IMG/VR virus record: IMGVR_UViG_3300034167_000497
Coordinates: 1-40,417 of that record
DNA: 40,417 bases
Source of the DNA: a virus
Reading direction: 5' to 3' (one strand)
Shown in pieces: positions 1 through 40,417 of the stretch. Position 1 is the stretch's first letter. Each line of letters begins with the position of its first letter. The position numbers were made by a program, and so were the translations under genes. Below the pieces are notes generated by a model. The model made no database searches. It was not told where the DNA came from and was given only the letters and a program-made list of their open reading frames with translations.

Positions 1-764
1 TCGTTTAAGTCTTTGTAGGTAACACTATATTCTCCACCATAAATCTCGGCATAAGAGATTATATCTTTATTGTATCGTATGGCAGTATTTTTGTCAACTA
101 ATCCCGTTTTATATTTTTTAATTGTTATTAGTTCACCAGGAAATGCAAAGTTCCATGCAGATTGTTTCTTTAATGCGGTATTCATTTCAGTTAGATACTT
201 TTCTAGCCCTAGTCTACGAGATACCAAACCTTGTTTCTCTTCATATTCTTTTGCTACTTCGGAAACATCTACTTTATCAGACAAAACATATCGGACATTC
301 TCATCATCCATCCTAGTAGACCAATTTCGCATATTCTCTGCATAGTCGACAGCATTTTTATATGTCGAATCTGCATATGCCATGCGTTGTTTGTCTAAAG
401 TGGTGGTTTGTGCCTCTATTGCAAACGCGATTAGGTAACAGGTTGCGTAAGGGAACTTTTCATTGTACTTTTTGGTGGCGAAGTGAACATTTGGATTAAA
501 AGATTCGATGCAGATGTTATCTTCCATAAGTCGCATATGATTTCCAATTGACGCGAACTCTGAAGTATTCATATCGCAGTCGACGAACAGACATTCCGCC
601 GGATTTATACCTTCCGCCAAACATAAAATACTTTTGTCATATGTGCCGACGACTCGATGTCCCAAATTTCGAGAAAGAAGTGTTGCGCTCATTAAACCAT
701 CAACATCCGGAGATATAATTATATTTTTTGAGTATTCAAGCGTACTGAGTATTTCTTTTTTCAA
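1..764 (-). CDS. DHH-like phosphoesterase (3' end outside window)
   Basis: The reverse strand is open from a TTG at 764 to the window edge, 254 codons without a stop, so the C-terminus is missing. I chose TTG because an AAGGAG (774-769) lies just upstream, and the first in-frame ATG falls after the conserved N-terminal motif. The N-terminus reads IIISPDVDGLMSATLLSRNL (residues 15-34), followed by LFVDCD around residues 59-64. Paired aspartates after hydrophobic strands (D20/D22, D62/D64) are typical of the DHH phosphoesterase superfamily (RecJ, NrnA and relatives), which cleave phosphodiesters with Mn2+ or Mg2+. An NH pair at 75-76 sits where the DHH triad might be, so the signature is not canonical. 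It is the only clear minus-strand gene and is divergent from the structural genes, so it probably belongs to a neighbouring replication module. Gene existence is secure; the family is probable; the substrate is unknown. Confidence 0.6.
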   Translation of the reverse strand, partial: MKKEILSTLEYSKNIIISPDVDGLMSATLLSRNLGHRVVGTYDKSILCLAEGINPAECLFVDCDMNTSEFASIGNHMRLMEDNICIESFNPNVHFATKKYNEKFPYATCYLIAFAIEAQTTTLDKQRMAYADSTYKNAVDYAENMRNWSTRMDDENVRYVLSDKVDVSEVAKEYEEKQGLVSRRLGLEKYLTEMNTALKKQSAWNFAFPGELITIKKYKTGLVDKNTAIRYNKDIISYAEIYGGEYSVTYKDLN

Positions 765-780
765 AACTCTCCTTAAATGA

Positions 781-789
781 TGATATAAT
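781..789 (+). promoter_or_regulatory. Extended -10 promoter
   Basis: TGA-TATAAT, with the -10 hexamer at 784-789, ends 9 nt before the ATG at 799. No good -35 is visible. It lies in the short gap between the divergent minus-strand gene and the first + strand gene. Confidence 0.6.
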
Positions 790-798
790 AATCCTACA

Positions 799-1014
799 AT
801 GAATGCACAAGACTGGTTAGGAATGATTCTTACATTGCTATCAATTCTAGCACTAGTTGCAGGCGGAGTCAAATGGCTTGTAAAACATTATTTATCCGAA
901 CTGCGCCCGAATGGTGGATCTAGTGTAAAAGACCAGGTCAATAGGCTTGAAATTAAAGTTGACAAACTGTATGACATTTTGATTGAAAATCGAATTACAG
1001 ATTCTAGTAAATAA
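799..1014 (+). CDS. Small membrane protein, possible holin
   Basis: A 71-residue protein with a hydrophobic N-terminal segment (about residues 8-30) followed by a polar, charged C-terminal half that looks helical or coiled-coil (VKDQVNRLEIKVDKL). One membrane anchor plus a coiled coil fits small phage membrane proteins often annotated as holins in actinobacteriophages. A holin would permeabilise the inner membrane at lysis. No endolysin gene is nearby in this window, so a lysis role is only a guess; a membrane-anchored structural or exclusion protein is an alternative. It has its own extended -10 element 9 nt upstream and no clear SD. Confidence 0.45.
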   Translation: MNAQDWLGMILTLLSILALVAGGVKWLVKHYLSELRPNGGSSVKDQVNRLEIKVDKLYDILIENRITDSSK

Positions 1015-1062
1015 TATATACTATATATAATATATATAAGATATCTTTTATATATTTAACTT

Positions 1063-1079
1063 AAAGATACATCTTTTTT
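1063..1079 (+). terminator. Weak hairpin with T tract
   Basis: AAAGA, loop TACA, TCTTT followed by TTT. The stem is only 5 bp and AT-rich, within an intergenic stretch (1015-1149) of TA repeats and short palindromes. It may end transcription from 799-1014, but it is far weaker than the terminators at 17491 and 21205. Confidence 0.35.
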
Positions 1080-1114
1080 CTTATATATTTTAAGTATACA
1101 CGAACTTTCCTGAT

Positions 1115-1143
1115 CTGTCAAATGAAAAACCGTATGGTATAAT
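1115..1143 (+). promoter_or_regulatory. Promoter driving a probable leaderless mRNA
   Basis: The -35-like CTGTCA (1115-1120), a 17 nt spacer, TGG, and the -10 TATAAT (1138-1143). The ATG at 1150 follows exactly 6 nt after the -10, so transcription should start at or next to the start codon. No SD is present. Confidence 0.7.
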
Positions 1144-1149
1144 AATTTT

Positions 1150-1563
1150 ATGAGTTCTGTCACCGCTTCCATTGATCAAGTAGGAGCATCTCCCATAAAT
1201 ATCCAATGGAAAGTAGTTCGTGGAGATTCTGCAACTCTTAAAGTAGAATTTTTAGAAGATGATGAAGTTACCTTTGTAGATATTTCTGATTGGACATTTG
1301 TTTCTTCTTCCTATGATTCTTCTGGTGATACTTTAGATGAATTGACCGTTGAAAAATATACTGGTTATGTTGTTATTACCGCTACCTCTGAGATTACAAA
1401 ACTTTGGGGAACTGGTTATAGAAATACCGTTTTAGAATTACCTTTTGACTTGGAAATTATTATTCCTAACGATGAGTCTGGTGCAGTTGAATCAGAAGTT
1501 ACTTGGACACCAGTTATTGGAACTATTGTAGTGCTTAGCGATGTAACAGGTACTGGATTATGA
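1150..1563 (+). CDS. Small Ig-like (BppU-like) virion protein
   Basis: A 137-residue acidic, β-rich protein. The N-terminal half has a RGDSATLKVEF strand pattern (about residues 24-34) and the end reads GTIVVLSDVTGTG. The protein at 2420 has the same arrangement (RGDTFVFTI at the start, GAITVTDDVTGA at the end), so the two are paralogues of one fold. The pattern resembles the N-terminal immunoglobulin-like domain of phage baseplate upper proteins (BppU type), which attach receptor-binding parts. The position at the head of a fibre gene cluster supports a structural adaptor role. The start is fixed by the -10 box 6 nt upstream. The stop overlaps the next ATG (ATGA). Confidence 0.55.
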   Translation: MSSVTASIDQVGASPINIQWKVVRGDSATLKVEFLEDDEVTFVDISDWTFVSSSYDSSGDTLDELTVEKYTGYVVITATSEITKLWGTGYRNTVLELPFDLEIIIPNDESGAVESEVTWTPVIGTIVVLSDVTGTGL

Positions 1564-1643
1564 TTATTAAAGTTACATCACCTGCAGTTACACCCTCTAA
1601 GGTAATTAAGGTTAACCTAAAAACCTTTATAATTAATAAGTGA
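1560..1643 (+). CDS. Putative 27-residue peptide
   Basis: The ATG at 1560 overlaps the previous stop (ATGA), and the TGA at 1641-1643 overlaps the GTG of the next gene (GTGA), making an unbroken chain. The product is basic: MIIKVTSPAVTPSKVIKVNL and seven more residues. A comparable small ORF (2797-2943) follows the paralogous Ig-like gene, which argues that these tiny ORFs are real and belong with their upstream partner. The -10 of the next gene lies inside it. Function unknown; a short interaction or linker peptide is possible. Confidence 0.4.
   Translation: MIIKVTSPAVTPSKVIKVNLKTFIINK
1628..1633 (+). promoter_or_regulatory. -10 box before the GTG start
   Basis: TATAAT ends exactly 6 nt before the GTG at 1640. 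It has no TGn element and a weak -35, so it is judged mainly on the conserved 6 nt spacing seen at five other genes in this window. Confidence 0.4.
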
Positions 1644-2404
1644 GCATAAGTAAAAAGTCTGAAATTCCAGGGATGCAATCAAAGCCTAAATATGGCTATG
1701 CCGAAGCAGCAGCAGAAACAGTTATAGAAACAAATAACCCCTTAGTGCCCGATATAGACTACAGAATACTTGTAGGGCCACCAGGACCACAAGGAATTGC
1801 TGGTAGACAGGGAGAGATAGGACCAAAAGGCGATAAAGGGGATCCTGGGCCACAAGGTGCTAAAGGTGAAAGAGGACAAAAGGGAGAACCAGGAGAATCA
1901 TCAATTGTTGCAAGCAACGGAATAGTTTCTCAAAATAGAAAGTCTGGTTGGGCATATTATGAAAATTTAGATCAGTCACAAATTCGTGTAGGACTATCTA
2001 GCGGAGATGAAGGATGGGTAAATATATTAAACGATGCAAAATCTGAAGGGACAAACGAAGAATATTTGCCAAAAGAAAATGTAAGTCTATGGAGTGCAGC
2101 AAATCAACAATTAAACTTTAAAGGATTAGATATAGGCACTAGAGTTGAAATAACTTATTGTTTTGAATTAGAAACATATGGAAATAATACTGAGGTTTGG
2201 ATAAGAGCCTTTTCTGAAAAAGCAACTTTAAATTCAACACAGTTTGTAGCAAACCTAAAATATAAATATCTTTATGATTTTTCAGTTACCCAAACCCTGT
2301 ACATAGTAAATGACAGAATTAGAAAATATGGAATTAACCCACAAATTAGAGCAGATTTTGACGGGGATGTAAAAGTCAAATCTATCTTAGTCCACATTTC
2401 TTAG
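1640..2404 (+). CDS. Collagen-like tail fibre protein
   Basis: 254 residues beginning at GTG. Residues 46-87 are fourteen consecutive Gly-X-Y triplets (GPPGPQGIAGRQGEIGPKGD and onward), able to form a collagen-like triple helix; three triplets (GPP, GDP, GEP) have proline at Y. A β-rich C-terminal domain follows (from about residue 88), opening with SGWAYYENLDQSQIRVGLSS and probably a trimeric tip. Phage collagen-like proteins are usually trimeric tail fibres or surface fibres. The GTG choice is supported by the GTGA overlap and the -10 box 6 nt upstream; the next in-frame ATG (residue 12) is less favoured. The oxygenase genes 3-7 kb downstream raise the question of proline hydroxylation. Confidence 0.75.
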   Translation: MSISKKSEIPGMQSKPKYGYAEAAAETVIETNNPLVPDIDYRILVGPPGPQGIAGRQGEIGPKGDKGDPGPQGAKGERGQKGEPGESSIVASNGIVSQNRKSGWAYYENLDQSQIRVGLSSGDEGWVNILNDAKSEGTNEEYLPKENVSLWSAANQQLNFKGLDIGTRVEITYCFELETYGNNTEVWIRAFSEKATLNSTQFVANLKYKYLYDFSVTQTLYIVNDRIRKYGINPQIRADFDGDVKVKSILVHIS

Positions 2405-2413
2405 TGGTATAAT
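2405..2413 (+). promoter_or_regulatory. Extended -10 promoter, leaderless spacing
   Basis: TGG-TATAAT (-10 at 2408-2413) starts right after the preceding stop codon and ends exactly 6 nt before the ATG at 2420. No SD is visible. Confidence 0.65.
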
Positions 2414-2419
2414 AAGATC

Positions 2420-2797
2420 ATGGCATTTCCTGGAACATATGACTTTGACTATTATCGTGGAGACACATTTGTTTTTACAATTACCCCAAAAACTTCTGCT
2501 GGAGCAACTTTCCCATTAGATTCCTATTCTGCTGCGGGAGCAATTTTTTCAATTGCTTCAAGTAGAGGAGACAGCCCAACTACATCAATTGATAGTGTTG
2601 CGGATACAACTAAACTTTCTGCAGTAATCAATACAAGTACAGACATTATTACTTGTACAATTAAACCAGGTGCTAGAACCGATTTGGTTGGAGGATCAAC
2701 ATATTATTATGATGTTGAAATCTTTAATAGTGCTGCATTAAGATATACACTTTTAACTGGAGCAATTACAGTAACCGATGACGTAACTGGTGCATAA
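2420..2797 (+). CDS. Small Ig-like (BppU-like) virion protein, second paralogue
   Basis: 125 residues, β-rich. It starts with FDYYRGDTFVFTI and ends with LLTGAITVTDDVTGA, the same arrangement as the protein at 1150. A run like YYYDVEIFNSAALRYTLLTG matches the closing strands of small Ig-like phage adaptor proteins. It probably forms a baseplate or fibre-attachment element. It is preceded by its own promoter with the start codon 6 nt from the -10. The stop TAA overlaps the next ATG (TAATG), so the following small ORF may be translationally coupled. Confidence 0.55.
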   Translation: MAFPGTYDFDYYRGDTFVFTITPKTSAGATFPLDSYSAAGAIFSIASSRGDSPTTSIDSVADTTKLSAVINTSTDIITCTIKPGARTDLVGGSTYYYDVEIFNSAALRYTLLTGAITVTDDVTGA

Positions 2798-2943
2798 TGC
2801 CAGAAGTTTTTGTTTATGAAGACTCTATAACTGTTTATGAACCAAATTTAAACATTGTTCTCAATACCGCTCCAAATTTAACTGGAATTGACCAAGAAGT
2901 AGAAGTAACGCAAGTAGCAACCGCAATAACGGTAACTGAATAA
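2797..2943 (+). CDS. Putative 48-residue acidic protein
   Basis: The ATG at 2797 overlaps the stop of the upstream Ig-like gene (TAATG), and the ORF runs to TAA at 2941-2943. The product begins MPEVFVYEDSITVYEPNLNI and ends in a Thr/Val-rich strand pattern (VEVTQVATAITVTE). It is acidic and looks like a few β strands. It occupies the same place relative to its Ig-like neighbour as the 27-residue ORF at 1560. Function unknown; a small structural accessory is the simplest guess. Confidence 0.55.
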   Translation: MPEVFVYEDSITVYEPNLNIVLNTAPNLTGIDQEVEVTQVATAITVTE

Positions 2944-2955
2944 TTTTTATTAATA

Positions 2956-2964
2956 TGGTATAAT
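2956..2964 (+). promoter_or_regulatory. Extended -10 promoter, leaderless spacing
   Basis: TGG-TATAAT (-10 at 2959-2964) with a weak -35-like CTGAAT at 2936-2941 and a 17 nt spacer. The ATG at 2971 is exactly 6 nt downstream of the -10. No SD. Confidence 0.65.
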
Positions 2965-2970
2965 ATTTCT

Positions 2971-3795
2971 ATGGCTGCCGGAAACATTGGAACTGATCAA
3001 ACTCATCACTATCCCCTTGCAAAAATGCCAGCGCTAACTGACGCTGCAGATATTCAGATTGCATTAAGAAATTATCATTATGGACAAGACACTCCCATTG
3101 CAACTGGCGTAGCCCCAACTGCAGGTATTGCATATTATTTAAAACAAATTGAAGCATCAATCGCTGAAATTTCTACAGACACTAGCGCAGTTGTTTTAGA
3201 ATCTGTTATGGACGCAAAAGGAGATCTTTTTGTTGGATCTGGTAACAACGCATTAGATAATTTATCAATTCCAGGAGGAAGTAACGGATATCTTTTAACA
3301 GCAGATACAGCAGAAACACTTGGAGTTAAATGGGCACCACCTGCGGTAACTGCAGCAACCACATCTGTTGTGGGAAGTGTTCAACTAAGTGATTCAATAT
3401 CAGAAACCTCATCAGTTAAAGCAGCAACACCAACTGCAGTAAAAACAGTTGCAGAGAGCACGTCTGCATTAAATTTTACTATTTTAGAAAAAACAGCAGA
3501 TCATACATTGGTTTTGTCAGATGGATATAAAATTATTGAAATGAATTTAACATCAACTGCAAATACAGTTACCATTCCAACTAATTCAACTCAGGCTTTT
3601 GCAACTGGTTCACAGATTACAATTATTCAAACTGGAACTGGAGCAACAACAGTAACAGTTTCTGCTGGAGTTACATTAAATTGTACACCTCAAATTTCTT
3701 CAAATGCAGCAAAATTAAGAGCACAGTATTCGTCCTGCACACTAATTAAACGAGCAACCAATACTTGGATTGCAATTGGCGACTTGAGTGCATAA
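2971..3795 (+). CDS. Tail fibre protein (Phage_fiber_2-like)
   Basis: 274 residues. The middle contains DAKGDLFVGSGNNALDNLSI and GYLLTADTAETLGVKW, a pattern common in shafts of tail fibres of environmental phages. It is followed by TTSVVGSVQLSDSISETSSV and KAATPTAVK, which matches the short repeat of Phage_fiber_2 tail fibres (G-x-V-Q-L...A-x-T-P...). The C-terminal part is Thr-rich β sequence ending in a Trp-containing cap (NTWIAIGDLSA). It probably forms a trimeric fibre for host recognition. The start is set by the -10 box 6 nt upstream, and the stop overlaps the next ATG (TAATG). Confidence 0.7.
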   Translation: MAAGNIGTDQTHHYPLAKMPALTDAADIQIALRNYHYGQDTPIATGVAPTAGIAYYLKQIEASIAEISTDTSAVVLESVMDAKGDLFVGSGNNALDNLSIPGGSNGYLLTADTAETLGVKWAPPAVTAATTSVVGSVQLSDSISETSSVKAATPTAVKTVAESTSALNFTILEKTADHTLVLSDGYKIIEMNLTSTANTVTIPTNSTQAFATGSQITIIQTGTGATTVTVSAGVTLNCTPQISSNAAKLRAQYSSCTLIKRATNTWIAIGDLSA

Positions 3796-4673
3796 TGCCA
3801 TTACCACCAATATCTTCAGGTAGTGGAGGAATACAACCAGGAATTCCAACAATTGGAACCGCAACAGCAGGAGATGCTAGTGCATCAATTACTTTTACAG
3901 CCCCTTCATATTTAGGAAAACCAACGGGAACAACTTATACTGCAACTTCAACTCCATCTAGTATAACTGGAACATCTTCAACCTCTCCAATAACTGTTAG
4001 TGGTTTATCAAATGGAACAGCCTATACATTTAAAGTAAAATTAGGAAACGGTGTTGCTACATCATTAGAATCTGCTTCAAGCAATTCGGCTACTCCTGCT
4101 GCATCCCCTGCACCATTTGGTTTTACACCTTTTGCACCCTTTGGTTTTACTCCATTTAGTTTTACTCCATTTGGTTTTACTCCATTTGGTCCATCCTATT
4201 CTGAATATTCAGTTGCTAGAAATACAGGAGTTTTAACAGTTGATGGAAGAAAACCAGCATCTGAACTACAAGTTGGAGACAAACTTTATGGAATGAATAT
4301 TCCATCTGAAAATGTATTAGATTGGACATCTTGGCAAAGTTCTGATATTGTTTTAAATTCTGACAATGTTGTAGAGACTGAAATTGTAAGCATTAATCTT
4401 CATCAAACAGATAAGATCTATTCTATTAACGGAGATTTATATTCTGGTTCACATTATGTTTTAACCAAAAAAGATGATGTTGTTAAGTTTACAAGAGCAG
4501 ATGAAATTGATTCTACATATTTTGTTTATTCATATGCAGCATTTGATTTTGAAGCAATCATTTCTGTAGAGGCAATTGATTATGAAGAAACAGTTTATTC
4601 TATTAACTGTGAGCCATACGACAACTTCTTTACAGATAATATGTTGGTTTTTGACACAAAAGATCAAATGTAG
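3795..4673 (+). CDS. FN3 + Phe-rich repeat + Hint (intein-like) domain tail protein
   Basis: 292 residues from ATG 3795, which overlaps the previous stop; an upstream in-frame start at 3765 would only add residues inside the preceding gene. Order: an FN3-like domain (about 15-101), a repeat of FGFTPF/FSFTPF units (107-133), then a Hint-like domain (139-287). The Hint evidence is SVARNTGVLTVDG followed by ELQVGD (block A-like, with Ser139 at the usual Cys1 position), GSHYVLT with His220 (block B-like), and VYSINCEPYDNFFTDNMLVF (block F/G-like). The usual terminal His-Asn is replaced by Phe-Asp and there is no C-extein. Full splicing is therefore unlikely, while N-terminal ester formation, cleavage or cross-linking remains possible. 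Context points to a fibre or adhesin. Confidence 0.65.
   Translation: MPLPPISSGSGGIQPGIPTIGTATAGDASASITFTAPSYLGKPTGTTYTATSTPSSITGTSSTSPITVSGLSNGTAYTFKVKLGNGVATSLESASSNSATPAASPAPFGFTPFAPFGFTPFSFTPFGFTPFGPSYSEYSVARNTGVLTVDGRKPASELQVGDKLYGMNIPSENVLDWTSWQSSDIVLNSDNVVETEIVSINLHQTDKIYSINGDLYSGSHYVLTKKDDVVKFTRADEIDSTYFVYSYAAFDFEAIISVEAIDYEETVYSINCEPYDNFFTDNMLVFDTKDQM
4113..4190 (+). repeat. In-frame tandem repeat encoding FGFTPF/FSFTPF
   Basis: Degenerate 18 nt units (ggttttactccattt-like) encode about four hexapeptides rich in Phe, Thr and Pro between the FN3 and Hint domains. This makes an unusual aromatic linker. The high nucleotide similarity of neighbouring units suggests that the copy number can change by slippage. 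Confidence 0.75.
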
Positions 4674-4679
4674 TATACT
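4651..4679 (+). promoter_or_regulatory. Near-consensus promoter inside the Hint gene end
   Basis: A perfect -35 TTGACA (4651-4656), 17 nt spacer, and TATACT (4674-4679). The ATG at 4686 follows after exactly 6 nt. The -35 lies in the coding end of the upstream gene. This is the only start region here with a full -35, and it lacks the TGn element, as expected if the two are alternatives. Confidence 0.8.
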
Positions 4680-4685
4680 TATTAC

Positions 4686-5432
4686 ATGATAAAAAATGTT
4701 ATAAAATGGTTTAATAAAGATCCTATTATTCAATTTGATCTTGCCTATCCAAAAATGATAAAAATATTTCCAGAACCAAAGCCAGCAATTGCTAATGTTC
4801 CCGAATGGTATAAAAAACAACCTAGTCATTATAATAATGATAGGAGTTTGGTAAATGGAGTAATGCAATTAACTGTAAAAAAATGTCAAGCAATTTTTGA
4901 TGGGATGACAAGTGGTTATTTTTTACTAGCACCAGTTGATATTTATATAGACACAACAGATAATAAAACATTAATTGAAATTCCCGAACCATTTAGAAAA
5001 TTAAATCAACCAATTTTAGGAGTTCACCCTACATTACAAATATCTGAATACCCATTAGATAAAGATTTATATTTAGATAATTTATTAAGAATTCATCCAA
5101 TTTGGCTTGTGTCAACCCCAAAAGGATATAGTACTTTGTTTATGCCACCAATGCATCATGATTTGCCAATTCAAGCAGTACCAGCAATAATTGATAGCGA
5201 TAATTTTTATTCAGATGGACTCCTATCTTATTTTGTTAAAAAAAATTATAAAGGAGTTATTAAACAGGGAACTCCAATAGTTCAAGTTATTCCATTCAAA
5301 AGAGAAAAATGGCAATCTAAAATTAATGAAGATTTTGACACTGGATTATTATATGAACAAAGAAAAAACTTACGCTCGACCTTTGAAAATGGATATAGAT
5401 TAAAGTTTTGGAAAAAAAAACAATATCAATGA
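4686..5432 (+). CDS. Conserved phage protein of unknown function
   Basis: 248 residues. I recognise the pattern from hypothetical proteins of marine phages but know no function. Conserved-looking elements: VPEWYKK (38-44), TVKKCQAIFDGMTSGYFLLA (63-82), HPIWLVSTPKGYSTLFMPPM (137-156), and KQGTPIVQVIPFKREKW (193-209). Alternating hydrophobic strands with conserved Gly, Pro and Trp suggest a compact β-rich domain. There is no signal peptide or membrane segment. It opens the non-structural island between two fibre blocks and has its own near-consensus promoter. An association with the neighbouring oxygenase genes is suggested by position only. Confidence 0.5.
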   Translation: MIKNVIKWFNKDPIIQFDLAYPKMIKIFPEPKPAIANVPEWYKKQPSHYNNDRSLVNGVMQLTVKKCQAIFDGMTSGYFLLAPVDIYIDTTDNKTLIEIPEPFRKLNQPILGVHPTLQISEYPLDKDLYLDNLLRIHPIWLVSTPKGYSTLFMPPMHHDLPIQAVPAIIDSDNFYSDGLLSYFVKKNYKGVIKQGTPIVQVIPFKREKWQSKINEDFDTGLLYEQRKNLRSTFENGYRLKFWKKKQYQ

Positions 5433-5441
5433 TGGTATACT
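5433..5441 (+). promoter_or_regulatory. Extended -10 promoter with leader
   Basis: TGG-TATACT (-10 at 5436-5441). A 22 nt gap with a GGGAG SD (5454-5458) precedes the ATG at 5464, so this transcript is leadered. Confidence 0.6.
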
Positions 5442-5463
5442 AATATAGACAATGGGAGATTAA

Positions 5464-6072
5464 ATGACAGAAAAACCACATAAGTTTTTTGAACGGTATT
5501 TAGATAATGACCTAGAAGAACTTTCAGATGAATTAATTAAAAGATACGATATTATTAAAGATGGCAATAAAGTAAATACAAAAGACATCTGGCTATCTTC
5601 AAACAGTATTTCAACAATTAAATGGAGAGATTATAATGTTTTTCAATTTTATATTACTGGAATAAGAAATTTATATACAGAAATTTCAACTCTTGCAAAA
5701 GAGGCTTGTGAATATTATGAAATTGATTTTGCAAAACAAAATTATTTCATTCAAGGTTGGTTTAATATAAACAGTGCAAATAAAGGAAAATTAACTTGGC
5801 ATGATCATGGACCAAGCAATGAAAATCTTTTTCATGGATATTATTGCGTAAATGCAGAGCCTTCTATTACTAAATATAGTGTTAATGGTACTCATGTTGA
5901 TAATGTTAATAAAAATAATCGTTTAATTATGTCTGAAATGGGCCATCCACATTCTATGGATGATTGGGAATGGGAAGGCAAAAGAATTACAGTTGCATAT
6001 GATATTCTTCCATTAAAAAATCTTCAAAGAGATTTAATGAGCCAAGAACAACACTGGATTCCTTTATGTTAA
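5464..6072 (+). CDS. 2-oxoglutarate/Fe(II) oxygenase-like protein, copy 1
   Basis: 202 residues. It has an N-terminal helix-like segment KPHKFFERYLDNDL (4-17), then a core reading GWFNINS (98-104), WHDHG (112-116), LFHGYYCVNAEPS (122-134), GHPH (160-163) and KRITVAYDI (173-181). A proximal His/Asp cluster, a distal His and an Arg about ten residues later is the arrangement of the 2OG-Fe(II) dioxygenase fold, where two His and one acidic residue hold iron and Arg binds 2-oxoglutarate. Candidate ligands are H113/D114/H115, H161 or H163, and R174. Such enzymes hydroxylate proteins, nucleic acids or small molecules; the substrate here is unknown. A good SD (GGGAG) precedes the ATG. It overlaps the paralogous next gene by 7 nt. 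Confidence 0.6.
   Translation: MTEKPHKFFERYLDNDLEELSDELIKRYDIIKDGNKVNTKDIWLSSNSISTIKWRDYNVFQFYITGIRNLYTEISTLAKEACEYYEIDFAKQNYFIQGWFNINSANKGKLTWHDHGPSNENLFHGYYCVNAEPSITKYSVNGTHVDNVNKNNRLIMSEMGHPHSMDDWEWEGKRITVAYDILPLKNLQRDLMSQEQHWIPLC
5471..5510 (+). repeat. 40 nt direct repeat, copy 1
   Basis: Matches 6073-6112 at 39 of 40 positions (difference at 5484/6086). It encodes the start of KPHKFFERYLDND in both oxygenase paralogues. The rest of the two genes is far more diverged. Confidence 0.9.
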
Positions 6073-6719
6073 AAAAACCACATAAATTTTTTGAACGGTA
6101 TTTAGATAATGATTTAGACAATCTTTTTAACTTTTTATCTTTAAAAGAAGATGAAATTATAAATAAGCAATTTGCCAATATTCCTCTAGATAAAGTTGAA
6201 AAATATACAAAAAAGGGTCAGGGAGCACCAAGCCAATTAGACCATTATTACAATGTCTTTGATTTTGACAATGAAAATATTAAAAATCTTTTTAATGGAT
6301 TAATTGATGCCACAAAAGAGGCTTGTGAATATTATGGTATTGATTTTATAAAACACAATTACATGATTCATGGTTGGTTTAATATAGACTCATCGTCAAA
6401 AGGAACTGCTGGGGTATCACCAATAAAACATGAAAATCATTTTCATGATCACGTAGGAGGAACTGGTGCTCCAATTTTTCATGGTTATTACTGTGTAAAT
6501 GCGGAACCATCAACTACATTTTATAAAATTAACGGAACAGAATTATTTGAAAATGTTAATAAAAACAATAGGCTAATTGTTTCAGAAACGGGACATCCTC
6601 ACGGACGAGATGATTGGTATTTTGATAAACAAAGAATTACAATTGCTTATGATATTCAACCATTGTATGGATCATCACCGACCAATACTGTTCCCAATCC
6701 TTGGAAATTACTGGAGTAG
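6066..6719 (+). CDS. 2-oxoglutarate/Fe(II) oxygenase-like protein, copy 2
   Basis: 217 residues, a paralogue of the preceding protein. It shares the N-terminal KPHKFFERYLDNDL and the core GWFNIDS (103-109), HFHDH (125-129), FHGYYCVNAEPS (138-149), GHPHGRDDW (176-184) and QRITIAYDI (189-197). Candidate iron ligands are H127/D128/H129 and H177 or H179, with R190 for 2-oxoglutarate. It differs from copy 1 by an insertion around residues 111-133 near the proximal metal motif, which could change substrate choice. The ATG overlaps the upstream stop by 7 nt, so translation is probably coupled. Function of the pair unknown. Confidence 0.6.
   Translation: MLKKPHKFFERYLDNDLDNLFNFLSLKEDEIINKQFANIPLDKVEKYTKKGQGAPSQLDHYYNVFDFDNENIKNLFNGLIDATKEACEYYGIDFIKHNYMIHGWFNIDSSSKGTAGVSPIKHENHFHDHVGGTGAPIFHGYYCVNAEPSTTFYKINGTELFENVNKNNRLIVSETGHPHGRDDWYFDKQRITIAYDIQPLYGSSPTNTVPNPWKLLE
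6073..6112 (+). repeat. 40 nt direct repeat, copy 2
   Basis: Partner of 5471-5510, at the 5' end of the second oxygenase-like gene, with one mismatch in 40 nt. Confidence 0.9.
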
Positions 6720-6783
6720 TATTTTTAAAAAATTAAATCTCTACCTATTCTAAAGATTGAGAGTTATTAAAAAATAAAAACTC

Positions 6784-6792
6784 TGCTATAAT
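6784..6792 (+). promoter_or_regulatory. Extended -10 promoter of the reductase gene
   Basis: TGC-TATAAT (-10 at 6787-6792). A 29 nt leader with an AAGGGG SD (6812-6817) precedes the ATG at 6822. The AGAGTT and AACTCT arms at 6760-6765 and 6779-6784 could form a weak hairpin just upstream. The 102 nt intergenic gap shows no cobalamin riboswitch-sized structure. Confidence 0.65.
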
Positions 6793-6821
6793 AAAACATA
6801 TAATTAAATTTAAGGGGTATT

Positions 6822-8852
6822 ATGTCTGACGTATTTTCTTTTCGCTTTTCTGATGATTTTGTAAATAAATATATAGAGATTGAGCCACCATTTGGGTTCA
6901 AAGATGCAGGTGGAAACTCATTAGGAGAGATTACCTTTGTTCGTACTTATTCCCGTGTAAAAGATGACGGCACTAAGGAAAGATGGTATGAGGTTTGTAA
7001 AAGAGTAATCGAGGGTATGTATTCAGTACAGAAGAACCATGCAAAAGAAAACAGACTGCCTTGGAATGACTATAAAGCACAAAAATCAGCACAAGAAGCA
7101 TATGACCGTATGTTTAATCTTAAGTGGACACCTCCAGGAAGAGGTCTTTGGGCTTTTGGTACCCCAATGACAATGGAAAGAAAAAACTCTGCATCTCTTC
7201 AAAACTGTGCAATGGTTTCAACAAGAGACATTGATCGTAACGATCCAGGATCTTTATTTGCCTGGGTTATGGATGCATTAATGCTTGGTATTGGAGTTGG
7301 ATTTGACACGGTAGGTCAAGAAAAAGATCTATCCATCTATGCACCAACAGAACCAGCATCTGTATATGAAATTCCAGATACTCGTGAAGGATGGGTAGAA
7401 TCCGTTAGACTTTTGCTCAATTCATTCTTAAGAGCAAATCAGCCAATTCAAGAATTTAACTATGATCTGATACGCCCTCTAGGAGCCCCAATTAAGGGCT
7501 TTGGTGGCGTTGCAAGCGGTCCAAAACCATTAATGGATCTACATACAATGATCCGTAAAGTAATTGGCTCTAGAGCAGGAGAGAAGTTTGATTCTAGAGC
7601 AATTGTAGATATTGTAAATCTTATTGGAACGTGTGTTGTTTCTGGCAATGTTCGCAGATCTGCAACACTTGCTCTTGGAAATCCAAACGATAAAGATTTT
7701 ATTAATCTTAAAAATTCAGAACTATTTCCAGATCGTAACTCGTTTGATTCAGAAAATCCAGGTTGGGCATGGATGAGTAATAACTCTATCTCTGCTGAAG
7801 TTGGAACTCATTATGAAGATTATGTGGATTTAATTGCAGATAATGGAGAGCCTGGTTTTATTTGGCTTGATGTTGCAAGAAATTATGGAAGACTAGCAGA
7901 TCCAGCAGATGGAAAAGACTATCGTGTTATGGGATTCAATCCTTGTGCAGAACAACCACTAGAATCTTATGAGTTATGTACATTAGTTGAGGTTCATTTA
8001 AATCGTCATACAGATAAAGAAGATTTTATGCGTACCTTGAAATTTGCATATCTTTATGGAAAAACTGTAACTCTACTTCCAACACACTGGCAAATTACAA
8101 ACGGTATCATGCAAAGAAACCGTAGAATTGGAACATCATTAACTGGTATTGCATCATTTACCGATATTAATGGAATGCCAACAACCAGAGAATGGATGGA
8201 CGAAGGATACAATAAGATTCGTCACTACGACAAGCAGTATTCAGAATGGCTATGTGTTCGTGAATCAATTCGTGTAACTACAGTAAAACCTTCAGGATCT
8301 GTGTCATTGCTTTCTGGAGCATCTCCAGGAGTTCATTGGTCTGTTGGTGGAGAATATTTCTTACGTGCAATTCGTTTTGGAAATACAGATCCAATGTTAC
8401 ATTTATTTAAAGCAGCAGGGTATAAAATTGAAGACGATCTAGTATCAGCAAATACTACAGTAGTATACTTTCCAGTATCTTCAGGACATCCAAGATCAGA
8501 GAAGGATGTAAGTTTGTTTGAAAAGATTGGTCTTGCTGCAACAACACAGAAGTATTGGTCAGACAATGGAGTATCTGTGACTTTATCTTTTGACAAAGAA
8601 ACAGAAACAAAACATATTGCTCCAGCACTTCATATGTACGAGGGTCAATTAAAAGCAGTTTCTTTCCTTCCAATGGGAAATCACACTTATCCACAACAGC
8701 CATATACACAGATTACTAAAGAAGAGTATGATGGCTATGTTGGAAAAGTTGCTCACATTAATTTTGATGCAATTTATGACGGTATTGAGAATCTTGATTC
8801 CGTTGGAGAAATGTATTGCACAACAGACTATTGTGAAATAAAGGTGTCTTAA
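6822..8852 (+). CDS. nrdJ: Adenosylcobalamin-dependent ribonucleoside-triphosphate reductase (class II)
   Basis: 676 residues, a full-length monomeric class II ribonucleotide reductase. It reduces ribonucleotides to deoxyribonucleotides using a thiyl radical generated from adenosylcobalamin, supplying dNTPs for phage replication. All expected cysteines are present. C129 (LQNCAMVS) and C386 (YELCTLVE) form the redox pair. C375 in FNPCAEQPLE is the radical cysteine, with N373 and E377 beside it. C666 and C671 in the C-terminal CTTDYC tail are the reductant shuttle. The 11-residue C375-C386 spacing matches the C408-C419 spacing of the Lactobacillus leichmannii enzyme. Other landmarks are SGNVRRSATLALGNPND (274-290) and KPSGSVSLLSGASPGVHW. 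There is no intein and no internal stop, so it is presumably functional. Its presence within a fibre block is unusual. The stop overlaps the next ATG. Confidence 0.93.
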   Translation: MSDVFSFRFSDDFVNKYIEIEPPFGFKDAGGNSLGEITFVRTYSRVKDDGTKERWYEVCKRVIEGMYSVQKNHAKENRLPWNDYKAQKSAQEAYDRMFNLKWTPPGRGLWAFGTPMTMERKNSASLQNCAMVSTRDIDRNDPGSLFAWVMDALMLGIGVGFDTVGQEKDLSIYAPTEPASVYEIPDTREGWVESVRLLLNSFLRANQPIQEFNYDLIRPLGAPIKGFGGVASGPKPLMDLHTMIRKVIGSRAGEKFDSRAIVDIVNLIGTCVVSGNVRRSATLALGNPNDKDFINLKNSELFPDRNSFDSENPGWAWMSNNSISAEVGTHYEDYVDLIADNGEPGFIWLDVARNYGRLADPADGKDYRVMGFNPCAEQPLESYELCTLVEVHLNRHTDKEDFMRTLKFAYLYGKTVTLLPTHWQITNGIMQRNRRIGTSLTGIASFTDINGMPTTREWMDEGYNKIRHYDKQYSEWLCVRESIRVTTVKPSGSVSLLSGASPGVHWSVGGEYFLRAIRFGNTDPMLHLFKAAGYKIEDDLVSANTTVVYFPVSSGHPRSEKDVSLFEKIGLAATTQKYWSDNGVSVTLSFDKETETKHIAPALHMYEGQLKAVSFLPMGNHTYPQQPYTQITKEEYDGYVGKVAHINFDAIYDGIENLDSVGEMYCTTDYCEIKVS

Positions 8853-9448
8853 TGTATAAAATTGTTAAAGATATTTTAAATGAAAAAGAAATTTTTGAAG
8901 TTGTTGACTATTGCAGAAGTGCAAAGTTTAATACAAAAGAAGACCACATTCCACTACATGACCCATTATTTTCAAATGAGAATGTAAACTTTGATTTAAT
9001 AACTTATGGAGATTTAAATAAAAGTATTGTCGACTCATTTATTAAGATTTGCAATAAAGTGCAAGAAGAAACGGGAGTTTTAGAAAATACTGAGTATGGA
9101 CCTCCAATTTTAGGAAAAAGTTACATAGCAAGATATAATGCTGGGGCTCAAATTGGAAATGGATACGACAAAGGAAGACCAGAAGATTGCTATACTGCAA
9201 TATTTTATTGGGGGGATAATTTTACTGGAGCACAAATGACTATTGATGGCTCAATTATAGATTTAAACGTTGGCGATTGTATTATTATTCCAGAAAAAGA
9301 AAAATATGCAAGATCCATTTCTATGGTAGAAAGCGGTGCATTGCTTATGTCACAATTTTGGAATACTCCAGCAGGAACTTCCCCATATGCTGGACTAGAA
9401 TATGAAAAGGTAAATTGGGGAAACCCTTTGTATGATAAAATAGACTAA
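8852..9448 (+). CDS. Prolyl-hydroxylase-fold protein lacking the iron ligands
   Basis: 198 residues. The C-terminal half follows the double-stranded β-helix pattern of P4H-like oxygenases: YIARYNAGAQIGNGYDKGRP, then TAIFYWGDNFTGAQMTIDG, NVGDCIIIP, and GALLMSQFW. The HxD motif expected after the YxxG strand reads GYD, and the distal His expected after the IIP strand is replaced by charged residues (EKEKYARSI). The only His residues in the protein are near the N-terminus (EDHIPLHDP), so the canonical facial triad is absent. It may be a degenerate or structural relative, or it may bind a ligand without oxygenase activity. The start overlaps the reductase stop (TAATG), so it is probably co-translated. 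Confidence 0.5.
   Translation: MYKIVKDILNEKEIFEVVDYCRSAKFNTKEDHIPLHDPLFSNENVNFDLITYGDLNKSIVDSFIKICNKVQEETGVLENTEYGPPILGKSYIARYNAGAQIGNGYDKGRPEDCYTAIFYWGDNFTGAQMTIDGSIIDLNVGDCIIIPEKEKYARSISMVESGALLMSQFWNTPAGTSPYAGLEYEKVNWGNPLYDKID
9433..9441 (+). promoter_or_regulatory. Extended -10 promoter
   Basis: TGA-TAAAAT (-10 at 9436-9441), 9 nt before the ATG at 9451, within the end of the preceding gene. No SD precedes the start, so a near-leaderless transcript is likely. Confidence 0.5.
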
Positions 9449-9450
9449 TA

Positions 9451-12400
9451 ATGAATATTGCATCTAATTTATATGCCGAGAAAATTTTTGCTGAGCATCC
9501 GCTTGCAATTTGGCCACTAGATGATTCCGCAGACTACATATCTTTAATATCAGAAGCACAAAGGGATATTAATACTTGGACTAAAACAGAAGGAACAGTT
9601 ATTTCTGGATCAACTCCAGTTTTTAATGGGGAAAACCAAATTCAACCATTTCCAGATAGTTATCGTAAAGTCTTTAGGTCTACGCTTCCTTCTGGGTCAA
9701 ACACAACATCTTATATAAAAAGTGCAAACCTAGTAAATTTTCAATCTTTAAATCCTACACTACAAACCTTTGCTTTAAGCACATACTACTATACAGAAAG
9801 TGCAAATATTGTTTCAATATCTATTGGATATGAGTATGATGGAGGATCAGAGTTTAAAGATTTTACAATTATTGAATCAGAGGTTTGGACTCCAATTTCA
9901 GCAACATTTACTTTTCCAGACCTTGACAAAGAATTTAAATTTGTTATAAAAGTTGTTTCTTCTCCAGGAGGAGCAGATATTGCAGCCTATAATATTCATT
10001 TTAATGGAATTACTGCAGGTCAACACAGTGAAGAGTTTAATGCAACATCATTAGGTCAAACAAAACTTTCAAGTCCAGCAACTATTAATTTATCTTTAGA
10101 CGGAGTAGTTGAGGCAAATGCTTATGGTCTTAATGCAAACAGTGGATACTATGTTGTTGACAATAATGCATTGAGTGGTAAAAATTTTGGTGTACCGCTT
10201 GTTTATGGATCAGACAGAGCAGTTCAATTAATCCCACACTCAGAAATAGTTGATTATAGAACTTGGGAACAGGTTGCTGAAGAAAGTTGGTCTTACTGGA
10301 AAAATGAAGAAGATTCTTGGACAGATGTTAATTATTTTGTAGATGAAACAGACTTAATTACAAACACCCAACCATCTTTTATTTTTCCAGGCTATGGATT
10401 TTTAAATGAATTTGGCAGATACAACGATTATACTTTAGAATTTTGGTTACAGGCAGATGTAAATACAACAGATGCAAAAAGAATTTTAGGACCAATAGCA
10501 TCAACAGATGGATTGTATGTAAAAGATTGTTTCTTAACTTTAGTAATTGATGGAGATTTTGTTTCACATTTTGTTGGTGAATGGTATAGACCAATGCTTG
10601 TTCATATTAAACTTATTAAAAACAAAGCAATGCTTTTTGTTAATGGTGAAGAAGTTGGATCTTTGGTAATTGACACCTCATTAATTAATCTTCCTTCACA
10701 ATACGACGAAATACAGACAAGTAAAAGCAATGACTGGATTGCTTTCTATGCATATGAAACATATGTGGATCAAATTAAGATTGATTGTATTTCTTTATAT
10801 CCATATTCTATTTCAACAAATGCAGGAAAATTTCATTATATTTTAGGTCAGGGTATTCCAACAACACCAGAAATTATAGATAATTATTATGGTGGATCAA
10901 CAGTAGAAATAGACTATCCATTTGCAGAATATAGCAATAACATAACATATCCAACTACAAGATCTTGGGATTCTGGAATTGAGGATAATTTAATTCCTGG
11001 AATATCAACACTTAAAACTCCGGACTATGAATTGCCTAATTTTATTCTATCTGACAATAAAACCATAACCGAACTAGAGGCTGCCAATAAATTAATTCAA
11101 ACTACAGGATCTAAATTTTTTAGTTTGAAGCCATCTGGAACTTGGGGAACTGATTCTTATATATATTTTGAAAGTCTTTCATTTATTTCAAACGCTATAG
11201 ATTCTATTGTTGGAACATTTAAATTAACAGAAAATCAAGATGCTATGTTCTTGTACATAACAGACGGAGTAAACAGTTTTGCCATCAAAAAAGAATCTAC
11301 TCTACTAAACTATGTTTTTACTTATGCTGGAGTTTCAACTACGATTAGATCGCATACTTGTCCCGTTGGAATTTTTACTGCCGGAATTCAAATTTCAAAA
11401 CTAGTTGCAAACAATACAACAGGTGGTCTTGCTCAATTTTTTGCAAATCCAGGATTATTAAAATTATACATTGGAAGCCAACCAAACAAAGAAAATATGT
11501 TTACTGGAAATATATATAGCGTTGGAATTAACACATATAAACATACATCTTTTACTTTAGACTCATACTTTTATGATGACGGTACTTTTAATTTTTCAAA
11601 CTCTATTATTGATCATGTTTCTAGTTATACTCTATTTTCTTTTGAAGATTATGGAAAGTTTTTTATTGATATTTCAGTTTTTGGTTACTGGGAAGACTAC
11701 ATTCCATTATCAGTACTTGCAAAAGATGTTTTAGATGAAGATGAAGAGACTATAACAGATATTGATTTTATTCAGTTTAATATTGACTATCCAGCACCAT
11801 CTGAAGTAAAAGAAGAGGGAGACACCTATTGGGTAGACAATTCTGATTCATTAAATACTAACAATTCAAACGTAAGAGTATATGTTACTTTTCAAGATAT
11901 TTCTCAAGGCATTACGCAAGCAGACGCAGACTATGCAACAACAAATCCAGCAATTAAGAAAAGAATATTAAATTTAAATACTGAGGCAGATTGGCAGAGT
12001 GAAAGGTTTGAGATTGTTGATAATTATTTAATCTATCCATCAAAAGATATTGATTTTAACACTATATCAATGGTTTATTCTATTAGGTTTAAAGTATTTG
12101 GTATATTACATAATAAACTTTCTTTAAGAAAAATAGAATTTGCAGCAAAAAGTTTAAATGCAAATGATTCAAATCCAATAAAAAGTAGATATGCAATAGA
12201 CTTGGTTCCATACAAGTTAGCAAGTGGTATCCCTGATTATAAAGGAGTTAATCCATATGTTATTGACAAAGAAAGCGTTCCATACCTATACCTTACAAGA
12301 AAAAGCGGGATTGAATTAAGAGATGGACTAAACAATTTAAATCGTGGGTTGAGTATTGACATTAATCCAAGTTTAGACATTAAGTATTCTCTAAGTGCTA

Positions 12401-13014
12401 TTCAAATGTTTATCAGGTCAGACCTATGGGCATTTCCTCAAAACCCAGTTTTAATATTTGAAATAGAATACGCAAATGACACCATTGAGTTTTATATTCA
12501 GGCTAATTCATCAAATGCAGATAGAGCAACTATTTTTGCTAAAAGAAAATCTAATAGTACATTATTTACAGAACTATATTATTACCTAGATGGACTTTAT
12601 GTAACAGAGCCAACTATATCAATTCAAAGATGGACTGTTTTAGGTATATCATTCCCAGTTAACTTTAATTTAAACTCTTATAATGGAAAAATAAATTTAA
12701 AACATCTAATGACTTTTAACAACATATCTTTTTATAAAGGTACTAATTCACAACTTGAGCAGCAAATTTTGTTTAGAACGTGGGGAGAAATAAACGACCA
12801 AAATTGGAACTACTGGGATGATTCAGATTGGAATAACGTTTTAATTAAAAGCAGAAATAGCCGGTATATCGTTAATGCTGGAGAAGTATATAAAAACTAT
12901 GTTGGAACAAATAAATATATTATAGATGACGATGAAGGTATTTATATAGAGACTGACTATTTAAAGGTATTTAAAGATACAATTTGGACAAGTTCTACAT
13001 CAACTGTAGCATAA
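9451..13014 (+). CDS. Giant LamG-domain tail/fibre protein
   Basis: 1187 residues, rich in Tyr, Asn, Ser, Thr and β-strand patterns. It opens with EHPLAIWPLDDSADY, typical of minor tail proteins that begin with a LamG (concanavalin-like) module. A clear LamG-like jelly roll covers about residues 315-450 (YTLEFWLQADVNTTDAKRI, then MLVHIKLIKNKAMLFVNGEE). A second similar stretch lies at about 555-690. A Trp-rich motif occurs twice, RTWEQVAEESWSYW near residue 270 and RTWGEINDQNWNYW near 1109. LamG modules bind glycans, so a receptor-binding or virion-surface role is likely. There are no catalytic motifs. The two Trp motifs suggest internal duplication. It lies just before the head genes, not next to the other tail genes. 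Confidence 0.7.
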   Translation: MNIASNLYAEKIFAEHPLAIWPLDDSADYISLISEAQRDINTWTKTEGTVISGSTPVFNGENQIQPFPDSYRKVFRSTLPSGSNTTSYIKSANLVNFQSLNPTLQTFALSTYYYTESANIVSISIGYEYDGGSEFKDFTIIESEVWTPISATFTFPDLDKEFKFVIKVVSSPGGADIAAYNIHFNGITAGQHSEEFNATSLGQTKLSSPATINLSLDGVVEANAYGLNANSGYYVVDNNALSGKNFGVPLVYGSDRAVQLIPHSEIVDYRTWEQVAEESWSYWKNEEDSWTDVNYFVDETDLITNTQPSFIFPGYGFLNEFGRYNDYTLEFWLQADVNTTDAKRILGPIASTDGLYVKDCFLTLVIDGDFVSHFVGEWYRPMLVHIKLIKNKAMLFVNGEEVGSLVIDTSLINLPSQYDEIQTSKSNDWIAFYAYETYVDQIKIDCISLYPYSISTNAGKFHYILGQGIPTTPEIIDNYYGGSTVEIDYPFAEYSNNITYPTTRSWDSGIEDNLIPGISTLKTPDYELPNFILSDNKTITELEAANKLIQTTGSKFFSLKPSGTWGTDSYIYFESLSFISNAIDSIVGTFKLTENQDAMFLYITDGVNSFAIKKESTLLNYVFTYAGVSTTIRSHTCPVGIFTAGIQISKLVANNTTGGLAQFFANPGLLKLYIGSQPNKENMFTGNIYSVGINTYKHTSFTLDSYFYDDGTFNFSNSIIDHVSSYTLFSFEDYGKFFIDISVFGYWEDYIPLSVLAKDVLDEDEETITDIDFIQFNIDYPAPSEVKEEGDTYWVDNSDSLNTNNSNVRVYVTFQDISQGITQADADYATTNPAIKKRILNLNTEADWQSERFEIVDNYLIYPSKDIDFNTISMVYSIRFKVFGILHNKLSLRKIEFAAKSLNANDSNPIKSRYAIDLVPYKLASGIPDYKGVNPYVIDKESVPYLYLTRKSGIELRDGLNNLNRGLSIDINPSLDIKYSLSAIQMFIRSDLWAFPQNPVLIFEIEYANDTIEFYIQANSSNADRATIFAKRKSNSTLFTELYYYLDGLYVTEPTISIQRWTVLGISFPVNFNLNSYNGKINLKHLMTFNNISFYKGTNSQLEQQILFRTWGEINDQNWNYWDDSDWNNVLIKSRNSRYIVNAGEVYKNYVGTNKYIIDDDEGIYIETDYLKVFKDTIWTSSTSTVA

Positions 13015-13016
13015 TA

Positions 13017-13025
13017 TGGTATACT
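13017..13025 (+). promoter_or_regulatory. Extended -10 promoter at the start of the head gene block
   Basis: TGG-TATACT (-10 at 13020-13025). The ATG at 13033 is 7 nt downstream; the ATG at 13027 is only 1 nt away and could not be in the mRNA if transcription starts about 7 nt after the -10. Confidence 0.6.
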
Positions 13026-13032
13026 AATGGTT

Positions 13033-13401
13033 ATGAGAGAGAAAAAACCAGGAGAAGTTGGTAAGTCTAAGATAAAACTTATTGAAAAAAACTATGATTG
13101 GGGTTTATATTTTTGGGAAAAACCCAATGGCAAGGTTTTTGGAGATGGTCACGGAAACCTTTTAAACATTCCTGCACGTAAAGGTGATCTTGAAAAGATC
13201 ATGGAATTACGCAAAGCAGCAGAATATTGGGGTCAGCCAGAAGGAAAACCAGTTTTTCATCCTGGCGTAAATCGTGTAAGTGAGATGGAATACTCTGAGC
13301 AGATTGCCAGAATGAAAGAAGGACTTATTCCCAATATGAATGATTTGGGCGCAGTTCATGCAGCACAGCAAACAATAAAGGAGCATGGTTCCGATGATTG
13401 A
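13033..13401 (+). CDS. Conserved small protein preceding the portal
   Basis: 122 residues from ATG 13033, preferred to ATG 13027 because of promoter spacing. I recognise the layout from actinobacteriophages, where a small protein with a pattern like YDWGLYFWEKPNGKVFGDGH, then GNLLNIPARKGDLEKI and YWGQPEGKPVFHPGVNRVSE, sits just ahead of the portal gene. It is basic, with several Trp and a charged C-terminal helix. Function is not known to me; a DNA-packaging or portal-associated accessory fits the position. Its end overlaps the portal gene start. Confidence 0.55.
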   Translation: MREKKPGEVGKSKIKLIEKNYDWGLYFWEKPNGKVFGDGHGNLLNIPARKGDLEKIMELRKAAEYWGQPEGKPVFHPGVNRVSEMEYSEQIARMKEGLIPNMNDLGAVHAAQQTIKEHGSDD

Positions 13402-15001
13402 TGAAGAAGAGTACTATCTTGGAGCAAGTATTGATAATCTTGCAGACAAAGAGGATGAATTTAAAAAGAACGATCCTTTTAATAAAAACTGGGATTTTAT
13501 TAAAAATTTAAACAATCTTGATCAAAATTTTAAAAGGCGCACTGCTCGTACTCTTGGCAAGGCAGTAGATCCAACTTCCGCATATTTAGATAGCGCAAAT
13601 GCAGTTCAGTCTGGTACAGATAACACAAAATCAAAAGCCATCAATCCAGGAACAGCAGTTAGAAATGGTTATGGGCTTTTTGATGTAATTACACCCCCCT
13701 ATAACCTTTATGAATTAGCAAACTATTACGATACATCTTTTGCAAACCATGCTGCTATCGACGCTAAAGTAGAAAACGTCGTTGGTCTTGGCTATGATTT
13801 TGTTGTTTCTTCACGTACCATGCTAAAACTTGAAAACGTTGAGGATGAAAATTCTCTTGGTCGTGCTCGTAAAAGAATTGAAAGAGCAAAGATTGAAATG
13901 CGTGATTGGTTAGAAACCCTTAACGATGACGACAGTTTTACAAAAATTATGGAAAAGATTTATGTAGATGTGCAGGCAACTGGAAATGGATACATGGAAA
14001 TTGGTCGTAAAGTAACAGGAGAGATTGGTTACATTGGTCATATTCCATCAACAACAATGCGTGTTCGCAGATTAAATGACGGATATGTTCAGATTATTCA
14101 GCCATCAGTTACATACTTTAGAAATTTTGGGGCAAAGAATCAAAACCCTGTAACAACAGATACGAGACCAAATGAGGTTATTCATTTTAAGCAATACTCT
14201 CCATTAAATACTTATTATGGAGTTCCAGATATTATTTCAGCCCTTGCTTCACTTATTGGTGATCAACTTGCATCAAACTACAATATTGATTACTTTGAGA
14301 ACAAGGCAGTGCCAAGATATATCATTACACTTAAAGGCGCTAAGTTAAGTGCAGATGCAGAAGACAAAATGTTTAGATTTTTACAAACTGGATTAAAAGG
14401 TCAGTCTCACAGAACTTTGTATATTCCGCTTCCAGGAGATACTGAAAATAGTAAAGTTGAGTTTGACATGAAGCCAATTGAAAATGGCGTTCAAGAAGGA
14501 TCTTTTAAAGAATATAGACTTCAAAACAGAAACGATATTCTAGTGGCCCATCAGGTTCCATTGTCTAAATTGGGTGGAGGAGATTCTGGGTCAATTGCCA
14601 ACGCACTTGCACAGGATCGCACATTTAAAGAACAGGTTTCTCGTCCAGCACAGAATGAAATATCAAAACTAATTAACAAAATTATTCGTGAAAAAACCGA
14701 CATTCTTGAACTTAAATTTAACGAACTTACGCTTACTGATGAAATTTCTCAGTCTCAAATTCTTGAACGGTATGTTAAGACCCAAGTAATGATGCCAAAT
14801 GAAGCAAGAGAGAAACTTGGATTGCCACAAATTAAAGATGGAGATATCCCATTTGAAATGAGTCCAAGACAAGAAACAGATGCTAGAGCAAACTTAGCAG
14901 GGAATAGAGAAAGAGATTCCCAAAGAGCAAACAATAATTCTGATAGCCCATCCACAATTGCTGGAAGAAATGCACAAGGCGAAGGCAGATCTTCTAATTA
15001 A
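13394..15001 (+). CDS. Portal protein (HK97/PBSX-like)
   Basis: 535 residues from ATG 13394. The earlier in-frame ATG at 13385 is only 1 nt after the AAAGGAG (13377-13383), whereas 13394 has a 10 nt spacing, so I prefer 13394. Portal features: YELANYYDTSFANHAAIDAK and VENVVGLGYDF in the N-terminal third, YMEIGRKVTGEIGYIGHIP in the stem region, EVIHFKQYSPLNTYYGVPDI, and the crown-side run YFENKAVPRYIITL. The C-terminal tail is polar and low-complexity. Portals form a dodecameric ring at one capsid vertex for DNA passage and tail attachment. The usual partner, the large terminase, is not in the window. Confidence 0.92.
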   Translation: MIDEEEYYLGASIDNLADKEDEFKKNDPFNKNWDFIKNLNNLDQNFKRRTARTLGKAVDPTSAYLDSANAVQSGTDNTKSKAINPGTAVRNGYGLFDVITPPYNLYELANYYDTSFANHAAIDAKVENVVGLGYDFVVSSRTMLKLENVEDENSLGRARKRIERAKIEMRDWLETLNDDDSFTKIMEKIYVDVQATGNGYMEIGRKVTGEIGYIGHIPSTTMRVRRLNDGYVQIIQPSVTYFRNFGAKNQNPVTTDTRPNEVIHFKQYSPLNTYYGVPDIISALASLIGDQLASNYNIDYFENKAVPRYIITLKGAKLSADAEDKMFRFLQTGLKGQSHRTLYIPLPGDTENSKVEFDMKPIENGVQEGSFKEYRLQNRNDILVAHQVPLSKLGGGDSGSIANALAQDRTFKEQVSRPAQNEISKLINKIIREKTDILELKFNELTLTDEISQSQILERYVKTQVMMPNEAREKLGLPQIKDGDIPFEMSPRQETDARANLAGNRERDSQRANNNSDSPSTIAGRNAQGEGRSSN

Positions 15002-15020
15002 TAAAAAGTATTAAAATAGT

Positions 15021-15029
15021 TGGTATAAT
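15021..15029 (+). promoter_or_regulatory. Extended -10 promoter
   Basis: TGG-TATAAT (-10 at 15024-15029), 9 nt before the ATG at 15039. AAGGAT abuts the start codon too closely to act as an SD. Confidence 0.6.
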
Positions 15030-15038
15030 AGTAAGGAT

Positions 15039-16337
15039 ATGGATATCATTAATAAAGCGCATTGGAAATCGGATGGCAACAATCTTAGATTGTCTATGCC
15101 AATCTCAAAGATTGATCAAGAGCGCAGAATTGTTTCGGGATTTGCAACTCTTGATAATTTAGACAAACAAAATGACATTGTAACAAGCGATGCAAGCATA
15201 AAAGCATTTGCTGCTTTTAAAGGAAATATAAGAGAAATGCATCAACCATCTGCAGTTGGCAAGATGGTTTCATTTAAAGAAGATAAGTACTTTGATGCCG
15301 ACTCAAAAAAGTTTTACTCAGGAGTTTTTGTTTCTGCTTACGTTTCAAAAGGAGCGCAAAACACTTGGGAAAAGGTTTTAGATGGCACCCTTTCTGGATT
15401 TTCAATCGGTGGAATTATGAATAAATGGGATGATGGATATGATGAAAAGGTAGATCGTCCAATTAGAATTATTAAAGATTATGATTTATTTGAACTATCT
15501 CTTGTTGATAGCCCAGCAAATCAATTTGCTAGTGTTGTGTCAATTGAAAAAGTTGATGGAATAAACGTTATGAAAGGCGACATCGCCGATCTAGCCGTAG
15601 AAAATGTTTTTTGGGATAAAGAATCTGGACTAATTATGATTTCAGATAATGATTTTGAATTAAGTCCTACAAGTGGAAGTCAAATGAAAAATATAGGTTT
15701 TGTTGAAAAGTCTGATACAGACAAAGATAAAATGATAAAGTTCTTAGTTGATAGTGCAAAAGGCATTAGTGCAATTAAGATGCAAAAGGAGGTAAGTCCT
15801 ATGACAGAAGAGACAACAAACGTTGTTGATAATGTTGAGGTCGTACCAGAGGCAACTGAGACAGTTGTAACTAAAAGCGTAAATGCTGAAGTTGCAGAAA
15901 CTGTTGCAGTTGAAACAAATGAGGCAGTTGTTGAAACTGAGATTGTTAAATCAGAAGAAGTTGTCGAGACTGTTGAAAAAACAGAAGAGATCGCTAAATC
16001 TGATGACACTGCAGTTGAAGCAATTGCTGAAATCAAGAATACTCTTGCTAATGCCTTTGGCGATCTAACAGCAATGGTTAAATCATTAAATGAAGAGACT
16101 GTATTAAGCCTACAGGCTCAAATTGCTGATCTAAGTAAGTCAATCCAAAACATTTCCGGTGAGGTTAAAGAAGTTAAGGATTCTTACAATGAATTTGGAA
16201 AGAGAGTGGATGCTGTAGAGCAAGACACCGCTTTCCGCAAGTCTGGCGATCTCGGTGAGATTGTTCAGGAACCAGAGATGGTTCAAAAATCAATATGGGG
16301 CGGACGGTTCCTCACAGACTCCGACCTGTTTAAGTAG
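15039..16337 (+). CDS. Prohead protease fused to a scaffold domain
   Basis: 432 residues. The N-terminal 170 match HK97-family prohead proteases: RRIVSGFATLDNLDKQNDIV (29-48), NIREMHQPSAVGKM with the candidate catalytic His68, DGTLSGFSIGG with Ser119/Ser122 as nucleophile candidates, and LFELSLVDSPANQFA (150-164). From about residue 255 it turns acidic, Val/Glu-rich and helical, with coiled-coil character (AQIADLSKSIQNISGEVKEV), like a capsid scaffold, ending in an amphipathic segment (SIWGGRFLTDSDLFK). The protease trims scaffold and capsid N-termini during maturation. An in-frame ATG at 15801 behind a strong SD could express the scaffold part separately. The capsid gene follows directly. 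Confidence 0.88.
   Translation: MDIINKAHWKSDGNNLRLSMPISKIDQERRIVSGFATLDNLDKQNDIVTSDASIKAFAAFKGNIREMHQPSAVGKMVSFKEDKYFDADSKKFYSGVFVSAYVSKGAQNTWEKVLDGTLSGFSIGGIMNKWDDGYDEKVDRPIRIIKDYDLFELSLVDSPANQFASVVSIEKVDGINVMKGDIADLAVENVFWDKESGLIMISDNDFELSPTSGSQMKNIGFVEKSDTDKDKMIKFLVDSAKGISAIKMQKEVSPMTEETTNVVDNVEVVPEATETVVTKSVNAEVAETVAVETNEAVVETEIVKSEEVVETVEKTEEIAKSDDTAVEAIAEIKNTLANAFGDLTAMVKSLNEETVLSLQAQIADLSKSIQNISGEVKEVKDSYNEFGKRVDAVEQDTAFRKSGDLGEIVQEPEMVQKSIWGGRFLTDSDLFK
15784..15803 (+). promoter_or_regulatory. Internal SD and in-frame ATG in the protease gene
   Basis: AAAAGGAGG (15784-15792) stands 8 nt before the in-frame ATG at 15801 (codon 255). It is among the strongest SDs in the window, yet it lies inside a gene and exactly at the protease/scaffold boundary. 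Confidence 0.65.
15801..16337 (+). CDS. Nested scaffold protein (internal start)
   Basis: A predicted 178-residue product from the internal ATG at 15801, in frame with the protease and ending at the same stop. Its sequence is the acidic, helical C-terminal part (MTEETTNVVDNVEVVPEATE and onward) and would act as a free scaffold for capsid assembly. This parallels the phage lambda C/Nu3 pair, in which the scaffold is made from an internal start in the protease gene. Support here is the near-perfect SD and the domain boundary; there is no experimental evidence. Confidence 0.5.
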   Translation: MTEETTNVVDNVEVVPEATETVVTKSVNAEVAETVAVETNEAVVETEIVKSEEVVETVEKTEEIAKSDDTAVEAIAEIKNTLANAFGDLTAMVKSLNEETVLSLQAQIADLSKSIQNISGEVKEVKDSYNEFGKRVDAVEQDTAFRKSGDLGEIVQEPEMVQKSIWGGRFLTDSDLFK

Positions 16338-16360
16338 AAATTCACTTGGAGGTGAACAAT

Positions 16361-17473
16361 ATGTCAGAAGAAATCATTAAAAATCAACCAGGAGTTTCCG
16401 TACCAGGCGCTTATAACGCTGAGGGTGGATTTGCCTCCGGTGGAATTGGTGGAGTAGCAACTCCAGCATCAGGAGTTATAGGAAATATTCCTACCGCTCT
16501 TTCCGGAATCACAACCGGAGCAAACGCTGTAAATCCTTCGGGTGCAGCAGGTAGTGGAATTCTACGACCTGAGCAGGCTCGTCAATTTATTGACTATGTT
16601 TGGGATGCAACTGTTCTTGCAAAAGACGGACGTAGAGTTACAATGCGAGCAAATACAATGGAACTTGAAAAAGTTAACGTTGGTGAGCGTGTAATTCGTG
16701 CTGCTGCTCAAGGCAGTGGTGCATATACAAACGCTGGTGCTACTTTTTCTAAAGTAGAATTGACAACCAAAAAGATTCGTCTTGATTGGGAAGTTACATC
16801 AGAAGGTCTAGAAGATAATATTGAAGGGGCTGCTCTTGAAGATCATCTTGTTCGTTTGATGACCAACGCATTCGGTAATGATATCGAAGACTTGGCTATT
16901 AACGGAGATGGTTCAACAGGATCATTCCTTTCTATTATGGATGGTTTTGTTAACAAAATCACAACTAATGGAGATGCACACGATTCAGTTCTTCCAGCAG
17001 TTACAAGCGATAACTGGACAACTCCAGTTATGCAAGGCATTATCAATGCAATGCCACGTAAGTATCGTGCACTTAAGAACAATCTTAAGTTCTATGCAGG
17101 TACAGATGTTTTCCAAAGCATCGTACGTAACAACGGTACTCTTGCAGATGCTATTTCTGAGGCTTTCTCAAGCCGTAACGGTAGCACACAAGCAAATCGT
17201 CAAGACTATCTTGATGGCGTAGGACAAACATTCGGAGGAGCCCGTACCACTCGTGTACTTGGCGTTGACGTAATGGAAGTTCCTTACTACCCAGCAGATT
17301 ATGTCGATCTTACTTTCCCACAGAACCGTATTTGGGGATTCCAACGGGATATTACCGTCAATCGTCAATATGTTCCAAAGAAAGATACAATTGAATACAC
17401 CGTATTTGTACGTTTTGGTGTTCAAATTGAAGAAGAAGATGCAATTGCCTACAAGGACATTGCTGCTTCCTAA
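16361..17473 (+). CDS. Major capsid protein (HK97 fold)
   Basis: 370 residues from ATG 16361, 8 nt after the GGAGG at 16348-16352; an upstream TTG at 16346 overlaps the SD and is rejected. The N-terminal 70 residues are Gly/Ala-rich and probably flexible. The body matches HK97-type capsid proteins: RQFIDYVWDATVLAKDGRRV, LTTKKIRLDWEVTSEGLEDN, HLVRLMTNAFGNDIEDLAIN, VMEVPYYPADYVDLTF and GFQRDITVNRQYVPKKDTIE, ending in VRFGVQIEEEDAIAYKDIA. This arrangement (a long helix, central β sheet, C-terminal extended strand) is that of the coat subunit. The gene is moderately richer in G and C at third positions than its neighbours, as expected for high expression, and is followed by a strong terminator. 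Confidence 0.95.
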   Translation: MSEEIIKNQPGVSVPGAYNAEGGFASGGIGGVATPASGVIGNIPTALSGITTGANAVNPSGAAGSGILRPEQARQFIDYVWDATVLAKDGRRVTMRANTMELEKVNVGERVIRAAAQGSGAYTNAGATFSKVELTTKKIRLDWEVTSEGLEDNIEGAALEDHLVRLMTNAFGNDIEDLAINGDGSTGSFLSIMDGFVNKITTNGDAHDSVLPAVTSDNWTTPVMQGIINAMPRKYRALKNNLKFYAGTDVFQSIVRNNGTLADAISEAFSSRNGSTQANRQDYLDGVGQTFGGARTTRVLGVDVMEVPYYPADYVDLTFPQNRIWGFQRDITVNRQYVPKKDTIEYTVFVRFGVQIEEEDAIAYKDIAAS

Positions 17474-17490
17474 TCATTAAGCAATTATCT

Positions 17491-17520
17491 AGGGCAGGGG
17501 ATTCGTTCTCTGCCCTTTTT
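17491..17520 (+). terminator. Strong intrinsic terminator after the capsid gene
   Basis: AGGGCAGGGGA (17491-17501) pairs with TTCTCTGCCCT (17506-17516) around a TTCG tetraloop (17502-17505), with two G·U pairs, followed by a T run to 17520. Read as RNA this is an 11 bp stem with the very stable UUCG loop plus a U tail. Confidence 0.92.
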
Positions 17521-17529
17521 AATTAAATC

Positions 17530-17538
17530 TGATATAAT
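17530..17538 (+). promoter_or_regulatory. Extended -10 promoter after the capsid terminator
   Basis: TGA-TATAAT (-10 at 17533-17538), immediately after the terminator. A 17 nt leader holds the SD AAAGGAG (17545-17551) before the ATG at 17556. Confidence 0.7.
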
Positions 17539-17555
17539 AATAACAAAGGAGTAAA

Positions 17556-17780
17556 ATGTCAACTGTAAAAAAAACAACACCAGAAAAGGTTGTTGAAGTT
17601 AAAGAACAAAATAGTCAGGCAGTAATTTACTCTGATAAAAATCTTCATTTTGATAAGTATGGACACATAGATCAAGGCTATAATATTGTTAAAACAGAAT
17701 TTATTGATATTTATTTACAACACAAATCAGTTAGAGAGGCCAGCGCTTTAGAACTTGCAAAGCACTATGGTATTAAATAA
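17556..17780 (+). CDS. Small protein of the head-tail region
   Basis: 74 residues, charged and Lys-rich at the N-terminus, then DKYGHIDQGYNIVKTEF and a helical C-terminal part (VREASALELAKHYGI). I recall similar short proteins just after the capsid gene in actinobacteriophages; the role is not known to me, but a head-associated accessory or connector protein is likely. It opens a new transcription unit after the capsid terminator and leads into the connector genes, with its stop overlapping the next ATG (TAATG). Confidence 0.5.
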   Translation: MSTVKKTTPEKVVEVKEQNSQAVIYSDKNLHFDKYGHIDQGYNIVKTEFIDIYLQHKSVREASALELAKHYGIK

Positions 17781-18706
17781 TGCAAGTACTGAGACTTCCG
17801 CCATACCCAATCACTATCACCTATGATGTTCCAAGTGCCTATGCTGATTACTTATTAGTTATTGAAAGCCCAGATTTTACAGAAATTGAAGAAGAAGTTA
17901 CCTCAAATGCCAACAAAAAAGTATCTTATGTTTTAGATGACGACTACGTAAAATATGATGGATCTTATACCCTTACAATCTATGAAGCCGAAAGTGGAGC
18001 AGGCGCAGACATTGTTGTTCAAGATAGCCTTGAAATTTATAGACCATATGCTGATCCAAATGATTTAGCAACTACAGCAACTGAAATTGCAGAATATAAA
18101 AAACAAGAATTTTTAGCAAGATCTATTATTGACGCAGTTCTTGAAGAGGGATTTTATTATAAAAAGAAAATAATTGAGTATGTAGGACTTGGAACTGACT
18201 ATGCACCAATTAACTATAAAAGTCATAAAGTTTTAAAAGTATATCAAGACAACATTCTTCACTATGACAGCAGTCTAGCAACCCCAGCAATTTTTGGAAT
18301 TACCTTTAAGTTAAGTGATAATGGAACTGCGGTTATTAAAGATTTGCCAGGAGAAGAATATAACAGATCAGAGCAGGCTCCTTTGTTTTTACCAACTGCC
18401 CAGTCAGACTGGCTTGGACCAATCGGCTACGGCAACTCTTTTGACAACCAATCAGATTTTACTTTTGTTTTAGAAACGGGATTTAAAGTAGTTCCTCTTG
18501 ACATTAAAGAAGCAACATTAATGTTAATAGATGACATTCGTTGTGGCAAACTTGATTACTATAAGAGATATGTAACTACTTATAATACAGATCAATTTAA
18601 ACTTCAGTTTCATAAATCAATATTAGATGGTACTGGAAATCTTTTAGTTGATAAAATCCTTTCAAAGTATATAGCAGATTCCAGAGTTAAAATTGGTGTG
18701 CTGTAA
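17780..18706 (+). CDS. Head-tail connector/adaptor protein with an N-terminal Ig-like domain
   Basis: 308 residues. Residues 1-90 are a β-sandwich-like domain (PPYPITITYDVPSAYADYLL, SYTLTIYEAESG). The remainder has a helical region (EFLARSIIDAVLEEGFYYKK), a β hairpin and a helical end (DIKEATLMLIDDIRCGKLDY), which resembles gp6-like head-tail adaptors. Adaptors bind under the portal and create the tail-docking surface. Order (capsid, small gene, adaptor, stopper, completion, terminator, tube) matches siphophage convention. The Ig-like extension at the N-terminus is an addition to the usual adaptor. Start and stop overlap neighbouring genes by one base. Confidence 0.65.
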   Translation: MQVLRLPPYPITITYDVPSAYADYLLVIESPDFTEIEEEVTSNANKKVSYVLDDDYVKYDGSYTLTIYEAESGAGADIVVQDSLEIYRPYADPNDLATTATEIAEYKKQEFLARSIIDAVLEEGFYYKKKIIEYVGLGTDYAPINYKSHKVLKVYQDNILHYDSSLATPAIFGITFKLSDNGTAVIKDLPGEEYNRSEQAPLFLPTAQSDWLGPIGYGNSFDNQSDFTFVLETGFKVVPLDIKEATLMLIDDIRCGKLDYYKRYVTTYNTDQFKLQFHKSILDGTGNLLVDKILSKYIADSRVKIGVL

Positions 18707-19152
18707 TGTCATGCGAAGCAACAGATTTTTTGTATCCAATGATTGCAGACATATACTATCCAACTATTCAACGTGATATGTATGGATCTGGTTTAAAGAA
18801 TTGGATTTTTGACAAAAGCGTTATTGTTAATTTTACTTCAGGAGGAACTGCATTAGCAGAAGACATTAAGGCAAAGATTTTTACAAAAAATGAAAACATG
18901 CTTATTGGAAGAATTAAAAATGACATTCGTAAATCAACAAATAAAGAGAGTAACTCACTTACAAACATTATTATTACAAATATAAGAAACAGTATGGACG
19001 AACTCATATATCAAGAAACTTCTGGAGAGCGTTCTGGAAAAGGTACAATTTATGAAATTGCTACTTATGATCCAGTAGTAAACCCTTTTGGTACAATAGA
19101 TTACTACAAGGTTGTTTTACGAAGAACAGAAAACCAAAGTGGGGCTGACTAA
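18706..19152 (+). CDS. Head-tail stopper/neck protein
   Basis: 148 residues. The composition is mixed: YPMIADIYYPTIQRDMYGSG at the start, a helical core with repeated Ile/Asn, and the end GTIDYYKVVLRRTENQSGAD. The tail end (TYDPVVNPFGTIDYYKVVLR) matches the pattern of small stopper proteins that finish with a β hairpin. The position after the adaptor and before the completion protein supports the assignment. A stopper closes the head after DNA packaging and opens on tail joining. It is the second gene of a tightly overlapping connector operon. Confidence 0.55.
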   Translation: MSCEATDFLYPMIADIYYPTIQRDMYGSGLKNWIFDKSVIVNFTSGGTALAEDIKAKIFTKNENMLIGRIKNDIRKSTNKESNSLTNIIITNIRNSMDELIYQETSGERSGKGTIYEIATYDPVVNPFGTIDYYKVVLRRTENQSGAD

Positions 19153-19829
19153 TGCAAGTTAAATTTGATGATAAAAAATTTATGAAAAAGATGAATAATA
19201 TTGTTGATTATTCTTTTGGATTTTTTGAAGGGGCACAAAAAGGAAAAACAGTATTTTTAAATAACTTAGGAAAAGACACAGTAGAAGCATTAAAGATGTT
19301 TGTTGATGCAAATGCAAAAATGGATCCAATGTCTATGCACCATGTTTATGAATGGGGCAAGGTTGGAATGGCATCTAAAAGACTTTTTCAAGTTACTCAT
19401 ACCGTAAGCAATCTTGGATTATCGATTAAGTCTGATTTTAAACAATCAACATCAATTAAGCAAGGTTCTTTGGTTCCGTTCTACAACAAAGCAAGAATTA
19501 TGGAGTACGGCCAACCAGTTGTAATTAAACCAAGAAATGCTTCCGTACTTTCTTTTAATGTTGGGGGAGAACAAATTTTTACAAAAAATCCAGTTAATGT
19601 TTCAAATCCTGGAGGAGACTGGGTTCAAGGGTCCTATGAAAAAACATTTGATAACTTTATGAATTATTATTTTAAACAAACATTTCTAAGGGCTTCTGGA
19701 ATTTATGATCATTTAAGCAATCCACAAGTGTACAAGAAAAACTTACAAGCAGGATCAAATATTGGAAAATCAAAGGGTAGAGAAGTCGGCTATCGTTGGA
19801 TTACAAATATTAATGTGGGGGTAGAGTAA
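19152..19829 (+). CDS. Neck/tail completion protein (HK97 gp10-like position)
   Basis: 225 residues. The N-terminal part is helical (KKMNNIVDYSFGFFEGAQKG, LGKDTVEALKMFVD). The central β region includes FYNKARIMEYGQPVVIKPRN, and FNVGGEQIFTKNPVNVSNPG resembles the barrel of tail completion proteins. The C-terminus is basic. These proteins link the connector to the tail terminator. The start overlaps the previous stop by one base; the next gene starts one base after this stop. Confidence 0.55.
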   Translation: MQVKFDDKKFMKKMNNIVDYSFGFFEGAQKGKTVFLNNLGKDTVEALKMFVDANAKMDPMSMHHVYEWGKVGMASKRLFQVTHTVSNLGLSIKSDFKQSTSIKQGSLVPFYNKARIMEYGQPVVIKPRNASVLSFNVGGEQIFTKNPVNVSNPGGDWVQGSYEKTFDNFMNYYFKQTFLRASGIYDHLSNPQVYKKNLQAGSNIGKSKGREVGYRWITNINVGVE

Positions 19830-19830
19830 A

Positions 19831-20436
19831 ATGCCAAAAGATGTAGTAAATTTACCATTTCCACCAATTTGGATAAATGCTTACATTCAAGCAGTATTAA
19901 ATGAATATGGGCTTAGTGTTTTAACAATACCATCTAATCCAGCAGCAATTGATGATTTAAGCAAAAACAGAGTAGACATACCAACACAGTATGACGATGA
20001 GGGAATTGCATTAAGTCAACAACCAGACGTAATTGTTCAATATGATAGACTTATTAGATATAGAAGAACTAATTTGTATCCTCTTAAGTGCGAGCAGTTA
20101 TTATACTATGTATATTCAACTCCCAGCAAAATTTTAGATGTTAGCACAATTTTGTCTCAATTACTAGATAGAGCAGACGCATCAGCAGAAGACCTGAACC
20201 GTTGGTGCAGGCTTAATCAAAACGATTCAGATACAGCATTATATAAAGATCTTCTTGAAAAAAGTTTAAACAATCCACTGACAAACAATGTATATTTTCA
20301 TGACATCAAGGTATATCAACTTGAAGAGGTTAGAGACCTAACGGAACTATCCTCTCTTCGTGGACTTACTCTTAATAAGTTTATTATTGAGTATGACTAT
20401 CATACTATTAATAACCTAGATCCATATTATACATAA
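19831..20436 (+). CDS. Tail terminator protein
   Basis: 201 residues. It begins LPFPPIWINAYIQAVLNEYG (7-26), which is typical for tail terminators: a helix followed by a β sheet. The end has FHDIKVYQLEEVRDLTELSS and KFIIEYDYHT strands. Tail terminators form a ring that caps the tail tube and joins it to the head connector. The gene is last in the connector operon, and the tail tube gene follows its own promoter. Size and position fit the family. Confidence 0.6.
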   Translation: MPKDVVNLPFPPIWINAYIQAVLNEYGLSVLTIPSNPAAIDDLSKNRVDIPTQYDDEGIALSQQPDVIVQYDRLIRYRRTNLYPLKCEQLLYYVYSTPSKILDVSTILSQLLDRADASAEDLNRWCRLNQNDSDTALYKDLLEKSLNNPLTNNVYFHDIKVYQLEEVRDLTELSSLRGLTLNKFIIEYDYHTINNLDPYYT

Positions 20437-20442
20437 AAAGGC

Positions 20443-20451
20443 TGATATAAT
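20443..20451 (+). promoter_or_regulatory. Extended -10 promoter of the major tail protein gene
   Basis: TGA-TATAAT (-10 at 20446-20451). A 70 nt leader, the longest of any gene here, contains a hairpin and the SD AAAGGAG before the ATG at 20522. Confidence 0.7.
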
Positions 20452-20460
20452 AGTTTAGAG

Positions 20461-20479
20461 AAGGCATTAATAATGCTTT
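20461..20479 (+). other. 5' leader hairpin of the tail tube mRNA
   Basis: AAGGCATT (20461-20468), loop AAT, AATGCTTT (20472-20479): 8 bp with one G·U. It lies about 10 nt from the predicted RNA 5' end. A protective 5' hairpin that stabilises a highly expressed mRNA is a plausible role. Confidence 0.6.
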
Positions 20480-20521
20480 GATAACTTAATATAGAAAAAA
20501 AATTGAAAAAAGGAGTTAAAA

Positions 20522-21187
20522 ATGGCATATTCACGTGGTACGTCTACAAATATTATCGTAGGTGCAGCAGCAATTTTCGTTGCAGACTACAAACTTACAC
20601 CAACAGGTGCAACAGCAATTCCATCATTTGTTGCTACAGAGTCTTACAAATCTACACTTTCTGTAGACCCAGACTTTACAAATGTTGGCTATACAATGAA
20701 TGGTCTTGAATTGACCTTCACACCAGATTTCGGCGAGGTAGCCGTAGATCAGGTTCTTGACGTTGCTAAACTATACAAGCAGGGAATGCAAGTTTCTCTT
20801 GCTACCGCTTTTGCTGAAGCAACATTAGAAAATTTACTTCTTGCAACCGCAGGAAAAGATTCAGCATTGACTGGAACAAAAACTACATCAGCAGGTCGTA
20901 CTCTTCAACTTTCAGCAGGAGATATTGGAGAAGTACCACTTGAGCGTGGTCTTGTTGCATGTGGTCCAGGAACTGGTGATGGAGACAAGTCTGACTCAGT
21001 AGAGCGTGTATATGTTGGATATCGTGCTCTTTCAATTGAGGCAGTTACAGTTTCAGCAAAGCGTGAAGAGGCTTCTATGTTTGAAGTTTCATTCCGTATG
21101 CTTCCAGATGACACAACAGCAACATACGGTAAGATCGTTGATCGTACCTTCTATGATGGATCTGGCACTAACTATACTACCGCATAA
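20522..21187 (+). CDS. Major tail (tube) protein
   Basis: 221 residues. The start TSTNIIVGAAAIFVADYKLT and the core NGLELTFTPDFGEVAVDQVL, GMQVSLATAFAEATLENLLL and VGYRALSIEAVTVSAKREEA are typical of actinobacteriophage major tail proteins, which polymerise into the tube around the tape measure. The C-terminal AKREEASMFEVSFRMLP strand ends the tube fold. High-expression signs are an SD AAAGGAG, a dedicated promoter and a strong terminator behind it. It is well placed before the chaperones and tape measure gene. Confidence 0.9.
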   Translation: MAYSRGTSTNIIVGAAAIFVADYKLTPTGATAIPSFVATESYKSTLSVDPDFTNVGYTMNGLELTFTPDFGEVAVDQVLDVAKLYKQGMQVSLATAFAEATLENLLLATAGKDSALTGTKTTSAGRTLQLSAGDIGEVPLERGLVACGPGTGDGDKSDSVERVYVGYRALSIEAVTVSAKREEASMFEVSFRMLPDDTTATYGKIVDRTFYDGSGTNYTTA

Positions 21188-21204
21188 ATAAAAAAGTAAA
21201 CAAT

Positions 21205-21240
21205 AACCCACTCTCATAACGGGAGTGGGTTTTGTTGTTT
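21205..21240 (+). terminator. Strong intrinsic terminator after the tail tube gene
   Basis: AACCCACTCTC (21205-21215), loop ATAAC, GGGAGTGGGTT (21221-21231), an 11 bp stem with one G·U, followed by a T-rich tail. It separates tail tube expression from the chaperone and tape measure genes. Confidence 0.92.
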
Positions 21241-21242
21241 TA

Positions 21243-21251
21243 TGCTAAAAT
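21243..21251 (+). promoter_or_regulatory. Extended -10 promoter after the tail tube terminator
   Basis: TGC-TAAAAT (-10 at 21246-21251). The ATG at 21258 is exactly 6 nt downstream, so this mRNA is expected to be leaderless. No SD is present. Confidence 0.6.
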
Positions 21252-21257
21252 TAACTA

Positions 21258-21947
21258 ATGGCTACAAAAGTTTTTAATACTTTAGACATTTTATTACTTA
21301 ATGATCAGACAATCTCATGTTCTCCTTTAAAGATTAAGTATATGAGGGAGTTTATGGATATTTTTGTGCTTATTGAAAACTCAAAAAATGATGAAGAATC
21401 TATTGACATCTTGTTAGAATGCTGTAAAGTTTGTATGAAACAATATAGCCCAGATTTATTTTTAAATCTAGATGATCATATTGACCTTAATACACTTTAT
21501 AAGATTATTGAAATAGCAGCGGGTATTAAATTTAATTCAACTTCAGAAGTAGAGATTAAAGAACAATCAAAAGAAAAAGAAGAAGGTTGGTTTGATTTAG
21601 ATTTAGCCAAATTAGAGTCTGAAGTATTTACTTTGGGTATATGGAAAAACTATGAAGAACTAGAGACTTCTTTGTCAATACCAGAACTTATGCAAACCTT
21701 GTCTTCAAAAAGAGAATTAGATTATGAAGAAAAAAAATTCTTAGCAGCAATTCAAGGGGTAGATTTAGAAAATAATTCTGAAAGTGGCAAGGGACAAAAA
21801 GAATGGGAAGACATGAAAGCAAGAGTCTTTAGTGGTGGACAAACAAGTGATGGCAATGATGTACTATCATTACAAGGTCCTAATGCAGCAAGGGCAGGGT
21901 TTGGTATTGGAATGGGCTTAGATTACGAAGATTTAACTAAAAAATAA
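21258..21947 (+). CDS. Tail assembly chaperone, long (G-T like)
   Basis: 229 residues. Residues 1-95 form a helical domain (PLKIKYMREFMDIFVLIENS, IDILLECCKVCMKQYSPDLF, DLNTLYKIIEIAAGIKF) that is clearly paralogous to the whole of the next protein. Residues 110-229 add a second domain (WFDLDLAKLESEVFTLGIWK, LSIPELMQTLSSKRELDYEE, FLAAIQGVDL, ending Gly-rich GFGIGMGLDYEDL), like the T part of gpGT. In lambda-type phages G and GT come from one gene by -1 frameshift. Here the fusion form is a complete separate gene upstream of the short form. It probably recruits tail tube protein to the tape measure during assembly. Confidence 0.75.
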   Translation: MATKVFNTLDILLLNDQTISCSPLKIKYMREFMDIFVLIENSKNDEESIDILLECCKVCMKQYSPDLFLNLDDHIDLNTLYKIIEIAAGIKFNSTSEVEIKEQSKEKEEGWFDLDLAKLESEVFTLGIWKNYEELETSLSIPELMQTLSSKRELDYEEKKFLAAIQGVDLENNSESGKGQKEWEDMKARVFSGGQTSDGNDVLSLQGPNAARAGFGIGMGLDYEDLTKK

Positions 21948-21956
21948 ACCTATTCA

Positions 21957-21965
21957 TGATATAAT
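21957..21965 (+). promoter_or_regulatory. Extended -10 promoter of the short chaperone gene
   Basis: TGA-TATAAT (-10 at 21960-21965). A 27 nt leader with AAAAGGAG precedes the ATG at 21993, unlike the leaderless long form upstream. Confidence 0.65.
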
Positions 21966-21992
21966 TAACTAACTTAACAAAAGGAGAAACAA

Positions 21993-22310
21993 ATGGCAAC
22001 AACAGCAAAAACCGACGAAGATACCGTTGTACTTATTGATGGTACAAAGATCGCAGTAAGACCACTCAAGATCTCATTACTTCGTCCATTTATGAAGAAA
22101 TTTGAAGGTATTGCAGCAGTGGCAGAAGACAACGAGAAATCAATGAACATTCTTATGGAATGTGTTTTGATTGCTATGCAGCAATATAAACCAGAATTGG
22201 CAGAAAATGTCAAGGATCTTGAAGACAATTTAGATTTACCAACAGTCTATAAGATTGTTGAAGCAGCATCTGGAGTTAAACTTCAAGACGCTTCTTTGTT
22301 AAATCTATAA
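21993..22310 (+). CDS. Tail assembly chaperone, short (G like)
   Basis: 105 residues, matching the N-terminal domain of the preceding protein: VRPLKISLLRPFMKKFEG, KSMNILMECVLIAMQQYKPE, DLPTVYKIVEAASGVKL. It corresponds to gpG alone, without the T domain. I looked for a slippery heptanucleotide before the TAA and for a continuing ORF in the other frames; the sequence after the stop is AT-rich with early stops, so a -1 frameshift product is not supported. Own promoter and SD suggest it is made in greater amount than the long form, as gpG is made in excess over gpGT. The tape measure gene follows 26 nt downstream. Confidence 0.75.
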   Translation: MATTAKTDEDTVVLIDGTKIAVRPLKISLLRPFMKKFEGIAAVAEDNEKSMNILMECVLIAMQQYKPELAENVKDLEDNLDLPTVYKIVEAASGVKLQDASLLNL

Positions 22311-22336
22311 AAAAATAAAGTAAAGAGGTGTTATGA

Positions 22337-25300
22337 GTGGCTGATGTACAATCTAATATTCAAGTTAATCTTGATGCCTCTCAAGCACTTGCACAACTAA
22401 AAGCACTTCAAAGACAATTATCTAATTTTCATTCTTCAATTGCAGCAACAAGTGCACAAGCAGCAAAAGCACAGGCTGGTTTACAAACCAATCTTATAAA
22501 TTCAATAAATGCTACTGGAAAATTTAGAGCCAGTCTACAAGAAGTTAGAAGTACTGCTGACAGTTTTACTGATTCATTAGAAAGAAACAAATTTTCCACT
22601 AGAGAATATTTTAGATATGCTGGTGGTGCAACAAAAACATTTGGAAGACTTTTTAAATCAGAGTATGACACAATTGGCAAGGTATCAGAAGAACGCCTTA
22701 AAACAATGCAAACCCAGTATCTTAAAATGGGTAGAACAGCAAATGGTGCAATTCAATCAATAGCAATAAGACCACTTGCGTTGGATATGGACAATCTAGC
22801 AACAAAGACTGCTCTTGCTGCACAGAAACAACAATTGTTTGGACAGTTGTTAAAACAAGGTTCTACTAACCTTTTAAATTTTGGTAAGAATACACAATGG
22901 GCTGGCCGTCAGTTAATGGTTGGTTTTACAGTACCTCTTGCAATGCTTGGTACAACAGCATCAAAAACATTTATGGAATTAGAAAAACAAGCAATTAGGT
23001 TTAAACGTGTTTATGGTGAAATGTTTACTTCTTCCACAGAAACAGACAAGGCATTAAAAGATGTGCAACTTTTAGCAAAAGAATTTTTAAAATATGGTGT
23101 TGCAATTGAAAAAACAATGGAAATGGCAGCAGACGCTGCTGCAAGTGGAAAAATGGGTTCAGATCTTTTAGCACAAGTTTCTCAAGCAACCAGACTTGCA
23201 GTTCTTGGAAACATTGAACAAAATCAAGCATTAGAAACAACAATTTCTTTAACAAATGCATTTGGAATAGCAGCAGATGAATTAAAAGGAAAAATTGATT
23301 TTCTTAACGCTGTAGAAAACCAAACAGTTTTAAATATTGAAGATTTAACTATTGCAATTCCAAAAGCAGCACCAGTAATTAGACAGTTAGGCGGAGACGT
23401 AGAAGATCTTGCATTCTTTATGACTGCCATGAAAGAGGGTGGTATTAACGCTTCAGAAGGCGCCAACGCACTTAAATCTGGACTTGCGTCACTAATTAAC
23501 CCCTCTAAAAAAGCAGCAGGATTTCTTGCTGATCTTGGAATAAATATTAACGGTATTGTTGAAGGAAATAAAGGTAATATTAAAAACACAGTTGTACAGT
23601 TTGCACAAGCACTTGACACACTTGATCCCTTAAACAGAGCAAGAGCAATTGAACAACTATTTGGAAAATTTCAATTCTCAAGACTATCAACTTTGTTTCA
23701 AAACATAACTAAAGATGGAACTCAAGCATCTAGAACATTAAATTTAGCAGGTGCCTCAGTAGAAGAACTTGCAATTTTGTCAGAAAGAGAACTTGCAAAA
23801 GTAGAAAATGCTACTGGAACTAAATTTAAAAAATCATTAGAAAGTCTTAAACTTGCACTTGCTCCAGTTGGAGAACAGTTCTTAAAAGCAATAACTCCAA
23901 TTGTAGAGTTTTTTGGAAGAATATTAGAAAAATTTAACGGGCTTGGAGAAGGAAGTAAAAAAGCAATTGTGATGTTAGTTGGAGCAGTTGGATTAATTGG
24001 TCCAGCACTGCTTATGACTTTTGGTTTAATTGCTAACGGTGCAGCAAATATAATTAAATTATTTTTAACATTAAGAAATGGATTTTTAGGTCTTGGTGGA
24101 CAGTCTAAAATACTTGGAAATCAAACCCAGTATATGTCTACTCAACAATTGGAAGCAGCAGCAATTGCATCATCTCTAGACCAAACACATTCAAGATTAA
24201 TTCAAACATTTACATCAGAGGTTGCAGCAACAAATGCTCTTGCAGCAGCATATCAAAGAGCAACTGCAGCAGGAGCAAACTTTGCAAGAACAAATCCAGG
24301 AATGATGAGGCCAGGATTTAAAGGAGGTGCCCCTAGAAAATATGCAGACGGAATAGTAAGTGTTCCAGGCCCTAAAGGCGCAGGCGATATAGTTCCTGCA
24401 ATGCTTTCTCCAGGAGAATCCGTAATTCCTGCACCAATGAGTGAAAAATATGGATCTTTAATTCAAGGTATTGTTGCTGATAATATTCCAGGATTTGAAC
24501 AAGGTAGAACTCCAAAAGGCACTCATTTTGCTCACGTAGATTCTTTTAAAAAAGTAACAGTTAAAGACTTATTGGCAGAAATTGAAAAAGGATCTCCAGA
24601 ATTTCAAGCAGATAGAGCAGGCTTAGTTCAAAAACTTAAAGGTATTCAAAATACTTTTGGACCAAACCATACCGTAAATATAGTAAACTCGCATGGATTT
24701 ACTCAAAGTCCAAAACTTAATTTCGATATGATAGGCAATGAACCAGTAAAACTTGCTGACTTTTTAGAAGATTTTGAAAAACATGGTCCAGAAAAATGGC
24801 GTGGATCGCTAAAAAATGCCAATGCATCAGGCCAATTTCCAACGGGTGATCCAGCCCTTGCAGACTTTGACGAACGCATAACAAATAGATTAAAAGCCCT
24901 TTTGCCACCACCACCTCCAGCACCTCAACCAGCAGTTGCACCAGAAATTACGTCATCGGACTTTGCAAAGATTGAAGCGGAAGAAAGAGAAAAAATTAAA
25001 AGTACATCATTAAAAAATGCTTTTGCAAAATCAAGAAACAAGATTAAAGACGTAAGAGTAAACATTGGGGCAGAAGAAGCACAAAGTAAAGGTGTTTTAG
25101 TAAAGAAAGATAGAATAAAAAAAAGCACAGGAAAAGTTACTTCAGTAAATTATGTGTCAATTCCACTTCCAAATGGTAGCACTTGGACAGTTCAAACTGG
25201 TTCTGGAAGAGTCGCAATATCAGGTGAAGACATGTATGATCGTGTGCCAAATGCTGCTAATGCTCAACAAGTTCCTATTGCTAAACCTGGCTATACTGCA

Positions 25301-28300
25301 AATCCATCGGCTAATAAAAATCCTTGGTTAGCAGGAGAAGTAAAAAAAGATCCAAATATGCCACCTGCGGTTCCAGGATCATGGGCTCCTACAGAATATC
25401 TAAAAAAGAAACGAGAAAAAGAACAAGCACAAGCAAAAGTTAAAAAACTATTTATAGGAATGCCAGATACTTTTAGCGATGTTCAGTCAGTAAGAACCCA
25501 ACAGTTATTATTAGACGCAATTGATGAAGAAGTTCAATCAAGTAAACTTGCCAAAACAACACCAACAAAATATGGAAAACTAATAGCAGAATCAAGTGGA
25601 AGAAGTTTTCCAGTTCCTGGAATTGGTGGTATTTATGAAAAACCAGGTGGCTCTCAAGTTTTTGTTAAACCAGCAATTGATTTAAAATCTGCAATGGCAG
25701 AAGAAAGAAGTACAAGAATTCAAAGGGATGTGCATGGACTAGATTCTCCAAAACAAACTATTGGCACAATGGTAGATCCAACCAATCCAGACAGAAGATT
25801 AATTGTTTTAGAGTCTCCAGTTGATTCTAAGTTTCAGGATATGCCTGGAACATTTACAAAAGAACAGTTCTTTAGACAAGCGGTAGCATCATTTCTTCGT
25901 GGAGATAAAGATCTTACAAAATCTAATCTTTCTGGAAATGTTGTTGCAGATGTAGGCGCAGCAGGAGTATTTGGAAGTGCTTCTGGAAAAAGAGATTTTG
26001 CACAAATGCTTTCATTAAAAAATCAAGCAATGATTAATCTGCTTGACCCTTCAACGATTGGTTCTAGAGCACGAAGTGATTTTGCATTATCAACAGCATC
26101 AATTGCACGATCAATGACTGCTGATGAATATCATACATTAATGAAAGCAGAAATTGAAAGAATTGTTCCTAAATTAAAGGCAACAATATCTTCTTTTGGC
26201 CTTCTTGATCCACAAGAACGAATTGCATACGATTCAATGATAAAAAGACTTGAAGAGGCTAGGTCTGTAGACTGGAGAGAATTACATAAAACCCACATAG
26301 CAGTTCAACCTAAAGTTGTACCTAAAAAAACAGAAGCAGCAATTCGAAAAGAAGAAGAAAAGGCGTCACTAAAAAAACGTCAAAAAGGACATAAGGCTTC
26401 ATTAAGAGATCGAGCATTTCCAAAGCCAATAACTCCAAGAGTGCGTCCAGTTAAAGTTGGAAAATTTGCAGACGGAATAGTAAGTGTTCCAGGTCCAAAG
26501 GGTGCGGGTGATGTAGTCCCTGCAATGTTGTCTCCTGGAGAATCAGTTATTCCAGCAGATATGACACAGAAATATGGGGCTTTAATTAATGGCATGATAT
26601 CTGATAATATTCCAGGGCATGAAGACGGCAAAACAGGTACTCCTCCTGGACCTGGATACACATGGCGTCCACTCGATTCTGATGGTTGGGAAGGTACAGG
26701 ACATTGGGAATCAGAAAGTGATAAAAAACAAAGAATAAAACAAGAAAAAATTCAAGCAGCAAAAGAAAAAACAAAAAATGCTGCTCAAAAAGCAAGAACT
26801 GTTGCAGCAAGTGCAGTAGAAAAAGGAAAGACTGCTGTTGCTAATCGTTATACGCCTGTCGCAGCACCTGCTCCCGTTGTGGCTTCCGCACCTTCTGGAC
26901 TTCTTGGACCAGATGGAAAGCCAATACAAAGTTCTCCCATATCTGGCACACCAGACACACCAGATGCTAACGCCCAACCTACTGCAAAACAAATGGCAAC
27001 CGAAAGAAGAAGGGCAAGTGCTCAAAGAATAAGCGGTGGATTAATGGGTGGAACAATGGCAGCAGGAATGCTGGCTATGGCTCCTGGAAAAGCAGGTGAA
27101 ATTGGCCAGACGCTTGCGCCCATCATGGGAGTAGCGTCAATGGTTGCCCCAATGCTAGGTACAAAAACAGGTGCATTTGCAATTCCAGTTATGGCATTTT
27201 TAGGAGCAATGGTTAAGTTAAGAATGGAATTTGACAAAGCCCAAAATGCTGCAATGGACTTAACAGAAGCAACTGGAACAAGCACTAAAGCAATTCAATC
27301 TTATGCAGAGTTTTCAGGAAAAGCAACTTCAACACAAATAATGGACAGAAAAAGACAAACAGCACGAGGTGGGCTTGTTGCTGTAACTGGAAAAACTACT
27401 TTTGGAGAAAATTATGTTAACAGCGCCAGTGGAATAGCGCAAGCAAAAGCATTTCAACAAAAACTTATTGATCCTAAAAATACCAGAGGATCAGTAGCAG
27501 AAGATCTAAAAGCACAACTTAGTACATCTATTTTATCTGGAGCCCTTACTTCAGAGCAGGCTCGTTCAATTGCTGCTAATATAGGCCAAGCAATGGGTGA
27601 CACAATGATGGGAATTAAAGTTGCTGGAGAACTTCAAGGAATTTTTGGACAAAATGGAGAAAATATTTTAGATACTGGAATTGAAATTAGAACAAAACTA
27701 ATGCAAGATTCTACCAAAACTTCAACTGCTTTATTTAATAATGCAAAGGCTAAAGGTTCAGGTGGTTTTGGTGGTTTCAACGGACTTGGAATGGGAGCAA
27801 AAATAGGACTAGGCGCTGCAGGAGGTGCCCTTATAGGAGCAAAAGCGGGGTCTATGGCTGGAAGCGCAATAGGCAGTATAATTCCAGGAGCAGGAACCGC
27901 ACTAGGAGCAGGAATTGGGACGGCTGCAGGTGCAGCAATTGGTGGACTTGCTGGAGGTTTTATTGCATATAAGACACAAGTAAAATATAATAAACAACTT
28001 GCAGAAATAAGTGGTGCTGCTGTTGTTCAAAATCAAAATATGCTTGAACAATCAAAACAACTTATAGATTCATACGAACTTCAATATAAACAAAAAAGAG
28101 AACAACTTATTATTGAAGGAAAAATTTCAGAAGTTAAACAATTAGATGACAAATATGATAAAAATAGAGCAATTCTTGATGCCGAACGATTAAAACAAAG
28201 AGAGTCAGTTTTAAAATCATATGAGTCAACAAAAGGTAATACAAGAAATTCAGTAAATACTGCAATTGATAAAGCAGTTACAAAAAAATATAAAGGCACA

Positions 28301-31300
28301 ACTGAAGAAGGTTTTGTTGGAGCATCAAAAGATATGTTAGGAGAAGCAATAAAAACGGGCAATTTAAAAGATACTCAAGTTGCAGGACTTAAACTTCAAC
28401 TAAGTGCTGGAGAAATAGCCCCATCAGAAATTATTAAACTTTTTAATACATTTTCAAAGAAAGAAGATCTTCAACAAACAGTTGCTATTATGACTAAATT
28501 AGGTGGAGAAGATGGTGCTGCAGCATTAGATATTGTTCAGGCATTTCAAGATTCAAATGGAAAACCAATTGAAAGTTTGCAATCTGATTTTATGCTTCAA
28601 CTAGGAACTAAAAAAGGTAAGGATGCAGATGAATTTCTTACAATGATGCAAAAGTTCTCTAGGTTAGGTGGAGTTCTTGAACTCGATCTTGAAACAGAAA
28701 CTCTTTTAAAAAATCCAGAAGCACAAAAAGAACTTTCAAAAGATTTAAAAGCAATTGAAGACAATAAAGGAGTCTTTACTACAAAGATACTTTCTGAAAT
28801 TGAACCAAAGTTTATTGGAACAGTTGATCCAGAATACTTAAAGAAATTAACAAGTCCAGAACAACGTAATACATACCTTTCAACAATTAGAACATTATTA
28901 ACATATGACAATGAAATATTAATGAAAGATAAAAACTTTTTACAATGGCAAAAAGAAACTGGAAAATATGGCGGGGCTCAATATAGCAAATTATCATTGC
29001 CAGCACAACTTGCTAAATACAGAGAAGCAATAGGTCAAAAGGTTACTGAAACAACGTCTGATACATCTTTTGGTGGTGGCACTGGACCTACTACTCCTGC
29101 TGTTAAAAAAGAAAGAGATACAACCTTTGATGATATGGCTAAAAAACTTAAACTTGTACAACAAGCATCTATTGATGCATTAGGCGGAATGAATGCATTA
29201 AGAAAAGCAATGAATAATCCAATTAAAAAAGGTGGAGGGTTTAACGCATTTAACGGAATTGCTAATCAATTATTAAAGTCTAAAAAAGTTGGAACAGAGT
29301 TTGTTGATTATATTAAAGGGTTGTCTCCAGAAGACATTCAGAAAAATTTTAGTAAATTTGGATTATCTATAAAAGATGGAATTTTAAAAATAGGAAAAGA
29401 TGCAGCAGTATTAAATAAAGTTCTTAGTGCAATATTTACTGGCGATCTTGTAGCAGACAATGCTAAAAGGATGCAGGAGTTAGCAGACAAAACTAAAGCA
29501 GTAAATATTTTAAGACAAAAAGGAGTTTCTTATGAAGTGGCAATGGAAATTGCTGCAAATAATTCTACAAACAAACAAATAATTAATGGAAAACTTAAAG
29601 GAAAAGCATTAGATGAAATTATAGCAAGCCAAACTGCAGTTAATAAAGCAGAAGAAAAATACGATAGAGTTACAACCATTGCTCAACAAGATGCGCTTGT
29701 AAGACAAAGCATGAAAAATGAAGCATTAATGGCTTATGCTGCACTACAAGAAAAACTAGTTGAGAATGAATATATTCTTCAAAAAAGCGCAGCAACAAAT
29801 AAGTTAGCAGATAATGCATATGCATTAGAATTAATTACAAGACAAGAAGATAAAATAAATGAAAGATACGATGCACAAATAGCCGCACTTGAAGAAATTA
29901 ATAAACTACAAGAGCAATCAAATGAACTTCAATCTAAAAAAATGGACATTGCTTCTGCTCTTGCAAGTGGAGATATGGCTGCAGCAGCATCTGCAATGCA
30001 AGAATATAGAAATGCACAGATTGCAAAAAATGCAAAAACAAGAATGGAAGCAACACAAAAAGCAAAAGAAAATGCTATTAAAGGTGTTACAAGTCCAGCA
30101 GGGCAAACTAGAAAACAACTTGAAGATAGCAGCAAAATACTTAATGAAGAATTAGTTGATGTTGATGAAAAGATTAGATTAAGATTTATAAAAATTGATG
30201 AAAATTTAAAGAAAATTGGTGGATATACAAAAGCACAAGCAGTAGGAGTAGCAGAGGCTAATAGACTTGCAATTGCTGCTGGGTTTAAGGCTGATGACGA
30301 ACAACTAGCATTGTTAATTTCACAATCTGCCGAAGGAATTACAACAGCAACAACTGCTGCTTCACTCAAAGTAGATAAAGCAATGGTACAGTTTAATAAA
30401 GACCTTACCGCAGCAGTTCAAAAAACTGGTCAAAATTTTATGGATCCAGCATATCTTAAAGCCCAAACGGACGCACTTATTGCAAATGCAGCAGCAATGG
30501 ATACTTGGGCAAGTGCTTTTGGTCGCTACCTTGCCGGTATTGGAAAAGATCCAGGATCAAGACCTACTCCTAAAGGTACAACACTACCAACTAAAACTAC
30601 TAATACACCAAATGGACCAACTGGTGGACCAACTGGTGGATCAACTGGTGGACCAACTGGTGGATCAACTGGTGGACCAACTGGTGGATCTGGAAAAGCA
30701 TCAGTTAGTGTTTCAGGATCAAACATTAACATAAGTGTGTCATCCCCAGCAAAAGAAATTACAACTGCTATGGATGTTGCAAATGCTAAAGATGAAGCAA
30801 GACAGCGTAATTTTCAACAAATATTAGAAACACATGAACAAACAAAAACTAACATAACCGTTGCTATGGCAGATCATCAAACTAAAGTTACAAATGAAAA
30901 TAAAATGAAAGCAGCAGAGGCTCTTGCTGCAGTAAAAGCAGCAGAAGCACATGCAAAAACAAATGCAGATGCAGGAGAGAGAGTAAGTCTTAAAGTTGCA
31001 GAAATGAATGGTATTTATGCCCACAGTATGCAAGCAATACTATTAATGAATGCAAAACAATCAGAAGCAACTAAAAAACTTGAAAACATAGATCCAGCAA
31101 TAAACAAAGATCCTTTAGTATTTGATTATGTAAGTTTACTTGGTCAAGAAAAACAAAAAGAATCAACTGCAAAAGGAATAGCAGATGAAATAACTGCAAC
31201 AAAACAATCAGATGCAATTAAAAAACTTGAAAGAATAGATCCAGCAATAAATAAAAATCCTTTAGTATTTGATTATGTAAGTATGCTTGCTGGAGTTAAA

Positions 31301-32062
31301 AACAACGAAGCAAAAGCACAAGCAGCAGCAGATGCAGTAACTGCAGACAAACAAAAAGCAGCACTTACAAAAGTTACCAAAATGGATATACCTGCTCCAG
31401 CATTTGATATTGCAGGCGCAATGGGTAGAGGTAAACAAGCAGATGTAAAAGCAGCAGCAGATGCTGCAGCAGCACAAAAAGCAGCACAAGCAGCGGCTGC
31501 TGCAAAAGCAGGAAAAACACAAACAGCAGTTGATGCACAATCACTTCGTGGTATAGAGGCAAATGCAGCAGCAGCAGCAGCAAAACAAGCAGCAGCAATA
31601 AAGGCAGCACAAGCCCCATATCAAAAAGCACTTGCACATTTAAATATTAACTCTCCATTAGTTTTAGCAGCAGCAAATGCTGAAAGAGATTATAAAATTA
31701 AATATGGAAATATGGGTGGAATGGTTCCCAAATACATGGCATCTGGTGGATTTGCTAGGGGTACTGATACAGTTCCTGCAATGCTTACTCCTGGAGAGTT
31801 TATAGTAAATAGAAAAGCAACTCAAAGATTTGGCCCACTACTTAGCGCTATAAATTCACCAACTTTTAAATCGCCTGATTCAATGTCTTCTTCTATTAGA
31901 AATTCTAATGGATCAAAAACAGCAGTAAATAATTCCAAAACCCTGTATAATTATAACCTTAGCGTTAATGTGAGTAATAGTGGTGCAAATCCAAATGATA
32001 TTGCACGTAGCGTTATTAATCAAATTAAACAAGTTGATAATCAAAGAATTAGGAGTTTCTAA
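22337..32062 (+). CDS. Tape measure protein
   Basis: 3241 residues, starting at GTG 22337 behind GAGG (8 nt); the ATG at 22333 hits an immediate stop. The N-terminal coiled-coil/helical region (residues 1-540) includes the phage-tape-measure pattern QWAGRQLMVGFTVPLAMLG and TGTKFKKSLESLKLALAPVG. A hydrophobic segment follows at 543-577. Two copies of a module GIVSVPGPKGAGDxVPAMLS + PGESVIP (from residues 670 and 1378) bracket a 708-residue block; a third, shorter version ends the protein (TDTVPAMLTPGEFIVN, near 3140). The bracketed block has a Pro-rich linker and a region resembling a protein kinase fold (1090-1320). A glycine-zipper membrane-like stretch is at 1816-1878, and helical Ala-rich repeats are at 2909-3050. 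It sets tail length and is probably injected or threaded through the tube into the host. Confidence 0.92.
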   Translation: MADVQSNIQVNLDASQALAQLKALQRQLSNFHSSIAATSAQAAKAQAGLQTNLINSINATGKFRASLQEVRSTADSFTDSLERNKFSTREYFRYAGGATKTFGRLFKSEYDTIGKVSEERLKTMQTQYLKMGRTANGAIQSIAIRPLALDMDNLATKTALAAQKQQLFGQLLKQGSTNLLNFGKNTQWAGRQLMVGFTVPLAMLGTTASKTFMELEKQAIRFKRVYGEMFTSSTETDKALKDVQLLAKEFLKYGVAIEKTMEMAADAAASGKMGSDLLAQVSQATRLAVLGNIEQNQALETTISLTNAFGIAADELKGKIDFLNAVENQTVLNIEDLTIAIPKAAPVIRQLGGDVEDLAFFMTAMKEGGINASEGANALKSGLASLINPSKKAAGFLADLGININGIVEGNKGNIKNTVVQFAQALDTLDPLNRARAIEQLFGKFQFSRLSTLFQNITKDGTQASRTLNLAGASVEELAILSERELAKVENATGTKFKKSLESLKLALAPVGEQFLKAITPIVEFFGRILEKFNGLGEGSKKAIVMLVGAVGLIGPALLMTFGLIANGAANIIKLFLTLRNGFLGLGGQSKILGNQTQYMSTQQLEAAAIASSLDQTHSRLIQTFTSEVAATNALAAAYQRATAAGANFARTNPGMMRPGFKGGAPRKYADGIVSVPGPKGAGDIVPAMLSPGESVIPAPMSEKYGSLIQGIVADNIPGFEQGRTPKGTHFAHVDSFKKVTVKDLLAEIEKGSPEFQADRAGLVQKLKGIQNTFGPNHTVNIVNSHGFTQSPKLNFDMIGNEPVKLADFLEDFEKHGPEKWRGSLKNANASGQFPTGDPALADFDERITNRLKALLPPPPPAPQPAVAPEITSSDFAKIEAEEREKIKSTSLKNAFAKSRNKIKDVRVNIGAEEAQSKGVLVKKDRIKKSTGKVTSVNYVSIPLPNGSTWTVQTGSGRVAISGEDMYDRVPNAANAQQVPIAKPGYTANPSANKNPWLAGEVKKDPNMPPAVPGSWAPTEYLKKKREKEQAQAKVKKLFIGMPDTFSDVQSVRTQQLLLDAIDEEVQSSKLAKTTPTKYGKLIAESSGRSFPVPGIGGIYEKPGGSQVFVKPAIDLKSAMAEERSTRIQRDVHGLDSPKQTIGTMVDPTNPDRRLIVLESPVDSKFQDMPGTFTKEQFFRQAVASFLRGDKDLTKSNLSGNVVADVGAAGVFGSASGKRDFAQMLSLKNQAMINLLDPSTIGSRARSDFALSTASIARSMTADEYHTLMKAEIERIVPKLKATISSFGLLDPQERIAYDSMIKRLEEARSVDWRELHKTHIAVQPKVVPKKTEAAIRKEEEKASLKKRQKGHKASLRDRAFPKPITPRVRPVKVGKFADGIVSVPGPKGAGDVVPAMLSPGESVIPADMTQKYGALINGMISDNIPGHEDGKTGTPPGPGYTWRPLDSDGWEGTGHWESESDKKQRIKQEKIQAAKEKTKNAAQKARTVAASAVEKGKTAVANRYTPVAAPAPVVASAPSGLLGPDGKPIQSSPISGTPDTPDANAQPTAKQMATERRRASAQRISGGLMGGTMAAGMLAMAPGKAGEIGQTLAPIMGVASMVAPMLGTKTGAFAIPVMAFLGAMVKLRMEFDKAQNAAMDLTEATGTSTKAIQSYAEFSGKATSTQIMDRKRQTARGGLVAVTGKTTFGENYVNSASGIAQAKAFQQKLIDPKNTRGSVAEDLKAQLSTSILSGALTSEQARSIAANIGQAMGDTMMGIKVAGELQGIFGQNGENILDTGIEIRTKLMQDSTKTSTALFNNAKAKGSGGFGGFNGLGMGAKIGLGAAGGALIGAKAGSMAGSAIGSIIPGAGTALGAGIGTAAGAAIGGLAGGFIAYKTQVKYNKQLAEISGAAVVQNQNMLEQSKQLIDSYELQYKQKREQLIIEGKISEVKQLDDKYDKNRAILDAERLKQRESVLKSYESTKGNTRNSVNTAIDKAVTKKYKGTTEEGFVGASKDMLGEAIKTGNLKDTQVAGLKLQLSAGEIAPSEIIKLFNTFSKKEDLQQTVAIMTKLGGEDGAAALDIVQAFQDSNGKPIESLQSDFMLQLGTKKGKDADEFLTMMQKFSRLGGVLELDLETETLLKNPEAQKELSKDLKAIEDNKGVFTTKILSEIEPKFIGTVDPEYLKKLTSPEQRNTYLSTIRTLLTYDNEILMKDKNFLQWQKETGKYGGAQYSKLSLPAQLAKYREAIGQKVTETTSDTSFGGGTGPTTPAVKKERDTTFDDMAKKLKLVQQASIDALGGMNALRKAMNNPIKKGGGFNAFNGIANQLLKSKKVGTEFVDYIKGLSPEDIQKNFSKFGLSIKDGILKIGKDAAVLNKVLSAIFTGDLVADNAKRMQELADKTKAVNILRQKGVSYEVAMEIAANNSTNKQIINGKLKGKALDEIIASQTAVNKAEEKYDRVTTIAQQDALVRQSMKNEALMAYAALQEKLVENEYILQKSAATNKLADNAYALELITRQEDKINERYDAQIAALEEINKLQEQSNELQSKKMDIASALASGDMAAAASAMQEYRNAQIAKNAKTRMEATQKAKENAIKGVTSPAGQTRKQLEDSSKILNEELVDVDEKIRLRFIKIDENLKKIGGYTKAQAVGVAEANRLAIAAGFKADDEQLALLISQSAEGITTATTAASLKVDKAMVQFNKDLTAAVQKTGQNFMDPAYLKAQTDALIANAAAMDTWASAFGRYLAGIGKDPGSRPTPKGTTLPTKTTNTPNGPTGGPTGGSTGGPTGGSTGGPTGGSGKASVSVSGSNINISVSSPAKEITTAMDVANAKDEARQRNFQQILETHEQTKTNITVAMADHQTKVTNENKMKAAEALAAVKAAEAHAKTNADAGERVSLKVAEMNGIYAHSMQAILLMNAKQSEATKKLENIDPAINKDPLVFDYVSLLGQEKQKESTAKGIADEITATKQSDAIKKLERIDPAINKNPLVFDYVSMLAGVKNNEAKAQAAADAVTADKQKAALTKVTKMDIPAPAFDIAGAMGRGKQADVKAAADAAAAQKAAQAAAAAKAGKTQTAVDAQSLRGIEANAAAAAAKQAAAIKAAQAPYQKALAHLNINSPLVLAAANAERDYKIKYGNMGGMVPKYMASGGFARGTDTVPAMLTPGEFIVNRKATQRFGPLLSAINSPTFKSPDSMSSSIRNSNGSKTAVNNSKTLYNYNLSVNVSNSGANPNDIARSVINQIKQVDNQRIRSF
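24344..26467 (+). other. Block inserted between duplicated modules in the tape measure gene
   Basis: The stretch from residue 670 to 1377 starts with the 26 nt gcagacggaatagtaagtgt-like sequence, and an identical copy starts at 26468. It contains the putative kinase-like region. The flanking modules are otherwise diverged at synonymous positions, so the duplication is not recent. Confidence 0.6.
30614..30688 (+). repeat. 12 nt tandem repeat in the tape measure gene
   Basis: Six near-identical units (ggtggaccaact / ggtggatcaact) encode a Gly-Gly-Pro/Ser-Thr linker around residues 2760-2784. A flexible hinge in the tape measure and a potential slippage site. Confidence 0.85.
31061..31501 (+). 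repeat. 49-residue tandem repeat in the tape measure gene
   Basis: Two units of exactly 147 nt (31061-31207, 31208-31354) share KKLE-IDPAINK-PLVFDYVS, and a third diverged unit starts at 31355 (TKVTKMDIPAPAFD). They are followed by Ala-rich coiled coil. The repeats occupy residues 2909-3050. Confidence 0.85.
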
Positions 32063-32697
32063 TGGCTACCGCAGCATATATGAGTGGAAGAAAGCGTTAT
32101 GCTAGACCACAAGGAATCCTATGGTCAGAAAATCCAGGGACTTTAGAAAATGGAATGTACGTACCAGAAGGATTTGAAATAGGAGCATATACTACAGAGA
32201 CTACTAATCTTAACAAATTTTTAATCTTATCTGATCACAATCGCAGCCCACTTCAATTTAAAACAGAAAGAATTGAACAAAGGCAAAGAATGATTAATGG
32301 AAATATGAGGTCTTTTCATATTGCTGATAAAAATACTTTAAGTGTAGGTTGGAACAATCTACCATCAAGATCTTATTATTCTGTACCAAACTGGGCTACT
32401 ACTGGAGCAGGCTCTGGTATGACATCACAAAGCCCCGAATACACCGTTGATGGTGGCGCAGGCGGAGTAGAAATGCTAGACTGGTATGAAAACCACACGG
32501 GACCATTTTGGATGTTTCTAGCCTATGACAAATTTAATAACTATGTACAAGACGGAACTTCAGCACCATATACACATTTAGAACAGTATAACCAAATTGT
32601 TCAAGTTTACGTTTCTGATTTTTCATATACAGTATCTAAGCGTGGACAAAGCAATCATGATCTTTGGGATATTACGGTATCGCTGGAAGAGGTTTAA
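32062..32697 (+). CDS. Distal tail-like protein
   Basis: 211 residues. The pattern FLILSDHNRSPLQFKTERIE, QRQRMINGNMRSFHIADKNT, VDGGAGGVEMLDWYENHTGP and VSDFSYTVSKRGQSNHDLWD followed by VSLEE recurs in actinobacteriophages immediately after the tape measure gene. The position and compact β-rich sequence suggest the distal tail protein that caps the tube and starts the baseplate, but I know of no direct functional evidence. The start overlaps the tape measure stop (TAATG); the next gene begins immediately after this stop. Confidence 0.6.
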   Translation: MATAAYMSGRKRYARPQGILWSENPGTLENGMYVPEGFEIGAYTTETTNLNKFLILSDHNRSPLQFKTERIEQRQRMINGNMRSFHIADKNTLSVGWNNLPSRSYYSVPNWATTGAGSGMTSQSPEYTVDGGAGGVEMLDWYENHTGPFWMFLAYDKFNNYVQDGTSAPYTHLEQYNQIVQVYVSDFSYTVSKRGQSNHDLWDITVSLEEV

Positions 32698-35600
32698 ATG
32701 TTTGTAAATACAACATTAAAAAACCATATAGAAACTAATTCAACGCTTGAAACCCGTGCAACAATATTAGCAGAATGGAATATGAATGTTCCAGATAATA
32801 TTTTTAAATTAGGAAATTATAGAAATAGAGATACAGGAATTGGAAAAGCGTCTCTTTCATTTGATGCAAATGACACTAACGCTTCTTACACGGGAGCAAC
32901 GGATGCAGACATTGTAGTTGATAATGGATATGACAATGAGGATGTCCCATCATTATTTTCTAAGGATAAAGAAAAACATAATATGTTTTATTCATTAGAA
33001 GATTGTGTTAAACCTTTTCGTCCAAGATCTGGAATTAATAAAGCCCTTTATATTCCAGGAAGACATCTTCATAATTTTAATACTAATTTGATTGAAAATC
33101 AACAACTTGTTGATAATTCAATTAGTACTATTAGTTCTTTTTCTCAAAGGCCAAGATACTATATGCCAGCAAGAGATGATCAATTTAAATATTGGACGTC
33201 TTATAGAACAGAAAATGGGACAGACACTAATTCACCAGAACGGGGTATATCAAAAAATTCTACAACTAACCAATATCCAATTGAAGACGTTGGACCATTT
33301 GTAGTATATAAAGAAAATGTTCCCGCTAATAGACTTATAGTTAAAATGCAAACTCATGTTGGAACTAAAAATTTAGGCCCTTTTAATACTTCTACAACTG
33401 CTATTGCAGATCCACTTTATGGAAACTCCAATAAACAAGTTCCTATTAATTGGAAAATAGAATACTTATCTGGAAATTCATGGGTACCAGCAAAAACTTT
33501 TAATGCTAATTCACTAAGAGATGACGCAACTCCAATAATTAATGAAGATGGATATGTAGAGTTATCCTATGGATTAATTGTCCCAATTGAGCATAAAAAT
33601 AGATTTATTCATGTTGAAAAGATATCCTCTACAACATTGTTGCCAAACAAATCAATTGATGGCTATGCCTATTTAGTTGTAGGATCAGCAACAGATAAAG
33701 GAGTTTACCATATTTGGAACAATACAACAAAAGTTTATCAAACGTTTATTCCTGAGTATGGTTGGAAATTAACAAATTCAGACTTGACTAAAGAAACAAA
33801 TTTTGTTACTAATTTTACATCACCAGAATATTTTATTAAAGATAACATTACTACATACCGTGAATTTCAATATGTTAGAGGAATTAGAATTGTTGCAGAG
33901 ACAATGAATAAATTTGCCTCAACATTTGATTTAATTGAGATGTCACCAAGACTAATTGCAAACATATCAAATAAAACTATTAACTACAAAGTAACTAAAC
34001 AGTTGTCTGATCTTGGATCAACTTCTTTGCCAGTTGGACAACTTCTAGCCTCAACTGGAAATATTTCAATATTTGACGATGACCAAGCATTTAATGAAAA
34101 TAATACAAATAGTATTATTTCTAAATATGTTACAAAAAATATTAAATTTAATTTTTATGAAACATTTTTAAATGTATCTGGAAATGATTACAGCGTTCCA
34201 ATTAAAACTTTATATTCAGAAGGTTTTCCACAAGCAGATATAACTGGTGGAACTATATCTTTAGAGTTAAGAGATTTTTATTTTTATTTTGAATCAATGC
34301 TTGCCCCAAAACTTTTTCTTACAAACATATCAGTAAGTTATGCAATATCAATTTTGCTAGATGCTATTGGATTTAGTAATTATGTTTATAAAAGAATAGA
34401 AGGAGAAATTGATCCAGTAATTCCATATTTTTTTGTGGGACCAGATCAAAGTGTTGCAGAAGTATTAAATAGTTTAGCAGTCTCAACACAAACAGCAATG
34501 TTTTTTGATGAATACAATAACTTTATTGCAATGAGCAAAAATTATTTAATACCAGAAGCATCAAAGAGGTCAATAGATACAACATTGATTGGATCAAAAA
34601 CAAATGAAGATACTGGTGTTATTGAAAATAAATTAATTACTGGTAAAAAACTTCCTAATATTATTTCAATTGCTTCTCAAGATAAAAAAATTTATAATGA
34701 TGGAAAAATTAATTATACGTCAAGATACATTGATAAAACATATTCAGCAATAGGTGAAGAAACGGTATCAAGCGCAGAGAATAAATTTTGGGTATATAAA
34801 CCATCGCTTCTATGGGAAATATCTAACTATGAAGAACTAAAAGGGTCAAGTCAAAAATCAAGTGGATTTACATTGTCAGCAATTGCATTAAATTCAAAAC
34901 TTGAAGGAGTAGCCCCAACTGTAGTTGCTAATCAACTAATAAATAACATTATTGATTTTGGAGAAAGTATTTATTTAATTTCAAGAAATCAAGGATATTT
35001 TTATGCTAATGGTGAAGTTATTAAATATGATGCAGTTCAATATTTTGTTGAGGGAATTGGAAATGTATGGATAAGTAGTGATTCTGAATACAAAAATTAT
35101 TTAAATAAATTAAAATATAATGGCAAAATATATCCAAATGGAAAAGTTAGAATATACTCAGAGCCCTATTATGAAACGGTATCTGGAGTGACAAGAATGA
35201 AGAATGGTGCCGTAGCACAACATGGAAGGGCTCAGTTTGGAACGGCTATTGTTTCTCACAAAGCAGCATTAGATGACTATTGGTTCGATCCTAGTAATCG
35301 TAAAGGTTGTTTAATGGACTCTAAATATTTATTTGGAGATACTACTTTTAGTGGAACTACAGTTGCTGGCTCTGCTGGTATTTCAAATACTATTGCTAGT
35401 TCAGCATTTGTTAATGGTGTAATTAAAAGATTTTTATCAGAGCATCCTTTTACAGAAACAGAAAGATCATCTGTAAAATCCATAGACCCTGCTAAAAATA
35501 AAGGATTAGTTCAATCATCAGCACTTGTTTTTAAAGGTAAAGAGTTTATTACAACAGATCCAAAACCAATAGATCACATATCATATGTTTATAAAACACT

Positions 35601-37056
35601 AGACAAAGCAGTGTTTAAACACTTTGGAGCCAGAATGCGTATTATTGGTGACATAGGAGGAGAATTAAAAACACAAAGTGGTAATGTAATTTCTACCGCA
35701 GTCCCACTTTCTGGAATGAAATACTATACAAATAATTCACCATCGCCAGAACAAAATGTTGTTATATCTGGAAACTCTGGAGGACTTGCAATTCTTCTTA
35801 ATTCAGAAACTAATAATGGATATTATTTTGAGGTTATCGCATTAGACGGCGCCACAAAAGACACTTCAAATATTATATTTTATAAAATTGAACAAGGCAC
35901 TGGAGAAGCAAATGCCATTCCAACATTATTGTTTAATGCATTCAATGAACAGATCCAATATGACTCTGGAGATTTTGTCGGGATATCAAGAAAATATGCT
36001 GAACAATACACAACAGTTTATGATTTAGCAGTAGAGTATGAAGACCTAGCAAATAAAAATACAAGAAGATTTTACCTATATATAAATAATGTTTTAATTG
36101 GTCAAGTTGATGACACTTCACCACTTCCAGCATATCCAAATACTGCTTTATTTATTAGAGGATCTTCTAAGTGTATGTTTGAAAATTTTTATGCTCTAAC
36201 TAACAACTATTCACAAGATGCTGGTTTTATTGTAAGTGATCAAGTTGGAAAAGTGTTTGCAAAAACAGATATTAATGTTGATCAATCATTAAGAAGATAT
36301 GCAATGAGTGGAATTTTACAAGAATCATACTTAACGGGAATAAGTAGTTTGACTCCTCCAACCTATAGTATTTATTTTGAAGAATTTGGAACTATAATGA
36401 GAGAGTGTGCATACATTAATGCAAAGTTTGACAATGCATATCCAGCACTATATGCAAAAATAGTAAATGCTCCAGACAAAGTAAAAGAATATACAATCTC
36501 TGGATTTGAAGCAAATGCATATGGAGCAGAGTTTTTAATATTTAATGCAACAGATACTTTATTAGACGTAAGCACAACTACTTCAAACTTTTTAAAAATT
36601 CAAGGTATTGCATTTACAAGTGATAGCAGTAATGAACTTACCGTAGATGATTACTTTAAAAAGAAATCAAGTTTTTCAGACCCTGAACTTATTGGCGATG
36701 TTATAGTCTATTCTCCAAACATACAAAAAGAAAAATACAATAATGTTAAATTAAGTAGAATGAATTATGGGAAAAGCGCTTTCTCTATAGAAGCAGAATA
36801 CATACAAACCACAGAAGATGCAGAAAATTTAATGGGATGGTTAGTAGATAAATTAATGGTTCCAAAAAAAGCAATTGGACTAGAAATTTTTGCAAACCCC
36901 ACAATTCAACTTGGTGATATTATTTCAATTGATTATAAGAATAATAATGGATTAGATCTTGTTACATCTTCTAGTTCACGTTTTGTTATTTATAACATAG
37001 AATATTCAAGAGGACTAGATGGACCAAAAATGACTATATATTTGAGTGAGGTGTAA
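32698..37056 (+). CDS. Large tail tip protein (hub/central fibre)
   Basis: 1452 residues, β-rich, containing ATILAEWNMNVPDNIFKLGN at the N-terminus. A central hub-like stretch follows (YSVPIKTLYSEGFPQADITG, ISLELRDFYFYFESMLAPKL, EVLNSLAVSTQTAMFFDEYN), which resembles tail-associated proteins that thread the tube end. A LamG-like stretch is near residues 1100-1180 (TRRFYLYINNVLIGQVDDTS). The C-terminus (QLGDIISIDYKNNNGLDLVT, ending MTIYLSEV) looks like the closing of a baseplate hub domain. Its position third after the tape measure fits the tail tip protein that contacts the host surface. I see no peptidoglycan hydrolase motif. The start follows the previous TAA directly. Confidence 0.7.
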   Translation: MFVNTTLKNHIETNSTLETRATILAEWNMNVPDNIFKLGNYRNRDTGIGKASLSFDANDTNASYTGATDADIVVDNGYDNEDVPSLFSKDKEKHNMFYSLEDCVKPFRPRSGINKALYIPGRHLHNFNTNLIENQQLVDNSISTISSFSQRPRYYMPARDDQFKYWTSYRTENGTDTNSPERGISKNSTTNQYPIEDVGPFVVYKENVPANRLIVKMQTHVGTKNLGPFNTSTTAIADPLYGNSNKQVPINWKIEYLSGNSWVPAKTFNANSLRDDATPIINEDGYVELSYGLIVPIEHKNRFIHVEKISSTTLLPNKSIDGYAYLVVGSATDKGVYHIWNNTTKVYQTFIPEYGWKLTNSDLTKETNFVTNFTSPEYFIKDNITTYREFQYVRGIRIVAETMNKFASTFDLIEMSPRLIANISNKTINYKVTKQLSDLGSTSLPVGQLLASTGNISIFDDDQAFNENNTNSIISKYVTKNIKFNFYETFLNVSGNDYSVPIKTLYSEGFPQADITGGTISLELRDFYFYFESMLAPKLFLTNISVSYAISILLDAIGFSNYVYKRIEGEIDPVIPYFFVGPDQSVAEVLNSLAVSTQTAMFFDEYNNFIAMSKNYLIPEASKRSIDTTLIGSKTNEDTGVIENKLITGKKLPNIISIASQDKKIYNDGKINYTSRYIDKTYSAIGEETVSSAENKFWVYKPSLLWEISNYEELKGSSQKSSGFTLSAIALNSKLEGVAPTVVANQLINNIIDFGESIYLISRNQGYFYANGEVIKYDAVQYFVEGIGNVWISSDSEYKNYLNKLKYNGKIYPNGKVRIYSEPYYETVSGVTRMKNGAVAQHGRAQFGTAIVSHKAALDDYWFDPSNRKGCLMDSKYLFGDTTFSGTTVAGSAGISNTIASSAFVNGVIKRFLSEHPFTETERSSVKSIDPAKNKGLVQSSALVFKGKEFITTDPKPIDHISYVYKTLDKAVFKHFGARMRIIGDIGGELKTQSGNVISTAVPLSGMKYYTNNSPSPEQNVVISGNSGGLAILLNSETNNGYYFEVIALDGATKDTSNIIFYKIEQGTGEANAIPTLLFNAFNEQIQYDSGDFVGISRKYAEQYTTVYDLAVEYEDLANKNTRRFYLYINNVLIGQVDDTSPLPAYPNTALFIRGSSKCMFENFYALTNNYSQDAGFIVSDQVGKVFAKTDINVDQSLRRYAMSGILQESYLTGISSLTPPTYSIYFEEFGTIMRECAYINAKFDNAYPALYAKIVNAPDKVKEYTISGFEANAYGAEFLIFNATDTLLDVSTTTSNFLKIQGIAFTSDSSNELTVDDYFKKKSSFSDPELIGDVIVYSPNIQKEKYNNVKLSRMNYGKSAFSIEAEYIQTTEDAENLMGWLVDKLMVPKKAIGLEIFANPTIQLGDIISIDYKNNNGLDLVTSSSSRFVIYNIEYSRGLDGPKMTIYLSEV

Positions 37057-37060
37057 CGTA

Positions 37061-37789
37061 ATGGATATATATGGAAATGAAGAAGAAAACGACTGGGTAA
37101 ATATAGTCAAAGATATAAAGGGTGATGATATAAATTTGACAAGTGAATGGTGGCTAAACCCAATTCCAGGTCTTTCAACCCCCATCAAAGATGTAACAAG
37201 TGGATCAACAGGATCAACAGGATCAACTGGTGCACAACGTGTAGAACCAACGCCACCAACACCTTCTAATCCAAGTAGTGGAGGGGGTGGAACTGGAGGA
37301 GAAGTATATTTAGTAGCGGGATCAGGATCAACATCATCAAAACCTTCAGTTAAAATTGCAACACCTCAATATGTTAATTTTAAAGATGATAGAAATCTAG
37401 AGAGCGCAGATTTTTTAAAAATGTTATATTTTGAACAAATTAATGGTGCAATGCTTTTGTCACTTACAAACAATGCAAATTTAAATACCGAAAGTATAAA
37501 TTATCAACCAATTGTTAATATGGCAGAAATACAACAAGCCTTAGACCCCAAAGGCATCTTGGCTCTTCAAAACACATCTGACAAATATTTTTTAAATTTT
37601 CCTATAAAATTAGAAACAAAGATTCCAAATTACGGAAATGGGCCTGCTGGAACAAATGTTTATATTAATTTTTCAACTGGAAACTTAGTTATAGAAAACA
37701 TAAATATAAATCCAGGAGAAAAGATTGAAATTGAAACGCTGCGAAATGGTACAATATATGAAACAGATCTTGGAGTTGATACGGAATGA
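37061..37789 (+). CDS. Tail accessory protein with Gly/Ser/Thr linker
   Basis: 242 residues from ATG 37061, 7 nt after GAGGTG (37048-37053); an upstream in-frame GTG at 37046 lies in the previous gene and is rejected. An acidic N-terminus (NEEENDWVNIVKDIKGDDIN) is followed by a low-complexity linker (GSTGSTGSTGAQ, then Pro/Thr/Ser/Gly), and a β-rich domain (about 105-242, ending IEIETLRNGTIYETDLGVDT). It is probably a fibre-anchoring or baseplate protein with a flexible hinge. No specific family recognised. The stop overlaps the next ATG (ATGA). Confidence 0.5.
   Translation: MDIYGNEEENDWVNIVKDIKGDDINLTSEWWLNPIPGLSTPIKDVTSGSTGSTGSTGAQRVEPTPPTPSNPSSGGGGTGGEVYLVAGSGSTSSKPSVKIATPQYVNFKDDRNLESADFLKMLYFEQINGAMLLSLTNNANLNTESINYQPIVNMAEIQQALDPKGILALQNTSDKYFLNFPIKLETKIPNYGNGPAGTNVYINFSTGNLVIENININPGEKIEIETLRNGTIYETDLGVDTE
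37202..37228 (+). repeat. 9 nt triple repeat encoding GST
   Basis: Three in-frame ggatcaaca/ggatcaact units encode GSTGSTGST in the linker of the tail accessory gene. Confidence 0.85.
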
Positions 37790-38910
37790 TAACAAATAAA
37801 GGAAAAGAAATTATAGCAAAATACTTGCTTGGAACAACTCCTGCTTATGCATCATATATGGCTTTTGGTTGTGGACAAAAACCATTGGCAACTGGTGCTG
37901 CATCTGTAGATTATTCAGAAAAAGAACTATTAAATTTTGAAATGTTCAGGGTTCCAATTTCTTCAAGAGGGTATGTAAAAGAAGAGGGTGTTAACAAGAT
38001 AGTATTTACTGCAGAACTTCCAACACAAGAAAGATATGAAATTACAGAAATAGGTATTTATTCTGCAGGAGGAAATCCATCCGCTTCAGGATTTGATAGT
38101 AGAAGTTTATTGTTATTTACAGAAGAAGAGCAATGGCAATACCTTGATACTACACTAAAAACAATTCCATCAATAACTTCAGCACTTGATGAAAGTGATG
38201 ATAACATTATTACAACAGCAAACAGTGTGTTTCAAGCAGCAGCGGACAATAGAATTTTTTATAAAACAAATAGAAACACAAAAAATGAAAGATGTAGATT
38301 TTTAAATAATATGCTTTTAGTAAAAGGAAATTATAGTACTATTAAAGATATTACTAATGTAACATCAAGTTTATCTGGAAAAAATTATATAGCAAAAACT
38401 GGACTCAATATTAATTTATCTCAAAATTCATTATCAGATAAAATTAAAATTGCATTTTCTCTTGTAAATAAAGACGCAAGCACTTATACAAAACCAGGTA
38501 GTTTAAAAATTATTTTAGAGTTTATTAATAATAGTAATAATGATACTAAATATGCAAGATGTTTAATTGATTTAGTTGATGGAGCAGGTGGAATTGATTT
38601 TGATACTAACAGATATTTTGTAGTTGAAAAAACATTACAAGATTTTGTGCAACAAGAAGGATTTTCTTGGGAATCTGTTACTTCTGTTAAATTGTACTCA
38701 TGTGTTGTAACTTCATCAGCCGTAGTAGAGACACACTATATTGCTTTTGATGCAATTAGGTTTGACAATGTAAGTACTGTTAATCCTCTATATGGATTAG
38801 TTGGATACTCTGTTATTAAAAATGCTAATGCAGAGCCAATTGAAAAATCTCCAAACACAAACAATTATGTTGAATTTAGAATGTCTTTAGATATTGGTAA
38901 CGTTGTATAA
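37786..38910 (+). CDS. Tail collar/fibre-like protein
   Basis: 374 residues. The N-terminal domain opens MITNKGKEIIAKYLLGTTPA and contains VFTAELPTQERYEITEIGIY (67-86), a hallmark of the tail-collar/fibre proteins that attach a fibre to the baseplate. The C-terminal half (from about residue 150) is a β-sandwich-like adhesin domain (LSGKNYIAKTGLNINLSQNS, SVKLYSCVVTSSAVVETHYI). It is likely a receptor-binding or fibre-adaptor protein. The start overlaps by ATGA and the stop overlaps the next ATG (TAATG). Confidence 0.65.
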   Translation: MITNKGKEIIAKYLLGTTPAYASYMAFGCGQKPLATGAASVDYSEKELLNFEMFRVPISSRGYVKEEGVNKIVFTAELPTQERYEITEIGIYSAGGNPSASGFDSRSLLLFTEEEQWQYLDTTLKTIPSITSALDESDDNIITTANSVFQAAADNRIFYKTNRNTKNERCRFLNNMLLVKGNYSTIKDITNVTSSLSGKNYIAKTGLNINLSQNSLSDKIKIAFSLVNKDASTYTKPGSLKIILEFINNSNNDTKYARCLIDLVDGAGGIDFDTNRYFVVEKTLQDFVQQEGFSWESVTSVKLYSCVVTSSAVVETHYIAFDAIRFDNVSTVNPLYGLVGYSVIKNANAEPIEKSPNTNNYVEFRMSLDIGNVV

Positions 38911-39602
38911 TGGCAGTAGATAAAAACATTACAAAATCTTTATTATTAAAAAAAGATTTACCGCCAGTCACTAGCGCTAATCAACACGTTGTAAGGTATA
39001 GAGTTATTTCTGAAAACCTTAACAAAGTTTCCGCATGGTCTTCAATTTATTATGTTGATTCTTATCCTATTCCATCAACTGCTACATCCATTACTAACTT
39101 AGCAATTGCTTCTGGTACTGTAACCGTTACCACAGCATCTGCACACGGTATTAGTGTTGGAGAGACTGTTACTTTTTCTAGCACAATATCTCCGTTTGCT
39201 GCAGTTACTGGGGCGCAAATAGTCCTAACTGTTCCAACAATAAACACTTTTACAGTTCTTATTGGTTCAAGCACAGTTTCATCTGCTGCTACAACCGGTA
39301 TTGTTACATCCATTATTGTAAATAAAGTTAACATAGTAAGTGGTGGAGGCTCCTGGTCTGTTACTTGGAAAGATACTGATTTTAGAGAAAAATATGATAT
39401 TTTTGTTAAGTTTGACAATGCAGCATCTTATTCGTATCACGGAACCGCAAGTGTAGGAAATGCAATTACCAAGGTGACTACATATACATTTCCAAATACT
39501 GGAACAACAAATGTTAGAGTAACGATTCAGCCTGAAGGAATTTTAAAAACACAAAACAATTCATTAAAACTTTTTGAGTCTGTTTTGACAACGGTAGCAT
39601 AA
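38910..39602 (+). CDS. Minor tail protein with Ig-like domains
   Basis: 230 residues. It has YRVISENLNKVSAWSSIYYV near the N-terminus, a pattern of FN3/Ig modules in actinobacteriophage minor tail proteins. An inserted β domain around residues 60-130 (TVTTASAHGISVGETVTFSS) follows the aHGlsvGdtVt motif found in tail adhesins. A closing strand set ends the protein (NVRVTIQPEGILKTQNNSLK). It probably decorates the tail tip. The start overlaps the previous stop by one base. Confidence 0.6.
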   Translation: MAVDKNITKSLLLKKDLPPVTSANQHVVRYRVISENLNKVSAWSSIYYVDSYPIPSTATSITNLAIASGTVTVTTASAHGISVGETVTFSSTISPFAAVTGAQIVLTVPTINTFTVLIGSSTVSSAATTGIVTSIIVNKVNIVSGGGSWSVTWKDTDFREKYDIFVKFDNAASYSYHGTASVGNAITKVTTYTFPNTGTTNVRVTIQPEGILKTQNNSLKLFESVLTTVA

Positions 39603-39608
39603 GTTAAA

Positions 39609-39617
39609 TGATATAAT
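39609..39617 (+). promoter_or_regulatory. Extended -10 promoter
   Basis: TGA-TATAAT (-10 at 39612-39617). GGAGG (39618-39622) follows directly and the ATG is at 39627, 9 nt after the -10. If transcription starts at the usual distance, this SD would not be in the RNA. Confidence 0.6.
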
Positions 39618-39626
39618 GGAGGAATA

Positions 39627-40067
39627 ATGGCAAAACTAACAGTACCACAAAGAGGGCAACCCTTAGATGTTTCTTATATGTATTCTTTGGTTGAAACGGT
39701 TAATCAACTAAGCGAGATTGTTGGAAGTAATCAAAGTATTACAGAAATTAAAGGAAGTAGCGGAGTTCCCAAAACAGTAGCAACTGGAAGGGCAGTTATT
39801 TATGGTGTTACAAAAAGTGTTGCAACTTCTAAAAATGTTATTTCTACTGATAACGAAGTAACTTTTAACGTTGACTACAATTTTAATTCTCCACCAATTG
39901 TAGTAGCAACTCCTTGGAATGCAGGAAATACAGATGCTGGAAAAAATGTTTCAGTTGTTATTACTCAAGTTTCAAGCACTAATGCTTCATTTCTTGTCAG
40001 ATTTAATACTAACGGATTGGCAACTGTTGACGTAAATGTTCTTGCCATCGGAATTCCGACTAAGTGA
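39627..40067 (+). CDS. Short tail fibre/baseplate protein
   Basis: 146 residues: an N-terminal helix that could trimerise (QPLDVSYMYSLVETVNQLSE, 11-30), then a β domain of about 90 residues (TFNVDYNFNSPPIVVATPWN, VSVVITQVSSTNASFLVRFN) with the look of an H-type lectin-like tip. Such proteins bind host glycans. The last codons overlap the next GTG (GTGA). Host-binding is inferred from the fold pattern and position only. Confidence 0.55.
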   Translation: MAKLTVPQRGQPLDVSYMYSLVETVNQLSEIVGSNQSITEIKGSSGVPKTVATGRAVIYGVTKSVATSKNVISTDNEVTFNVDYNFNSPPIVVATPWNAGNTDAGKNVSVVITQVSSTNASFLVRFNTNGLATVDVNVLAIGIPTK

Positions 40068-40252
40068 AATGTATAAGATGCGGTGGTATTGTTTTTGTTG
40101 ATAGGCAGTACAGCACAAAAGAACATATTGAAGTTTACTGTGTAATTTGTGGTAAAAGAAAATTTTACCATCCACCAGACAGCAGCAAAGAGGGATCATG
40201 GATTCTACAACAGGAAATATTGAGGGCCAAAACTACAATCAGTCCGCTATAG
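40064..40252 (+). CDS. Small zinc-ribbon protein
   Basis: 62 residues starting at GTG, coupled by GTGA to the previous stop. It begins MKCIRCGG and has a second pair in CVICGKRKF, giving two CxxC knuckles 21 residues apart that could bind one Zn2+. Residues 40-62 form a helical tail. Likely a nucleic-acid-binding or regulatory protein; no specific function recognised. It overlaps the next gene by 55 nt, an unusually long overlap. Confidence 0.6.
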   Translation: MKCIRCGGIVFVDRQYSTKEHIEVYCVICGKRKFYHPPDSSKEGSWILQQEILRAKTTISPL

Positions 40253-40417
40253 TTTCAGGCAATAAAACTATTTGGTTTTTAAATAATGACTTAGTCAAGG
40301 TGCATCATAGAAACAGATCAGACGGAATTGTTGCGCTTTACAATATAAATAAAGATAGGATTGAAACTTGTTTTATTGCGGAATTTAAAAAGAAAAGAGA
40401 AAAGGCATATACTATTG
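40198..40417 (+). CDS. Start of a further gene (3' end outside window)
   Basis: The ATG at 40198 is preceded by an SD-like AGAGG; 73 codons are seen before the window ends. The product begins MDSTTGNIEGQNYNQSAIVS and continues TIWFLNNDLVKVHHRNRSDG, then basic FKKKREKAYTI. The basic, charged C-terminal part could lead into a helix-turn-helix that lies outside the window. The 55 nt overlap with the zinc-ribbon gene is in a different frame and no later start is available near it. A DNA-binding or regulatory role is a guess. Confidence 0.5.
   Translation, partial: MDSTTGNIEGQNYNQSAIVSGNKTIWFLNNDLVKVHHRNRSDGIVALYNINKDRIETCFIAEFKKKREKAYTI

Follow-up and report, generated by a model that had tools for sequence, protein, structure and literature searches.

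A C-terminal Hint domain with Ser at the nucleophile position on a phage fibre-cassette protein, a probable self-processing adhesin

The virus record IMGVR_UViG_3300034167_000497 carries a gene whose product ends in an intein-like (Hint) domain with Ser at the nucleophile position and without the terminal His-Asn. Does such a domain still process the protein that it ends? We examined this gene in the window, the whole 40,417-nucleotide stretch of that record, together with its relatives, and the sequence comparison suggests that the Hint-ended protein is probably a self-processing adhesin. The gene, its parts and its neighbours are as follows.

2971..3795 (+): tail-fibre-like protein ending ...KRATNTWIAIGDLSA; its stop overlaps the start of the Hint gene, and a GDL-ending fibre lies upstream at 51/51 loci
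3795..4673 (+): Hint-tailed adhesin-like protein, whole gene; ORF of 292 aa, ATG at 3795, stop ending at 4673
3867..4076 (+): FN3-like domain, residues 25-94; Pfam fn3 E 7e-4, below cut-off, which a sister protein passes
4110..4190 (+): low-complexity FGFTPF repeat linker, residues 106-132, seen in the sequence; the linker type differs among family members
4209..4655 (+): Hint domain, residues 139-287; Pfam, PDB profile search, AlphaFold2 and Foldseek
4209..4211 (+): Ser139, Hint residue 1 and predicted nucleophile from conservation; predicted scissile bond Tyr138-Ser139
4218..4654 (+): stretch of 437 bp over which the two Hint genes from sister contigs do not differ; it contains the hybrid junction, from contig comparison
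4452..4454 (+): His220, block B histidine; 61/61 in the Ser clade, 13/13 in the sister clade
4608..4610 (+): Cys272 in INCEPYD, specific to the Ser clade (61/61); Val/Ala in the sister clade
4650..4655 (+): Phe286-Asp287, replacing a terminal His-Asn that the sister clade has in 13/13
4686..5432 (+): phrog_7084 protein, the commonest third cassette gene, from its phrog match and neighbourhood counts

In the 292-aa protein, block A is S139-VARNTGVLTVDG, block B is SGSH220YVLT and block F is INCEPYDNFFT. The protein ends in LVFD287TKDQM, with five residues after D287. The blocks A, B and F/G, the Phe-Asp end and the five trailing residues are thus as the sequence-only reading had described them. 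A second Hint domain was looked for across the window, and only this one is present. A collagen-repeat tail-fibre protein lies upstream of the cassette (window 1640-2404).

The same reading had placed a Hint domain at the C-terminus of this protein and had named another predicted fold as its refutation. The Pfam model Intein_splicing matches the isolated C-terminal domain at 2.6e-5, below its curated cut-off, and the Pfam Hint_2 model gave no match in the window. A profile of the family found BIL chains and chains of the gp41-1 intein in the PDB at E 0.0075-0.015. Using an input alignment of 59 relatives, AlphaFold2 modelled residues 133-292 with a mean pLDDT of 91.6 and a pTM of 0.87. The top PDB match in Foldseek was the BIL2 domain of the Tetrahymena BUBL1 locus (3.5e-8, TM 0.72), followed by a Clostridium BIL, DnaB mini-inteins, gp41-1, class 3 inteins and Hedgehog-C, so that the top matches are Hint structures only and no other fold was obtained. 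Since Pfam, the PDB profile search, AlphaFold2 and Foldseek agree on Hint, the match is not due to chance, and the predicted fold is settled to the extent that prediction can settle it.

Among viral models, the best Foldseek matches included proteins from uncultured Caudovirales that already bore the names Hint, PASTA or Fibronectin type III. The others were unnamed proteins, which we read as proteins of phage NCTB from the agreement in protein length. A Hint domain in such viral proteins has therefore been annotated automatically before and is not new in kind, BIL and Hedgehog being known examples of Hint domains that are C-terminal or limited to cleavage.

Relatives were gathered by scanning IMG/VR with three alignments. 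The family has a common architecture, in which a short conserved N-terminal anchor peptide is followed by one or more FN3 or PASTA domains (confirmed with Pfam in sampled members), a low-complexity repeat linker and the C-terminal Hint domain. The linkers are of the FGFTPF, FPP, FGA, GFSHYA, PVIIAEP, SPVG and TPTP types. Hint is always the last domain, with 3-12 residues beyond residue 287.

The gene neighbourhood is equally regular. Upstream sequence could be used at 51 loci, and at all 51 the gene before the Hint gene has GDL among its final eight residues, typically as ...KLRxQWSSATLxKRATDTWVxxGDLSA, and its stop lies between 44 bp before and 1 bp after the start of the Hint gene. Three families account for most of the downstream genes; phrog_7084 is the largest, with 30 loci, and a 2OG-Fe(II) oxygenase is another. 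With a fibre gene before it and these third-gene families after it, the Hint gene comes second in a fibre cassette. The earlier placement of the domain on a fibre- or adhesin-like protein agrees with this position directly behind the fibre gene, from which we infer that the protein resembles an adhesin or adaptor. The third gene of the window (4686-5432) gave a medium-confidence model (pLDDT 77) that is weakly dUTPase/dCTP deaminase-like (best E 0.0067), too weakly for us to assign a function. Two adjacent paralogues, at 5464-6072 and 6066-6719, lie in the interval that separates the Hint cassette from the RNR gene; at other loci, the slot behind the Hint gene holds 2OG-Fe(II) oxygenases.

Relatives with Ser at Hint residue 1 form what we call the Ser clade. 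Annotated phage genomes contained no Ser-clade members, only Cys-type jumbo phages at 23-29% identity. No Ser-clade isolates were found in the phage collection searched, and tblastn of 84,980 species genomes found no cellular relatives. A literature search on Hint domains in phage fibres turned up S74 and inteins, the latter in genes such as those for terminase and RNR, and nothing else.

Residues were counted in 61 Ser-clade sequences at 90% non-redundancy, with pairwise identities of 29-90%. Ser139, His220 and Cys272 are invariant (61/61 each), counts to be read with the search patterns in mind: the INCEPYD columns were in the pattern of the first two IMG/VR scans and the block B His in that of the third, while Ser139 lay outside the pattern of the second and third scans, His220 outside the second and Cys272 outside the third. 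The Ser139 positions were first chosen by eye from Ser-starting motifs, and MAFFT puts all of them in one gap-free column ahead of Thr144. One relative excluded by the motif rule, L167, also reads YSIGGETG. Thr144 and Asp276 are nearly invariant (59/61 each), and residues 138 and 141-143 are variable. The most invariant stretch of the Ser-clade Hint is INCEPYDNFFT. At the block-F Asp site (269), 55 of the 61 have Ser, and the site of the block-B Thr217 holds Ser in 48, Thr in 10 and Val in 3.

The terminal His-Asn is lost throughout the Ser clade, so its reported absence from the window protein, as well as the Ser at residue 1, holds family-wide. Position 286 is F/Y/K/M/L/H, mostly Phe or Tyr, and position 287 is Asp in 56, Glu in 4 and Asn in 1. 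The dN/dS of the Hint domain is mostly 0.04-0.3 for related pairs, with one nearly identical and uninformative pair at 1.27. This pattern indicates that the Ser-type Hint without His-Asn is maintained under purifying selection and reflects an old single switch rather than the decay of one gene.

The nearest homologous clade that we found consists of the Cys1/His-Asn Hints (phrog_38766) of Erwinia, Dickeya and Yersinia jumbo phages (the last including fHe-Yen9-02), phage NCTB and three metagenomic contigs. Their Hint is likewise C-terminal, on collagen-like or other tail proteins, is 23-29% identical to that of the window and shares the W180, INGD and EPYD motifs with the Ser clade. In contrast to the Ser clade, these Hints keep Cys1 preceded by Gly, Thr-x-x-His and the terminal His-Asn (13/13 each), as well as the block-F Asp in 11/13, and have Val or Ala at position 272 in the 13 sampled. 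With the trait columns removed, one branch parts the Ser from the Cys types with an SH-aLRT of 98, in a quick unrooted tree with long branches. On this single supported branch, the change from Cys...His-Asn to Ser...Phe-Asp with the gain of Cys272, or its reverse, most likely happened once and was then retained.

At loci L202, L203 and L204, a Cys1/His-Asn Hint stands behind SPVG linkers, the linker type of the Ser-clade member L090. This suggests that the linker-Hint architecture predates the Ser/Cys split or was exchanged. Phage NCTB also encodes a free-standing Hint-like protein (L014 6477-6938) with a degenerate block A and an intact terminal His-Asn, directly behind a tail protein with the full Cys1 Hint.

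The window gene itself is a hybrid. Contigs 3300043570_002078 and 3300034168_000196 represent the same phage and have two Hint genes at a distance of 7.7 kb from each other. Copy 1 has the N-terminus of the window protein and ends in DSKDKTNN, while copy 2 has a different FN3 N-terminus and ends in DTKDQM. Along 437 bp (window 4218-4654), the copies (L002 4928-5466 and L005 4928-5466) do not differ at all, in contrast to the other parts of the genes. The window tracks copy 1 through 4217 and continues as copy 2 at 4655, so that 7.7 kb with fibre genes are left out. Because the two parental copies are separate in the sister contigs and joined here within the identical 437 bp, the hybrid is an assembly collapse or a recombinational deletion between the copies. 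Contigs L002, L003, L004 and L006 agree with the window only as far as copy 1 extends and part from it beyond that point, and the hybrid recurs in none of the contigs retrieved; the 5'/3' combination itself may be an artefact. In other two-cassette phages the Hint copies have diverged (64-72% identity), whereas the 437-bp identity found here suggests recent gene conversion or duplication.

The 7.7-kb segment missing from the window contains a transglycosylase-like (SLT_3) gene on the opposite strand (L002 5474-6019, (-)). The fibre gene preceding copy 2 (L005 1927-4197) starts with Mtd_N, the major tropism determinant N-terminal domain (2.3e-11). For the major capsid protein, the nearest relatives are in Streptomyces phages (~43%); for the RNR, they are in Actinomycetia phage DSL-LC01 and in Mycobacterium phages (~61%). 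From these nearest relatives, the host is likely actinobacterial.

We compared the Ser-clade Hint with known systems. As in the HINT superfamily, it has the Hint fold and Cys/Ser at block A position 1 (Ser, 61/61). Of the superfamily's block B Thr-x-x-His, the His is invariant (61/61), and the Thr position is Ser in 48, Thr in 10 and Val in 3. B-type BILs are defined by intein motifs except the C-terminal one and occur at variable positions in non-conserved surface proteins (PMC7765530). The Ser clade shares with them the Hint fold, the N-terminal motifs and the absence of the C-terminal motif, so that splicing is not expected, and it fits type B by definition rather than by a type-B profile, its block-B Thr being mostly Ser. 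It differs from B-type BILs in its Ser in place of the usual Cys, in the block-B substitution, in its fixed C-terminal position on a phage fibre-cassette protein and in the extra invariant Cys272. The conserved C-terminal His-Asn of type A BILs is absent from the Ser clade and present in its sister clade (13/13).

Like the Hog domain of Hedgehog, the Ser-clade Hint lies C-terminal to a functional N-terminal domain, and only the first acyl shift would be possible; Hog has Cys1 and a sterol-recognition region, whereas the window protein has Ser1 and its family ends 3-12 residues past Hint. The His-Asn, +1 nucleophile and conserved host insertion of class 1 inteins are lacking, the domain having Phe-Asp and 3-12 residues to the end. 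Class 3 inteins (WCT motif) also have a cysteine in the block F region, but residue 1 is Ser here and Cys272 lies three positions after the block-F:4 site, which is Ser269 in the window protein and Asp in the sister clade. We therefore rejected a class 3 intein through Cys272, which is at F:7 and not F:4. Peptidase_S74 tail-fibre chaperones would be alike if cleavage occurs, as C-terminal self-removing modules on fibre proteins, but their fold and chemistry differ.

Normal splicing, already judged impossible in the sequence-only reading, would require a terminal Asn, a C-extein and a +1 nucleophile; the protein lacks all three and has not even a short C-extein. In class 1 inteins, Ser1 is accepted as the nucleophile of the first acyl shift, and where the later residues are missing, HINT proteins perform only cleavage or transfer (PMC7664689; PMC7765530). 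Because the protein retains the first-step residues only and Ser1 chemistry is known in inteins, we lean towards N-terminal processing in which the Tyr138-Ser139 bond is broken and the Hint domain is released or the adhesin part transferred, in a cleavage-only manner like that of B-type BILs or Hedgehog. Ser139 would attack the Tyr138-Ser139 bond with the assistance of His220 (N-to-O acyl shift). The ester that now holds the FN3/repeat part would then be hydrolysed, which frees the Hint domain, or be handed to an outside nucleophile. We infer the reaction, its timing and its product from the computed fold, residues, conservation and gene position.

The main doubts about processing come from Ser269, the block-B Thr-to-Ser change, the unconserved residue before Ser139 and the invariant Cys272. 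Both the change of the block-F Asp to Ser and that of the block-B Thr mostly to Ser would weaken a standard acyl shift. Together with the loss of His-Asn, and with INCEPYDNFFT, not a classic catalytic motif, as the most invariant stretch, these changes, seen in most members, are in line with a catalytically dead Hint kept as a C-terminal structural cap or binding module, in which Ser139, His220 and Cys272 serve folding or fibre binding. The invariance of Ser139 and His220 could indeed reflect such a structural role. We regard a dead Hint, the main rival reading, as possible but less likely, since Ser139 has no Ala, Gly or Thr in any of the 61 relatives and His220 is equally fixed while their neighbours are free to vary. 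For the same reason, an active N-terminal reaction is the better bet.

An active domain might instead act by Hedgehog-like acyl transfer, passing the Ser139 ester to a nucleophile that belongs to the neighbouring fibre, to a lipid or to the host surface and so anchoring the FN3/repeat part covalently. The Hedgehog-like anatomy (functional N-terminal part, C-terminal Hint, no C-extein), the presence of Hedgehog-C among the Foldseek matches and the strict linkage to a fibre gene are in line with this, but no acceptor or acceptor-binding region is recognisable in the sequence, and Hint reaches the C-terminus without a sterol-recognition-like extension, which makes such transfer unlikely. A metastable Ser139 ester, possibly passed to Cys272 as a thioester, that covalently attaches the adhesin to the fibre or host surface seems more doubtful still. 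The hybrid across the 437-bp identical repeat could also raise the suspicion that Ser and Phe-Asp are an accident of one gene, a pseudogene or an assembly artefact. This is very improbable, as the same Hint is on both parental genes in the sister contigs and the whole family has the Ser/no-His-Asn state under purifying selection; pseudogene or single-gene decay was rejected on that family-wide state and the low dN/dS.

These results define a widespread phage fibre-cassette family, whose Ser clade was seen here only in environmental contigs, and in which the Cys...His-Asn of the Hint domain is replaced by Ser...(Phe/Tyr)-Asp while Ser and His are kept invariant. If inactive, the domain would clearly exemplify the retention of a catalytic fold as a structural cap. 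If active, it would provide a second self-processing chemistry for fibre maturation beside S74-type chaperones, and natural Hint domains of this Ser1, cleavage-only kind would lend themselves to use as cleavable tags.
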